From Globisporangium splendens (lineage: Eukaryota; Oomycota; Peronosporomycetes; Pythiales; Pythiaceae): a stretch of 64,000 bases of DNA. Below are positions 1-64,000 of the stretch, one piece after another. Both the position numbers and the translations under genes were made by a program. The number at the start of each line of letters is the position of its first letter. The first letter of the stretch is position 1. The stretch is taken from positions 1-64,000 of the forward strand of contig VFIW01000113.1 of the NCBI GenBank assembly GCA_006386115.1, in the 5' to 3' direction. The notes under the pieces were generated by a model. That model saw nothing but the letters and a program-made list of their open reading frames with translations, was not told the origin of the DNA and did no database searches.

Positions 1-132
1 CTTATAGAAACATGATTTAGTCTTGCATGTCCACTCCTTTTTGCTTCCCCTCAGTTTCTTCACTCAGCCTGTTGAAAAACACCCGACCGGAAATCAGACT
101 GTATCTGTTTATGTCCCGTTTAATAATCTACC

Positions 133-230
133 ACAACGCGTGCAATATCGCAAGGTTTGATTTTCCATAGTGCTTGGCAATCATGACGACGACAAGGTGT
201 TTTCTTGCGACAGCCTCGCGTGGTCTCGGC
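133..230 (+). pseudogene. Relic of PAP29-like metallophosphatase
   Basis: A forward-strand stretch translates to a degraded match of the phosphatase core found intact elsewhere in this window. It reads QRVQYRKV, a stop, then FSIVLGNHDDDKVFS, which parallels QGVQDRKIPFAAVFGNHDDENGFP of the copy at 2.9-4.2 kb. The metal-binding GNHD box survives. The in-frame stop and the lack of recognisable flanking domains show it is a fossil fragment. The match is short, so chance similarity is not fully excluded, but thirteen aligned identities around a catalytic box beside two family members make it credible. Confidence 0.55.
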
Positions 231-402
231 TGCAGCTTCACTATGGCTGACTTTTTGACAAGAGAGCCAATTTGGTATGCGGCAGAGCGTAGGTATAAAG
301 ATATCCCCAAAAGGGGTGATGCTGGAATGTGTCGTACGTCATTCAAAATGTAATCATAAAAAAACGTGTTATAAAGTGTCCACTATTGAGAACGACAGTA
401 GA

Positions 403-1752
403 CTACTGCCTTGAGAAATGCAAAGCCAGGAGGATACACAGACGCGATGTCCACTGATACCAGAGAGAAAACCCAGCGCTCGTCGCACCGCTTGCCATGA
501 GCCCAACCTTCACAGTCTTACTCTCCGTGAACAGCACTTCTTCTTGATACCTCTCGTCGAGGCGACCATACAAACGCTTCCAACTCGTGATTGTGCGCTC
601 GTTATCACTGTTGACGCTCCACTCGATCACACGAGCGCGGCGCGAGAAGTCTTCGCTGCCGTACGCGGCACCGAAACCCGTACCCCCAGCGCAGCAGAGC
701 TGAATACCTCGACGACGATAGCAATACGCATTCGTGTGGTCGTGACCCGAGAACGTCGCTTTCACTTCGCCTCTTCGGACGAGTGTCGAGAACAACGTCG
801 AAGGTACACTAGATGCCGCAACTTTCTCGCTCATCTCACCCGTTCGTCGCCAGTACTCAAGTGCGCCTTGCGCGTGTTCTTGGAGCGGGATGTGGAAGAA
901 CATCACGGCAGGCAACGGACGGAGCGTACCAGCTTCTTCTTGAGCTTCTCTCGATAGGTTCATGTAGTAGTCGACTTGACTCGGGTGGATCCAATCGTAA
1001 AGGTTTGACACGACATCGGGGTGACGAGTTTTGTTTGGATGGCTACCAGAGTCCAAAAAGTACATGTGGAACACGTTGTCTGCGGCATTCCCCCATGGAC
1101 CGTCCACGGGTGCCTGCACACTCAACCGGTAGTTGCCGACCCCATCGATCGTCATCGGACCACGCTCCGTGTACGAGTAGTTCTTCTCCATGACCAGCCT
1201 GAGTGCTTCTTCTCTTGGGAACCCGTTGTCATCGTCATGGTTGCCGAGGATGACTGCGTATGGGATCTTGCGGGCTTCGACGCGCATCGTGAAGGCGTCG
1301 ACGGCGACTTGACGATCCGCGACGGTGCTTGCTCCAGCGTTGTCACCGGAGAACACGACCAGATCAGGCTTCTCCACGTCCAGTAAGTCGTCGATGAACG
1401 TCGTCATCAAGGCTTCGGTGCAGGGTTCCCCGTTGACACTACGAGGCGCGTCGAGGCATGGATAATTTGGATTTCCTGTGTAATGCAAATCTGCGAGCTG
1501 CAGGATCTTGAACGTCAAGCGCGAGGGCGAGGAAGCCAAGGACGCATCGAGGGTTTCGAATGACACCGCATCAGGATCGTTTTCCACACGTGCAATGAGG
1601 GGTGGCTTCTGCTGAGGAGACTGGATCGTGGAATTACTGTCGTGTGTTGTGGAAGTGTCCACCGCGGGCTGAGCAAGGCAGACCAGCTGCTGAAGCCCAC
1701 AGAATAGGAAGAAGAGCACAAAGGGAGACGTGCGGCAGGATCGTCGGCCCAT
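403..1752 (-). CDS. PAP29-like secreted metallophosphatase (copy 1)
   Basis: Single-exon gene of 449 residues. The ATG at 1752 is chosen because it begins a signal peptide (MGRRSCRTSPFVLFFLFCG, hydrophobic core then LVCLAQPA); the frame is open upstream but has no better start. All calcineurin-like phosphoesterase boxes are present in order: LQLADLHYTG (D-x-H), VVFSGDN (GD), ILGNHDD (GNHD), FFHIPLQEH (H) and FSGHDHTNAY (GHDH). Overall layout, including DGVGNYRLSV and RRARVIEWS, matches the plant PAP28/PAP29 and yeast Dcr2 group of metallophosphatases rather than classical two-domain purple acid phosphatases. The hydrophobic C-terminal tail suggests a GPI-anchor signal. Expected role: phosphate release from organic phosphoesters at the cell surface or in secretions; the substrate is unknown. 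It lies divergently from copy 2. Confidence 0.88.
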   Translation of the reverse strand: MGRRSCRTSPFVLFFLFCGLQQLVCLAQPAVDTSTTHDSNSTIQSPQQKPPLIARVENDPDAVSFETLDASLASSPSRLTFKILQLADLHYTGNPNYPCLDAPRSVNGEPCTEALMTTFIDDLLDVEKPDLVVFSGDNAGASTVADRQVAVDAFTMRVEARKIPYAVILGNHDDDNGFPREEALRLVMEKNYSYTERGPMTIDGVGNYRLSVQAPVDGPWGNAADNVFHMYFLDSGSHPNKTRHPDVVSNLYDWIHPSQVDYYMNLSREAQEEAGTLRPLPAVMFFHIPLQEHAQGALEYWRRTGEMSEKVAASSVPSTLFSTLVRRGEVKATFSGHDHTNAYCYRRRGIQLCCAGGTGFGAAYGSEDFSRRARVIEWSVNSDNERTITSWKRLYGRLDERYQEEVLFTESKTVKVGLMASGATSAGFSLWYQWTSRLCILLALHFSRQ

Positions 1753-2898
1753 TCTACAAGACGCGGGATTTTGTTTAATGCGGAGGGAGTGCTCGGCTGA
1801 GCGCATTGCTGAAGCAGACTCACCAAGACCAAGCTCTCGAAACGAAGCTCTAAGATGGCCAAGTTGTTGGGCTACAGCAGTACGTTCGAGCGTACTGATC
1901 ACGCTTAGGATCGTTTGGTTACACCGAAGTGAGTCATTTGCTCTTCAGTCCATTGAAAGTTTCTATGGATCCTTTAAATCTTCTGCACGATCGTTTCATT
2001 AGTCTCTTCACCTGTTTAGCAGTGCGACACAAGGATCAGAGCAATCCGCGATATGACGTTATGGTCGAGACTGCAATGATAGTACGGAAGAGATGGAACT
2101 CGGCGACTTTTAATCAAAATGAGCAGCTCAATCACCTAATTCGGATCGTTTTTGGTAAATAAGCCAGATTAGGAACCACATCGATAAGTGTGATGTGAAG
2201 AAAAACGACAACAGAGACGACAAAACCAGCAATGCGAACTCGAAGCACAACTACCTTTCAAGCGCAAATGCCTGTGGCGTCAGCACACAGCCCACTCGTC
2301 GCTGCTGTACACTAAAGCAGGCGTATCCGAGTTTGATTTGATGCGGAACACCATACTTTCCAAATTGATTCCCTATTTATGTTAAGTAGAGATATTCCAC
2401 CCTTATACTGCTTGAAATCATAAAGGATCCGTGACTGAAAGCCACAACCCTTGCATTGTCGTTTATCAGCACCACAGTTTCTGAATACTTGGATCTTTAT
2501 AATCAAAACCTGTGACAAACTACGGACGTGGTGCTCCTTTCTTTCCAGCTACAGAGTGTGCTTTTGAACCGCATCCTTAGCACCGCCGCATTGCACGCAT
2601 CATAGCCATCGTGTCCTGAAAAAGCATCCAGCGCTCAGTGGTTCCAACGTCTCAGCTAGTGAGGATGGAGTCGCGAATGAAGAGACACTCCTGATGCAAT
2701 GGAAAAACATATTGCAATGAGAGATCGGAGTCTGGATTGGCAAACAAGGCAACTCTTGTGGGTAGGGTCGCTAACTGCCAGGTTACGACATGGAACCAGT
2801 CAAGTGCGGCGGTTTGATATTTATGCTTCGCTTGGCTTCATTGACGACGCACATTATCATTTCACAACGTGCAACGGACTACTCAAGAGGCTTCAGAG
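1753..2898. other. Intergenic, divergent phosphatase promoters
   Basis: This 1.1-kb gap separates the head-to-head copies 1 and 2. I see no conserved reading frame, RNA gene or repeat. It should carry the promoters of both genes, but I could not assign specific sites. Confidence 0.5.
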
Positions 2899-4153
2899 AT
2901 GCAGAGCATCGGACGCACAGCCCAGCTAGCGCTGCTTTCATTGCTCATGCTGGCAACCCCAGCAAGATCTCAGGATACGTCTAAGCCGCCACTCTTCGCA
3001 CGGGAGAGTTCCCAAGTCGGGATGAACAATACCAATGGATCCACGCTCTCGTTCAAGATCCTTCAGCTAGCCGACCTGCATCTCACAGGGGACCCGAGTT
3101 ATCGTTGCAGAAACGCACCATCCACCCTAGCAAACGGCGGTGTGCTGTGCACAGAAGCGCTTACGACCGAGTTTGTAAACGCACTGCTGGACTTGGAGCA
3201 ACCCGACTGGCGACAACGTCGAGACGTTCACGGAGGAAAACCATCAAGCGGCAATTGATGCGTTGACCCAAGGCGTTCAGGACCGAAAGATCCCGTTTGC
3301 AGCGGTGTTTGGCAACCACGACGACGAAAACGGGTTCCCACGTGAGGAAATCATGGAGATGTTGATGGAAAAGAACTATTCGTATGCGCAGCGTGGCCCT
3401 ACGACGGTCGATGGCGTCGGCAACTACCGATTGAGTGTGCATGCTCCTACTAGTGGCGTCTGGGGTCAAGCGGGGAGTCCTGTTTTGCAAATGTACTTCC
3501 TGGACTCGGGTGCGTATCCTGACAGGCGGAGGTACCCAGACATGCAATCGACCTACGACTGGATCAAACCGAGCCAAGTCGCGTATTACCGTGAGCTGTC
3601 GTTGGCAGCGCAAAACGGCAGTTCATCGCCTTCGTCCACACCAGACCCAGCGCTCATGTTCTTCCACATCCCACTCCAAGAGTACAACTTCGATGCGTCT
3701 GAAACGAGCTTCACAAGTGGTGACCGGAACGAAAGGGTCGCATCGTCAGATGTCTCGTCCGAGTTGTTCTCTGCGCTCGTGGAGCGGAACGAAGTGAAAG
3801 CCACATTTGTAGGACACGACCATGTCAACGACTACTGCTTCAACCGCCAGAGCATTCAACTGTGCTACGGCGGCGGAGCTGGTCTGGGCCAAGCGTATGG
3901 CGGTGAGAATTTCGCGCGTCGAGCCCGTGTGATCGAGTGGAGCGTCAACAGCAACAACGAGCGCACCATCCGAAGCTGGAAGCGCTTGCACGGCAACCTG
4001 GACCAGCGATATGGAGAGCAGGTGCTTTTCCCGACGGCGACGACAGCAGCAGGCTCGCTGCGTCTGACCTCTGCGGCAAGTGTAACGCAGCAGTTCTCGT
4101 TGGCATATGTCGCAGTTGTGATTGCGGCGTCCGCGTGGTTGACGTCAATCTAG
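2899..4153 (+). pseudogene. PAP29-like phosphatase copy 2, frameshifted
   Basis: The ATG at 2899 starts a good signal peptide (MQSIGRTAQLALLSLLMLA, cut near PARSQ). The first frame encodes the LQLADLHLTG box and runs to LDLEQPD at 3207, then goes out of frame and stops at 3258. From 3209 a second frame continues with GDNVETF, the GNHDDENG, FFHIPLQEY and VGHDHVNDY boxes and a hydrophobic C-terminal tail like a GPI signal. Against copies 3 and 4, fourteen nucleotides coding FVVFS between the two frames are missing, which fully explains the break. The metal-ligand aspartate of GDN is kept but the preceding beta strand is lost. Everything else is well preserved, so the lesion is recent or a sequence error. 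No splice pair bridges the two frames. Confidence 0.82.
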
Positions 4154-4461
4154 CATGGCTTCTTAGTACACAAACAATATAAACAGGCAACCAGCCTTAG
4201 CTCCGTATTTAGGAAAAAATGCATATAGAAACAAATAACGTCAAAAAATGGCCAATAAGCGTTGGTTACGGTCTTCTATTCCAGCCCCACAAATAAACAC
4301 ACAGAAAATAAAGCAATGTGACACAACAAATTCACGCGATTTTCAAAAATAACGTAACCCTGAACTTTGAACCACATTCAGTGGTTACGGTCTTCTGTTT
4401 GAGCTGCTGACGTACCTTTTGATGGATGTCAAACAATCAGTGCGTCAAGCAGAACAGAAGA
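4154..4461. other. Intergenic, short direct repeat
   Basis: AT-rich spacer between copy 2 and the nucleotidase gene. The 14-mer GGTTACGGTCTTCT occurs twice about 118 nt apart (near 4264 and 4383), and may be a small duplicated regulatory element or chance. Nothing else recognised. Confidence 0.4.
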
Positions 4462-6889
4462 ATGGCGATGCGGCGCGCTCTGACGGCGGCCGCTGCGCTC
4501 CGACGCGCGTCTCCGCATGCGCTGTGGCGCAGTGGCTCGTCTGCAGACTCGAAGCGCGCGCTGGCGACGCTAACGTACCTGCCCAAGCTGCACGCGTCGA
4601 TCCCCGCGAACCTGACCAAGATCCACGACCTGGTCAACGAGTACGAGGTGCGCAGACTGCAACGTGCGCTGTGAAAATGATGCGATATGGATGATTGCTG
4701 ATGTGTCTGTTTGTTTGTATATGACAGCGCGTGGTGCAAGCATTTGTTCCTAATCGGAAGGTGCAATCGAATGAAGTGTTCGCGAACAACCACTTGAGGC
4801 ACGTTAATGTTCACGACTTCTATCGAGTTAGAGGCACAAATTGACGGTCTTTGGTTGCGTGTGTGGTGTATGTATACAGAATCTCCAACATTGACGTCGT
4901 TGGATTCGGTGAGGCACTAGAGATCACTTTATGGCTCTTCTGTGGTTGTGTTGGCTCACGTGTTCATGTGCGCTGTTACGACAGATTATGATTACACATT
5001 GTGCCACTACACCGAAGAGCTGCAGCACTTGATTTACTCCATGGCGCGCGAGTATCTGGTACGCTGCCCACGTGCCATGACTCACCTTAAAGGGATCGAC
5101 TCATATGTCCATGCGGTGAATCTCCCTTACCTCTCGTTTGTGCTGCTTTCTCAGGTGAACAAGCTGCGGTACCCAGAGGGCATCTCGGTGTTGCAGTACG
5201 ATCCGAGCTTTGCGGTCCGTGGCCTCACGATCGACACGGAGAAAGGATTGCTCTGCAAGATCAGTTCGCACCAGAAACTCTCGATCTCGAGTGTGTTCCG
5301 CGGTCGCCAGCGCCTTTCGCGCGACGAGATCATGAAACTGTACGAAGGCTCGCGCCACGTCTCGGTGCACCATCGCGACAACAAGATGGAGCCATTGAAC
5401 GACCTGTTTAGTCTCGCGCACGCGTGTCTGTTTGCTGATGTCGTGCAGTACCTCCTCGAGGCCGACATTGAGTACGAACCGATTGCGATTGTCGAAGATG
5501 TCCGTGATGCGATCTCGCAGGTCCACGTCAGTGGCATGATGCACAAAGCCGTAGCTCAAGACCTGGAAAAGTACATTGAGCCAAACCCGATGCTTCTTCC
5601 GCTGTTAGAGCGCATCCGCGTGAGTATCTTAGGCTACCTGCTGATCGTTGTCATGCGTTGTAATCGTGATTTACTGACACCTTTGTATTGTCCCCGATGC
5701 AATCCCACAGAAATCTGGCAAGAAAATGTTCATCTGTACAAACAGTTCGTTCCCGTACATTGATGCTGGCCTCAAGTACATGATTGGAGACGATTGGCGA
5801 GAGGTACGCCCGAGTCGTCATGTGCTTTTCGCATTGGTGGCGTAAACATGATCGGTTTTGTTTCCGATGTCTTCCTGTAGCTGTTTGACGTTGTCGCCGT
5901 GAGTGCTCGGAAGCCAAACTTCTACACTCGCCACCGCGCCTTCCGTCTGCTGGAGCCCGATATCAAGCAGGTTCAGTGGCAGGCAGTACGGGAACTTCAA
6001 CCCAACAAGGTGTACACCCAAGGAAGCTTACACCACCTGAACCGCCTTACAGGCTGGGGAAGGAACCGAGTGCTGTACATCGGGTAGGCATCTTGTACTT
6101 GAGTATGGTCGTCACAATCACCCTAAGGTCGTCTGACTCGTGTGTCGTTCTGCCGAATATCGTGTCTACAGCGACAGTCTCTTTTCCGACTTGGTGGAGC
6201 CATCGCGCATCAATGGATGGCGAACTGGAGCAATCATTCGGTACGAGTCAACACTAATAATTGAGGATCCTTGAGGTGTCATCCCGAGTACTAATTCTTT
6301 CTCGCTGCTCTTGTGTGCCATGAACCAGAGAACTTGAGGATGAAATCGCCGTGCAGCAAAAGCCCGAGTACCAGTTCCTCGCCTTCCAGGTCGGTGATCC
6401 CATGACAGCGTCCATCTCTGCTGGACTCTGACAAGTAACTACTCACTCATTCGCGATGTCCTCTGTTTGCCAATACTCAGATCAGCGCGCTCGAAGAGCT
6501 CATGCGCAAGATCCAGAACGAACTCCGCAACGAGCGGCAATCAGTCGTACGTACAACTGACATTATGGTGGGTTGACACCAGTTCACCTCTCTAACATTG
6601 CCTTATTTCGCATTTTCCATGGCAGAACCATGAGTTTGTCAGCTACCTGGTCGACATCCACGAGGAGCTCCAGACCACGATGGAGCGCATGATCAACGTC
6701 AACTTTGGCTCCGTGTTCCGCGCGGACTCGTACCCTTCGCAGTTTGCGTTCTTCGTGCAGCGGTACGTCGACATCTACTCGGCGCGGCTCGAGAACCTCC
6801 TCGAGTACCCGCAGAGCCACTCGTTCTACCCGGAGCGCGTCAACTTGCCCCACGAGCAGAAAATCCGCGGCCCCAGCCACTTTGTCTAG
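4462..6889 (+). CDS. NT5DC-type HAD 5'-nucleotidase family protein
   Basis: Ten exons: 4462-4647, 4728-4798, 4880-4908, 4985-5619, 5711-5803, 5881-6083, 6172-6240, 6329-6389, 6481-6546, 6626-6889. Joined they give 558 residues in one frame. It belongs to the cytosolic IMP/GMP 5'-nucleotidase (cN-II/NT5DC) branch of HAD hydrolases. HAD motif I is FDYDYTL, with the nucleophile pair at Asp96 and Asp98; motif II is ICTNSS; the later acidic motif is YIGDSLFSDL. The first ~45 residues are Arg/Ala/Ser-rich without acids, as in a mitochondrial presequence, so a location like that of NT5DC2/NT5DC3 is likely. An alternative ATG lies 36 nt upstream at 4426. Intron 2 (4799-4879) needs a GC donor (AG|GCACGT); this alone aligns the exons with the family block VFANNHLRISNIDVVGFDYDYT. 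Substrate is unproven, as for most NT5DC proteins. Confidence 0.88.
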
Positions 6890-7057
6890 ACGTATGAGGT
6901 AGAACGAGGTAAGACCGGATGTTGCACCCAGTTTTGATTCATAGACAGCATAATGCACTCAGTTCTGGTGATCCAATGCACCTTTCATCATTGCAATCTT
7001 TCACTTTCTTGCATGCAAATGAAATTGTCTATTAGAAATAGAGACTGACAGTCTCTA

Positions 7058-8829
7058 CTAGTCGAGGGTCCTCGCTGCCCCGTAGGCGACTGCGACGTCG
7101 GGATCAATATCCGAGAGTGGCGCTCGCCCGTCAAACATCTTGGCCAGGTGTTCACGCACCCACGGGATGCGAGAGGACCCGCCAACGAGCACGACGGCGT
7201 CGATTTCCTCGGGCGTCATGTGGTTGGCCTCGATGATCTCCTTCACTGGTGCCAGCGTGCGTGCGAGCAGCTCAAAACAGATCTCTTCCAGTTCAGCGCG
7301 CGTCATCTCGATGCTCACTGTCTCGCGAGCGTGAAGCAACTCGCCACTCGTCTGGACGACGCAGGATGCTGTTGCACTTGTCTCGTAGCTCAGCGTTCGC
7401 TTCAACAACTCTGCGGCACGCCGAATGCCTGCAAGCGTGCATGGCAGTTGGTCCGGGTCGTCGTTCTTGTGGTTGCTACGAACAGGCAATGGTTAGAAGG
7501 CGACAGCGATAAGAACATCGAGATAGTAGCAAGGCACCTGTGCGTTTCTTCCATGTCGGATGTCGTGGACGTCAGCGTCGTCCCGATCCGTTCGGCGATC
7601 TTGTGTGTGAGTGCTTCGGCCACTATAGCATCAAGATCTTCGCCTATTGATAAAAGGCTAGGCAGTTAGATAAGTCCATCGTGGCATAAGTAATCAGAGT
7701 AGAGCCTACCACCAAGGTTGTTGTCGCCAATGGTGTCGACAACATTGATCGATCCTGCGCGCGTAAACAGCAGCGAGACGTCCAACGTGCCGCCGCCAAA
7801 GTCAAACACGAGGATGAAGTTCACCGACGGGTCCTGGTGGAGTCCGTACGCGATCGCAGCAGCCGTTGGCTCCTCCAGAATGCGTGAGACATGCAGCCCC
7901 GCGGCGAGGAACGCCTTCTGTGTGGCTGCACGCTGCGCACCATCAAAATCGACTGGAACCGCAATCACAGCCTTGGTAATCTATATGCAAGAGTGAGTCG
8001 TTCATAACCAAAGTCAGCAGCTACGTCGAGGGTTGTACACACTTGACAACATGCAAATCGTTACTTGGTTGTGACCGACAAAGGCGTGGGCCATGGCGCG
8101 CAGGTGGCCGACGATCGTCGCGCCGATAGCGATCGGGGACACGCATTTCCGATAGCCCGGCACATTCACTGGGAAGCAGACGCCATGGTGCGAGTCATGC
8201 GCTGCCTCTGAGACCGCAAACTCGTAGGACGCAGCGTCCTTGGACTGCACCACGTCTTCGTATCTAAAACCCCCAAGCGCAACGACAACGATAGCAGTCA
8301 AGAAGCCGCCGTGCTAGACTGAATATATCGTAATGCATACGTACGTTCGTCCGATGAAGCGCTTGGCGTTGAAGATCGTGTGCGCCGGGTCCTTCGTGCG
8401 GTGCGCGCGCGCGTCGCGACCCACGAGCACGTTGCCCTCGGGCAGGAACGCGACCATGGACGGGATGAGCACGTGACCCAACGCGTCGGGGATGACCGTC
8501 ACGTTGTTCTTCTGCGAGATCGCGACCACCGAGTACGTCGTCCCCAGATCAATGCCCACCACTGCAATACACATAAGCGCACAGTCGCAAAGAGAGAGAG
8601 AGAGAGAGAGAGGCAGTGAGCTTAGCATAAAGCAGCATGTATAATGCGCCGATTCTTGCTACTTGCCGTGGTCGCGTCCCGTGAAGCCCTGGCGCGCGAG
8701 GAACGCCGACACGACGGCGAACACGCCGCCCACGAACAGCAGCAGCGAGCCCACGTTCGCACTCAGACCCCCGCTGCCTCCGCCTGCGCTGTTGCTTCTG
8801 CTCCGCTTGTGGTGCGGCGTGTTCCCCAT
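7058..8829 (-). CDS. HSPA13/STCH-like short Hsp70 (ATPase core only)
   Basis: Six exons, in transcript order 8829-8667, 8561-8345, 8263-8065, 7980-7710, 7643-7538, 7475-7058, giving 457 residues in one frame. The N-terminus has a short basic head and a hydrophobic segment ([20 protein letters not shown]), a signal anchor or uncleaved signal. The Hsp70 nucleotide-binding domain follows: [13 protein letters not shown] (phosphate 1), [16 protein letters not shown] (phosphate 2), [13 protein letters not shown] (adenosine), with [12 protein letters not shown] between. The chain stops right after DVAVAYGAA, so there is no substrate-binding domain or lid. Size and layout match HSPA13 (STCH), a microsome-associated Hsp70 of about 471 residues, not BiP. 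Intron 1 (8562-8666) has a GC donor, G|GCAAGT, and contains an (AG)n run. The gene is divergent from the topoisomerase gene and convergent with the nucleotidase gene. Confidence 0.88.
8590..8612. repeat. (AG)n microsatellite in Hsp70 intron 1
   Basis: An uninterrupted AG dinucleotide run of about 23 nt inside the first intron of the HSPA13-like gene. On the transcript strand it is a CT run and may act as a polypyrimidine tract. Confidence 0.9.
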
Positions 8830-9230
8830 GGCGCTGCTCGTGTTGCAAGTTCGGAATGAAGTGCCACGTTTCAGTGTGGTCGATTACTATCAGAAGGGAG
8901 TGGTTCCTCGCTTTGGCAGCCCAATGCCCTTCTGTTGAAGCTCTTCATGGCCACAGAGCGCTTGGTGCCCCTTTGCATAAGAGCCGCAAGATTATTGCTG
9001 ACCTCTTTCTTATGCGTATCTACTTCTACATCATTTACGTGGTAAATGATTATTAAAAAGGTCAATTAACCTCTATAGCTATTACTATCGATCGAACGCA
9101 CTGCCACATTTCTATTGCGGTGGTGCTGGCATCATTTCCATAATCAGCGATCTGCATCAACAAGCCATCAGGGATCTTCCCACCGCTCTCTCTCTCTCTA
9201 TTGCTCTATTGCTGTTCCATAAACGAAGCC
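8830..9230. promoter_or_regulatory. Divergent promoter, Hsp70-like / TOP3B
   Basis: This 401-nt gap separates two genes transcribed away from each other, so it should hold both promoters. A TC-rich run (about 9187-9202) lies just upstream of the topoisomerase start. No TATA box or initiator could be assigned with confidence. Confidence 0.5.
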
Positions 9231-12200
9231 ATGCGCACGGTGCTGATGGTCGCGGAGAAGCCGAGCATCGCGGACTCGATCGCGTGCGCGCTCGCTACGA
9301 GTGCGTACCACCCTCGCCACGGCAAGACACCCGTGCACGAGTTCCCCGGCGAGTTCCAGCATCAACCGTGTCTCTATAAGGTGCGGCGCTTTGTGTGGGG
9401 CTTTGTCGTCATCTATTGCAGCATGTACACTAACTCTTACGAACTGCAGGTGACGTCGGTGACGGGCCACATGTACAGCTGCGACTTCCCGCCCGAGTAC
9501 GCGAGCTGGGACAACGTGGACCCGGCGACGCTGTTCATGGCGCCCACGGTCAAGAAGTCCGAGTCCCCCGCTGTGCACAGGTGCGTGTTCCATTTTCCCT
9601 CTCTACAGGGACTCTACGGAGCTTATCGGAGATGCATGCAAGGCGCCAATGATGTTTATATGTGCATTTACGTGTGTGGTGCAGACAGCTTCAGGTGGAG
9701 GGCAAAGGCGCGGACGTGCTCGTGCTGTGGCTGGATTGCGATCGAGAGGTGCGCTTCATGTATATCGCATTGCCTACCAATCGCGCCTGTTTCTGGGATA
9801 AAGCGCTAAAGATGGCGACGAATGCTGACTGAGAACGGTGTTGTTGCTTTATTGTTGATGACAATGTCTAGGGCGAGAACATTTGCTTCGAGGTGATCGA
9901 TGCCGTGAAGCCGCGGATGAAGAGGCAGCCAAATGGCGAGGCGCTTATCCTGCGCGCCAAGTTCTCGGCGGTCAACAAGTCGGATATCAAGAGAGCCATC
10001 CAGAGCCTCACGTTCCCCAACGAGAATGTGAGAAAGACGCGTTGAGTATCGTCTCGTCCTGTTGGACATGAAGACTAAGTCCTTGTGTCTCTCTTGCTAA
10101 CTGCGCAGGAAGCACTGTCGGTGGATGCCCGACAGGAGATGGATTTGAAAGTCGGGGTTGCGTTTTCTCGGTTCCAGACGCGGTATTTCCAGGGCCGTTA
10201 CGGTGACTTGGATTCGACGCTCGTGTCCTATGGACCGTGCCAGACACCGACGCTCGGCTTTTGTGTCGACCGTCACGATGAAGTACGTCAACAGTAGAAG
10301 GAAACACTCGAGGAGTGCGGTTGCTTGAGCTGTTTGCTGACTATTTTGTTGACGCGTAGATCCAGCAATTCCAACCAGAGGCGTTCTGGACATTGGACAC
10401 CGAGTTGTCGAAAGGCGGGCAGACTGTTCGACCTGAATGGGATCGATCTCGTCTCTTTGATCATGAAGTGAGTCTCCAAGGTGGACTTTGCGATCGTTGC
10501 GTGGGGCTCTCACTGACATTTCTGCTGGGATTTGTAATATTGTTGTTTGCCCTTGTTTGTAGGCTGTCGTCACTTTCCACGGATTGATGCAAGAAGATGG
10601 TTTGTACTCTTGGTGCTTCCTTATGATATGCCAACAATTCTAGACGCTAACTTCGTTGGTGTTCCTTGAACGATTTTCTCTCAAAACAGGGAAGATGACA
10701 GTGGTGGACGTGAAAAAGTCGGAAGCCGCACGCTCTCGTCCAACGCCATTGAACACCATCACCCTGTTGCAGGTAAAATCTGTAGGTCTTGTCTCGTGTC
10801 TGATTCTCAGCTTGCGTTGCTAAACTGGTCGATCTTTTCCGTTGTGGTTGTTCTTCGAATGGGAACTGAGCAGCTTGCGTCCAAGACGCTCTCGATGGGG
10901 CCATATACGACCATGCAAATCGCCGAGCGCTTGTATTTGCAAGGTTACATTTCGTATCCTCGCACCGAGAGCACGTCATACCCAGACAGCTACGACATCC
11001 GCAGTACTCTCTCGCACCATGCGTCGAATCCAGTACGTCTTCCACTTACCTTTCAGGTGTTTGTCAGAATACTGGATGAGCTTACTGTTGTATACTATTT
11101 TTTCATATCACCGCAGTACTGGGGAGACCACGTGCAGAAATTGCTCAATGGCGAGTTCCAGCAGCCGAAGAAAGGCGTTGATGTCGGAGATCACCCTCCG
11201 ATCACACCGGAACGATCTGTTTTGCCGTCGGAACTTGCGGGGGACATGGGGCGATTGTACGAGTTTATCACGCGCTACTTCATCGCGACCGTGTCTCCAG
11301 ACGCCAAGTACGTACTTGTCCTTAATTGTTACATCCCTCTCTTGGATGCACTGATTGACGCTTGATCGTGCATTCTTCAGGCTGCTTTCCACGAAGGTGC
11401 AATTCGCGTGTGGTGGAGAACAGTTCAGCGTCTCGGGACATCAAGTGATCAAAAAGGGGTTCACTGAAGTCCTGGCGTCGGCGACGTTGTCGGATACGTA
11501 CTTGCCTGACTTTACAATCGGCGAAGTGATCCCGTTGGCGTCCGTGAAAGTGCGCAATGGGCAAACGTCGCCTCCTGGATACTTGACCGAGTCGGAACTG
11601 ATTGGACTGATGGAAAAGAACGGCATTGGTACCGACGCCAGTATCCCTGCGCACATCAACAACATCTGTGAGCGCAACTATGTTCAACTGGGCAGCGGAC
11701 GCACGTTGATCCCGACCAGTCTGGGTATCGTTCTGGTCCACGGATACTACAAAGTGGACCCGGAGCTCGTGCTTCCACGCGCGCGTGCTGCCATTGAAGA
11801 GCAATGCACGCTGATCGCAAAAGGAATTGCGTCGAAGGAAGAGGTGCTCGCGCACTCGCTGGCTCTGTTCCAGAAGAAATTCGAGTACTTCGTCAAGAAG
11901 ATCGCGTTCATGGATTCGCTGTTCGAGGCCACGTTCTCGCCTCTTGCAGCGACAGGCAAGCCGCTCTCGAAGTGCGGGAAATGCTCGCGGTACATGAAGT
12001 ACGTGAAGCTCAAGCCGCAACGACTGCACTGTGCAGCATGCAACGAGACGTACAACTTGCCTCAAAATGGCACGATCAAGCTGTACAAGGAGCTGCGCTG
12101 TCCGCTGGACCAGTTTGAGCTCGTGCTGTTTTCGCTGGGGAACACCGAGAAAGCCATGGGCAAGTCGTACCCGCTGTGCCCGTACTGCTACAACCACCCG

Positions 12201-12722
12201 CCGTTTGACAACATGGACAAGATGGGATGCGACTCGTGTTTGCATCCCACGTGCAAGCACTCGCTCACGCGCAACGGTGTCTTTATGTGCATCGGTGGAG
12301 GCGAGAATTCGGATGCGCAGCCATGTACTGGAACAATGGTGCTGGACGTGAACAGCAAGCCGAACTGGAAGATGGCGTGCAATACGTGCAACCTGTTGAT
12401 CAAATTCCAGACCTCGACCGCGCCGATCCACAATATCAAGACGAGGAAAGACGAAAGCTGCGATGCCTGTGGGTCTACGCCTCTCGAGGTCGAGTTCCAC
12501 AAAGACAAGTCGCCGCTGAAAGATGGCAGCACAACGTACATCGGCTGTGTGCTGTGCGACGATTTCCTGAACAGCCTGACGGAGATGAAGATGGGCCGCA
12601 TGAAGCACATCGATCTCGTTCGGCAAGGACGCGCGGGGCGCGGTCGTGGCCGAGGTCGTGGGAGGGGCCGTGGACGAGGCAGCGGACGGAAGGGCGGCAT
12701 GCTCTCGGTTGAAGAATTCTAG
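9231..12722 (+). CDS. TOP3B: DNA/RNA topoisomerase III-beta
   Basis: Eleven exons: 9231-9380, 9450-9580, 9685-9748, 9872-10027, 10109-10282, 10360-10467, 10563-10599, 10690-10772, 10874-11032, 11117-11307, 11381-12722; 864 residues in one frame, against 862 in human TOP3B. The Toprim domain starts with [14 protein letters not shown] and includes [17 protein letters not shown]. The type IA core has [24 protein letters not shown] [11 protein letters not shown] and the catalytic tyrosine in [11 protein letters not shown] (Tyr329). HHLQ-like DHPPITP and [13 protein letters not shown] also match TOP3B. C-terminal zinc ribbons (CGKC, CAAC, CPYC, CNTC, CDAC pairs) are followed by an RG-rich box at 12620-12690, the RNA-binding feature that separates III-beta from III-alpha. 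Expected role: relaxing negative supercoils and R-loops and acting on mRNA, usually with TDRD3, which is not seen in this window. Confidence 0.96.
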
Positions 12723-12972
12723 CAAGCACTTGTAAAGTCACCAAGTCAAATCAATCGAGTACAGGTGGATGGATGCACATAAAGTATTCATTCATTGGTC
12801 TCGTCGCATTTCACAAATACCACTGGACAATAATTTCTCTCTCTTTCCCTCGCATTCTTGATAGATGGCGGGACTTCAGGAGGGGGCTGCAAAACTTGAC
12901 GCACTGTATATTAATATGGCTTCAGTCCCATCGCGCTGACCGCTGTAGTGGACGAGCACAGGTCTAGATCCT

Positions 12973-15900
12973 TTACGATCCGCCGTTCGGCGCTTCGACT
13001 CGTGGTTCCACCTTCAACGAGCGCTGGAAGCACGCGTCAGCATCCGGATACTGCACCGAGGTGCAGATAAATTCCTGCACAGCACGATTCAGCACAACAC
13101 AAAATTGTGAGGAAGTGAATCGACCACCAAAAGTACAGACGGTAAGCATCACGTTCGTACCAGCACACGTTTGTCCGTTGGGAGCAAGTACGCAGCCTTC
13201 TGGAAACTCAAAAACCTGCTAATCAGACCGCCAATGGAGCGAATCTGTCGAGCCACAAAGAATGCGCTGCAGTCAGTTATCCAAACGGAAATGACGGCAT
13301 TTTCTCCTTTTTGCAAGGCGCACCTTTTTGAAGTTGATCAAGTCTTCCTCGATACGATCTGGGAACTCTTGAAGTGCAATAATATTCTGAATCACGACTC
13401 CCATGTACGGGATCAGAGGAGGGGTTCCTTCTTTTGTCAACTTGTTCAATGGTCTAAACGACATAAGGAGACCACATGTGAGCAAATGAAAGACCAACGG
13501 CATGCACTGTGTCGCATAGCTCATACCTTGCTCCTTTTTCAGTGTACAGCTTCAAATCGTGCCATAAATCGCGCGCTTGAGGTGACAATCTTCCCCACGT
13601 TTTCTTTAAACGGTAAATGGAAGAGTCATTGGTTGCATTCATCACCGCCATGAAGCCATCAAGGTTCTGCAAAGGATTCAGCAGCACAGCTGCAACCTAT
13701 CAGACAAAAAAGCACGAAATTCGAGTTAGCAGCGTATGATGCCGCGTTTAACTCTCCGCAATTGATATAGCAGCATAGTTTGTGGTGAGGTACCTTCACG
13801 AAGTAAGATAAAATCTCGGCACGTTGATCCACATCGTCCCGTGAAAGAATCTGGCTGACTACCCACACTGAAATGTGGTTGTGAAGCAATCGCACGCGCT
13901 GGTAAGCTGGCGTTTTCTCGACACATTTTTTCGAGGCCAAAATCTCAGTCACTACAAAGTAGCAGAAACAATACAGCCATGTAGGTAAATGCAGGTACTT
14001 GAAGTACGCAAAGTGTGGAAGGCCGAATACTGTTGATCGCACCTTTGACCTTGCTGAACAAATAGTGCTGAAACAGAGTGATTTGTTGCGCGATAACGCT
14101 AGCGTCGATGTCCAATATCCTGCGGATTCATTCAACAAACAAGGGAGATCAGAGACCAGCAGTACACGTATCGTTATGAGCACCACAAATACGTACCACG
14201 GTCGGCTTCCTCGATCGAACTGGAGCGATCGACTCACACCACGCGGTTGCCATGGCGTGATCGTATTAGCCGATGGTTCATACAGGACCGGATCGTTCTC
14301 CTCTGCTTTGACAACAAAAGACATTTTTGCATCTCCAGTCCACAACCCGGCAACGGATAGGCGTCGGCGCGTACTCTGCGAAATGATTTCAATCCCCGTC
14401 GCCGTCGCAAACAGGTCGTCGTCTAAAAACTTCAAGCTTGGGTCACTTTGCTTCGCTGAGCACAGGAAATGTTTCAGCGACATGTAGTCGTCTTCGCAAA
14501 ACGATAGAGTCTGGAACTCTTGCATGCGTTGCATCCGGCAAGCCTCCACATATAATGGTAGCAGAGACGCACTGAGCCATTGCGCGCATTGCGGGTCATC
14601 ATCAATAGTGAATGGGAAAAGCTCCTCGCAAAATACGCTGATGTAGTCGCAGGCTTCCATGTCTCTCTCCACCTTGTGTTTCAGGTTCTCCACTAGCCTG
14701 TTTAGGGCATGAAGCACCATTCGCCGAACGTAGAACCCTTTCACTGTACCCTCGTGTTGTTTCAGCAGCTCCTACAAGTAGTCCATGTTAACAAAACATG
14801 CAACATCATCACGATACATAAAACAAGCAGTCTTACCCGAAGGATGTCGACCATTTCTCGATAATATCCACCGTACTCGCAATACCAGATCAACGCATCC
14901 ACTTCATCCAAACGATAGCGGTCGGACTGCAACAGTAAGCTGGCAATTGAGTTGAACGTTCCAGCGACAATTTCTGTCGCCCCATCCCGTTCTTCGGTGA
15001 CAATGTCTCCTGACACTACAGCCTCTCCGCTAACGCTCTTGCACCCTTCTAGCGACATCGGGATATCTTCTTGTTCATCGTCATCTTCGTCTGTATCGTC
15101 ATCGTCACCGTTCTCGTCATCATCATCTTGCTCTGTTGCGCTGCTCGACATGTCTGAAGGGCGATTCAGTACTGCCATCGAATTAGCCGTATCACCAAAA
15201 ATGTCTCGAATCTCTCCCACAGCATTATCGCCCATTTTCTCCAGCATGTAGTCATAAATCTCGGGACCGCCATACAGAGCAGCGTAATGCAGAGGAAGTC
15301 GGTACAATGAACACACAGCTTCCTTGTCGGCGCCAATCTCCAAGAAAAAATCAATCGTATCAACCACCGACGACTCATCAACGTGAGTGCTGCTACTTCG
15401 GAGATCCGAGATGTGAGTCTTTTGCTTCGACGCAGCCGTTCTCCCACTGGGTGTCAGTCCGTGTCCCTTTGCTACAGCCACCATCAAAGGTGTCAGTCCT
15501 TCATTTGTTCTTGTTTCAATGTCGCATCCTTTCTCCACCAGTATTTTACAAATGTCTCTATGGGCAATCCCAGCAGCAAAGTGAAGTGCCGACTCGCCAC
15601 GCAATGTATAGATGTCGACTTGGACCCCGTAGTCTAAAAGTGCTTCGACCACCTCGTATCTTCCTTCTCGAGATGCCAGCGCCAACGCGTTCATTCCGCT
15701 CTTCCAGTTTCTTGCATTCAGATCCAAATGGCCATCCGCTTCAATCAACACGTCGATACCGTGCAGACATCCTTTCTCTGCCAGGAGCATCAGTGGCGTG
15801 TTTCCGTAAATATCGACAGCTTCCAATTCTGCGCCATGGGCCAACAGCTTCTTGATAATCATCACAATCTTGTCGGCTGGACGGAACGAACCGTTCGTAT

Positions 15901-18665
15901 TGGCACCATTTCGCAATGTAGTTCCCGCAACAGCAGACGATGCAGAAAAAGCCGACGAGGCTGAAGAGAGAGTGCATGGCGCGCCGACCATGTGCAGCGC
16001 AGTTCGCCCATATTCTCCGATAGCCTTCACCTTCGCACCGTGCTGCAAGATGTAGGACACCACATTGAAGTGGAGAGCACTCACTGCCACATGCAATGGA
16101 GTATTGCCTCCACATTCGTAAGCCACGTAGTTGACATCCGCTCCATTCGCAAGAAGCATCTGGACACTCATCACATCACCACGCTGGCACGCGTGAATAA
16201 GCGCAACATTCCACAACGATTTGTTCGATGTGAGAATCTTGAAGTAGCTGTTCCCAGGAATAAACGCCAACCGATGCGGATGCGTCGACTCTTTGAGCAA
16301 CGTCATGATATCTTGGAATGGCCACAGAACAACACTTTGCCCGTTGATTGTCACGAGCACGGACCCGCGCGTGATTGTGGAGCCGACCGTCGAATAGCCG
16401 TGCGACGAAACAGTCTGCACAATTGCACCGTACCGATACGTTGGCTCGACCTCAAACTCGAGAACCCGACGCCAGTCGCCATCAATCGAAAGCGTGATCT
16501 GGTCTTTGAAGATATCTTCCAACACTGCAGGAATGCTCACATTGCTGATAAAGTCGACTGCATGGTTCAAAATGCTCAGGGCAGCGCCATCGTCCAGTGA
16601 TCCGCCGACAGCCCATGATCCGTTCAGCTCTGTGAGCAGCGTTTTCAGCGAAAGTAAATTCTCCAACCCACTGTTCGCAAGAACGTACGTGAAAATCGGA
16701 ATGATGTCGTCGGTCTCGAGAGGTTCGGCATCAGCCACCATGTTGTGCTCTTCGCCAAACGTAGCTTGAATCGTGCTGACAGTGTTCATCAGTACATCAT
16801 ACTTTGAAGATGGAAGTGCGAGGTGACCGATCTGCGCAAGTACTTTCGATGCTTTGCGCCATTCTTTCCACGAGATCTGATGCAGCGGAATGCTGTAGAA
16901 CGTTTGATCTTTGCCCTGAAGCCAGCGCACTTTTCGGTTAATCGAAGAGTCATCTTCCTGGAAAGCTCGACGCATGAACACGTAGATAGAGTCTTGCAGC
17001 GGTGTAAACAGCACTTCTTCTACATGGCGCGAGACCGCTGACCGAATATCACTCAGCGCCATGGAAGGAAGCTGCCGCGCGCTCGATGATGAGTCCCCTT
17101 GCCTTGTTTCTTCCAGGTGCTTCAATATCCGATTCGCATGATCTTTCATGATCGAGTTGGTGAGCGAGGCGTGGAAATCCCGGAACTGACGCAATGCACT
17201 TGGGCTACGGCATTCAAAGGACTTGACGAAACTCTTACACTTGACAGATTCGGGAGACTTGGACGTATGCAGCAAGCGACGCAACTCAGCGACAATACGA
17301 ATACTGCGATCATCCATCGCACCCGCAGTCATCCCGCCAGGGTGAAGGCCACCTGCAGCAGCCGTGCCAATAGCCGATGTAGCAAACTCTCCTGTACCTC
17401 CACACAAACTCTGCAAGTGGCAAACCCAGGCAGTCACGTCTTCGTCGCCGGTGCCCTGGCAAATAAACGACATGTCACCTCTCGCCACTTTAAAACAGTA
17501 CGGTCGCTTGGACTCGTGCGGCTCCAAAAAACGAACGATCAGCGGCCCGTCTTGCAAATGCACCTCTCCTCGCAGCTTCGCAAAGTTTGTGCCTTTGTAG
17601 TACTGAAGCGTTGCCGAAAATTCCCCAGTGCTCGTATTCGTGCGCTTGACCAGCACGAAGAAACGGCGCTTCCACGTTTTCCTGTGTAAAAACAAACAAG
17701 GATAAAACCGTCAGCGAACCTCCACCATCCCTAGCTACACGTCATGCATCGTAAAGCACATACATGATGTCGGCCTGCTTGTACAGCCAGCCACTGCGGA
17801 CCAGTTGTTTATCCACACTAATTGACGACGCTTTTCTCGAAATGAGCGATCCACTGCTTGAATTCGAGGTGAGCTCCGTCGGCTGCGACGACATGCGCAG
17901 CAACGTCTCGGGGTCAGGCACATGCGGTGACTTCTTCACTCTCGATTTTTTCCGCTTCGTCACCTTCCGAGACGATTCACGCCACGAAAACTTCCTCGAA
18001 CCCATGGGTCGCTGCCGCATCGCTTTATCGAATGCCTGCGCATCTTCAATAGTCTGCAGCACGGGGACATAATCGTCTTCATTGAACTGGTCATCGTCGC
18101 CATCGTCGTCGTCGTCGTCGTCACTGTCCTCGCCGCCCACGATAATATCCTCGCCATCATCATCATCGTCGTCATCCCCGTCGAAATCCGAATGGAACGC
18201 GCCATCCCTCGTCGCCTCCAGCACAGGAATGTCGTCTTCTTTCTGTCCATTGCTCGTGATCGTGACGACAACGGGCTGCGGCGTCGACTTTTGCGGGGCC
18301 AGCGCGGGCATCGGGATCGCCGTCGGCGCCGTCGTGTAGACGCCGTTAGTGGTCACCATAGCGCCATTTTTCTGCGGACGCGCGTTGAAGTCGGGGATCT
18401 CGTCCATGAGGAACGCGCTGAAGCTCACATTCGCCGACGACGACGGCGTCATCACGCCTCCGCCGTTCGTCTGCCTGCTGCTGTTCGCGCTACTCGTTCG
18501 GGAGCTCGCGCGCGCCATGCTCTTCGCGTCCAGAGGGATCGATGGCGAGCCGAGGCGCGAGTGCGTCTGCTGGTGTGTTTCTGGCTTTTGCTGGCCTCGT
18601 GGCAGCCCTGAGAGCGAGCGCGACCGCGTCAACGAGAGCGGTGTTGGGAGACTCGCCGCGTGCAT
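12973..18665 (-). CDS. PH-VPS9-ankyrin-RasGEF multidomain exchange factor
   Basis: Nine exons in transcript order: 18665-17764, 17681-14837, 14771-14197, 14119-14043, 13951-13794, 13696-13527, 13453-~13324, 13266-13161, 13074-12973; about 1,688 residues. Order: disordered Ser-rich head with an Asp-rich run; PH domain (about 290-395; LVRSGWLYKQADIMKTWKRR crosses intron 1); helical bundle and VPS9 domain (about 510-690; ETDDIIPIFTYVLANSGLEN), the Rab5-family exchange module; a PDZ-like stretch (GSVLVTINGQSV); ankyrin repeats (about 800-1110); a second acidic run; RasGEF catalytic domain (about 1290-1660; LDIDASVIAQQITLFQHYLF, HNHISVWVVSQIL, YRLKKTWGRL, LIPYMGVVIQNI) ending in RSLKVEPR. Known VPS9-ankyrin proteins such as VARP lack a RasGEF domain. 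The exon 7/8 join keeps frame only with a donor two bases downstream (GT|GCGCCT) or a one-base indel. A later ATG at 18518 is possible. Confidence 0.83.
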
Positions 18666-18717
18666 ACACGTCTGCGCGAGCGCTTCTATATGGACAGACG
18701 CAGAGGGAGGGATATCG

Positions 18718-18739
18718 CTCTCTCTCTCTCTCTCTCTCT
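18718..18739. repeat. (CT)n microsatellite
   Basis: A pure CT run of about 22 nt, roughly 50 nt upstream of the exchange-factor ATG; on the transcript strand it is an AG run. Confidence 0.9.
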
Positions 18740-18858
18740 GTCGCGTGGCCTTCCTCTCCGTGTATATGACGCAATGTATACGCGGACGCGCGGGGTTTCC
18801 CTTTGCTTCAGTTGGCGGAATGCGAACAATAGACGACTGACGGTACTGTACCGCTGCT

Positions 18859-18929
18859 GTGTGTGTGTGTGTTTGTTCGCGCTCTCCTATTGGCGAGAAA
18901 GAGAAAAGAGAGAGAGAGAGAGAGAGAGA
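18859..18929. repeat. (GT)n and (AG)n microsatellites
   Basis: A GT run (about 18859-18872) and an AG run (18907-18929) lie close together in the same upstream region. Confidence 0.85.
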
Positions 18930-20823
18930 CAGGTGAAAGAAAAAGGGGAAAGAAGAACAATTGCAGTTTGGCCTCTCTATTCATACGCAGTAGTATAGAT
19001 AGGAAGTGAAAGGCTATTAGGTTGGATGCGAAATTTAGTGTTTGCACTAATAGTCTCGGGTATATTGATGCGATCGTTTTTGACAAGGTACTTGAAAGAA
19101 CAATGAGTGAAAATGGAGGTAGAGGGAGGTTTCTTTCTCGACGCGGACGATAAAGGGAGGAGACTGCAAAGGTTGTGCGAAGGTCGTGCACGAAACATAA
19201 CGTTGTCTTTAAATACGGGCTGCATTCGTGATCACAAGACTCGTTTCCGTCAATAAAGTGGGTCAAACATTGAATGACCCGGAGAAACGAGCAACCCAAC
19301 TGGTGGTTTCAGGTTTTCGCAATGCGACGGCAACGATTAGGAAGACGAGACGTAAACAGAAAGAAAGAATTCGCAACGGTTCAGTAGTTTGTCCATGACA
19401 AGTGGACGTTAGTTACCCATTACTGCACTCACCTCTAGCGTTGCATTGACGCAAATGAATGAAAGGCTGCGCTAGCTTGTACACCACAACGACGACATAT
19501 CTCTCAGGTGCCAATGAAATCTGGCAACGATAGATACTTCGAAGTGTGAGACTCCGGTACAGCTACAAAATGGACTCTCGATGTAAGAAGTGACACAGTG
19601 CGGTGCACGACAAAATCTACGCATGCACCGTGTGGTCTCTGTCAACCCCTCGCTTCTGGTTCGTGCGTCACGCCAACCAGTTGTATCTATGTCTAGAACA
19701 GGTTCCAAGTTGCGATGGGTCAAATTACGAAAAATGCGTGCACATTTGTAAACTCCAACCTCGAGCGACGAACACTCCAGAGAGGTTATGAGACTTGAGA
19801 CCGTCACAAACGGACTACCCAGGTGCTTCCAGCGTAATTAAGCACGAAGAATCGCATCTGTGTGTGGTTGTCCTACCGTGTATCCCCGCTTCTGATTCTT
19901 GCGTTATGAAACTTGCGTCACACCAGCCCAGCCAAAACGCTGTGCAAGCTGTCTTGAGACTGCAGAAATAGTGAACCGACCGCCATCAGAATGCTGTATG
20001 TTGATAGTGTGCCGTGCATCGCTGGAACACACGGAGATTTACTTCTCACATGGAAAAACTTGCTGGACTCACGAGCACTTGAGATTTTCGCGATTGCACA
20101 TGGTCGCGCAATCAAAGCACCAGAAACGCTGAGTCTGCACTTTATTTCCATGATGACAGATGCAATCCTAAAAAATCCTCTTTGCAATCATTGATATTAT
20201 ATCTTTGGTGTTGGTAACTCGTCTGTCTTCCAACAACCAGTGACGTGGCACCAGGTGCTCTTCGGCCGCGACCTCCCATTACGTCGGCAATGAAAAAGAA
20301 AAAGAGTAAGTTTTTGTTCAGTTGTGAAAATGTTTTTAGACCAAGTATCCTAGGACAAGTGTCATGACAAGATTTTCGGTAAAGGGTGGTCGCTTTCCTC
20401 CCTGAAATGTCTTTTGCTCGGTCGACAGCCTCGGACCGATGTATCGATAGATCACAGCTGACAGCGCTTGTCTCTGTCTCTCGCCCCCTTTAACAAATCG
20501 ATATCGACTTATTAGACTGTTCGCATTCATGCGCTCATGTGACAGACCCAGATGAAGGATTCGATATGCACCCATTCATTTATTACCTGCTGACCGAGCG
20601 AGTGGCCAGACACGAACATGCCATCTATATATTCAAAGGGTATCACCCTTTCATCTCTCTCTCTTTCTGATAAAACTTTCTCGCTAGGTCCTTCTGCTGA
20701 TGCAAATCTCGCTGATGGTGGAGTAAGTCTACGTCTTAAAGCGAACGCTTAGAATGACTTCAGCGCCGTCGTAGCTGCTCCACAACCAACATAACAACGA
20801 CGGTTAACTCTCAAAAGCATGCG

Positions 20824-22334
20824 TCAGTCAAAAACTATAGAATGCGAAAACCCACCAATGTCTACGATATCCGAGGACGCGTTGCTGGCGTAGTGCTGCG
20901 TCAGGTGGTCGAGCGCGAACTGTTGCACGCGCTCGTTCAGACCGGCATCGTCAGCCTCAGGCTTGTAGTTGCGGTGCGCGGCGATCGCCTTTGTGCACGC
21001 CAAGAGCCCGATGAAGCCACGAACGTTCTTGTGCTTGTTGATCTCGAGCGAGTGCGAGTAGTGCTTGCGCGCCACGCGTAGGTTGTCCAAACCGCCAATG
21101 GTCGAGTAGATCTATACGCATAAGCAAGTTAGAAATGAGCTGATCGATCAATCCAATAGCGCTGGAAAAAAGACGACGGCGCCACGTACGTCAGCAAGGC
21201 GGCTGTGGAAGATCGCGTCCATAGGGTTCAGCAGAATGAGCTCTTCGTAGCAGAAGGCACCGTAACGGTACGCGCCAATCGATAAATACGTCTCCGCCAG
21301 CTCCAACCACTGCACACGCACAAAAAGTCAACAACCCGACCATCATTCCCACGACATTTACTCAAATAACAAACGCACAGCAGCTTGGTCGGTCTGGAAG
21401 TTGCGCAGGTAGTCGTTGAGCGCGACGATCATGTCCTGAGTCTTCTTTTGCGCCTTGAGGATCGCGATCTTGCGCTTGCTCATCAGCGCATTCGCCGGGT
21501 TGCCCTTGAGCACTTCGTCGTAGATCTCCTCAGCCTTGGCGTACTCGCCGCGTTGTTCCTATTTCGTAACATTCCAGGCAGGCAAGTTCATATTGATCGT
21601 AAGGATTCGATGGCACTCGAGCCAAACTAGTCAGCGATGCGTACCAACTGCATGCCTTCGAGACGCGCCACACGCGAGCTCCTCGGGAATTGCGCCTTAA
21701 GCGGCTACATACACGGCCAAACCAGATCATACAATGAACCACATGCTCTGTTAGATATTCATCAAGCAGGGCAAATGCCTCAATGACAGCCTCCAGACAA
21801 CCGCACCTTGAAGCACAACTGTGTTTCACACAATCCGACACAGCAAGTCGCCAAATACGCAAAGAAGCACATGGCGTTGTCGTGTGCATCACGTAAACAG
21901 AGAGCAACATAATAATAAAAAGTAAAAAAATGGTCAAACGCATGCACAAACTAGCAAAGACGAGCAACGACACTTACGTCAGCGAGCTCGTCGTCATGCA
22001 GATCCAGCGCCGCGACAAACACCTGCTCATAGATCGCCCAGACTACCAAGTACAGACACACATAAGTACCCATTAGCATCCGCATTAAACACACACTCCC
22101 TCTATACAAAAGCCCGAATATAGATAGAGCGCAACGACGCCATCATCAACAACACATACTGTCACTGCCGAGACGCCAGCTGTGGTTCTGCACGAGCAGC
22201 TTGCCGAACTTGGCGACCACGCGCGGCACGCACAGCTTCTCCTTGCGCACGTACTGCAGCAGCTCCATGCACGCGTCGTAGCTGCGCGCGCGCTCGGCCA
22301 GCGCCACCTTAGTCTCCAGCTCCGCTGCTCCCAT
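20824..22334 (-). CDS. EMC2: ER membrane protein complex subunit 2
   Basis: Six exons in transcript order: 22334-22160, 22042-21978, 21704-21645, 21558-21379, 21309-21190, 21111-20824; 295 residues in one frame (human EMC2: 297). It is an all-helical TPR protein. Family signatures include VWAIYEQVFVAALDLHDDEL, QFPRSSRVARLEGMQ, KGNPANALMSKRKIAILKAQ, WLELAETYLSIGAYRYGAFC and YEELILLNPMDAIFHSRLAD. EMC2 is the cytosolic scaffold of the EMC insertase, which places tail-anchored and polytopic proteins into the ER membrane. There is no membrane segment, as expected. The last exon reads through a possible GT donor at IVDIG to a stop eight codons later; the short form is used. The gene for EMC1 lies 33 kb away on the same strand. 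Confidence 0.95.
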
Positions 22335-22454
22335 TTCGCTCTTGTTCTACGTGCTGGAGTGTGGGAGGGCGGTACTTGAGGGAGAAGATGAGGGGGTGCC
22401 TCTGTAAGCGCATAACAGGATGGCAGATCCCTCTACTAGTGCATATTGAACCAA

Positions 22455-23543
22455 TCAAAAGAAGGTAGGTGGAGCAATCTTTGTGGTGAACAAAAACAAG
22501 GTGTGCAGTGCAATATATGCATCAAACAAGGTGCAATATGCAACCATGCACCAAAACAAGGGATATCCTCCTTTGCAAGTAAAATGTAGGCAATCTTCTG
22601 TGACCTGCGTGAAGAGCACCTGCTCCACAGATCTCTGGTTCAGGTCATCGAACAAGCGCTTCCAGGTCTTGATCGTGCGCTCGTTCTTGGAGTTGACGCT
22701 CCACTCGATCACGCGCGCTCGTTGTGGGAAATCCGCGAATCCGTACGCCTGACCCAAACCACCTCCTCCACCATAACCGAGTTGGATTCCCTTTCGTCTC
22801 AAGCAGTAGTCGTTGACATGGTCGTGGCCAGCAAACATGGCTTTCACTTCGTTCCTCTCCACAAGCACCGAGAACAGCTCGGGCAGGATATTCGACGATG
22901 AGACCTCTTCGCTCTTCTCGCCATTGACCAAGTTCGCGTCAACAGAGGCGTCGTAATTGTACTCTTGGAGTGGGATGTGGAAGAACATGATTGCAGGATT
23001 GAGCGGTTCCTGCGAGTCTTTCTGTGCTGCCAAGGACAGTTCCCGATAATACGCGACCTGGGTTGGTTTGACCCAGTCGTAGAGTGTACTCACGTTTGGG
23101 TACGTTGCTCTGTTTGGGCACCCGCCCGAGTCTAAGAAGTACATCTGGAGCACAGAATCCCCCGCTTGACCCCACGCACCTGTAGCAGGAGCGCGCACGC
23201 TCAATTGATAGTTCCCCACACCACCGACTGTCGTCGGACCACGCTGTGTATACGACTTGCACTTTTCCATCACCATCTCAAGTATTTTCTCACGGGGAAA
23301 CCCGTTTTCATCGTCGTGGTTGCCGAGGATGGCAGCAAACGGGATCTTTCGGTCCTGGACACCCTGTGTCATCGCATCGATCGCCGCTTGATGAGTCTCC
23401 GATGAAAAAGTCTCAACGTTATCGCCTGAGAACACGACAAAGTCGGGCTGCTCCAGATCCAGTAGCGCGTTCACAAACTTGGTCGTAAGCACCTCGGTGC
23501 ACGGGAGGTTCTTATCGGTAGCTTGTGCTGAGTGTGAGAGCAA
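22455..23543 (-). pseudogene. PAP29-like phosphatase copy 3, 5'-truncated
   Basis: The frame begins mid-domain at NLPCTEVLTTKFVNALLDLEQ and includes FVVFSGDN, ILGNHDDENG, FFHIPLQEY and AGHDHVNDY, all well conserved. The signal peptide and the first metal-binding box (ADLH) are missing, and the frame has no ATG before MTQGVQDRK. Immediately upstream the DNA is the 3' flank of copy 4. A weak trace (EILKFRCL, near 23600) could be the decayed ILQLADL strand in another frame. The C-terminus also differs from the GPI-like tails of the other copies. Without a metal ligand and a signal peptide it should not make a normal secreted enzyme. A distant spliced 5' exon is possible but no splice pair was found. 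Confidence 0.75.
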
Positions 23544-23722
23544 GGCAGTAGTCGCTACTTGATCAGGACGTTCGCTTTGCTTGGCTCAAACAGCGGAACT
23601 TCAGTATCTCCAACAACTGAATCAACTGTAACGCAATGATCTTGGCAAAAATATCGTGTTTATATACATCATCAAGAGCATCGAGCATATGCGAAAGCAC
23701 TCCAAAATCTCGCTCTCCTTCC

Positions 23723-25012
23723 TTACTCCAGCTGACTTGCTGCACCGAACGCGATGGAGAGCAGCACGAGAACCACAGCAGCCACATTCATCTTCACACT
23801 CAACGGAGCGCCGCTGGTCGTGCTAGTGCTGTTTCCCGACTGGCTCGTCACAGTGTCTTCTGACGAACCAGCTCCTCCGGGAACCTGGGTGAACAGCGTT
23901 TCTTTCTCGTACTTCTCGTCTATCTCAGTGAACAACCGCTTCCAGCTCGTGATCGTGCGCTCGTTCTGCGCGTTCAAGCTCCACTCAATCACGCGCGCGC
24001 GACGAGAAAAGTTGGCGGCGCTGTACGCGAGACCGAAGCCGGTGCCGCCGCCGTAGCAGAGCTGGATGCCCTGGCGCTTGTGGCAGTACTCGTTGATGTG
24101 GTCGTGGCCGGCAAACGTGACTTTGACTTCGTCGCGGTCCACGAGCGCCGAGAACAAACTCGACTCGATGTCGGACGACGACACGTTTTCGTTCTTCTCG
24201 CCGTTCGTCGTGCTCGCTTCGGCGGCCGTGTAGTCGTACTCTCGGAGCGGGATGTGGAAAAACATGATCGCGGGGTCCGGACTCGTTCGCGACGCGTTCT
24301 GCTGCGCGGCCACGGAAAGGTTGCGGTAGTACTCGACCTGGTTGTCCTTGATCCAGTCGTACTTGGACGTCACGTTCGGGTATCTCGTCGCGTTCGGGTA
24401 CCCTCCAGAGTCGAGGAAGTACATCTGCAAGACAGGAGCGCCAGCGTTGCCCCAAGCGCCATTGACGGGTGCCTCGACAGTCAAGAGGTAGTTCCCTACG
24501 CCGTCGATGGTGGTCGGGCCACGCTGCGCGTACGAGTTGTTCTTTTGCAGGACGAGCTCCATGATTTCCTCGCGGGGGAACCCGTTCTCGTCGTCGTGGT
24601 TGCCAAGGATCACGGCGTACGGGATGCCGCGGGTCTCGACGCCCTGCGTGAACGCGTCCACGGCGCTCTGGTGGTTTGAGACATTGAGCGTCTGGACGTT
24701 GTCCCCGGAGAAGACGACGAAGTCTGGCGTCTCGGCGTCCAGCAGCGCGTTCATGAACTTGGTTGTGAGCGCCTCGGAGCACGGCGTGTCTTCTGGGGCG
24801 AGCGTCGTCGGCGCATTCAGGCACGGGAATGTCGGGTCACCCGTGAAGTGCAAGTCGGCGAGTTGCAGGATCTTGTACGAGAGCGAGGCGCCGTCGCTGG
24901 AGGATTTGGCGACGAGTGCTGGCTTGGCCGCATTCTGCGCGAGTGGCGCCTGCTGGGATGCAAGCAGGGCGAGCGCGCTCGTGAAGCCAAGTAGAAGAGA
25001 GCAGCGCGTCAT
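23723..25012 (-). CDS. PAP29-like secreted metallophosphatase (copy 4)
   Basis: Intact single-exon gene of 429 residues. The ATG at 25012 starts a signal peptide (MTRCSLLLGFTSALALLAS). All catalytic boxes are present: LQLADLHFTG, VVFSGDN, VILGNHDDENG, FFHIPLREY and AGHDHINEY, plus DGVGNYLLTV and QLCYGGGTGFG typical of the PAP29/Dcr2 group. Many NxS/T sites point to secretion. The tail has a Ser/Thr/Gly stretch and then a hydrophobic end (VKMNVAAVVLVLLSIAFGAA), a good GPI-anchor signal, so the enzyme is probably held at the cell surface. It is the tandem upstream neighbour of truncated copy 3 and probably the parent type for the pair. High GC at third codon positions makes the antisense strand look open, which is a shadow. 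Confidence 0.9.
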   Translation of the reverse strand: MTRCSLLLGFTSALALLASQQAPLAQNAAKPALVAKSSSDGASLSYKILQLADLHFTGDPTFPCLNAPTTLAPEDTPCSEALTTKFMNALLDAETPDFVVFSGDNVQTLNVSNHQSAVDAFTQGVETRGIPYAVILGNHDDENGFPREEIMELVLQKNNSYAQRGPTTIDGVGNYLLTVEAPVNGAWGNAGAPVLQMYFLDSGGYPNATRYPNVTSKYDWIKDNQVEYYRNLSVAAQQNASRTSPDPAIMFFHIPLREYDYTAAEASTTNGEKNENVSSSDIESSLFSALVDRDEVKVTFAGHDHINEYCHKRQGIQLCYGGGTGFGLAYSAANFSRRARVIEWSLNAQNERTITSWKRLFTEIDEKYEKETLFTQVPGGAGSSEDTVTSQSGNSTSTTSGAPLSVKMNVAAVVLVLLSIAFGAASQLE

Positions 25013-26433
25013 GGCGGACAAGTTTCGAATTACGGTGCAGCAGCGCCTGCCGATTTATGTGGAACAGAGCGCAATGGCGACTGGCACGCGCATGTGCACA
25101 ATGTGCAATCGAGAGACTGGAGACCTCGTCGTACGAGAGGATGCGCAGTCACACACACGCGCTGAGGACGTGGACGGACGGACCTGCACATCCACAAACT
25201 ACAGCTCCTGGCGACCACATTCGCGAAGCGAAATGTGCGTAATCAACCTTTGTGGACATGACCCCTATAAATCAATTTTGGGAAGGTAGGTGAACATTTG
25301 CACGAGTGACTTGAGGTCTTTAAGAAAGACAATGGACTCCACAATTGGCTGAACGTCTGTTATTGATGCTGTAAGCAATAGTTTTATACGAAGGGTTGGT
25401 TGCGCTTAGTATTCGAAGGCTGGCTTGTTTCTGTTCGCGCGCTGAATCGCTGGAGGTGTCTCGTGCGGAAGTAGTGGAGGTTCAAGAAACCTCACGGATT
25501 TAACGACTTGCCTGGTGCTTGCTGCAATGCGTGCAACAAGTGAGTCTCATTCTGTGCTTCCGCCACTCACTCTGTGGATGCAGTGTGGTCGCACTCTGGG
25601 TTGATGAGAATCTGGGTGAGTCGTTCGATGTTTGTGGTCTCCGTTTGCTAAGACTGCATCTGTGCACAGCGTTGCATGCTCACCTGTGGTCGTGTCTTTT
25701 CTGTTTTCAAGGATCAGTCACTTGTAAGTCCGTCCAAAGTTTGAAGTCCGCAAATCTAACTCATTGTTCAATTATTGTGGTCTGAGAACGACTCAAGTTT
25801 AGGACACCACAATTGTTCAGTACTTTGATTTGAGTTAATAGAGAGATTCAAGAAATTTGATCACAGCAGATATTTTGCTTGCAGATTGCAAACCCCGCCA
25901 AAGTCGATCGATCCATAATGATACAGCAAACGAACCAAACTTATGATATGTTGATCACCAAGCAAAAACCTTTGAAAATACTACACCCCAAAAACGATCT
26001 ATGTTTCCGTTATGGCTGACACGCCTTCGTGAAGGCGCGCAGCTGACCGTCATCTTCTCGCATTGCTCATAGGATAGTGAGCGCTTCGTCTTCGCGCATT
26101 GTGATTTGCGTGACCCTTGAGATTTGTTGCTTCTGGTCGTCAAATGAAAAATGATAATAAACAAGCTTCTAAAGCAAACAGAAAACCTTGCTTGTTGTTG
26201 TTGCGCATTGATCGCTACAAGTGAACGAGGTTTAATAAACAATTTTCCTGACCTCTCTAATTGTGCGAACCATCCATAACTTCGGTTAAAAGTTTGGACT
26301 AATTCGCGTGTCAACACCGCTTATAGTCGTAAATATGTTGAGTTGCTTTACGGACTAGATATCTAATCACTTACGGGATTTACACCCAAACACAAATGCG
26401 GCACTGTTTGACGCCAGTGAAGGTGACGACTGG
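25013..26433. other. Intergenic, divergent phosphatase / HDAC
   Basis: A 1.4-kb gap between copy 4 and the histone deacetylase gene, which are transcribed apart. Only short, compositionally random frames are present; no RNA gene or repeat seen. Both promoters should lie here. Confidence 0.5.
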
Positions 26434-28250
26434 ATGCCCATGCCCATGGAGACCTGTGCGTCTGCGCGCGCAGCGACGGACGAAGATAAAGCGTCTACAG
26501 ACACCACGCGGCAGCCTACGCCACCGCCGATGCTGACGCGCTCCATGGCGCGCATGCAGCAATCCCAAAAGGACGAACCTGTCGAGATTCCCACCGACGT
26601 CCTTCACGCGTCCGATGCGCCAACACACATTATTGGCGACACCCGTACGGCATTCTTGAACAGCGCGCTCTGCGAGGGCCACGACATCGCGAGTCACCCC
26701 GAGTGCGTCGACCGCGTGCGCATCGTGCGGCAGCGCATCGTTGCCGACTTCCCCGCGGTCCTCGAGATCCAGGAGATCGCGCCGATCACGAGACAGCGGC
26801 TGCTGCTCTTCCACACGCCCAAGCACGTGGATGCAATGTCAAACATCTTCGCCAGCGTTAAAAGCGCAAGCGAGAATACGCGGAAGAAGAGTGAAAGCAA
26901 AGTGCATCATATTGATGAGGACACGGCGGTCGCAGTGGGGACAGAAGTCGCGGCGCTCACAGCGGCTGGCTCCGTCTGTGATGCCATCGATTTGGTTATG
27001 CGTAATGATGATGATGAAGATGGCGACAACGGCGATAATAGCCCCACGATGCGCATCGCGAATGCGTTTTGTGGCGTGCGGCCGCCCGGTCACCACGCCG
27101 AGCCGCATCGCGCCATGGGCTTCTGCCTGTTTAACAACGTCGGCATCGGCGCATGCTACCTTTTGGACACGTTCCCCGACGTCATCGAGCGCGTGAGCAT
27201 CGTGGACTTTGACGTGCACCACGGTAACGGCACGCAGACCAAGTTCGCCTCCGAGGATTACCCGAACGTGCAGTACATTTCGACCCACCAGGCGCCGTTC
27301 TATCCGCACACGGGCAATGTCCACGAGCGCGGCGTGCACAGCAATATCCTGAACGTACCTCTTCGCGCGCGCACGGGCTCTGCAGCGTTCCGGAGCGCGT
27401 TCGAGTCGCGCGTTCTGCCTGCGATGCACGCGTTTAAACCGGACTTTATCCTTATCTCGGCGGGCTTTGACGCGCACGCGCAGGACCCGCTGGCCGAGCT
27501 CGCGCTCGAGAGCGAAGACTACTACTGGATGACGCAGCAGATCGTCGATGTGGCCTGGAAACATGCGGCTGGCCGAGTCGTGTCGGTTCTGGAAGGAGGT
27601 ACGTTTGTTGCTCACTTCGTGCTGTTGTTGTCGTGCGTTCGCCGTAGCGTCTCCGCGCCGACTTGATAATCGCCCTCCTGTTGTCTCTTGTGTGCCTGCC
27701 TGCGTCTTCGTCTAGGATACCATCTCGATGCGCTTGCTGAGAGTGCTGCTGCCCATGTGCGCGCGCTGATCGAGGGGACCGTGGCGCCGGATCAGCGCGT
27801 CGTCGAAAAACAGCAACAGGACCACCACGCCATCGAGGAACTCGCTTCCGCCTTCGAGTCGTCGGTCACCGTCACCTCCGAAACGCCGCACAAGGTGAGC
27901 ATTCTCCCCCTTCCTTGCGCTGTTGCTCTCATTCGCTCCGGTGTGCTTTCCCCCTGTACGTCGCCTCTGGATGGGCCACTCATTCGAACTCTCGCTGTTT
28001 TGTGTAGGAGCTGCGTCTTACGGTGCATTACAACGGCAAGGACAAGCTGCTGGTGCTCAAATCGCGGTCGCTCGACGCGCTGCTCGTGCAGTGCAAACAG
28101 AAATTCAACCTCAAGGCGTCCAAGAAGAAGAAAGCAACGCAAACGACCAACAAATCCTCATCCCACTCGCTTCACGATTGCCATGGCACGCTTATCACTC
28201 CCGCTCTCCTGCTCTCGCTACCCAACGACCAACACCTGTACCTGCGCTAA
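26434..28250 (+). CDS. Class II histone deacetylase with ubiquitin-like tail
   Basis: Three exons (26434-27598, 27716-27894, 28008-28250) give 528 residues in one frame. The arginase-fold deacetylase core spans about 55-400. Catalytic residues are visible: the His pair in RPPGHHAE (220, 221), zinc ligands in VDFDVHHGNGTQ (Asp260, His262) and SAGFDAH (Asp346), and the tyrosine in EGGYH (Tyr390, split by intron 1). FCLFNNVGIGA and GHDIASHPECVDRV place it in the class II (Hda1-type) group. The Ser/Thr-rich head has no clear localisation signal. After a linker, residues ~447-528 (LRLTVHYNGKDKLLVLKSRS, LDALLVQCKQKFNL and a final LPNDQHLYLR) look like a beta-grasp, ubiquitin-like fold of KHA, doublecortin or PB1 type, interrupted by a Lys/Ser/Thr insert. 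Expected role: lysine deacetylation, probably chromatin; the tail may mediate contacts. Confidence 0.9.
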
Positions 28251-28715
28251 GACATAATCGCAATACATCCCTCGTCGCCGCTCTTGGTCTCTTCATCCTT
28301 CATCCTCGTGTATGCGCTCTGTCTCCTAATAAATAGCACCACCGAACCGGAACCATTCGCTGATCTGTCTGGCGTCTCATCCCCTCGTCGTCCGTCCGTT
28401 CGTCGCGCATGCTGACCAAGAACACCTGCGTCCGCTGCATTCCCATTCTCGCGCTCCTGTCCATCCATTTTCCATCGCACCGCCGCCACCAAAGACGCGG
28501 CCACGCGGCCACCAAACGCGACGGCGGCGACGGCAGCTCCCTCCCCTCAGGCACCCACCCCACCTGCGCGGTAGCGCGCAAAAAGTGGAAAGAGCACCAT
28601 AAGGCACCGCCAATCTGTCGACGCACGCGCGCCACTTAAACCGACGCGGCCCGTTTCTGTGCTCCCCACGCCAGTCGTTCCCCTCACCCATCACTTCAAG
28701 GTGTTGTTGGAAACC

Positions 28716-28761
28716 GTTTGAAACGATTCCCACTTGCTTTCAGTAAGCAAGTGTTTCAAAC
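28716..28761. repeat. Bulged 16-bp inverted repeat (hairpin)
   Basis: The arms GTTTGAAAC-(GATTCCC)-ACTTGCT and AGCAAGT-GTTTCAAAC pair perfectly over 16 bp, with a 7-nt bulge in the left arm and a 7-nt loop (28739-28745). It lies about 470 nt downstream of the HDAC stop and 380 nt before the CPS start. It could be an RNA structure in a UTR, a palindromic protein site or the remnant of a tiny inverted-repeat element. Confidence 0.75.
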
Positions 28762-29114
28762 ACACTGTGTTAAACCACACTCTCACAGACCTGGATCTGC
28801 TCATAATGCACTGTTCTCTCACCGGATTCTGTCAAAAGATCCAACAAAGCATACATCTTATGTTTTGTAAGCACACGTGCTTTGATTGGCCGGAATCGCA
28901 CCCAGTTTTGCCTTCTGTCGCATAGAGAGGCTACGAAAACACGACGGAGACGCGGCACCAATCTTCGACGTCGAAGCTGCCCTTCCCAGCAGTTGAACCA
29001 AAACAACCACCCTGCCTAGTGCGCTCCCAGACTGCCGACCAAGACTTTGCCTTTTGCCGGCTCGAGCGCAAGCAGCCCGCACCCTCTTTCCCAAGCGACA
29101 CCCCCAGATCTCAT

Positions 29115-29133
29115 CACACACACACACACACAC
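29115..29133. repeat. (CA)n run in CPS 5' leader
   Basis: A 19-nt CA run ends seven nt before the start codon of the carbamoyl-phosphate synthase gene. It probably forms part of the 5' leader. Confidence 0.85.
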
Positions 29134-29139
29134 TTCAAG

Positions 29140-32100
29140 ATGTCGTCACCGAATGCCCTTTCGCCCGTGGCCGCCGACTCGCTCTCGGGCATCCTGAGCC
29201 ACGAACGCGGGACGCTCGTGCTCGCGGACGGCACCACGTACTCGGGGTTCTCGTTCGGTGCGCACACGAGCATGTCGGGCGAGGTGGTGTTCAACACGGG
29301 CATGGTCGGGTACCCCGAGGCGCTCTCGGACCCGTCGTACCGCGGCCAGATCCTCGTGCTCACGTACCCGTTGATCGGCAACTACGGCGTGCCTGACATG
29401 AACGTGCAGGATGAGTTTGGTCTGCCCAAGTACTTTGAGTCGAGCCACGTGCAGATCGCGGGTCTGATCGTGTCCGAGTACTCGTTCCAGCACTCGCACT
29501 GGAACGCCGTGACGTCGCTCGGCGACTGGTTGAAGCAGCACAACATCCCGGCGCTCTTTGGCATCGACACGCGCATGATCACGAAGCGCATCCGCTCGCT
29601 CGGCGCCGTGCTCGGCAAGATCGAGTTTCCGGGCCAAGCCATCGAGATCGACGACCCGAACAAGCAGAACCTCGTCGCGCTCGTCACGTCCAAGTCGGTC
29701 GCCGTGTACAACAAGGGCGGCGCGAGCAAGATCGTCGCGTTCGACTGCGGCATGAAGCACAACATCATCCGGTACCTCGCCGGCAAGGACGTCGAGCTCA
29801 CGGTCGTGCCGTACGACTTTGACTTGAAGAACAGCGAGCTGCAGTACGATGGGATCTTTATCAGTAACGGTCCAGGTGACCCGGTGATGGCGACCAAGAC
29901 CATCGAGACGATCCGCTGGGCGATCTCGCTCGAGAACCCCAAGCCGATCTTCGGTATCTGTCTGGGGAACCAGATCTTGGCGCTCGCTGCGGGTGCCACG
30001 ACGTACAAGATGAAGTACGGCAACCGCGGTATGAACCAGCCGTGCATTGACATGCGCACGACGCGCTGCTACATCACGCCACAGAACCACGGGTTCGCCG
30101 TCGACTCCAAGACGCTGCCAACGGGCTGGAAGACGTTCTTCATGAACGCCAACGACCACACGAACGAAGGCATCATCCACGAGACCAAGCCGTTCTTCTC
30201 GGTGCAGTTCCACCCAGAAGCGTGCGGTGGTCCAACGGACACGGCGTTCTTGTTCGACATGTTCCTGGAGAAGGTCACTGGCGCGCCGCAAAAGCTCACG
30301 CTGCTCGACACGACGCTCTACGACCGTCCACGCTTCACCAAGGTGCTGCTGCTCGGCTCGGGCGGTCTCTCGATCGGTCAAGCCGGTGAGTTTGATTACT
30401 CGGGCTCGCAAGCCATCAAGGCGCTTCGTGAAGAAGGCGTGCATGTGATCCTCGTGAACCCGAACATCGCGACGGTGCAGACGTCCAAGGGTCTCGCCGA
30501 CAAGGTGTACTTTGTGCCTGTGCGCGCTGAGACCGTGCTCGAGATCATCAAGAAGGAGAAGCCTGACGGTATCTTGGTCAGCATGGGTGGTCAGACCGCG
30601 CTCAGCGTCGGTATTGAGTTGTACCTCAACGGTGACCTGGAGCGCCACAACGTGCGTGTCATGGGTACGCAGATCGAGTCGATCATCGACACGGAAGATC
30701 GCGAAAAGTTCTCGGCCAAGCTCGCGGAGATCGGTGAGACCATTGCGTTGAGCCAGCCTGCGACCACGATCGAGGAAGCCATCGCCGCCGCCAACAGCAT
30801 CGGGTACCCTGTGCTCGTGCGTTCGGCGTTCGCGCTCGGCGGTCTCGGCTCGGGCTTCGCGGCCAACGACGAAGAACTGCGCGTGCTGGCGACCAAGGCG
30901 CTCCACGGCTCGGCGTCCAAGGGTCAGATCAAGCAGATCTTGATCGACCAGGACCTGCGTGGCTGGAAGGAAGTCGAGTACGAAGTGGTGCGTGATGCCA
31001 AAGACAACTGCATCACGGTGTGCAACATGGAGAACTTTGACCCATTGGGCATTCACACGGGCGACTCGATCGTCGTCGCGCCATCGCAGACGCTCTCGAA
31101 CAGCGAGTACTTCAAGCTGCGTTCGACGGCGCAGAAGGTCGTGCGCCACTTGAACATTGTCGGCGAGTGCAACATCCAGTACGCGTTGGACCCACACTCG
31201 GAGCGCTACTGCATCATCGAAGTGAACGCGCGTCTGTCGCGCTCGAGTGCGTTGGCGTCCAAGGCCACAGGGTACCCGCTAGCGTACGTGGCGACCAAGA
31301 TCTCGCTCGGCATTGACCTCGTCAACATCAAGAACAGCGTGACCAAGACGACGACGGCGTGCTTCGAGCCAAGTTTGGACTACTGTGTCGTCAAGATGCC
31401 GCGTTGGGACCTCAAGAAGTTCTCGCGCGTGTCGAACGATCTCGGAAGTTACATGCTCTCGGTCGGTGAAGTCATGTCGGTCGGCCGCAACTTCGAAGAG
31501 TGTATCCAGAAGGCCGTGCGCATGGTGAACCCGAACCTGGACGGCTTGAACGGCAACGCCGTGGACTACGAGACGAACCCAGCGATCCTGGACGAGCAGC
31601 TCAAGCACCCGACGGACGAGCGTCTGTTCTACTTGATGGCAGCGCTCGACACGGGCTACACGGTGGATCGCATCCACGACCTCACGAAGATCGACCGTTG
31701 GTTCCTGTCGAAGCTCAACCGCATCTCGATTCTGCGTCGCTCGATCCCAACGTACTCGCTCGAGACGATCGACGAGCGCGTGCTGCGTGTGCTCAAGGTG
31801 AACGGTTTCTCGGATCGCCAGATCGCGGCCGAGTGGAAGAACGTGACGGAGATGCAGGTGCGCACTCGCCGAAAGCAGCTGAACGTTCTCCCGTGCGTCA
31901 AGCAGATCGATACGTTGGCTGCCGAGTTCCCAGCGCAGACCAACTACCTGTACATGACCTACGGTGGCTCGGAGAACGACATCCCAAAGAGTGACGATGG
32001 TGTCGTCGTGCTCGGCTGTGGTCCATACTGCATCGGTTCGTCGGTCGAGTTCGATTGGTGCGCCGTGAGCTCTGTGCGCACGATCCGCGAAGTGGGCAAG

Positions 32101-33603
32101 CCTGCGATCGTCGTCAACTGCAACCCGGAGACCGTGAGTACCGACTACGACGAGAGCGACCGCTTGTACTTCGAAGAGCTCACGTTGGAGCGCGCGTTGG
32201 ATATCTACGACCGAGAGACCCCAGAAGGTGTGATCGTGTCGGTCGGTGGTCAGATCCCAAACAACCTGGCCATGCCACTGCAGAAGGCTGGCGTGAACAT
32301 CCTTGGCACGCACCCAGAGAGCATCGACCGCTGTGAAGACCGCAACCGCTTCTCGGCGCTGTTGGATACCTTGGGCGTGGACCAGCCTCGCTGGGCCGAA
32401 GTCAAGGGCTTGCAGTCGGCGTTGGACTTCTCGGCCGAAGTCGGATACCCTGTGCTCGTGCGTCCAAGTTACGTGCTCTCGGGTGCCGGTATGATCGTCG
32501 CATCGGACGCCAAGCAGCTCAGCGTGTACCTGAGCAGCGACTCGGTCAAGATCTCGCGCTCGGTCAGCATCTCCAAGTTCATCCTGAACGCCAAGGAAGT
32601 CGAGTTCGACGGTGTCGCCAAGGACGGTACGATCATCAACTACGCCATCTCGGAGCACGTCGAGAACGCCGGTGTCCACTCGGGTGATGCCACGTTGGTG
32701 CTCCCAGCGCAGAAACTGTACGTCGGTACGATCAAGCAAGTGAAGCGCATTGCCAGCGCTATCGCGAGCGCGCTCAACATCACGGGTCCGTTCAACATCC
32801 AGTTGATGGCGCGTGACAACGACGTCAAGGTGATTGAATGCAACTTGCGCGCGTCGCGTACGTTCCCGTTCATCTCGAAGACCTTTGACTTGAACTTTAT
32901 CAACCTCGCGACCAAGGCCATGCTCGGATTGCCAGTCAAGTCCGTGCCGATCGCGCTGACCGATATCGACTATGTCGGCGTCAAGGCGCCGCAGTTTTCG
33001 TTCACGCGTCTCCACGGCGCTGATCCAACCCTCGGTGTTGAGATGGCGTCGACGGGTGAAGTCGCGTGTTTCGGTACCGACATGCACGAAGCGTACCTCA
33101 AGGCGTTGATCAGTGCGGGTTTCAAGATGCCGAAGGAGAAGAAGGTGCTGATCTCGATCGGACACGATCACATCAAACGCGAGTTCGTCGACAGTGCCAA
33201 GATCCTGGAGCAGATGGGCTACGAGATCTTTGCGACCCCGGGCACGGCGGCTCACTTGAAGGAGCACGGCGTGGCTGCGACGGTGCTGCACAAGCCATGC
33301 GAGCAGGACAAGTCGCTGCCAAACGTGATCGACTACATCTCCAAGGGCAAGATTGAATTGGTGATCAACGTGCCGGAAGGCTCCAACAACGAAGAGCTCT
33401 CGAGCGGTTACCTGATCCGTCGTGCGGCCGTGGACTTTGGCGTCTCGCTCATCAACAACATCAAGTGCGCCGTGCTCTTCGCGCAAGCCATCCAGAAGGT
33501 CAAGAAGCTCGAGATCTGCAACATCTCGGAGTACTACGCGATGCCGACGATCGGCTGGCGCCCTGGCCAGAAACTCTCGGCGCGTAAGATGTCGATCTGC
33601 TAA
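29140..33603 (+). CDS. Glutamine-dependent carbamoyl-phosphate synthase
   Basis: One uninterrupted frame of 1,487 residues. The ATG at 29140 follows a CA-rich leader; upstream in-frame codons contain no ATG. The small-subunit half ends in a class I glutaminase with nucleophile Cys274 in FGICLGNQ and the His358/Glu360 dyad in VQFHPEACGG. The cysteine is present, so glutamine is used as in CPS II and CPS III; animal urea-cycle CPS I has lost it. Two ATP-grasp halves follow (GGLSIGQAGEFDYSGSQ near 410 and the paired VVVLGCGPYCIGSSVEFDW), then the C-terminal MGS-like regulatory domain (KVLISIGHDHIKREF, IFATPGTAAHLKEHG). There is no fused aspartate transcarbamoylase or dihydroorotase, unlike animal CAD. 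It should supply carbamoyl phosphate for pyrimidines and/or arginine. It is the only long intronless housekeeping gene here and has strong codon bias, suggesting high expression. Confidence 0.96.
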   Translation: MSSPNALSPVAADSLSGILSHERGTLVLADGTTYSGFSFGAHTSMSGEVVFNTGMVGYPEALSDPSYRGQILVLTYPLIGNYGVPDMNVQDEFGLPKYFESSHVQIAGLIVSEYSFQHSHWNAVTSLGDWLKQHNIPALFGIDTRMITKRIRSLGAVLGKIEFPGQAIEIDDPNKQNLVALVTSKSVAVYNKGGASKIVAFDCGMKHNIIRYLAGKDVELTVVPYDFDLKNSELQYDGIFISNGPGDPVMATKTIETIRWAISLENPKPIFGICLGNQILALAAGATTYKMKYGNRGMNQPCIDMRTTRCYITPQNHGFAVDSKTLPTGWKTFFMNANDHTNEGIIHETKPFFSVQFHPEACGGPTDTAFLFDMFLEKVTGAPQKLTLLDTTLYDRPRFTKVLLLGSGGLSIGQAGEFDYSGSQAIKALREEGVHVILVNPNIATVQTSKGLADKVYFVPVRAETVLEIIKKEKPDGILVSMGGQTALSVGIELYLNGDLERHNVRVMGTQIESIIDTEDREKFSAKLAEIGETIALSQPATTIEEAIAAANSIGYPVLVRSAFALGGLGSGFAANDEELRVLATKALHGSASKGQIKQILIDQDLRGWKEVEYEVVRDAKDNCITVCNMENFDPLGIHTGDSIVVAPSQTLSNSEYFKLRSTAQKVVRHLNIVGECNIQYALDPHSERYCIIEVNARLSRSSALASKATGYPLAYVATKISLGIDLVNIKNSVTKTTTACFEPSLDYCVVKMPRWDLKKFSRVSNDLGSYMLSVGEVMSVGRNFEECIQKAVRMVNPNLDGLNGNAVDYETNPAILDEQLKHPTDERLFYLMAALDTGYTVDRIHDLTKIDRWFLSKLNRISILRRSIPTYSLETIDERVLRVLKVNGFSDRQIAAEWKNVTEMQVRTRRKQLNVLPCVKQIDTLAAEFPAQTNYLYMTYGGSENDIPKSDDGVVVLGCGPYCIGSSVEFDWCAVSSVRTIREVGKPAIVVNCNPETVSTDYDESDRLYFEELTLERALDIYDRETPEGVIVSVGGQIPNNLAMPLQKAGVNILGTHPESIDRCEDRNRFSALLDTLGVDQPRWAEVKGLQSALDFSAEVGYPVLVRPSYVLSGAGMIVASDAKQLSVYLSSDSVKISRSVSISKFILNAKEVEFDGVAKDGTIINYAISEHVENAGVHSGDATLVLPAQKLYVGTIKQVKRIASAIASALNITGPFNIQLMARDNDVKVIECNLRASRTFPFISKTFDLNFINLATKAMLGLPVKSVPIALTDIDYVGVKAPQFSFTRLHGADPTLGVEMASTGEVACFGTDMHEAYLKALISAGFKMPKEKKVLISIGHDHIKREFVDSAKILEQMGYEIFATPGTAAHLKEHGVAATVLHKPCEQDKSLPNVIDYISKGKIELVINVPEGSNNEELSSGYLIRRAAVDFGVSLINNIKCAVLFAQAIQKVKKLEICNISEYYAMPTIGWRPGQKLSARKMSIC

Positions 33604-34103
33604 GTGTCGATGACCCTTCCCAGCTTTGACCAAGACGCGTTCGCAGCATGCGGCCACTCTTGCTCTCTATTTTATCTTCTGTCCACTTCTTATGCTCCCG
33701 CGTGTTCCATTTGTAAAGAAAAACTTGCATTGCTTTCTCGTTTCGCGTCGCTTGAGTGTCTTCTTTGCATGGGGGCGATCGACAAGAGCAGCGACGTCCG
33801 TTAGAGCGGGCGGCGTGTCTGCGATGGCATCTTGTAGCGTGGGGTGCGTCGTCGGCGTTGACACCTTCCGCGTGCAGTCTTCAGTGCGATAGTGTTCACT
33901 AGAAGTATCCATCAATCTCGTATTTATTCCAATATTAAAGTTTATTTATACCTTCGTATTTCGTCTCGCCATTTGCCTCTCTGCGTTGCGTTTTCAAATG
34001 AGCTCCAAAGCTCCATCACGGTTTCACTCGTTTACAGTATGCTGTGAGCCGCGTGGACACATTGTCCACCTCACTCATCGCTGCAACCATGAAGTGTCCA
34101 CCT
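33604..34103. other. Intergenic, convergent 3' ends
   Basis: A 500-nt gap between the convergent CPS gene and the broken LRR gene. It contains AT-rich 3'-UTR-like sequence and no supported gene. Confidence 0.5.
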
Positions 34104-35482
34104 CTAGGCGACACAAATCACGCGGGTCGTGTCAAACGTGGCCGTGCGTTTCTTCGCGAGCACGTCCTGGCAGAGCGGCGTGCCCACAGCGAAGACACGT
34201 GTGTGCGAGAGCACCTCGGGCGTCACGAGCCACTCGGGCAAATCCACAAGCAGCGACCGCGAGAGCGACACGATGCGCAGCGAGTCGGCCACGACAAAGT
34301 CCCGAGTGTCGTCTTCGCTTGAAGTCTCGACGATCGGAGTGAGTGGATTGCGACTCAGGTCGAGGACAGCGAGTACAGGCCACGCGAACAGTGACTTTGG
34401 CACCTGCACGATGCGGTTGCCCGAATGGATATTGTAGGTCACGAAGATGAACCTAAATATACCTCACCTTATAAAGATAAAGATAAAGATGCGGTTGCCC
34501 TCCAGCAGCAGATTCACGGGCGTCAGGCGGTGAAACACGTCCGGGATGCTCTCGAGCGCGTTGTTCCGCAGATTGAGGCTCGCGTACCGCGGCCACTTCG
34601 TATCCAGGTCCATGGGGAGGTGGGTTAGATTGCACGCTTCGATGCGGATCTCGAGTAGATTCGTGGGGAAATCTGTGGATGCAACGAGCCCTGGGGGTAG
34701 TATCGGCACTTTGCGCGGATCGCGCTCGTCGAAGGGCAACGCCACGGCGACCAGTGCCAGTGAGTGCATGTTTGGGTGGTGCGTGTTCGTTAGCGCTGCG
34801 TTGACGTCCCACTCGACAAGCGATCCGTTCTGGATCGTCAACCGGATCAATGCGTGGAAATTGTGCAGCGTTGGCGGCATGGAGAGTTTTGGGATATTGG
34901 CGAAATTCAGTGTCAGCAGCGCCGATGGCTCGATTTGCGACCAGATCGCTTCGATCTCGAGTGCAGACCCAGTGGGCGTCGCGTATTCCGGCTGCTGCCG
35001 CGCATCGATATCGAGGAGACTACAAGCCTGCTTCTGTGTTAGCCACGGCCGCACGATCACGCGACACCCAGGCACAGGCTCGCTGCGATCTGCTTGGAAG
35101 TGCAGCGCCAGGATCGTGATTCCCCAAAGCATTGCTGCCAACAGAGCATAACACGCCGCGACGATCGGAAAGTAGGAGAGTGAGACTGTCGAGACGCTGT
35201 ACAGCGAGAGATTTTGGCCGAGCCATGTGTCTGGGAGCGTTGCATACACCGCGGCCATGACGCGCCAAAGACAGCGCACACGATGTGCAACCCTGCGAGC
35301 GTGGTCCAGAGAATAGGCAGCGCGCATACGCAGTGGCGCGTGAGCACGACTTGCGCCATGGATGGGCGTTTCCGCGGCGACGCCACGGCCACAACGCACG
35401 TAATGCTCGTCGCAGGAGGAAGCACGGGGAGAAGATGACGATTCTTCTCAGTCTTGGCGGCCATGCTTACTACCTTGGTCAT
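34104..35482 (-). pseudogene. LRR transmembrane protein gene, broken
   Basis: Three frame segments together look like an oomycete LRR membrane protein. The first, from an ATG at 35482, has a hydrophobic stretch ending LHIVCAVFGASW. The next frame continues YATLPDTWLGQNLSLYSVST, a second membrane segment (SYFPIVAACYALLAAMLWG) and leucine-rich repeats (ASLNLRNNALESIPDVFHRL). The switch near 35255 needs one base added or two removed; alternatively translation starts at the internal ATG at 35258. The repeats reach LLLEGNRI, where a 78-nt duplication brings an in-frame stop; beyond it the frame resumes with VQVPKSLFAWPVLAVLDLSR to a stop at 34104. No splice pair removes the duplication in phase. 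Most simply a recently inactivated gene, but sequence error is possible at the first break. Confidence 0.65.
34410..34500. repeat. 13-bp direct repeats flanking a 65-nt insert
   Basis: GATGCGGTTGCCC occurs at 34410-34422 and 34488-34500. The 65 nt between are AT-rich and include three copies of AAAGAT. The arrangement looks like a small insertion with a 13-bp target duplication or a local templated duplication inside an LRR codon block. Confidence 0.8.
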
Positions 35483-35704
35483 AATCACCTTGCACGTAAC
35501 CAAGGTGTGGCGTCTTGATGGCAATTGGCAGCAAAGCGGTCACTTTGGGAATGCAAGAGTTGATATTTCTGTGTCTCTCATGTGGTGATTTCGTATTTAT
35601 AGTTGGAGGTATCTATTCCTCTGATCTTAGGTCAGAAAGAACAGCGTGAGGCTAGTGTGTATATATAATCACATACCTCGCTCGATCTCTGTGATTCTCT
35701 GGTT

Positions 35705-38700
35705 TCAACTGCTCATGGACTCGGTGTGGCGCGACGAAGACGCCATACGCTCCAAAGGCGACGTCATCTCGACGGCCGACATCTCGTTGTCGTCGCCACC
35801 GGCGATGAGCACGCAATGCTCGCCGAGCGCATCCGCTGTGTACCCAGGAAGGCACTCACACTCACCAGAGGGCACTACTATGTGCGCGTGCGTGGGACAT
35901 GCCATGATGACCTCTTGTTGTGGCAAAGACTCCTCGAGAGTGCTAAGGTCTGGCTCTAGGGGACTACTCTCGAGCGAGCTTTGTTCAAACTCCGCGGTCT
36001 CGTCCATGATACCCTGTGTCTCTTCTTCTTCTTCTTGACTCGCCAGCATATCCTTTTCTTCGAGTCGGCGCAATTCACGTGCTGCTTGCGTGTCCTCACT
36101 GGATTGTGATGAAAAATCCTCGACCTCGGTCTGGTTCACACTGCGCTTGTCTTCACGCTGCATCTGGTCTTCACAAAGGTCGGATGCAGCGTCTGGTTCT
36201 GGTCCATGGAACGGATCCTGTTGCTTTTCAACCTCGTGCTGCTCGGTTGCCAAGTCTTGGCCATGAGACGTCACATCATTCATATCACTCATGCCAGCGA
36301 AGGGGTTAATGCGGACACCGCTGATCTTGGTCTGCGTAATTTTCTTCTTCTTCTGTGGCTGCTGGTGGAGGTAGCCGTCCGTGACGACAACACTTCGGAC
36401 GCAAGGCTCGTTGGAAGACCCTGGCTGGCCAGTAAAACCGTCGAGACACTCGCCGCACGCATTCGCGGTTCGCGTACACTGCTCATCCGCAAACAACAAA
36501 CAAAAATCACAAAAGAGAGAGTGTGTGAGAAGAGGGATACGAATGAATCAAGCAACCATCGGTCTTTCTCACCGTTTCGCGTCCGAGTTCCTCGCACGAC
36601 GGGTGTGCAGCGCACTCAACCTCCTCGAGCACCTCAACTGGAAGTCCATGCGTGCGTGCTGAGATCGGGAACTGCGTCCACGCACCAAAGACGCCGAACG
36701 AATTCAGCGTCTCGCATCGAAAGTACAGATCGTACACCGTGCCTTCGTCGAGTCCGTCAATGACAAAGTCTGCGGAAAAGACGTCCACAATGGGTCCTTC
36801 TGGGGTGGACGCAGCTCCTGCCAAACTACTCTGTTCTGGTGGTGATGAACCCGGTCGTCTGGTCTCAGTTTTGTGTCTGCCATCCTTCGCATCCTTTGGA
36901 CTCGTTGCAATCACCATTCCTTTCGCAACGGCGATTCTATTGTCGTCGTTCTCACTCTGCTTCCACTCCGAAAGACTGCAGCGATGTGGCAAGACCACAA
37001 AGTGAACGTGGCCATCATCGCTCAGCTGGACGTGCGCTGAAAGTTCGTCGACGCGTGCATCGGCGGCGCGGTCAATGGTGATACTGCGGTGCAAGCGCAC
37101 GACGTCGCGCCCGTAATTGCGGAAACACGGCGCGTCTCGCTCGGGTCGCCTCTTGCGACTCACGTTGTACGCTGACGTGACGTTCAGCTCGGGGTTGCCG
37201 CTCACGCCGCACAAGTAATGCACTTCGTCGGGACGCGAGAGCTCAAACGCGAGCACGAGCTCCGTCGTCAAGCCATTTCGTGGTGTTACCTGGATGCGCT
37301 CGAACGTTGGCGCCAACGCAAACGTCGTGACTTGCATTTCAGTAAACGCACCGCTGAGCACGCCGTTGCTGCCGGCCATCTCGTACGCGAAAAACAGAAA
37401 ATATTGGTGGTTCGGCTTGAGGTCATGGATTTTCTGCGTCACGATCAAAAACGTCGTGTTCTCGTGCGTGGTAGTAGACAGCACTCCGGCCGACACGACG
37501 CCGTGCGTGCCCGAGACAGCGTCTTTGAAACCTGAGCGGTGTCGGCTCTTGCCGCTCGTCGAGAACGAGTTGGACGAGAACTCTCGTCGCGCCTCCCTGC
37601 CATCAGCCAGGATGTAGTACGGCATCCGCCCCGCGGCGAGCGCAAAGCGGGTAGCAGAAGGCAGCGAATCACCTGTGATAGCTGGTGCGTCCAACAATTT
37701 TGAGATTGCGAGCTCTATGCGGATGCTTCCAGTGTGTCCGTCCATCGGCGCCACCGAGATCTCGTCCAGCAAGATCGACTGGTTCGAGTAGTCGGCGTGC
37801 GTCTTCACGCGGTGACACGCATCCTCAGCGCTTGTCCAGTCAAATACGCTGTCGCTGTCAGTCGTTTCGCTCACGAGACACACGTCAAAGAGCGCGTTGG
37901 GTGGCAGCTTCTTGATCTCCTTCACGGTCAATTTGCCTTTCAGCACGTCTTCGCGCGTGACGGTGATCGTGCCGTTGTCCTGACTGCTCGCGTTCTCTTC
38001 GCCTGCACGGCGGCGTCGCTCCGCAAAGATCGCATCGCTTCGATCCGGCGCGAGACCGCGGAAAAACACCGCATAGTGCACATTTCCAAACCGACTGAGC
38101 TCGAGTTCGAGGGCGAGCGTGTCGCTCGTTCCTGGCTTCGGCTTCACCGCGAGCACCGAGTCCAGGATTCTTGGCGCGGGCAAATGGGTCGTGACCAAGA
38201 TAGGCGACGGAAAGTCACCAAACACGCTACCGCTAGCAAACGTCTCGGTGGTCAGCGACACGTAGTACGTCGCGCCACTCCGTAGCCTTTCAATCGTCAC
38301 GTTGCTCGAAAACATGAGCGGCTCCATGGGTGTCGACTCGTTCGAGCCATTGAGCCTCTCCATCGCGATGTCGAAGCTGGTCACCTCGAACGTGCCGCGA
38401 ACCGTGTGTGGTGGAGGTACGTCGATGACTGCATCATCTGTACCATGCCGTCGAATGATCGCAGGGTCTGCAAAGTCCACGCCGCTGAGCAAATAATGTA
38501 CGATGCCGGGCGTTGACAGGTTCACGGCGGTGAAGACGGCGTCCGTGCGATTGGGAGTCGGATCGACGGTCGCTTTGACGATCTTTGGCGCCACCGCAAA
38601 CGTCGTGACGTTGATCGAAGTTACGATGCCGTACACGCCGCCGGTATTGCTTGCGCTGCCGCCACTACTCGTTGCTACTGTCTCCGTCAGGACGTGGATC

Positions 38701-40417
38701 ACGTACGTCGTGTTTGCCTTGAGGTTTGCGGCCCTGAACGTCGCGCGCGCGTTGCCCTTTGACGACAAATCCGACACAGCAACCGCGCTGCCCTGGCTCA
38801 CAAATGGGATCCGTGCATGAGTGGATGGCAAAGCGAGCCATTCCTCCTTGATGATGGCCTCAGGTGAGACCACGAGCGCTTGTTCGGCATCTACTGCACT
38901 CTCGCCCTTGCGACTCGCTGGCACGACGGCTAGAGAATCCTCACGAGGCGCTTCGTGGATCGCATAATGTACCAGACAACTCTCTTTGGCCACTATTGGT
39001 GTCGCGATGCGATCTGTGGATGCAGCGACAGGGATGGCGTCAATGTTGACGACCGCAGGCGCGCGTTTGTGGGTCTTGACGAACTGCGGCGGCCAGGTCG
39101 TTGCGCTGAAGACTTGGTTGCGGTTTGCGTTTTCTGCGAACAAGTGAACGCGGTACATCGTGTCTCAGTGAGATTCCCAATCGCAAACGAAAGCCTCGGC
39201 TGCTGGGACTATGAGTACTACGGTAGTTCAACGGCGTAAACGTCGAGCGATTCGCTTCGAGACAGTCTTCCTTCGACCACGATTCCAGATCGTTGTTCGC
39301 ACCTGGCTTCTCCATCGGGTCCACTGCGCTGGTACTTTCGGTTACCGCCAGGCAGTAACGCAGAACGTCTTGTGGCTTGGTCATCTCGGCGACGAGTTCG
39401 ATGGCCGAGACGCTTCCCAGCACCGGTTCCGCTGCGACACAATGCACGTCGGACGCGTTCTCGTTCGTCTGCACCTCGACCCATTGCTCAAACGGTCGTC
39501 CAAAGACGCCGCTACTGCCAAAAGTTTCAGGCAAAAGCGCGATCGCGTACGCCGTGGCGTCTCGAAGTCCATCAATGTGGAAGGAAGTCGTATACGTCGC
39601 GTTGTGTTGGTCATGCTGCGACTCTGAAGAAGACGGAGAGGAAGGGTCATACGACACGACACCCGTGACGACCTCGGCGTCTTCTCGTCCACCGCTTCGG
39701 ATAAGCTCCATGAAATGGTCGATGCTTTTCGCTCCTTGCAAGTACTGTCGATGCGCATGTGGCAGTGCTGATCGCTCTACGACAAGGTAGTGGACGTTTG
39801 CACCGCGCTTCATCTCGGTATCCATCGCGAGCGCATGCACACTGCCATTCACAGCCGTACCCCTCGCAGCGAGAATGTGCGGCGCTGTCTCGTGGGTCTG
39901 ACGTGGAGCGGAGCTGGTACGTGAACCTACGAGTCCGTTGTTTGTGGCCGTCTCGGCGAAAAGCGTGACGGTGTACAGTGCACCATTGTGGAGCCCCGTG
40001 ATCATGCGTCGTTGTGGCATCGCGGTCTGTTCCTGGAACCCGCCCATACTGGAAAAATTGCCAAATGAGAACACACCCCGGACCACATCATCATATTGCT
40101 CTTGACTGCTGTCTCCTTGTGCATTTGTCGCTGCTGCTGCGGTTCGTTGCCGTTGAGGTGATGTAGCAGGTGTGCTCTTCTGTGGCGAGTCTTGCGTGTG
40201 ACTAGAACGTCTGGCGGAGGGCGGTGATGCGGCTCTCTCTTCTCCATTCGGCAGCAATCGCGTCGCTTCGTAGCGCATCCTGAAGGTGAAGAACGGAAGC
40301 GTGTCCACACTCACGCGCGCGAGATCTTGCTCATATACGCGCACGTGGAACTCCAAAGCGAGCGCGCAGTAGGAACAGAACAGCGCGTCGTCGTCGAGAG
40401 GGAGAGCGCGGCGACAT
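35705..40417 (-). CDS. Large repeat protein with EGF-like C-terminus
   Basis: Three exons are clear: upstream of 39222, 39163-36573 and 36478-35705 (about 1,500 residues). At least seven modules of roughly 140-170 residues repeat a pattern of a Pro/Ala strand, SxPGxVHYxL and a closing TxYxVxLxxET..SGVFG (e.g. STPGIVHYLLSG, SRFGNVHYAVFF, SRPDEVHYLC). This suggests fibronectin-III-like beta sandwiches; I do not recognise a named family. The last exon starts inside an EGF-like knot (CTRTANACGECLDGFTGQPG), followed by a Glu/Gln-rich acidic region and another Cys pattern (CPTHAHIVVPSGECECLPGY). Many NxS/T sites suggest an exported or surface protein. The start is unresolved: the only nearby ATG (40417; MSPRSPSRRRRAVLFLL, signal-like) is one base out of frame with the open reading from 40356 downward, so an indel or an unseen 5' exon is needed. 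Confidence 0.7.
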
Positions 40418-41173
40418 GGCGCTTGTGCTTGCGTCTTGGGCGGCGGAATGGCGAGTGCGGACTTGTTGGAACTTGTCGGATGCGCGGCGGATCTTGAAGT
40501 GACCCTTCAGGGGATCTTTTGAGTGTGGGTCACGGGTCGAGCTTGGTGATGAACGGGTATGTGGGTTTCGAATGACCCGCTAACCCGCTTGGACTGCAGG
40601 AGTGTTGGTGAGAAGCGGACAGTTTTAGCAAAATGTTTGTGTAGAGGTAGTGTGGTGCATTATGGAGAGAACTACCAGGTAGTCAATGTCAGAGCAATGC
40701 GCTTAGGTACCTCTATTGTCTATCAGAGCCTCAAAAGTCCGTATTTCTTTTAAATATGCATTTAGGCATGTGAAGCGGGTGCAATTGTGAAACTAAACAC
40801 ATCAGCGAAATTTCTCACCAAAAATGCCATTTCTCCATTGTTTGCCCTGCTCGTGTTGCATGGGATTTCTCGATGAGCTAGCTGCTCTTATGGGGGTCAC
40901 CGACGCTGTCGTAGTCTGCCTAACCATGGTGTGGCAGCTACAGTCTTCCTCATATCTGTAGATTCCAAGCTCCGAACCTAATTAGGACCAGTGGTAAAAT
41001 GTGTTGCCCTCCTCTGTTTCAGCCACCTCAACTTCTTGAGAGATTCCTTAGCAAAGCACCCACCCATTAAAGGGTGCCTGGACGACGAAACATGCCCGAG
41101 TCCATGTGAAGAACAGCAAAAAAGTTGTGGGTTTATACATTATATGAGATGAATCGACCCTTGTCGGTCGCAG
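40418..41173. other. Intergenic
   Basis: This gap should hold the 5' region of the repeat-protein gene and the 3' end region of the kinase gene. No supported gene or RNA was seen; the GGGTCACGGGTCGAG-like stretch near 40530 is not a tRNA. Confidence 0.5.
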
Positions 41174-43247
<2,074 letters not shown>

Positions 43248-43880
43248 CGCCGAGAGTTGGACACACTGAACGCTGCTGCTGGATGGGCGGAATGCGGACT
43301 GCTGGTGGGGAGAAATGCTTCAGTGAGTGTGCTGACATCTAGCCTCAGACCTGAGCCAAGAAATAGATTCATTTTGTAACTGATGCGGCACAGTTGTCGC
43401 TATGTCGACAGAGAATTAAAGTCAACGTATGTGACGTGGCAGAACGGGAATGCTCTCATAACCGATGCAGTCAAGTGTTCTCTTCAAATGAGAACTCGAG
43501 GATCCGCTGATTGTAAGAGCGACTGACACAGACTCAACAATCGAAGTGACAAAAGGAGATACAAATGGGTGTTGAAAAACCATCGATCCAAAAAGTGGGT
43601 TTCAACCAGTTGTCATTTGCTTTTTGTCGTTTGCTTTTCTGTTCATTCACACACACATTCACACACCTAAAATGCATCTTCGCCACGCACAACAGACGCA
43701 CTGCACACCCAAGCAAGAGCAATATAGGCGCGGTTCCATTTTCCAATAGATGGAGCAACGTCTATATCGGCTTTTGCAAAGCTGCTATGCAGTAAGTCAG
43801 TGCACGCTTCCTCTCGGGCGGTTTTCTTCTTGTTTCTTGCTTTTTGTTTCATCGTTTTTGTTTTTCTGGCCACCTTAGAT
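43248..43880. other. Intergenic
   Basis: The 633-nt gap between the kinase start and the RNA polymerase gene end, both on the minus strand. It should hold the kinase promoter. Only random short frames seen. Confidence 0.5.
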
Positions 43881-46800
43881 TTATTCTCGATTACTCGCGT
43901 CGCTGTCGTCGATCTCGTCGACTGTAATGCTCCACTTTTCCGCTTGCTTATCCAGCGGTGCTAGCTGCGACTGCGACCGAAGAAAGTCGACAAACTCGAC
44001 GCCTGTTGAAAGAAACTCGCGCGCAAACGCAGGGTCGTGGCGGCGCTCGGCCGTCAGCGGTGGCATCGTGAACTCGGCCTCCAGCTTGTCTCTCACACCA
44101 AGAAAGCCCTCTTCCGGCGCCAAGCTAGGGATCGCAAACTCGCGAATCCTCATCAGCGTAAGCTGGAGACCTGTGTGTGGACACACGTATGTATCTGCGC
44201 GGACATGCCGCACTGTTGGGATGGCACCAGACACCCCTGCCGCGATCATTTGATCGCTGAGACGAACGCGCGACTTCGTATCATCCACAAACGCCAAGAT
44301 GCCGCGTCCATCTGGAGCTTGACGACAGTACGCAGCCAGCCTCTCATGCAGAGGGTGCGTGACGGGCACTTGCTCCGTTGTCGACACGTAGAATCGGATG
44401 TCTGGGGTCGAGTCCATGGTTTCTGCCACCTCATCCAGCTCCTGACGCATCTTCAATGTCGCACTGAACCACCGCGAGGCTCGAGTCTTGAGTTTCACGA
44501 ACTGCAAGTCCGACGTCAACTTGATGATGTAGTCGACCAAGTCGTACACGATGGATGCGCTATACGTCTCGGAACTGTTCAGAAGCTCCATGCGCTTGTT
44601 CGACATAGCGTAGTCGGGGACTTTGACGCCGTGCTCTTTCTCCAACCGTGTATAAAACGAATGAGTCACGCCTTTATCTTTCTTGGCCGCCAAACTTGCC
44701 TTTTCAAGTGCAACGACGCGCTTTTTCGGGGGTAGAGTTATCTTGGCATCGTCATCCGCCTTCTGACCTGAGTCAGCCTCGAAGTCGAAAAAGTCACCTC
44801 CACCACCTCCATTGCCTCCACCACCGGCACCATCATCTCCAGCGCCTGCTTTTTCTGCTTGCCGCGCTTCTTCCTCTGCTTCTTCTTTGCGCTCTTTCTG
44901 CTTGACAACGAGAACAGACTCGTACAATTCACGCGCGCTTCGTCCTCGCTCAAACTCCTCTTCCAATTTCTTGACCGACGCGAGCGCAATCGTTTCGTCG
45001 TGGAACGACCGCGGCAAATTGATCAAATAGTGGTGCCCGAAACGAATAAACGCGTCCGCTTTCGGCTGTTGCTGACCATTCCCGCTGTGAATCTTCTCGA
45101 AACGAGAGAATTTGATCATCTGCTGAATGAACCGGGCACTGAAACACGCGGATGCGTGGTTGTACCACTCCTGACCGTTCATAAAACACACCAGATGCGC
45201 TTGATGCAGTGGCATGTTGTCGTGGAGGGTGTGACGCTCGCCGAGATATACTTGGAAGCCAATTTGGTCTTCTTGGGAAACAGCTCCTTCGAAGAGCACT
45301 AAACTCGAGCCTTCGCGGTGGAACGATTGGATTGACCGTTTGAGCGTCGGCGCGCCGAGCTCTTGCTCGATTCGCTGAAGCTTTTCCTCGATGCGCTGCA
45401 CCGAGTCGCCATCGCCATATATCTCTGCAACGTACAGGTCTGGTCGAAACGAGTTCGGGTGGCGCACAAACACCAGCGTCGTGTCTTTCGATGCTTTTGA
45501 TTCGATCAGGATCTTCCGAGCGAAGAAATCCTTCGACTCGCACACGCGCTTGCTCAATGCGCGACTGAGCGTCACTTTGCTCGTCTGGTCTCTTTGTTGC
45601 GTCAGTAAGCAGTGGATATCCCCGCGAGAAACGAGCAGCAGATGCACTGCGACGTGGCATTCTTGCTGAAAAGCTGGAATGCTTGCCTCGGACAACTGCG
45701 TGTTGTTCGCCTCGTCAAAAGGATCTTCGAAACCAAACTCACTCAACGGCGTGGAAAGGTTGGCGTAGTAGCTCAAGAACGATAATAACACGTGGGCAGC
45801 CGACGCGCTCGAGTCTGGAGTACCCGTCACCAGTTTCTTCAAGTGCTCGGTCCAAAACGAAATCTCGGCATCAATCGTGTTTTGCTCTAAAATAGGCTCG
45901 ATCGCCATCTTGCGCCAGTCAATTCTCTCCACAAAGTTGTTGGTCAAGCAAAACCGCAGGAACAACCACATGAAACCCGTCGGTGAGAACAGATTCTGCC
46001 CACCGCCCGACCGACGGCGGATGACACCCGCGCATTTCCCCCATCGCACGAGGAAATACACGCACGGCCAAAAGAATGGGTACTTTTCCATGTATGTGCG
46101 AAAGAGTCTTGTCTTCAATGGACCATTGCTTGACTGGCAGAGCTCGACAAACCATTGATCGTACGAGAACGAAAGAAGCGGGACGCGAACCTTCTCCTTG
46201 CGCTCCAACTGACTGGCTGACTTCGACTTTTCGAGAAATTTGGCAACGTGCTTCAGCTCGCTGCACTTTTCCTTCGAGTAAATCATGACATCAAGATCAG
46301 ATTGCTTTTCAAACGTGAGAAGAGCCGAAGAGCCAAATAAAACCAATTCGTACGGACGAGACTTGAAATGAGCTGCTAGAGAGGAGCGCAACGCGCTCAA
46401 TGCAACCTGGCGATCAAAGAGATCCGAAAGAAACTCGTCCGTTTTCTCCTGGATTTCAGCCAACAGGCTAGTTTGCAGCTCTGGGATAATCTCTTCGCGA
46501 GTTTGCACGCGGATAGGCTTCCACAATTTCTGTCGGTATGCGCGTGTGCGTGACGCTTTATTCGCGATCAAGATGTCAATCATAACCCACGAAAAACTCA
46601 AACATCGAGTCTCCGTGTCAGGATCATTGTATGCGACATAATGCCATGCTGCTGCGACTTGTCCCATTCTTGACGGCTGCAGCACTCCGAACTTGGAGGC
46701 AAATTCGTTTCGAAAGGATTGCTGCAGGTCGTAGAAAGCGTCTCTGCACTGGTCTCCGAACCGAAAGTACTCGGCTTTGTTCAGGCTCTCTGGCTCAACG

Positions 46801-49800
46801 ATCATGCCAGTAGCGAGCTCGGCCTCGGACTTTGCACCTGACGACAACAACAACGCTGACACTTGATGCTTGTACTGTCGGTACATGACACTCGCTATTT
46901 CAAGGTGATCTCTGTATCCGTCGACGAGCAAGTCACTGTCCACCTCTGCACCCACTCCACCGCTTCTGGCAATTGTGGCTTCCATAATGGCATCGCATCG
47001 CCGATACATCTGGCCCAAGATCTTCTTTGACGGATAATTCCCTTTTTCGCTATTCCTCATGAAGTCGGGATAAATCTTCGGCGCCAAGCTTCTGACGCGC
47101 TCTATATCTTCGTCGGCATGATTGTGATCGACTTGGCTCGAGCAGATGCGAGCAAGTTCTAAAGCACCTTCGTCGAAGATTCCCTTATCCGAATAGTCAC
47201 AAACCGCTAGGTGCGCGTTGGACGCTATACCCAGAATATCGAACTGAATCGACTTGAGATAGAAATCAATCAGACTTTGATCGTCAACGCCTTCAATTGT
47301 GTCAGTTGCCATTGCGCTTTGGAACTCCATCGGCGCCTCGACGTTCTCCCTCTTCGGGATGAGCCGTTCGTCCCAAATCACTGTGAAGACATCGCCATCC
47401 AGATCGCCCCCAGTACACTCGTCTGGATGTGGCCGTGGGCCGTCGCATGGGAACACAATGCAATCTTTGAGGGAGCGGAGCTGCGCAGGGACGTCAGAGC
47501 GGCAACGAACAATTCGGATATCGCCGGGGTGGTGACACGGGCTTCGATGAATCACGACATCGATTTGATCCAAGATGACTGCATGATATTCATCGCTCTC
47601 CTCGTCCTTCTCAGTGTATTGGACAAACACCTCGCCATACTTCAGTGTGCTCGTGAAATCCGCCACCCCCATCAGCGTTCGTCCTTTCGTAATCGGTATG
47701 CGAGCCCGGAGAACTGTGTTGGCGAGTTTGTATCTGTAGATCGCATTCACAATTGACGCCAAAAATCCATCCGAGAACAGCGGCACGCCGAGTTGCTCCA
47801 AGAGAATCTGAATCGACCAGCTGATCTGCGCCGGCAGCACACCTTTGAGGGCAAAATACGCTTCTGCATCCGACGCAATCATTGAGCTCAGCTCTTCCAA
47901 ATACTCGTCCTGCATCGTCAAGAAGATGTCATCTTGGATTCCCAAACCGCTCAAAATCTGGATGCTTTGACGAGTCAAATAGGCGATCGAACGACCAGCA
48001 CACGCCACAACTTCGAGCACTCTGTGCTGAGAGCGGAACTTCACCATACTCTTCCGAAGCACAATGCCATCTCCTACGTCTTCCAAGGCATTGGAGACAT
48101 TCGACACGACAACGACGCCTTTCGCGCCGCCCAAACGGATTTGAAACGCGGACGGAACAGACCGGAGATTCAGCGCGGCAGCAATCTTAGCAGCCCCATG
48201 CTTGGTTATTTCACCGCAGCCGTCTGTAAAGACAAATCCGCCATACTCGAAGTCAGAGACCGGATTTTCTACGACTTGTTGCTCCACATGAAAAGCTGGC
48301 TTCGTAGACGAGAACGCCTGACTCAACCGCTTCAGGTACTTTGCAGGAGAATGAATGGCACTGAGATCACCAACCCAAGACCGGACCACGTCAGGGTCCA
48401 ACGATGTGAACACACAGCTGCTGTTTCGTATTTGGCTCAACGAGCTGCCCAAAAACTGAAAGAGACGTGGACCATCGGCCACATTGTCCACGGATACACC
48501 CTTCGCCATCACACTTCGCAACTGTTTCACGATTTCCACGTTTGAATACTCCAACCGATCGAGATTCTCGTCGCGAAAGTACACGTACATGAAGTTTCGA
48601 GCACCAAAGTGACGAAACACGCGGTTGTTTGAGGCACTTTCGGGCGGACGGAACAACACTCGGGTCGGCGTGACGATAACCTTGAACACAACGTCCTCCT
48701 TCTTCGAACTCAGCTCTTTCAGTGTAGTCCACTCGTCGCTAACGTACTGACGAAACAGATCAACCATGTACCCGCTTTTGAGAGATGGTTGGAATGCAAG
48801 CAGCGCCTTTTCTTGAACACCGTGATCGAGTCTCGACAAGATCTTGTAAAAATCGGGATCCAAAACCCCATTTGTAAAGTAGCTGACTCGCGACTGGAAA
48901 CAGTGGTACGCGTACGCGACGTCAAATGTGAATTGTAAACGTGGCTGAACTTGAGATGTGTCGCTGCTGAATGTGTCGCGTTCTACGACCGATACGAGCG
49001 AGTCTCTCACTTCGATCCCCAACTTCATCAGCAAGAGCCGCATTTGCCAGGCTTCAATTCCAGCTGACGAAGCGCATCCAACTTTCGCGTGAAACACGAG
49101 AGATTTGTACTGGCAATTGGTGTGGATCCGAGCACCGCTCCGGTAGAAGTGAGGTGGTACCTGCAGGGATACAAACAGAGAGACCACACCGTTTGACGAC
49201 GCGGCGTCAAACCACACAAACTGGTCACTCAGCTGTCGGAGATCCAGCCGAATGGCCATCTTGTCAGCAACTTCGAGCATGATACTTGCGCCATGGAACG
49301 ATATGGATCCGTTTTCGCCATCTGAGGTGTCGATTTGTTCGGCAATCACAAACTCATCGGACGCATTCCAGTACCCTCTGTTCAACTCAAGCAGCCGAAG
49401 TTTCAAACCTTGGTCTGCTTTGTCAAACAAGTCCTTTAGTTGAGGATCCACTTCAGTGTTCTCAAACTTCATCCACAAACGACCGCCTCCATGTCCGTCT
49501 TGGAAATCCAACGATCTGCAGAGCTTGTGATACGACTGGACGATGCTGTCTTTCGGCAAAGGCTCGAGCGTGCACAAACCCAGACTCGATTCAACCAACC
49601 GCACAGCAGCGTGTTCGTCCAACGCCGCCAAGATGGCGTCCCAAAAGGCATCGTCGTGGTCAGACAACATAGAGCCGAGAATGATACTGTACATGTTCTC
49701 CGGCGTATCAATGGGCGAAAGATGCACGTCGGAAAGTGCTGCTTTCATTTCGGATGATGCAGCAGGTAGTCTAGGTACCAACACAGGCACCTCTCGATCC

Positions 49801-52336
49801 AGGAATCTTTGTGCGGCCGACTTTGATGGTAAACTTGACGCAACCCGTTGCGCAACAGCAAACAGCCTCCCTTCAGTATCGACGATTTTTTGCTGCCGTT
49901 CAACTCCCCCGGGCGAGCAAAACACGATAAATCTGCTGTTGTCTCGTCGTGCTCTCCCACGGCTCTGAATCAGACTGGTCATCCCCTTAATCCCGTCGAA
50001 TTGGATGACCAGCGAACACTCCGGTACATCTAAGCCCTCCTCCAGCACGTTTGTCGCGACCAGCAGACGGATCCAGCCTTGTCTGAACCGATTCAGCGTT
50101 GGCTTTTGCTCTTCTTCCCACGACATGCCTTCGTACGAGTTGTGTCCAATGAAGCGAGTCGGATTCAAACGCTTGAGCTCAGGCACCTTCTCCATGGCCT
50201 TGGCGAGTTCAATGGCAGTCTTGCGACGGCGCACAAACACGATAGCTCGAGACTCGTGCGTGAAATTCGCTTCTTTGATGCACTCGGCTACACGAAGAAC
50301 GCGAGATGACACGTGCTCCGTCTCAGGAATCGCACCTTTTGAGTACTTGCTGTCAAATCCCACGACCGTCGAAAGCAAATGCGCCTTGTAGTCAGAAAAG
50401 ATGAGCGCGTATTCCTTCTTGGCAGCAGGAGACGAGGCGAAATTCATGTTCTTGAAACGAGAATGCAGTGCTCTTGCAACGTGAGCGGCTCCATGGATCG
50501 CCAGATCAAAGAACGAGCTCACAATAGCGCGAGCATGTCTTAGCAACAGCACCGCGTCGGTAACTTTCAGGTCGCTTCTGAAGCCCTGCTCTCGCTCCTG
50601 CAGAAGCCGCAACCGCGCCAAAAGCTGGGTGAGCTCCATGTCATCCATATCAAAGTTGGTTCCGACAAATGCCACTTCATTACCGAGCGCCTCGGCAACG
50701 CGAACCAGTAGTGCCTCAACGTATTTTTTGAGCTGGATTCGTAGCGTCAGTTCTGCTGGAGACGGCTCCACGACGACCCATTGTGCCTCCTTTGTAGATA
50801 AAATCGACTGGAGGTCCTCAGCTCGAATCGTTGGGGTATTTGCTTGTGCACCAAAGCACTCAACGAGTCGATTCAGAGTCTTTTGGCCAGATTCAATGTG
50901 TTTCGCTTCGCCAAAGGGTGATGCCGTCAGTGCCAAGATCCGAGGTCGTGACTCGCCTGGCGTCGCGGCAATCTTCTGCAAAATGGAGCGGTATGGATGA
51001 TCTCCAGTCGCATGGTGTGCTTCATCAAACACCATGATGCAGAAGTCGGACACGGCGACGATATGATTGAACAGGAGATTCGCAAAATACATGGGCGTCA
51101 CCACGAGTGCGTTGAGGCTCGGGTCTTCCACCAACTGTCTGCGTTTCGACGCGAGCTTCGCAGTGTGCTGACCTGATAGCTCCAACACGTTCAACTCGGA
51201 TTCGCGGCGGATATACGCTGCCTGCTGCGTCACTAGTGGCCCGGTCGGAACGAAAAAGACCGCGAGCAGCCCTGGGTTTAACCGAACCATGTCGTCAATC
51301 ACTTTGACCGCCACCAAGGTCTTCCCGGCACCTACATACAACACGAACACGTCACGCATGTACATCTACAGAAACACACAGCCACGTGCAGTTGCAAGGT
51401 ACCTGTAGGAAGATAAACAATGGTGTTTTCAAACAGCGCTGACAACGCGAGCTCGACTTGATAAGGCCTCAATGTTGTGAGCTTCCCGGACGGCGTGAAT
51501 GAGTACCAGACAGACTCTTCCGTCGGCATGACGACATCGGATCGAGTTCTCGACTGCGCGCGTTGGCGCTTCGACTCGAACAGCGGCGGTGACGACGACG
51601 ACCCACTTGTGTCCTGCACGCAGCTACCACGTGCGTCGTTATTGCCGTTCGTTTCCAAAAAGATCGCCTGTGGTAGCGCATTCTCCAACGTCACCGGTAG
51701 GTTGAGGCTGTTCAAAGCGCTCAGCACCACGCCCCATTTGCGGATCGCGTTCCCGTAATGCGCGCTGAGAGGCTCCCCTGACTCCAACACGCATTCGCAG
51801 CTCTTCGAGTCGAGCAGAAACTCGCGCTCCGGTCGTTCATCGAGCACGCATTCGCCCGCAAATTTGATCTGACAGCCGCCACAGAGCAGTTCAAAGGGGA
51901 CTCGTCCGCGCTTCTTTGCCTTCGCTGTGCGTATTTTCGTAAACCGCAGCGAAGGCGTCACGTGTGCATGCGTGTCGAGGCTCCACGTAGTCTTCCGGTT
52001 ATAGTCAACGCCATCGCCTGCAGCCTGTAGCCGCGCGTACTCGTCGTCAAAGAGATGCTTGCGCAGCGCCAGGTGGTTGCTTCTCTCGTTCTCGCGGATG
52101 AAGTGCACCTGGTCGCCGCGCGCGAGCAGCTCCTTGCAGCGTCGACAGCGGATGCGCCATGGAAACGCTGACGGCGACGGCGTGCTAATGTCGCTCGTTG
52201 GCGTCCGCTGCTTCTTCGCCACCGGTTCGGAAGTGCGCGCGACGGTGGGAGCGTCCTCAGAGACGCGTGCGCCTGCGTGGGGGTTCCGTGACGGCGGTGG
52301 CGGTGGCGGCCGAGAAGACGCAGCGACAGAGACCAT
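43881..52336 (-). CDS. RIG-I-CTD/DExH helicase/RdRP/nucleotidyltransferase fusion
   Basis: Two exons, 52336-51403 and 51331-43881, give 2,794 residues in one frame; the single intron splits the Walker A glycine (YLPT|GAGKT). In order: (1) Pro-rich head, then a zinc-site module with Cys64/Cys67 and Cys152/Cys155 resembling the RIG-I C-terminal domain; (2) Dicer/RIG-I-type SF2 helicase, GAGKT at 312-316, DEAH at 414-417, [13 protein letters not shown] and QSRGRAR near 767; (3) eukaryotic cell-type RNA-dependent RNA polymerase, with [30 protein letters not shown] and catalytic GGDLDGDVF (Asp1621, 1623, 1625); (4) Cid1-like nucleotidyltransferase, VLFGSSALL (1978-1979) with Asp1990/Asp1992 in QSDLDVMIY, Glu2041 at the third carboxylate and a PAP-associated SFLSYYANL; (5) ~550 unassigned residues with a Gly-rich linker near 2470. 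It should copy RNA into dsRNA for silencing. Helicase-RdRP fusions are known in oomycetes; I know of none reported with the transferase. Confidence 0.93.
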
Positions 52337-52738
52337 CGACGGTCGTGGCTGCTTCGTCTCCCTGCGCTCTGTTCTCTTGTCAAACTGGTTGTTCGTGTGG
52401 CTTGAAGTGAGTGAGGGCTTCTATTCGGGGCGGAAGCATCGAGTTTGCTCAAAAAAAAAAGTGGGCATGGTTTTGCATTCTTTGCATTAAATATGAACTC
52501 ATTCTGGAAATAGAGTCGAAGGTGCACTCAGCAATGATGACATGAAGTAAATGCAATCGATGTTTCTGTTTGCGTTACTTTGGAATGGACATATAGGTTT
52601 ACTGCCAAAAGTGTGCTTGAACTCTACACTCACGCAAATCTCACCACTCATTTCTCCTCATCTCGTCAACTCCCGAGTGGACCGAGCGTCCATTGAAATG
52701 GAAAGGGGAACCAGCTGCTCAGAGACCTCCGACTCCAC
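52337..52738. promoter_or_regulatory. Upstream region of the RdRP fusion gene
   Basis: The 402-nt gap between the CBS gene stop and the RNA polymerase fusion start, both on the minus strand, so it should contain the fusion gene promoter. A 10-nt A run lies near 52451. No other signal assigned. Confidence 0.45.
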
Positions 52739-53953
52739 TTACCTGTTGCCGGTCGTCATGGTGCGCTTGCGCGCAGCGATCAGCTCCTCCACAGATGAGA
52801 CCTCGGGAAAGTCTGACGGCTCACTGAACGTCGCGTTCTCCTCGACGGCCTCGCTCAGGAACTCACCCTGAGCCTGAGCGTACTTGTCTTCTTCCTTCCA
52901 CAACTTCTGCTCGGTCGCAATGTTCATCTCCACCATCTCCCGCGACGCGTGGGTCTGCGTGTACAGCTGATCTTCCGTCGGCGTGAATTCCGGGAACGTC
53001 GACGCCTCTGAGAACGATTCCGCTGCGCTTTCGTCGAGATTGGTGTCCAAGTGGAACCGCTCGGCGGCCGCTGTGTCGAACATCGACGCGCGGTGCAATA
53101 GCTCATCGGTGCGCGCTGAACCATGCTTCTCTAGGTCGTGCTTGAGCTCTTCATAGAGCTTGTGGAGCTGCTCCGGCGATGCTGTCGATACGTCATCTTC
53201 GTGCTGCCCGCTGCCGGCGTGCACCATGTTTTCCGGGAAATGCGACGGCTGTGAGTGTGTTGCCGCCATCTTTGTATTGCGGCTGTGCTGAGCCTGCGCG
53301 TCGTCTTGACGAGCGCCACGCGCCAGCATCTCCTTGGTCAAGTCCATCATGGACACCGTGCCGACGACGCGGCCGTCACCCTTCACGACAGGGATCGCGC
53401 TCAATCTCTGTGTGCACACATTGTGGCAAGTGTTCGTTAGCCTAGCGTTGTAAAGCCTTGAGGCTGCAGAGTGCGCAGCCAAACTTACCCGCTTGATCAT
53501 GACTTGGAGGCACCCTTCGACGGTATCTTCTGGGTGCGCGACGACCAGTTTCGAGTGCATAGTCGCCACGTCCGCGACCTTGGACGAGCTCACGCCCATT
53601 TGGCTCCCATTGAGCACTTTGTCAAAGTAGTCATGCTCGGTAAACATTCCAACGACCTGGTCCACAACGAGTCAGCGTTAGCCACAATGCACGCCATCAT
53701 GGAATAGGCAAACACATCTTTCAGACAGCACCTTGTCGTCCTTAAGCACGGGGATCGCGTCGATGTGGTGCTTGACCATCAACTGCGCTGCGCGCTCTGC
53801 AGGCATGAGGTGGTCCACTGTCATGGTTTTCTCAGGAGATGAACCGAGCAGCGCAGCTACCGTGGTCTGGCCACCTTGGAGCGCGCGGGTCGTAGAAATC
53901 CATCGCACCGTCGAGGGCAAGAAGCGAGTTGCTTGGATCGTGCGCGACAGCAT
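52739..53953 (-). CDS. Mitochondrial CBS-domain protein
   Basis: Three exons in transcript order (53953-53732, 53656-53489, 53407-52739) give 352 residues in one frame. The start MLSRTIQATRFLPSTVRW is a basic, acid-free amphipathic presequence, so mitochondrial import is predicted. A tandem CBS pair follows: VDHLMPAERAAQLMVKHHID and AIPVLKDDKVVGMFTEHDYF, then VAHPEDTVEGCLQVMIKRRL and SAIPVVKGDGRVVGTVSMMD. CBS pairs bind adenosine nucleotides and act as energy or redox sensors. The remaining ~170 residues are acidic, helical and contain three spaced FPE motifs (SHFPENM, STFPEFT, SDFPEVS), with no catalytic domain. The stop codon overlaps a good GT donor (AACAG|GTAAGT), so an additional 3' exon is possible. 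Confidence 0.85.
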
Positions 53954-54628
53954 GATGTCGTTGGGGATTTTTGTCTGCTGGTGGGTGGAGCAGAAGACTG
54001 AAGTTGGTTGATTAGTTGTTGTTGGCTTGGTGGAATGGGTGCAAGTTGAGCAATGCACACTGGAAGGGCTCTTGCATCCGCGATCTTCGAATTGAATGTG
54101 ACAGCAGCGCATCTAGCATTCATTCGTTCTTCATGTCTTCAACAACGCGTCGCCACTTCTTTAAGCTGCGACGCATGCGATTGGCTGCTTGTTAAAATGG
54201 CGGCCGTCCATTCCCACATTTGCATTTCTTTTAAAAAGGCAAGTGCATCTGCGAGAACAAAGAGGACCGTTCCTTTGTCCGTGTGAGCACAGGATGCCCA
54301 CTTTTGGCTTCTAGAACTCATGGCGCCGTGCACACATGGAGCACTCCGTCTGTTTCTTCAACAGCAACCTGCATCCCCATGTAACTCTTACCTCTAGCGC
54401 TCCATAACGATCTGCTGGTGCCATTGAGAGCTCTTTGGAACGTACGAGGCTTTTGTTTGTTTTCTTCTTTGAATGCAACGTGCGACGAGTCGCTAGGGGC
54501 GAAACGGCGGGCGTGTCAATCAGACTAGGAGGGCTGCTCCTGTGCGAGACCCACCCGCGCAGTGAACGCAGGAGGTGGACGTGGAAGCGAAGGACGCGGC
54601 ACCAAACTGGCACCCCCACGAGTCTCCG
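53954..54628. promoter_or_regulatory. Divergent spacer, CBS gene / IFT25-like gene
   Basis: A 675-nt gap between two genes transcribed apart; it should hold both promoters. No reading frame with family support was seen. Confidence 0.45.
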
Positions 54629-55613
54629 ATGCCTCAGGCAATCAATGAGCTCGACGTGGACTACGAAGCGCAGGTATACGACTTATGCTGGAGCTCTTCG
54701 TGCTACGATGGTGGCGTTTATGCCACACTGGACACGACATCATCTTGACGTCATTGTGTGCTTGTGCCTCTTAGATCCAAGAGATCAGGCGCTTGATCTC
54801 AACGACAAGCGATGCCGATCGACGCGCATCGCTGGAGGAGCAGCTGCGCGAGCTTGAAGTTGCCAGCGTCCAGGTCGAGCAGCAGAATGGCGACAATGTC
54901 GCGTTCCCGAGAGAGTACAACGACCAGCGCCGGAAAAGCTTCCGTCCCACGAGCACCAAGCCGCGCATGGTGCTCACATCACTGACCGAAGTACGTGGGG
55001 CTATTCTTCTTTGTGGCTTCAGGTTTTGCATGTCGCGTGTCAACGGCGGTATCCTTGACGCTGTCGTGTCTGTTTTTTTTGCATGTCCATGCGGCCAGGA
55101 TCGGGAGGTGAACTTGACGTCGACGTCGTTCCACCATTTGGACGCGTATCGGCAGGAAAACGGTCGCCGCTCATCGCCGACGTGTTCAGCAGCTCTTTCG
55201 ACGAGCAGTTTGCGCCGTCCAGCGTGCTCATCAACGACCACTGCACGTTCTGGATGTCCAGCGGCATGTACCCGCAGTTTCTGACGCTCGTGCTGCGGGA
55301 GCGGATGCCGATCTCGACGGTCGAAGTGACCTGTCGACACGTCAAGCGGCTGCAGATCCGGTCGTCGCGGAGCAAGAAGCAGAGCATGACGCTCACGAGA
55401 GGTGACGATGGGATGGTCGAGATAGACGTACCTGCGAGTGACGCCGACAAACTCAGCACGCATCGCGTCGCGCTGACCGATGCAAGTGCGAGCGACGCCG
55501 AGGCGATAGAACTAGGGATAGAGAGCGGCTACAGTGAGTTTGCATGCGTATATTTCGTTAGACTCCGACTCGCCGATCCGCCGTCGATGCACGAAGAGGA
55601 CGCTAAAACATAG
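54629..55613 (+). CDS. IFT25/HSPB11-like flagellar protein
   Basis: Exons 54629-54673, 54775-54990 and 55099-55613. The first two encode a short coiled-coil head (IQEIRRLISTTSDADRRASL and EEQLRELEVASVQVEQQNGD). The third encodes a galactose-binding-like beta sandwich: ADVFSSSFDEQFAPSSVLIN, CTFWMSSGMYPQFLTLVLRE, ISTVEVTCRHVKRLQI and FACVYFVRL. This matches the IFT25 (HSPB11) layout, a subunit of the intraflagellar transport B complex with IFT27, and fits an organism with flagellate zoospores. The coiled-coil head is not part of animal IFT25. The joined exons are one base short of a multiple of three: the IFT25 frame needs exon 3 entered one phase later than exon 2 leaves, so there is a single-base deletion/error or an unusual splice site. 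The gene is convergent with EMC1. Confidence 0.68.
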
Positions 55614-55794
55614 TACAGCAAGAGTCAGCAAAACCACGCACACAAACGCTGATAAAGTGGTGTACCTCGTGCTGCCCTTATCTCTTTTTTTTTCTTTTTC
55701 TGTCTTTGTCTTATAATGGGGTCTATCTGCAGCAGCAACAGGATCACATGCAGGTGCTATATCCAGGAAAAGACATCAGATCAACACGCTCGCT

Positions 55795-58700
55795 CTACTT
55801 CCACGCCTCGTTGAGCGCTTTGCGTCTCGCGAGGCCGCGCGACAGCACCGTGGCCACGATGAAGCCAATGCACAGCAGGATGAGCATTTCGTAGTTGAAG
55901 TCGGAAGGGAGCAGGTCGAACGCCTTCGCAGGTGCCAGACGCACGTAAAAGTGGTCCAGACCGTGCGCAAACACCAACGTCGTCGACTCCAACTCGGCTG
56001 GAGCCGTCGTGATTACCTTGATGTTGGCTACCGTCTGGTTGTACGTGATCATCGAGAAAGGACGGTTGTACACCGAGATGAGAGGCGAGTACTGCATGAG
56101 GCCCTCCCTGCACGAGCAAACAAAGGCACAACAATCAGCCGATTCACCAAAAACAGCACTACAATAATGAAAACTAGGCACGTACTCTTGCTCTTCAGGC
56201 GATGGTGGCTTCTCCGTTTGGCGAGGATCGATGAAGTTGCGCGCCAACTTGAAGATCTGGCCAGTGCCCATGCCGACAAGCACGCACTGCGGCGTGATGC
56301 CGTGCGAGGTGACCGACACGCCAAGCGACTCGATCGTCGTCGGGAAGATGAAGCTCTTCTGAAGCACAAACGGCGCTCGTGGGTCGAACGACGAGCGTGA
56401 TTCGCTCCACGTTGGACGCTTCCACGGGTTCAGGTTGTTCGCGCCAACAGCACCATCATACAGCGACAGAGACACCACTTCCGTGCGCTTGTCCTTCGCG
56501 TTCCAGAACGAGTACACCAACCAGTTTTCACTCTACACAGCAAAACAACAAAGAAATAACATCAATACATGATTCTCTCAACACGAAAATAAAGCAAAAA
56601 CACAAACGAAAAACACACCTGAACCATCCGGACAAGGCCAGATGCGTGCTGGTGGCGAGCACGGTGGATTAATCGGCCGGCAACCGAGTCCAAGAGGCTG
56701 ACTTGAAGCACAGACACAGGAGCCGACTCGCCTTCCACTTGCTCCGATCCTGTAGTCGCAACCGCAAACAGGTTTGGGTTCAGGTACTTCAGCAACAGCG
56801 AGTCGTCACCGGTCACGGTCACGGACGAGTCGATCACCGTGTGCTCCTTCTGACTGGAGAACGCCGCCAGCTTATGGTCACGAGGAAGCACGACCGACCA
56901 CACTTCTTGCGCGCGGTACGAAGCCTTCTTCGACGCATCGCCTTCGTTCTCGATGACGTAGCCACGGAGAACGTTGGCACCGGCATCGTAGCGGTAGAAG
57001 TAGAAGTTGTCCAATTCTGGGTGAGCAAAGCCCGCAGTCTCAGCTGGGTACAACGACACCGCGAGCGTCTTCTCCGACACCAGCGCAACCGCTCTTCTCA
57101 GGTTAGCGTCTTCATCAATGTGGTGCTCACGCTTCGGGAGCACGACCACCCAGGATTTCTCGCCATCAGTATCAGCATTAATGGATTCAATCTGGTGTCC
57201 ATCGTCGCCATCGATCCAGAGCAAATGGGACGAGCTGGAAACCAAGAGCAATTCGGGACCAGAACCCATCGCAGGGTGGTCGCGGGTCACAAAGAGCTTG
57301 TATTCTGGTCCAACAAACTGCGACCAGGCAACCGTGCTGAGCTCCGCTCGGATCGCAAACAGCTTGCCACTCTCCGTCAGCGCAACAATGTACTTTGAGA
57401 AGCCAAACAAGTGCGCATTTGGCGTTTCCTTGCGCGATCGGTCTTCCGACGCGCTCTTTCCGTTGAAAAAGGATAGCACGTTGTTCGCAAATTGCTTGGC
57501 ACGCGCAATTTCCATCGTGATTTCTTCCGAGAACGAAGGAATCTTCTTCAGAGGCTGCTTCTCAATGTCGGTTTCCGCTGGGGTAACCCAGTGCACGGTC
57601 TTCACGTTCGCGAGTGATTCTTCTCGCACCCAAAGAGGTGCATTCGACGAGGTCACCGTTTCCGCGTCGTTGGATTCTTCGTTGGTGCTGAAGATGAGTC
57701 CATCATCTTTCATCACCAGCAGCGCACGGCAGCGCGGAGCACCCGTGTCTTTTTGGCGAACTGGACAGCCAACGAACGCGTTTCCGACAGCACCACCGAA
57801 CGACGCAACATCGAGATTCATCTCCCATTGCGCACGGCTTTGGTCCGGAACAAGAGAGTACGACGACACCTGCGCTCCCGAGCTCTTGGACGCGATATGG
57901 AACAGCACGTTGTCATCCGTGAGGGATTCGATGAGCACATCTTCACCCGAAAGCTTCGCAACCACTTCAAGAGCAAGCGAGTCGGTGATCTTGAAGTACA
58001 CGTTCTCTCCCGATACCAGCGTGACCACAAGCGCGCTCTTGATCTTGTCGTTCACGGCATCGAATGCCTTGGCCGCGTCGAGCTTCGCATCCGCAATGCT
58101 GATCGACTTGCTCGCGTCACCATTTTCAAGAGACTCAACGAGCACATCCGTCTTCGACACCGTGACTGCAACCACCGCGCCAGAGGTACCGTGCTTACGA
58201 AGAACCGAGTTCGCTTCCAAGGTTTCCTTCGCCACCTTGGTCACTTTTCCAGTCTTCACATCGACCTTGAGCAATTGCGCGTCTGCGAGGACAAACAACG
58301 TCGATGCATCCGACGACAGCTCGGACGAAATGACATCACCGGTCAATGGCGACGGAAACTCTGCGCGCCACGACACACCTCCGTCTTTCAAGTGCACGAG
58401 CGCAGCGCCAGTGGACGAGACCACGACGCTGCGGTCGTCGGCAATGGTGTGGATCCCAGCAAACTTGGTCTCCTTGACACCAGCGTACGCCACGTTGTCC
58501 CACGCGAGCGTCCCGTCCGCAGCATCCCACAAACGCAGGTTCTTGGCAGCTCTATCATTGCAAAACACACACGTCGTCACGTCATAGTTTTAGTCTCAGC
58601 CGCATCCAAAGTGTCACATGCAGCTAATTACTTACCCCGACACGGTCAGCAGTCCGTGGTTAGTCAGTTGAATCGTATCGATGCTATCCCCTGTATCCAA

Positions 58701-59067
58701 TCCATCGCACAGCACGTCAAACGCATCAGTCCCCTCCCTTCCCCTCAGAGCCACATTCAACACCACGTTCTATACCTTCATGAAGCACTTGGCGCCACTT
58801 GATCGCCCCGTTCTTCGCGTCCAGTCGCGCAATCGCGCGCGAACGCTCGTCGGTGGCCACGTACACGGCGCGCGAAGTGCCGCGCACGACGCTGGCGTGG
58901 TGGCGCTTGTCGCCGCCGCCGAACGCGACGGCGCTCACGCGGCCCAGGTGCTCGGTCTTCCAGTCCAGCAGCCCCGCCTGGTCCTCGTAGATGGCGTTGG
59001 CGCCCGGCGTCAAGCACGCGAGCGCCAGCGCCGCCACGAGCGCGTTCACACTCTTCATCCGCGTCAT
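55795..59067 (-). CDS. EMC1: ER membrane protein complex subunit 1
   Basis: Five exons in transcript order (59067-58776, 58690-58636, 58551-56619, 56532-56186, 56107-55795) give 979 residues in one frame (human EMC1: 993). The first ATG is used; a second lies 9 nt inside. A signal peptide (MKSVNALVAALALACLTPGA) leads to a luminal PQQ-like beta-propeller (IYEDQAGLLDWKTEHLG, LRLWDAADGTLAWDN). The C-terminal EMC1 domain is diagnostic: LPSPEE-type SPEEQEEGLMQYSPLI, MITYNQTVANIKVITTAP, LESTTLVFAHGLDHFYVRL and PAKAFDLLPSDFNYEMLILL, then one membrane helix and a short basic tail (ARRKALNEAWK). EMC1 is the large luminal and membrane subunit of the ER insertase whose cytosolic subunit EMC2 is also in this window. 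Confidence 0.96.
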
Positions 59068-59718
59068 CACTCACTGCGTGTTGATCTTTGGGAATGCAGA
59101 CCGCCCCCTCTACTCTCGAGAGGTGGCAATTCTGTGCGGGGGAAAACCTTCCGACGACCTTCAGACGACACTCTGATCTTGTAGAGGGAGGAGAGGACAC
59201 GACGGTGCATAATGAACAGTAATGGCGTTATGGGTAACAAAGACGTTGTGTCCTTGTAGAGGAACCACTAGATAACTTAATACAGTATCTGTTCTAGTAG
59301 AGGATTGATATTCAAGAGGATTCGAAACGCAATAGTAATGCTCAATATGGGTGATCACAGCGCAAAACAGGCAATGCCACCAAATTGCGCTCTTCCAGAT
59401 GGAGGCGTTTTATATGATGCAAAACAGTGCTCACAGACGGAATGGAGTCCGCAATTGGCGGGAGGAAGAAGAATAATGCCCTCATGCTCCGACTTTCGCT
59501 TTCGTCCATTTGCATGATTCACGTCTGTGATACTGCTGAGCGCATGCCGCCGTCCTACGCCCTACCCATGTGACTTCCCTCTGAGTTTTGTCTCTTTCTG
59601 AGCACAAACTGAGCAGCGACTGACGAAATGGGTCACGTTGGACTCTTCAGACGACGAATCCGTCGCTTCGTCACAGAGCAAGTTTTGCTTTTGGCTCTCG
59701 ACTCATCGATAAAAGACA
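59068..59718. promoter_or_regulatory. Divergent spacer, EMC1 / F-box-LRR gene
   Basis: A 651-nt gap between genes transcribed apart, expected to hold both promoters. It is AT-richer than the flanking exons and shows no supported gene. Confidence 0.45.
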
Positions 59719-62700
59719 ATGGAGCACATGACGCCCCAGAAGGGAATCACAATCCTCCGCAAACCCTGCAGCAGTAGCACTGGCGGTGGGTTGCTGGCGG
59801 CGCTGAGACGCATCGTGCGGCGCAAGAAACCCAAGCACAACCAAGGCAACGCGCTCCCAGCAGCTCCAGCGAGTGGGAACCCCAGTGGCTCTCCAAGCAG
59901 CAACCGAGGCGGCATCACAACTTCGCACGGTAATAGCACGGCGGACGCGGCTCAGACGCATCGACTGAGCCAGATGATCGCGCGGCTCTCGATGCCAGTG
60001 TGTCACACGAACACGGAGCAAGAGCTCGATGAGAACAACAGCGAAGATCACAGTGATGCAGAAGATGACGAAGAAGGTGGCAGCGAAAATGAAGAGGAGA
60101 AACAAAAGCAGGACACGACCACCAAGTTCAAACTGCAAGGCAAACAGCGGCGCAAGTGGGTCAAGAAGCTGCTCAACCAGAGCGCAACCCCACATATCCA
60201 CAAAGATCGTGTGTACAGGACAACGAGAAAGCCTCATCATGTGCGTCATTGCCGCCATCGTGGTCCACTGCAACCACCAAAGATGCTGACGGTGGCAAAT
60301 GCGTTGCATACCCACTGTGTCGCCCGTATCTTGGGATTTCTCGGTGTGAGTGAGCCTGCGAGGACGTGCGCCTACGTGAACAAGGCATTGGCAGCCAGCG
60401 TACGCGTGTTTTACGAAACGTACTGTCTGCATCCACGACCCCAGCGCTATTTGGCGAATATGCTCCTCCAAAATGGCAGCGACATTATGAAAGAGATCCT
60501 GGGCTGGTTCAGTCCCGTCGAGCGCGCGTGTGTGAGCGTGAGTTGCTAGTCGTTTTATGCTGCAGCGAACGCACTCCCTCTCGAAATCCAAGACTCACAG
60601 AGCGCTGCGCAATTTGCTCACTACATGACGAGAGAGCGCGTGGAGACTCGGTTTGAAGCGACCAAGGAATCGCACCTAGGTACGTATCCGTCAAGTGAGA
60701 GGGTGAGACGCATGCAGTAAGGCTGACTTTGTGTTGCTTTGATCAGAGGATATGCATGCAGACGAAGCCGTGGCCATGGTGCGCTTCCTCGACACGAACG
60801 ATGAGAATGAGTGCTTCCAGGCGCTGACGACGCTATCTTTGCAAAGAATCCGCGGCTTTTGGGACGATCAACAGAGCTTTGAGCAGTTCATCCAGGTTTC
60901 GTTCACGGCTCGCGTGAGTCGAAGGCTCCAGACGCTCGAGCTGTCAGGTTTGTTTGCTTTTTTGAGGTTGTTGACTTTCACCGATTGTGATCTTACGGCA
61001 CGGGTCTACTTGATTTGCGACTGGAAATCTTGAGACAGATGTGGGGCTCGAAGATCCCCACTACAAGTACTTGGCGACGCTGTCCTACGACGCGCAGTTC
61101 CCATCGCTGCGGTGCCTCAACCTCTCGCGAAACCAGTTTTCGAGTCGTTTTATGCGCGATTGGCACAGGAGTTTTATCAACGAGCGCTTTGGAAATCTTC
61201 AGACGCTCGACATCACTGGTACGCCATGCGATTGGCTTTCTCGTAGTGAAACCAAACTAAGCTACTAACACAAGCTCTTTTAGACGTCGGCATGAGTGGC
61301 GAGGACACGCAGCGCTTCGTCGCGTGCCTCACACACTTGCCAGCATTACAGTGTCTTCGCATCTCCAACAACTTTTCTCGTACGAAGCGCTGACGCTGCT
61401 CAGTGAACAAATTGCGAGTGGCAAACTCCGAGAATTACGAGAACTCACTTGCAGTGGTGCGCCAACGCCTGAATTTTCCCAACTCCAACCAGAGCAGCAC
61501 AAATTGCACACGATTCGACTCCAAATTTGCGCGTTTGTGTGTGTGTTTTCAGCGATTTCGGGTGATGCGAATGCGATGGGCAACTCCCTCGAAGCTTTCC
61601 ACGGCACAAATGGTGCCAACGCTGCGTGTCCAAAGCTGGAGCAACTCAATATAAGTGGCAACTCGATCGCGAACGCCAAAGCCAGGTTCAAGCTCGCGCA
61701 GGTTGTCGCCAAGCAGCGTTGGGCGACGCTGACCTACCTGGACATCTCAAGTGCATACTTTGTCACCTAGGCATCTCGCAATCTTCTCATGTACGCGACT
61801 AATCTTGTGTGTCGCACAACGCATGGGATGTTTAGACATGAACCTGGGGGAAGAAGGTTTCCGCGAACTCACCCAAGCCATACGCAAAACTATACGTCGA
61901 GCCTGACGAACCTACGGCATCTCGACGTGTCGGATAACCACATCGCGCGTGCGGTCCGAGACTTCAGCGAGTGTCTGCTGACAAAAGCCTTCCCCAACCT
62001 ACGATTCCTGTCGCTTGCAGGTTTTTGAGTTTGTTGTTGTCCATCTTTAAATGTTCTTGTGTGCACGGCTGACTTCGTGCTCTTTTGGTCCAGAGAACGG
62101 TCTCGGCGCGCTCGAGTTTGAACAAGTGGCGCATGCGCTTTCCCAATCCTGCTGCCCAAATCTGCAAACGCTTGACCTCTCTCGTACGACCCAAGAGCAT
62201 GTTGTCGTTGTTTTTACATTTTCCATATGGATCAAATAACCTGCTTTTGGATGTGGAAAATGCCCAGGTAACGCCTCAGGAGGCGAAGGCGTGGCCCGCT
62301 TTTGCGCATTTTTGCGCTCGTCAGCAGCGCAAAGTCTTCATTGCCTCGACCTAAGTCATATGTCCAACTTTGCGATTGAATCACAGCCAAAGGTTAAAGT
62401 GGCTAATGCACGTGTTTGGCAGATAATGGCATCCCGTGCCGCGGTCTCGTGCTCATCGCGGAAACATTAGCCGCCACTACCCAGTGCTCGCAGTTGCATC
62501 AGTTGAATCTGTCGCGAAACCTCGAGCTTCGCAGCGTTGTCAAGTACCAGGAGGTATCTACGGCGAAACTTGGGTGCTGCTCTGCTGTGCTTCGTTCTTA
62601 TCTTGTGTGAATGCCGTTTGCATAATTTGCACCTTTTGCATAGATTGCATCGTTTGCATCTCTTACCTCAACCCAAAGCTCTTTCGAAGCGGCGCGTGTC

Positions 62701-63145
62701 CGTCGCTCGTGTCGTTGCAACTCGGGTGCGCGCAGACGTATGTCGAAGGCTGCGCATTTGTCAAAGACACGCTCGCGCGCATGAGCGTCGAAGAACTGGT
62801 GCGTTGTCTATATAAGTTGAGCTGCTTTCTACAAGCATAGCCAATAAACAACATTGATGTTGTCATTTGTAGCGCCGATGCAAACAAGCACTGTTTGAAT
62901 CCCGCCTCGCTGCGCTGCAGCTACGGAACGACGAGAAAGCGCACCGTGACGCGGCGCGCTGCAAGCGCCAGTGTCAGTTGCTGCGCGCGCAGCACGACCA
63001 CATGGAGAGTGAGGCCGACCGCGTGCTGCGGCGGCGCAAGTGCATCCGCAAGTCCACGCACCTGTGCATCCACCAGGAGATCCAGCAGCTCAAGCAGGCG
63101 CATCAGCACCGCACCATCTGCAAAGCACTGCAAGCCAACCAGTGA
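59719..63145 (+). CDS. F-box-like leucine-rich repeat protein, exon-modular
   Basis: Twelve exons: 59719-60537, 60601-60679, 60747-60947, 61039-61218, 61284-61456, 61553-61750, 61836-62020, 62094-62183, 62268-62354, 62423-62553, 62679-62798, 62873-63145. Exon 1 has a disordered acidic/basic head and a helical F-box-like segment (HTHCVARILGFLGVSEPART). Exons 3-10 carry ribonuclease-inhibitor-type LRRs (LQTLELS, LRCLNLSRNQF, LEQLNISGNSI, LRHLDVSDNHI, LQTLDLS, LHCLDLS, LHQLNLSRNLEL). The last exon is a Cys/Arg-rich coiled coil. Introns after exons 2 to 9 are all phase 1, so exons 3 to 9 are swappable modules. Exons 5 and 7 (173 and 185 nt) are each one base off a multiple of three, and their translations switch frame inside (near 61371 and 61896). 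The gene therefore has two single-base lesions or sequence errors. A ubiquitin-ligase adaptor role is inference only. Confidence 0.7.
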
Positions 63146-63225
63146 TCCTTGTTATTTTGCTTTGCTGTGTACCTCAGGGTCACTGTAAAAATGGAATCGT
63201 AACACACACATGAAGGAAATCTTCA

Positions 63226-64000
63226 TTACACGCTCTCTTCGTGGCGCTTGGTCGCGTTCTCGTACTCCTCCGGGTACATCTCTTTCCAGGCGCTGTGAAG
63301 CGATTCGTGAGCCTCCGTGTGGCTCAGCGCCAGCGAGTGCGGATCCTCGGCGAACAGGATGAACACCGTGGCCACAGCGCCGTCGATCACGCTCATGATC
63401 ACGTCCGCGACCGAGTACCCGATGAGAAAGCCGCTGATTCCCAGCGAGGTCTTCGGGTGTGACACGTTCACGGTCCACTGCGCGTCGCCGTACGCCACAA
63501 CAGCCCAGGCCGCCGCAGCGCCGAGGAAGCCCACAACGATCTTGCCGCAGAACAGCACGTTGACGATCAACGAGTCGTTCGCGATCGCCGTCCAGCCCTT
63601 GGATGCAAACAGTTGGCACACGCGCTTGCCCGAAGACACGAAGCTGTAGCCGTAGATCCCCACGTACGCGTACGCGAAGCGGTTGAAGTACTCGATCCAC
63701 GACTGGATGCACCCAACGAGACAGTTGATGCAGCCCACGAGGCACGCCGCCACCGAGTTGCCGCTGCGCGAGAGTGCATGCTGGATCGACGAAAGCACGA
63801 AGCGGATCGTCTGCACGATCGACACGATGAGCGACCCGAAGCAGATCGAGCCGAAGGACAGTGTCAGCGCACGCCCCAGCGCCCGCGCCGTCGTGAGCGG
63901 CACGCGGTCCTGCGCGGCGTGATGCCACCAGCTGGACACCGTACCGGCTGTGGCCACCATGACGATGTTGCGCAGCACGAACGTCGCCCAGAAGAAGATG
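63226..64000 (-). CDS. Choline-transporter-like (CTL/SLC44) protein, 3' part
   Basis: C-terminal ~258 residues of a polytopic membrane protein whose 5' part lies beyond the window end. Family features of CTL/SLC44 and yeast Pns1 are visible: GTVSSWWHHAAQDRVPLTT, SFGSICFGSLIVSIVQTIRF, the cysteine-rich GCINCLVGCIQSWIEYFNRF, AYAYVGIYGYSFVSSGKRVC and the closing IGYSVADVIMSVIDGAVATV with ILFAEDP. Four or five hydrophobic helices are present, and the tail is charged and cytosolic. The family is linked to choline or thiamine-pyrophosphate transport; substrate here is not known. It is convergent with the LRR gene, with only 80 nt between stop codons. Confidence 0.9.
   Translation of the reverse strand, partial: IFFWATFVLRNIVMVATAGTVSSWWHHAAQDRVPLTTARALGRALTLSFGSICFGSLIVSIVQTIRFVLSSIQHALSRSGNSVAACLVGCINCLVGCIQSWIEYFNRFAYAYVGIYGYSFVSSGKRVCQLFASKGWTAIANDSLIVNVLFCGKIVVGFLGAAAAWAVVAYGDAQWTVNVSHPKTSLGISGFLIGYSVADVIMSVIDGAVATVFILFAEDPHSLALSHTEAHESLHSAWKEMYPEEYENATKRHEESV

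What the first reader, a model, noticed from the sequence alone, without database searches (positions are those of the whole stretch)
43881..52336. Helicase, RNA-dependent RNA polymerase and Cid1-type transferase fused in one protein
Seen: a single 2,794-residue frame with one short intron contains DExH helicase motifs (GAGKT, DEAH, QSRGRAR), the RdRP core ([14 protein letters not shown]) and a nucleotidyltransferase (GS...SDLDV, PAP-associated YY motif). Known: fission yeast Rdp1-Hrr1-Cid12 and nematode RdRPs with DRH-3 and CDE-1/MUT-2 are multi-subunit complexes of the same three activities; oomycete and Dictyostelium RdRPs are known with a fused helicase. Inference: this is an all-in-one RNA-directed RNA polymerase complex, where strand opening, copying and 3' tailing are coupled in cis. 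I am not aware of a description of the transferase being part of the chain.
Basis: partly seen in the sequence, partly recalled or inferred. Interest (0 to 1): 0.95.

Follow-up and report, generated by a model that had tools for sequence, protein, structure and literature searches.

The report
Five-module RNA-copying and tailing enzyme
A water mould carries, in one very long protein, an RNA-end-sensor-like part, an RNA helicase, an RNA-copying enzyme, an RNA-tailing enzyme and a further RNA-end-holder-like part, and proteins of the same or nearly the same build occur in corals, algae, a liverwort and a chytrid fungus, so jobs that other organisms split among several proteins appear to have been joined in one chain long ago.

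The parts
43881..52336 (-). whole gene, 2 exons, 2,794-aa protein
51332..51402 (-). 71-nt GT-AG intron; splicing joins LPTG to AGKT (Walker A)
   Evidence: sequence; spliced frame
51665..52171 (-). aa 56-224, RIG-I/MDA5/DRH C-terminal-domain-like Zn module; C64, C67, C152, C155
49881..51484 (-). aa 285-795, Dicer/RIG-I-type DExH helicase (GAGKT 312, DEAH 414, QSRGRAR 767); interrupted by the intron
46998..48674 (-). aa 1198-1756, RdRP catalytic region PF05183, GGAKGVVVV 1379, DLDGD 1621
45645..46478 (-). aa 1930-2207, Cid1/TUTase-type nucleotidyltransferase, GS 1978-1979, D1990/D1992, E2041 (ends set by me for the profile)
43941..45419 (-). aa 2283-2775, C-terminal module with the fold of RESC1/RESC2 (triphosphate-tunnel pseudoenzyme type), low-confidence insert near aa 2477-2528; R2624, R2686, E2729 invariant in the 8 rows aligned

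Best explanation
The gene encodes the only RdRP detected in this genome, an RNA-silencing type in an ancient five-module form: RIG-I-CTD-like end sensor, Dicer/RIG-I-type helicase, RdRP, TUTase-type NTase, and a triphosphate-tunnel-like C-terminal module. Most likely mechanism (inferred): the sensor and helicase engage template or duplex ends and clear structure; the RdRP copies the template, leaving a strand with a 5'-triphosphate; the NTase adds untemplated nucleotides to a 3' end, either marking the template for (re)copying or finishing the product; the C-terminal module and/or the sensor grips the 5'-triphosphate end, so that one molecule handles both RNA ends before the duplex goes to Dicer. 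Shown here: the chain, the modules, conserved catalytic residues, selection on the frame, and deep conservation. Inferred: every activity and their coupling.
Against: No biochemistry, no transcript seen. The PF22600 score is exactly at its cut-off. Only 3 Foldseek matches of the sensor have E<=0.001, and a Mis18 chain comes 29th (Yippee-Mis18 is also a weak Pfam hit in P0039), so the fold alone does not prove RNA-end binding. The RESC match is by fold only: a profile of the module found no RESC chain at E<=10, and the model was one 865-residue fragment with pTM 0.55. The third acidic residue is Glu in 33 of 36 oomycete-type rows (Asp in 3) where most others have Asp. 14 of 72 NTase-bearing rows lack the full residue set, so the NTase is dispensable somewhere. 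In the second group of fused proteins (P0095 and kin) the sensor is only weakly supported (best 2.0e-3).
Confidence: 0.6

Rival explanations
1. The NTase and C-terminal parts are structural scaffolds: a degenerating transferase that positions RNA or partners, with no tailing activity.
For: 14 of 72 NTase-bearing rows lack the GS/DxD/[D/E] set, among them Lingula, Ostrea, Dendronephthya and Ostreobium (a few of the 14 may be doubtful inclusions by the iterated profile); RESC1/RESC2, the best fold match of the C-terminus, are described as inactive (PMC10201420, passages).
Against: The window protein and all 36 aligned oomycete-type rows keep the triad; pN/pS in the NTase is the lowest of the seven regions compared (0.11, on 14 changes).
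Confidence: 0.2
2. The protein is made as one chain but cut into helicase-RdRP and NTase parts, which then work as a conventional complex.
For: Separate subunits are the rule in fission yeast and nematodes (recalled); cleavage cannot be seen in sequence.
Against: There is no long linker at the junction: the match to RDR structures runs to about aa 1910 and the NTase fold match begins at the first residues of the model, which I cut at aa 1930 with good confidence there. The gap between the two profile matches is 11 residues in most of the 36 oomycete-type rows, so no insert varies there.
Confidence: 0.07
3. The arrangement arose several times by independent fusions, or spread by horizontal transfer, and is not ancestral.
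For: Patchy distribution; green algae group with cnidarians, and a flatworm (Macrostomum) with an oomycete (Aphanomyces), in the RdRP trees; support at the base of the trees is weak.
Against: Same module order wherever the modules were detected; helicase, RdRP and NTase trees share far more splits than shuffles; one clade of all fused rows is not rejected (p-AU 0.209), as a single origin would allow; long host contigs (about 22-77 Mb for Acropora, Nematostella, Montipora, Riccia) speak against contamination.
Confidence: 0.3

Closest known systems
Peronosporomycete helicase-RDR (P. sojae RDR, P. infestans RDR1; PMC4791657, passages and section 11)
   Same: Same gene family and helicase-RdRP order; P. 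sojae RDR gene structure was confirmed by overlapping cDNA and RACE.
   Different: Only helicase and RdRP domains are described in what I read; 'transferase', 'nucleotidyl' and 'RIG-I' occur 0 times in the main text. The length of the P. sojae protein was not given there and its record was not in the collections.
Fission yeast RDRC (Rdp1-Hrr1-Cid12), recalled
   Same: RdRP, helicase and Cid1-type NTase act together.
   Different: Three polypeptides; from recall the helicase is of another type; no RIG-I CTD or RESC-like module known to me.
Nematode RdRP complexes with DRH-3 and CDE-1/MUT-2, recalled
   Different: Separate proteins; the CTD follows the helicase in DRH-3 (recalled) but precedes it here.
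RIG-I-like receptors (RIG-I, MDA5, LGP2)
   Same: Helicase type, and CTD fold with CxxC pairs.
   Different: Order reversed; fused to an RdRP and NTase.
Trypanosome RESC1/RESC2 (PMC10201420, PMC12936278, passages)
   Same: Fold of the C-terminal module.
   Different: Stand-alone heterodimer in mitochondrial RNA editing; said to have no sequence homology outside kinetoplastids; no sequence match found here either.
Cid1/TUT4/TUT7/GLD-2 nucleotidyltransferases
   Same: Catalytic motif and fold.
   Different: Built into an RdRP chain; only one short free relative (P0197, 227 aa) came up in a profile search among proteins of about the module's length.

Membership tests
Cellular (QDE-1/RDR type) RdRP | PF05183 domain | tested here: met
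   3.6e-149, profile positions 1-581 of 582
Cellular (QDE-1/RDR type) RdRP | DbDGD catalytic loop | tested here: met
   DLDGD at aa 1621; its columns are nearly invariant in 27 rows
Cellular (QDE-1/RDR type) RdRP | RNA synthesis on an RNA template | not testable with these tools
   needs enzyme assay
Cid1/TUTase-type nucleotidyltransferase | GS...DxD and a third acidic residue | tested here: met
   aa 1978-1979, 1990/1992, E2041
Cid1/TUTase-type nucleotidyltransferase | two-domain catalytic fold | tested here: met
Cid1/TUTase-type nucleotidyltransferase | PAP-associated Pfam domain (PF03828) | tested here: inconclusive
   not matched at E<=1, but the fold match spans the region
Cid1/TUTase-type nucleotidyltransferase | nucleotide preference (U, A, UG) | not testable with these tools
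   needs enzyme assay
RIG-I-like receptor | Dicer/RIG-I-type DExH helicase | tested here: met
   matches to Dicer and RIG-I helicases across the motor domains
RIG-I-like receptor | Zn-binding CTD (four Cys) | tested here: met
   fold and cysteines; zinc itself not tested
RIG-I-like receptor | CTD located C-terminal to the helicase | tested here: not met
   CTD at aa 56-224, helicase at 285-795; also N-terminal in the relatives where it was found
RESC1/RESC2 | triphosphate-tunnel-type fold | tested here: met
RESC1/RESC2 | detectable sequence relation | tested here: not met
   no RESC chain at E<=10 with profile A4
RESC1/RESC2 | 5'-triphosphate RNA binding | not testable with these tools
   needs binding assay
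Multi-subunit RDRC | RdRP, helicase and NTase on separate polypeptides | tested here: not met
   one reading frame

The most novel reading that the evidence does not exclude
A single polypeptide holding a 5'-end sensor, helicase, RdRP, terminal transferase and a second 5'-triphosphate holder was already present deep in eukaryote history; the separate RdRP, RIG-I-like helicase and Cid-type partners of nematodes (and the Rdp1-Cid12 pair of yeast) are broken-up descendants or functional rebuilds of it, molluscs and brachiopods show intermediate stages of loss, and the kinetoplastid guide-RNA binders RESC1/RESC2 are kin of its C-terminal module.
Probability: 0.25. Interest if true: 0.95.

Novelty: new variant of a known kind. 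Interest (0 to 1): 0.8.

Why it matters
RNA-silencing RdRPs are usually studied alone or as one subunit of a complex whose partners (RIG-I-like helicase, terminal transferase) were found one by one. Here all are covalently joined, with a RIG-I-type end sensor and a RESC-like module, in lineages as far apart as oomycetes, corals, algae and a chytrid. That gives a concrete, purifiable object for an open question: how template choice, unwinding, copying, 3' tailing and 5'-triphosphate handling are coordinated. It also links RIG-I-type sensing and RdRP-driven RNA silencing in one molecule, and offers a candidate relative outside kinetoplastids for RESC1/RESC2.

Tried and rejected
Chance or annotation artefact: rejected, because RdRP and NTase lie in one exon, both genome copies are open, and 36 of 37 closest homologues keep the NTase. 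Phytophthora NTase degenerate (suggested by missing precomputed Pfam hits): rejected, the motif is intact in all 36 aligned rows. Stand-alone Cid12-like nearest relatives: the third protein search, with nine NTase fragments as profile, returned one short protein (P0197); inconclusive, as that search needs shared 5-residue words. Sequence relation of the C-terminus to RESC: not found. Fused proteins as one clade in the RdRP tree: not rejected (p-AU 0.209, 24 rows against 33), so the trees do not separate a fused subfamily from an ancestral state with losses; the rows of that test were chosen after seeing the first tree.

Rows dropped: 196 proteins gave 190 usable RdRP rows, of which 22 close homologues were thinned, leaving 168; 57 were picked by hand. 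The 38 fused rows are those with NTase, helicase over 80 bits and over 2,000 aa, minus 26 listed close homologues, plus P0186, P0066 and P0067 added by hand; four rows with partial helicases were left out of the split counts and the 17 representatives were picked by hand. Splits were counted whatever their support.

Iterated profiles train on their own hits, so later bit scores are inflated and a few included rows are doubtful (P0046, P0131, P0149 without a GS motif); I rely on first-round and cross-trained results. With the oomycete-only C-terminal profile 16 of 31 other tails matched at E<1e-3. Willaertia (P0116) counts as NTase-bearing only by the iterated profile; neither the first-round profile nor Pfam saw it. 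The gnat Pseudolycoriella (P0067, partial model) has Helicase_C and RdRP by Pfam but no Pfam NTase; its NTase rests on the first-round profile (39 bits). The weak DUF6504 hit of exon 1 (E 0.012, below cut-off) was set aside.
Full report
The gene. Exon 1 (52336-51403), a 71-nt GT-AG intron (51402-51332) and exon 2 (51331-43881) give 2,794 codons and one stop; the splice joins LPTG to AGKT and so completes the helicase Walker A motif. Exon 2 by itself is a 2,494-residue open frame. The genome (53.3 Mb, 195 contigs) has two RdRP matches, the window and contig C180, both open throughout; the two are 97.8% identical over 8.8 kb, which looks like two haplotypes of one gene. A deposited protein of Globisporangium splendens, 98% identical over the region searched, lies on a contig of exactly C180's length, 211,705; the species is an oomycete of the Pythiaceae. 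Between the two copies pN/pS is 0.11 in the NTase, 0.16 in the C-terminus, 0.16 between helicase and RdRP, 0.24 in the RdRP core, 0.26 in the helicase, 0.33 just after the RdRP core and 0.47 in the N-terminal region, on small numbers of changes.

Distribution. Helicase, RdRP and NTase together were found in Acropora and Montipora (corals), Nematostella, the green alga Bryopsis, the liverwort Riccia fluitans and the chytrid Physocladia obscura; in the alga Ostreobium the NTase is degenerate. The first search added Albugo, Macrostomum, Aphanomyces and unnamed environmental proteins, and a partial protein of the gnat Pseudolycoriella with Helicase_C, RdRP and a profile-level NTase. Lineages not looked up here are named from recall. 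All five modules are supported in oomycetes, the coral-type P0039, Montipora, Riccia, P0150 (a jgi 'Mesen1' sequence, probably Mesotaenium by recall) and Physocladia; the Nematostella model ends after the NTase and the Bryopsis one within the C-terminal module. In the P0095 group the sensor is weak and the C-terminal module was mostly not seen by the oomycete-only profile. In all, 72 of 196 proteins carry the NTase by iterated profile and 58 of these 72 keep the full residue set. A profile trained on six cnidarian-type proteins only, over NTase plus C-terminal module, matched 72 of 197 proteins at E<1e-3 (training rows included), the window protein at 9.5e-32. Oyster, scallop and brachiopod RdRPs match it chiefly over the C-terminal module, while no helicase was flagged in them and the Lingula and Ostrea rows that could be aligned have degenerate NTase residues. 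In the tree no helicase or NTase is flagged in the nematode, tick, spider and ascomycete rows.

History. Helicase, RdRP and NTase trees of 38 fused proteins share 18 to 21 of 31 splits after leaving out four with partial helicases, against at most 3 in 1000 label shuffles; for 17 lineage representatives 5 to 8 of 14 against at most 3. The modules have therefore mostly travelled together. In the RdRP tree, cnidarian and green-algal fused proteins sit next to bilaterian RdRPs without helicase, but the base is poorly supported and one clade of all fused proteins is not rejected (p-AU 0.209). Single origin with later losses fits best; repeated fusion or transfer is not excluded.

Mechanism. Shown: the chain, the modules, their conservation, intact active-site motifs. 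Inferred: the sensor-helicase half captures and opens RNA; the RdRP copies it; the NTase tails a 3' end; one or both end modules hold a 5'-triphosphate. Two variants are open: tailing of the template, as MUT-2/RDE-3 does with poly(UG) in nematodes (recalled), or of the product, as CDE-1 does (recalled). The genome has Argonaute matches at three places and RNase III matches at six. It has 17 NTase matches, two of them the copies of this gene, so the fused NTase is not there for want of another.

Literature. Bollmann et al. 2016 (PMC4791657, passages and section 11) describe the helicase-RDR fusion in Peronosporomycetidae, Dictyostelium, Hydra and Nematostella and confirm the P. sojae RDR gene by cDNA and RACE; 'transferase' and 'nucleotidyl' do not occur in its main text. 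In PMC10080066, PMC12768352, PMC6396948 and PMC3522703 (passages) 'nucleotidyl' does not occur in the main text and 'transferase' only in methyltransferase. The ten searches (listings, of which 69 was about RESC) led me to no description of the fused transferase, the N-terminal CTD or the C-terminal module. The library holds open-licence papers only, no supplements were read, and automatic Pfam listings already show PF22600 in some of these proteins, so 'undescribed' means not found in these searches.

Verdict. Filed as a new variant of the known helicase-RDR kind, with two unexpected end modules and an unexpectedly deep distribution.

Noticed in passing
window 52739-53665 (-) and P0002: The deposited G. 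splendens protein (3,131 aa) begins with about 335 residues of the upstream CBS-domain gene joined to the RdRP protein, apparently a merged gene model (upstream frame).
   Followed up: partly
G000 C180:161000-170900 (L003): Second copy of the gene, 97.8% identical, lacking 114 nt of the window's coding sequence in all, at least 60 of them at 52296-52237; one Argonaute match and one RNase III match also come in near-equal pairs, as expected of an assembly with both haplotypes.
   Followed up: partly
P0130, P0132, P0135, P0134, P0137, P0040 (scallop, oyster, brachiopod RdRPs): They keep the C-terminal module after the RdRP, with no helicase flagged; NTase residues are degenerate in the rows that could be aligned (P0040, P0045).
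   Followed up: partly
P0067 (Pseudolycoriella hygida): A gnat, on a 137-Mb contig, has a partial RdRP protein with Helicase_C and an NTase-like stretch with the GS/DxD/D set; an insect case of the fused type would be unexpected.
   Followed up: partly
P0095, P0097, P0098, P0104, P0105, P0113, P0117, P0066: A second, distinct group of fused proteins (flatworm Macrostomum, oomycete Aphanomyces and unnamed environmental sequences) that is one clade in the RdRP, NTase and helicase trees; Aphanomyces thus has a different fused type from the window's.
   Followed up: no
P0082, P0093: Long RdRP proteins (2,235 and 2,313 aa; P0082 from Porospora) with the RdRP near the N-terminus, helicase domains in the precomputed Pfam list that my helicase profile did not see, and large unexamined C-terminal parts.
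   Followed up: no
window 42765-43247 (-): Part of what reads like an AGC-type protein kinase gene downstream of the RdRP gene (motif recognised by eye, no search run).
   Followed up: no
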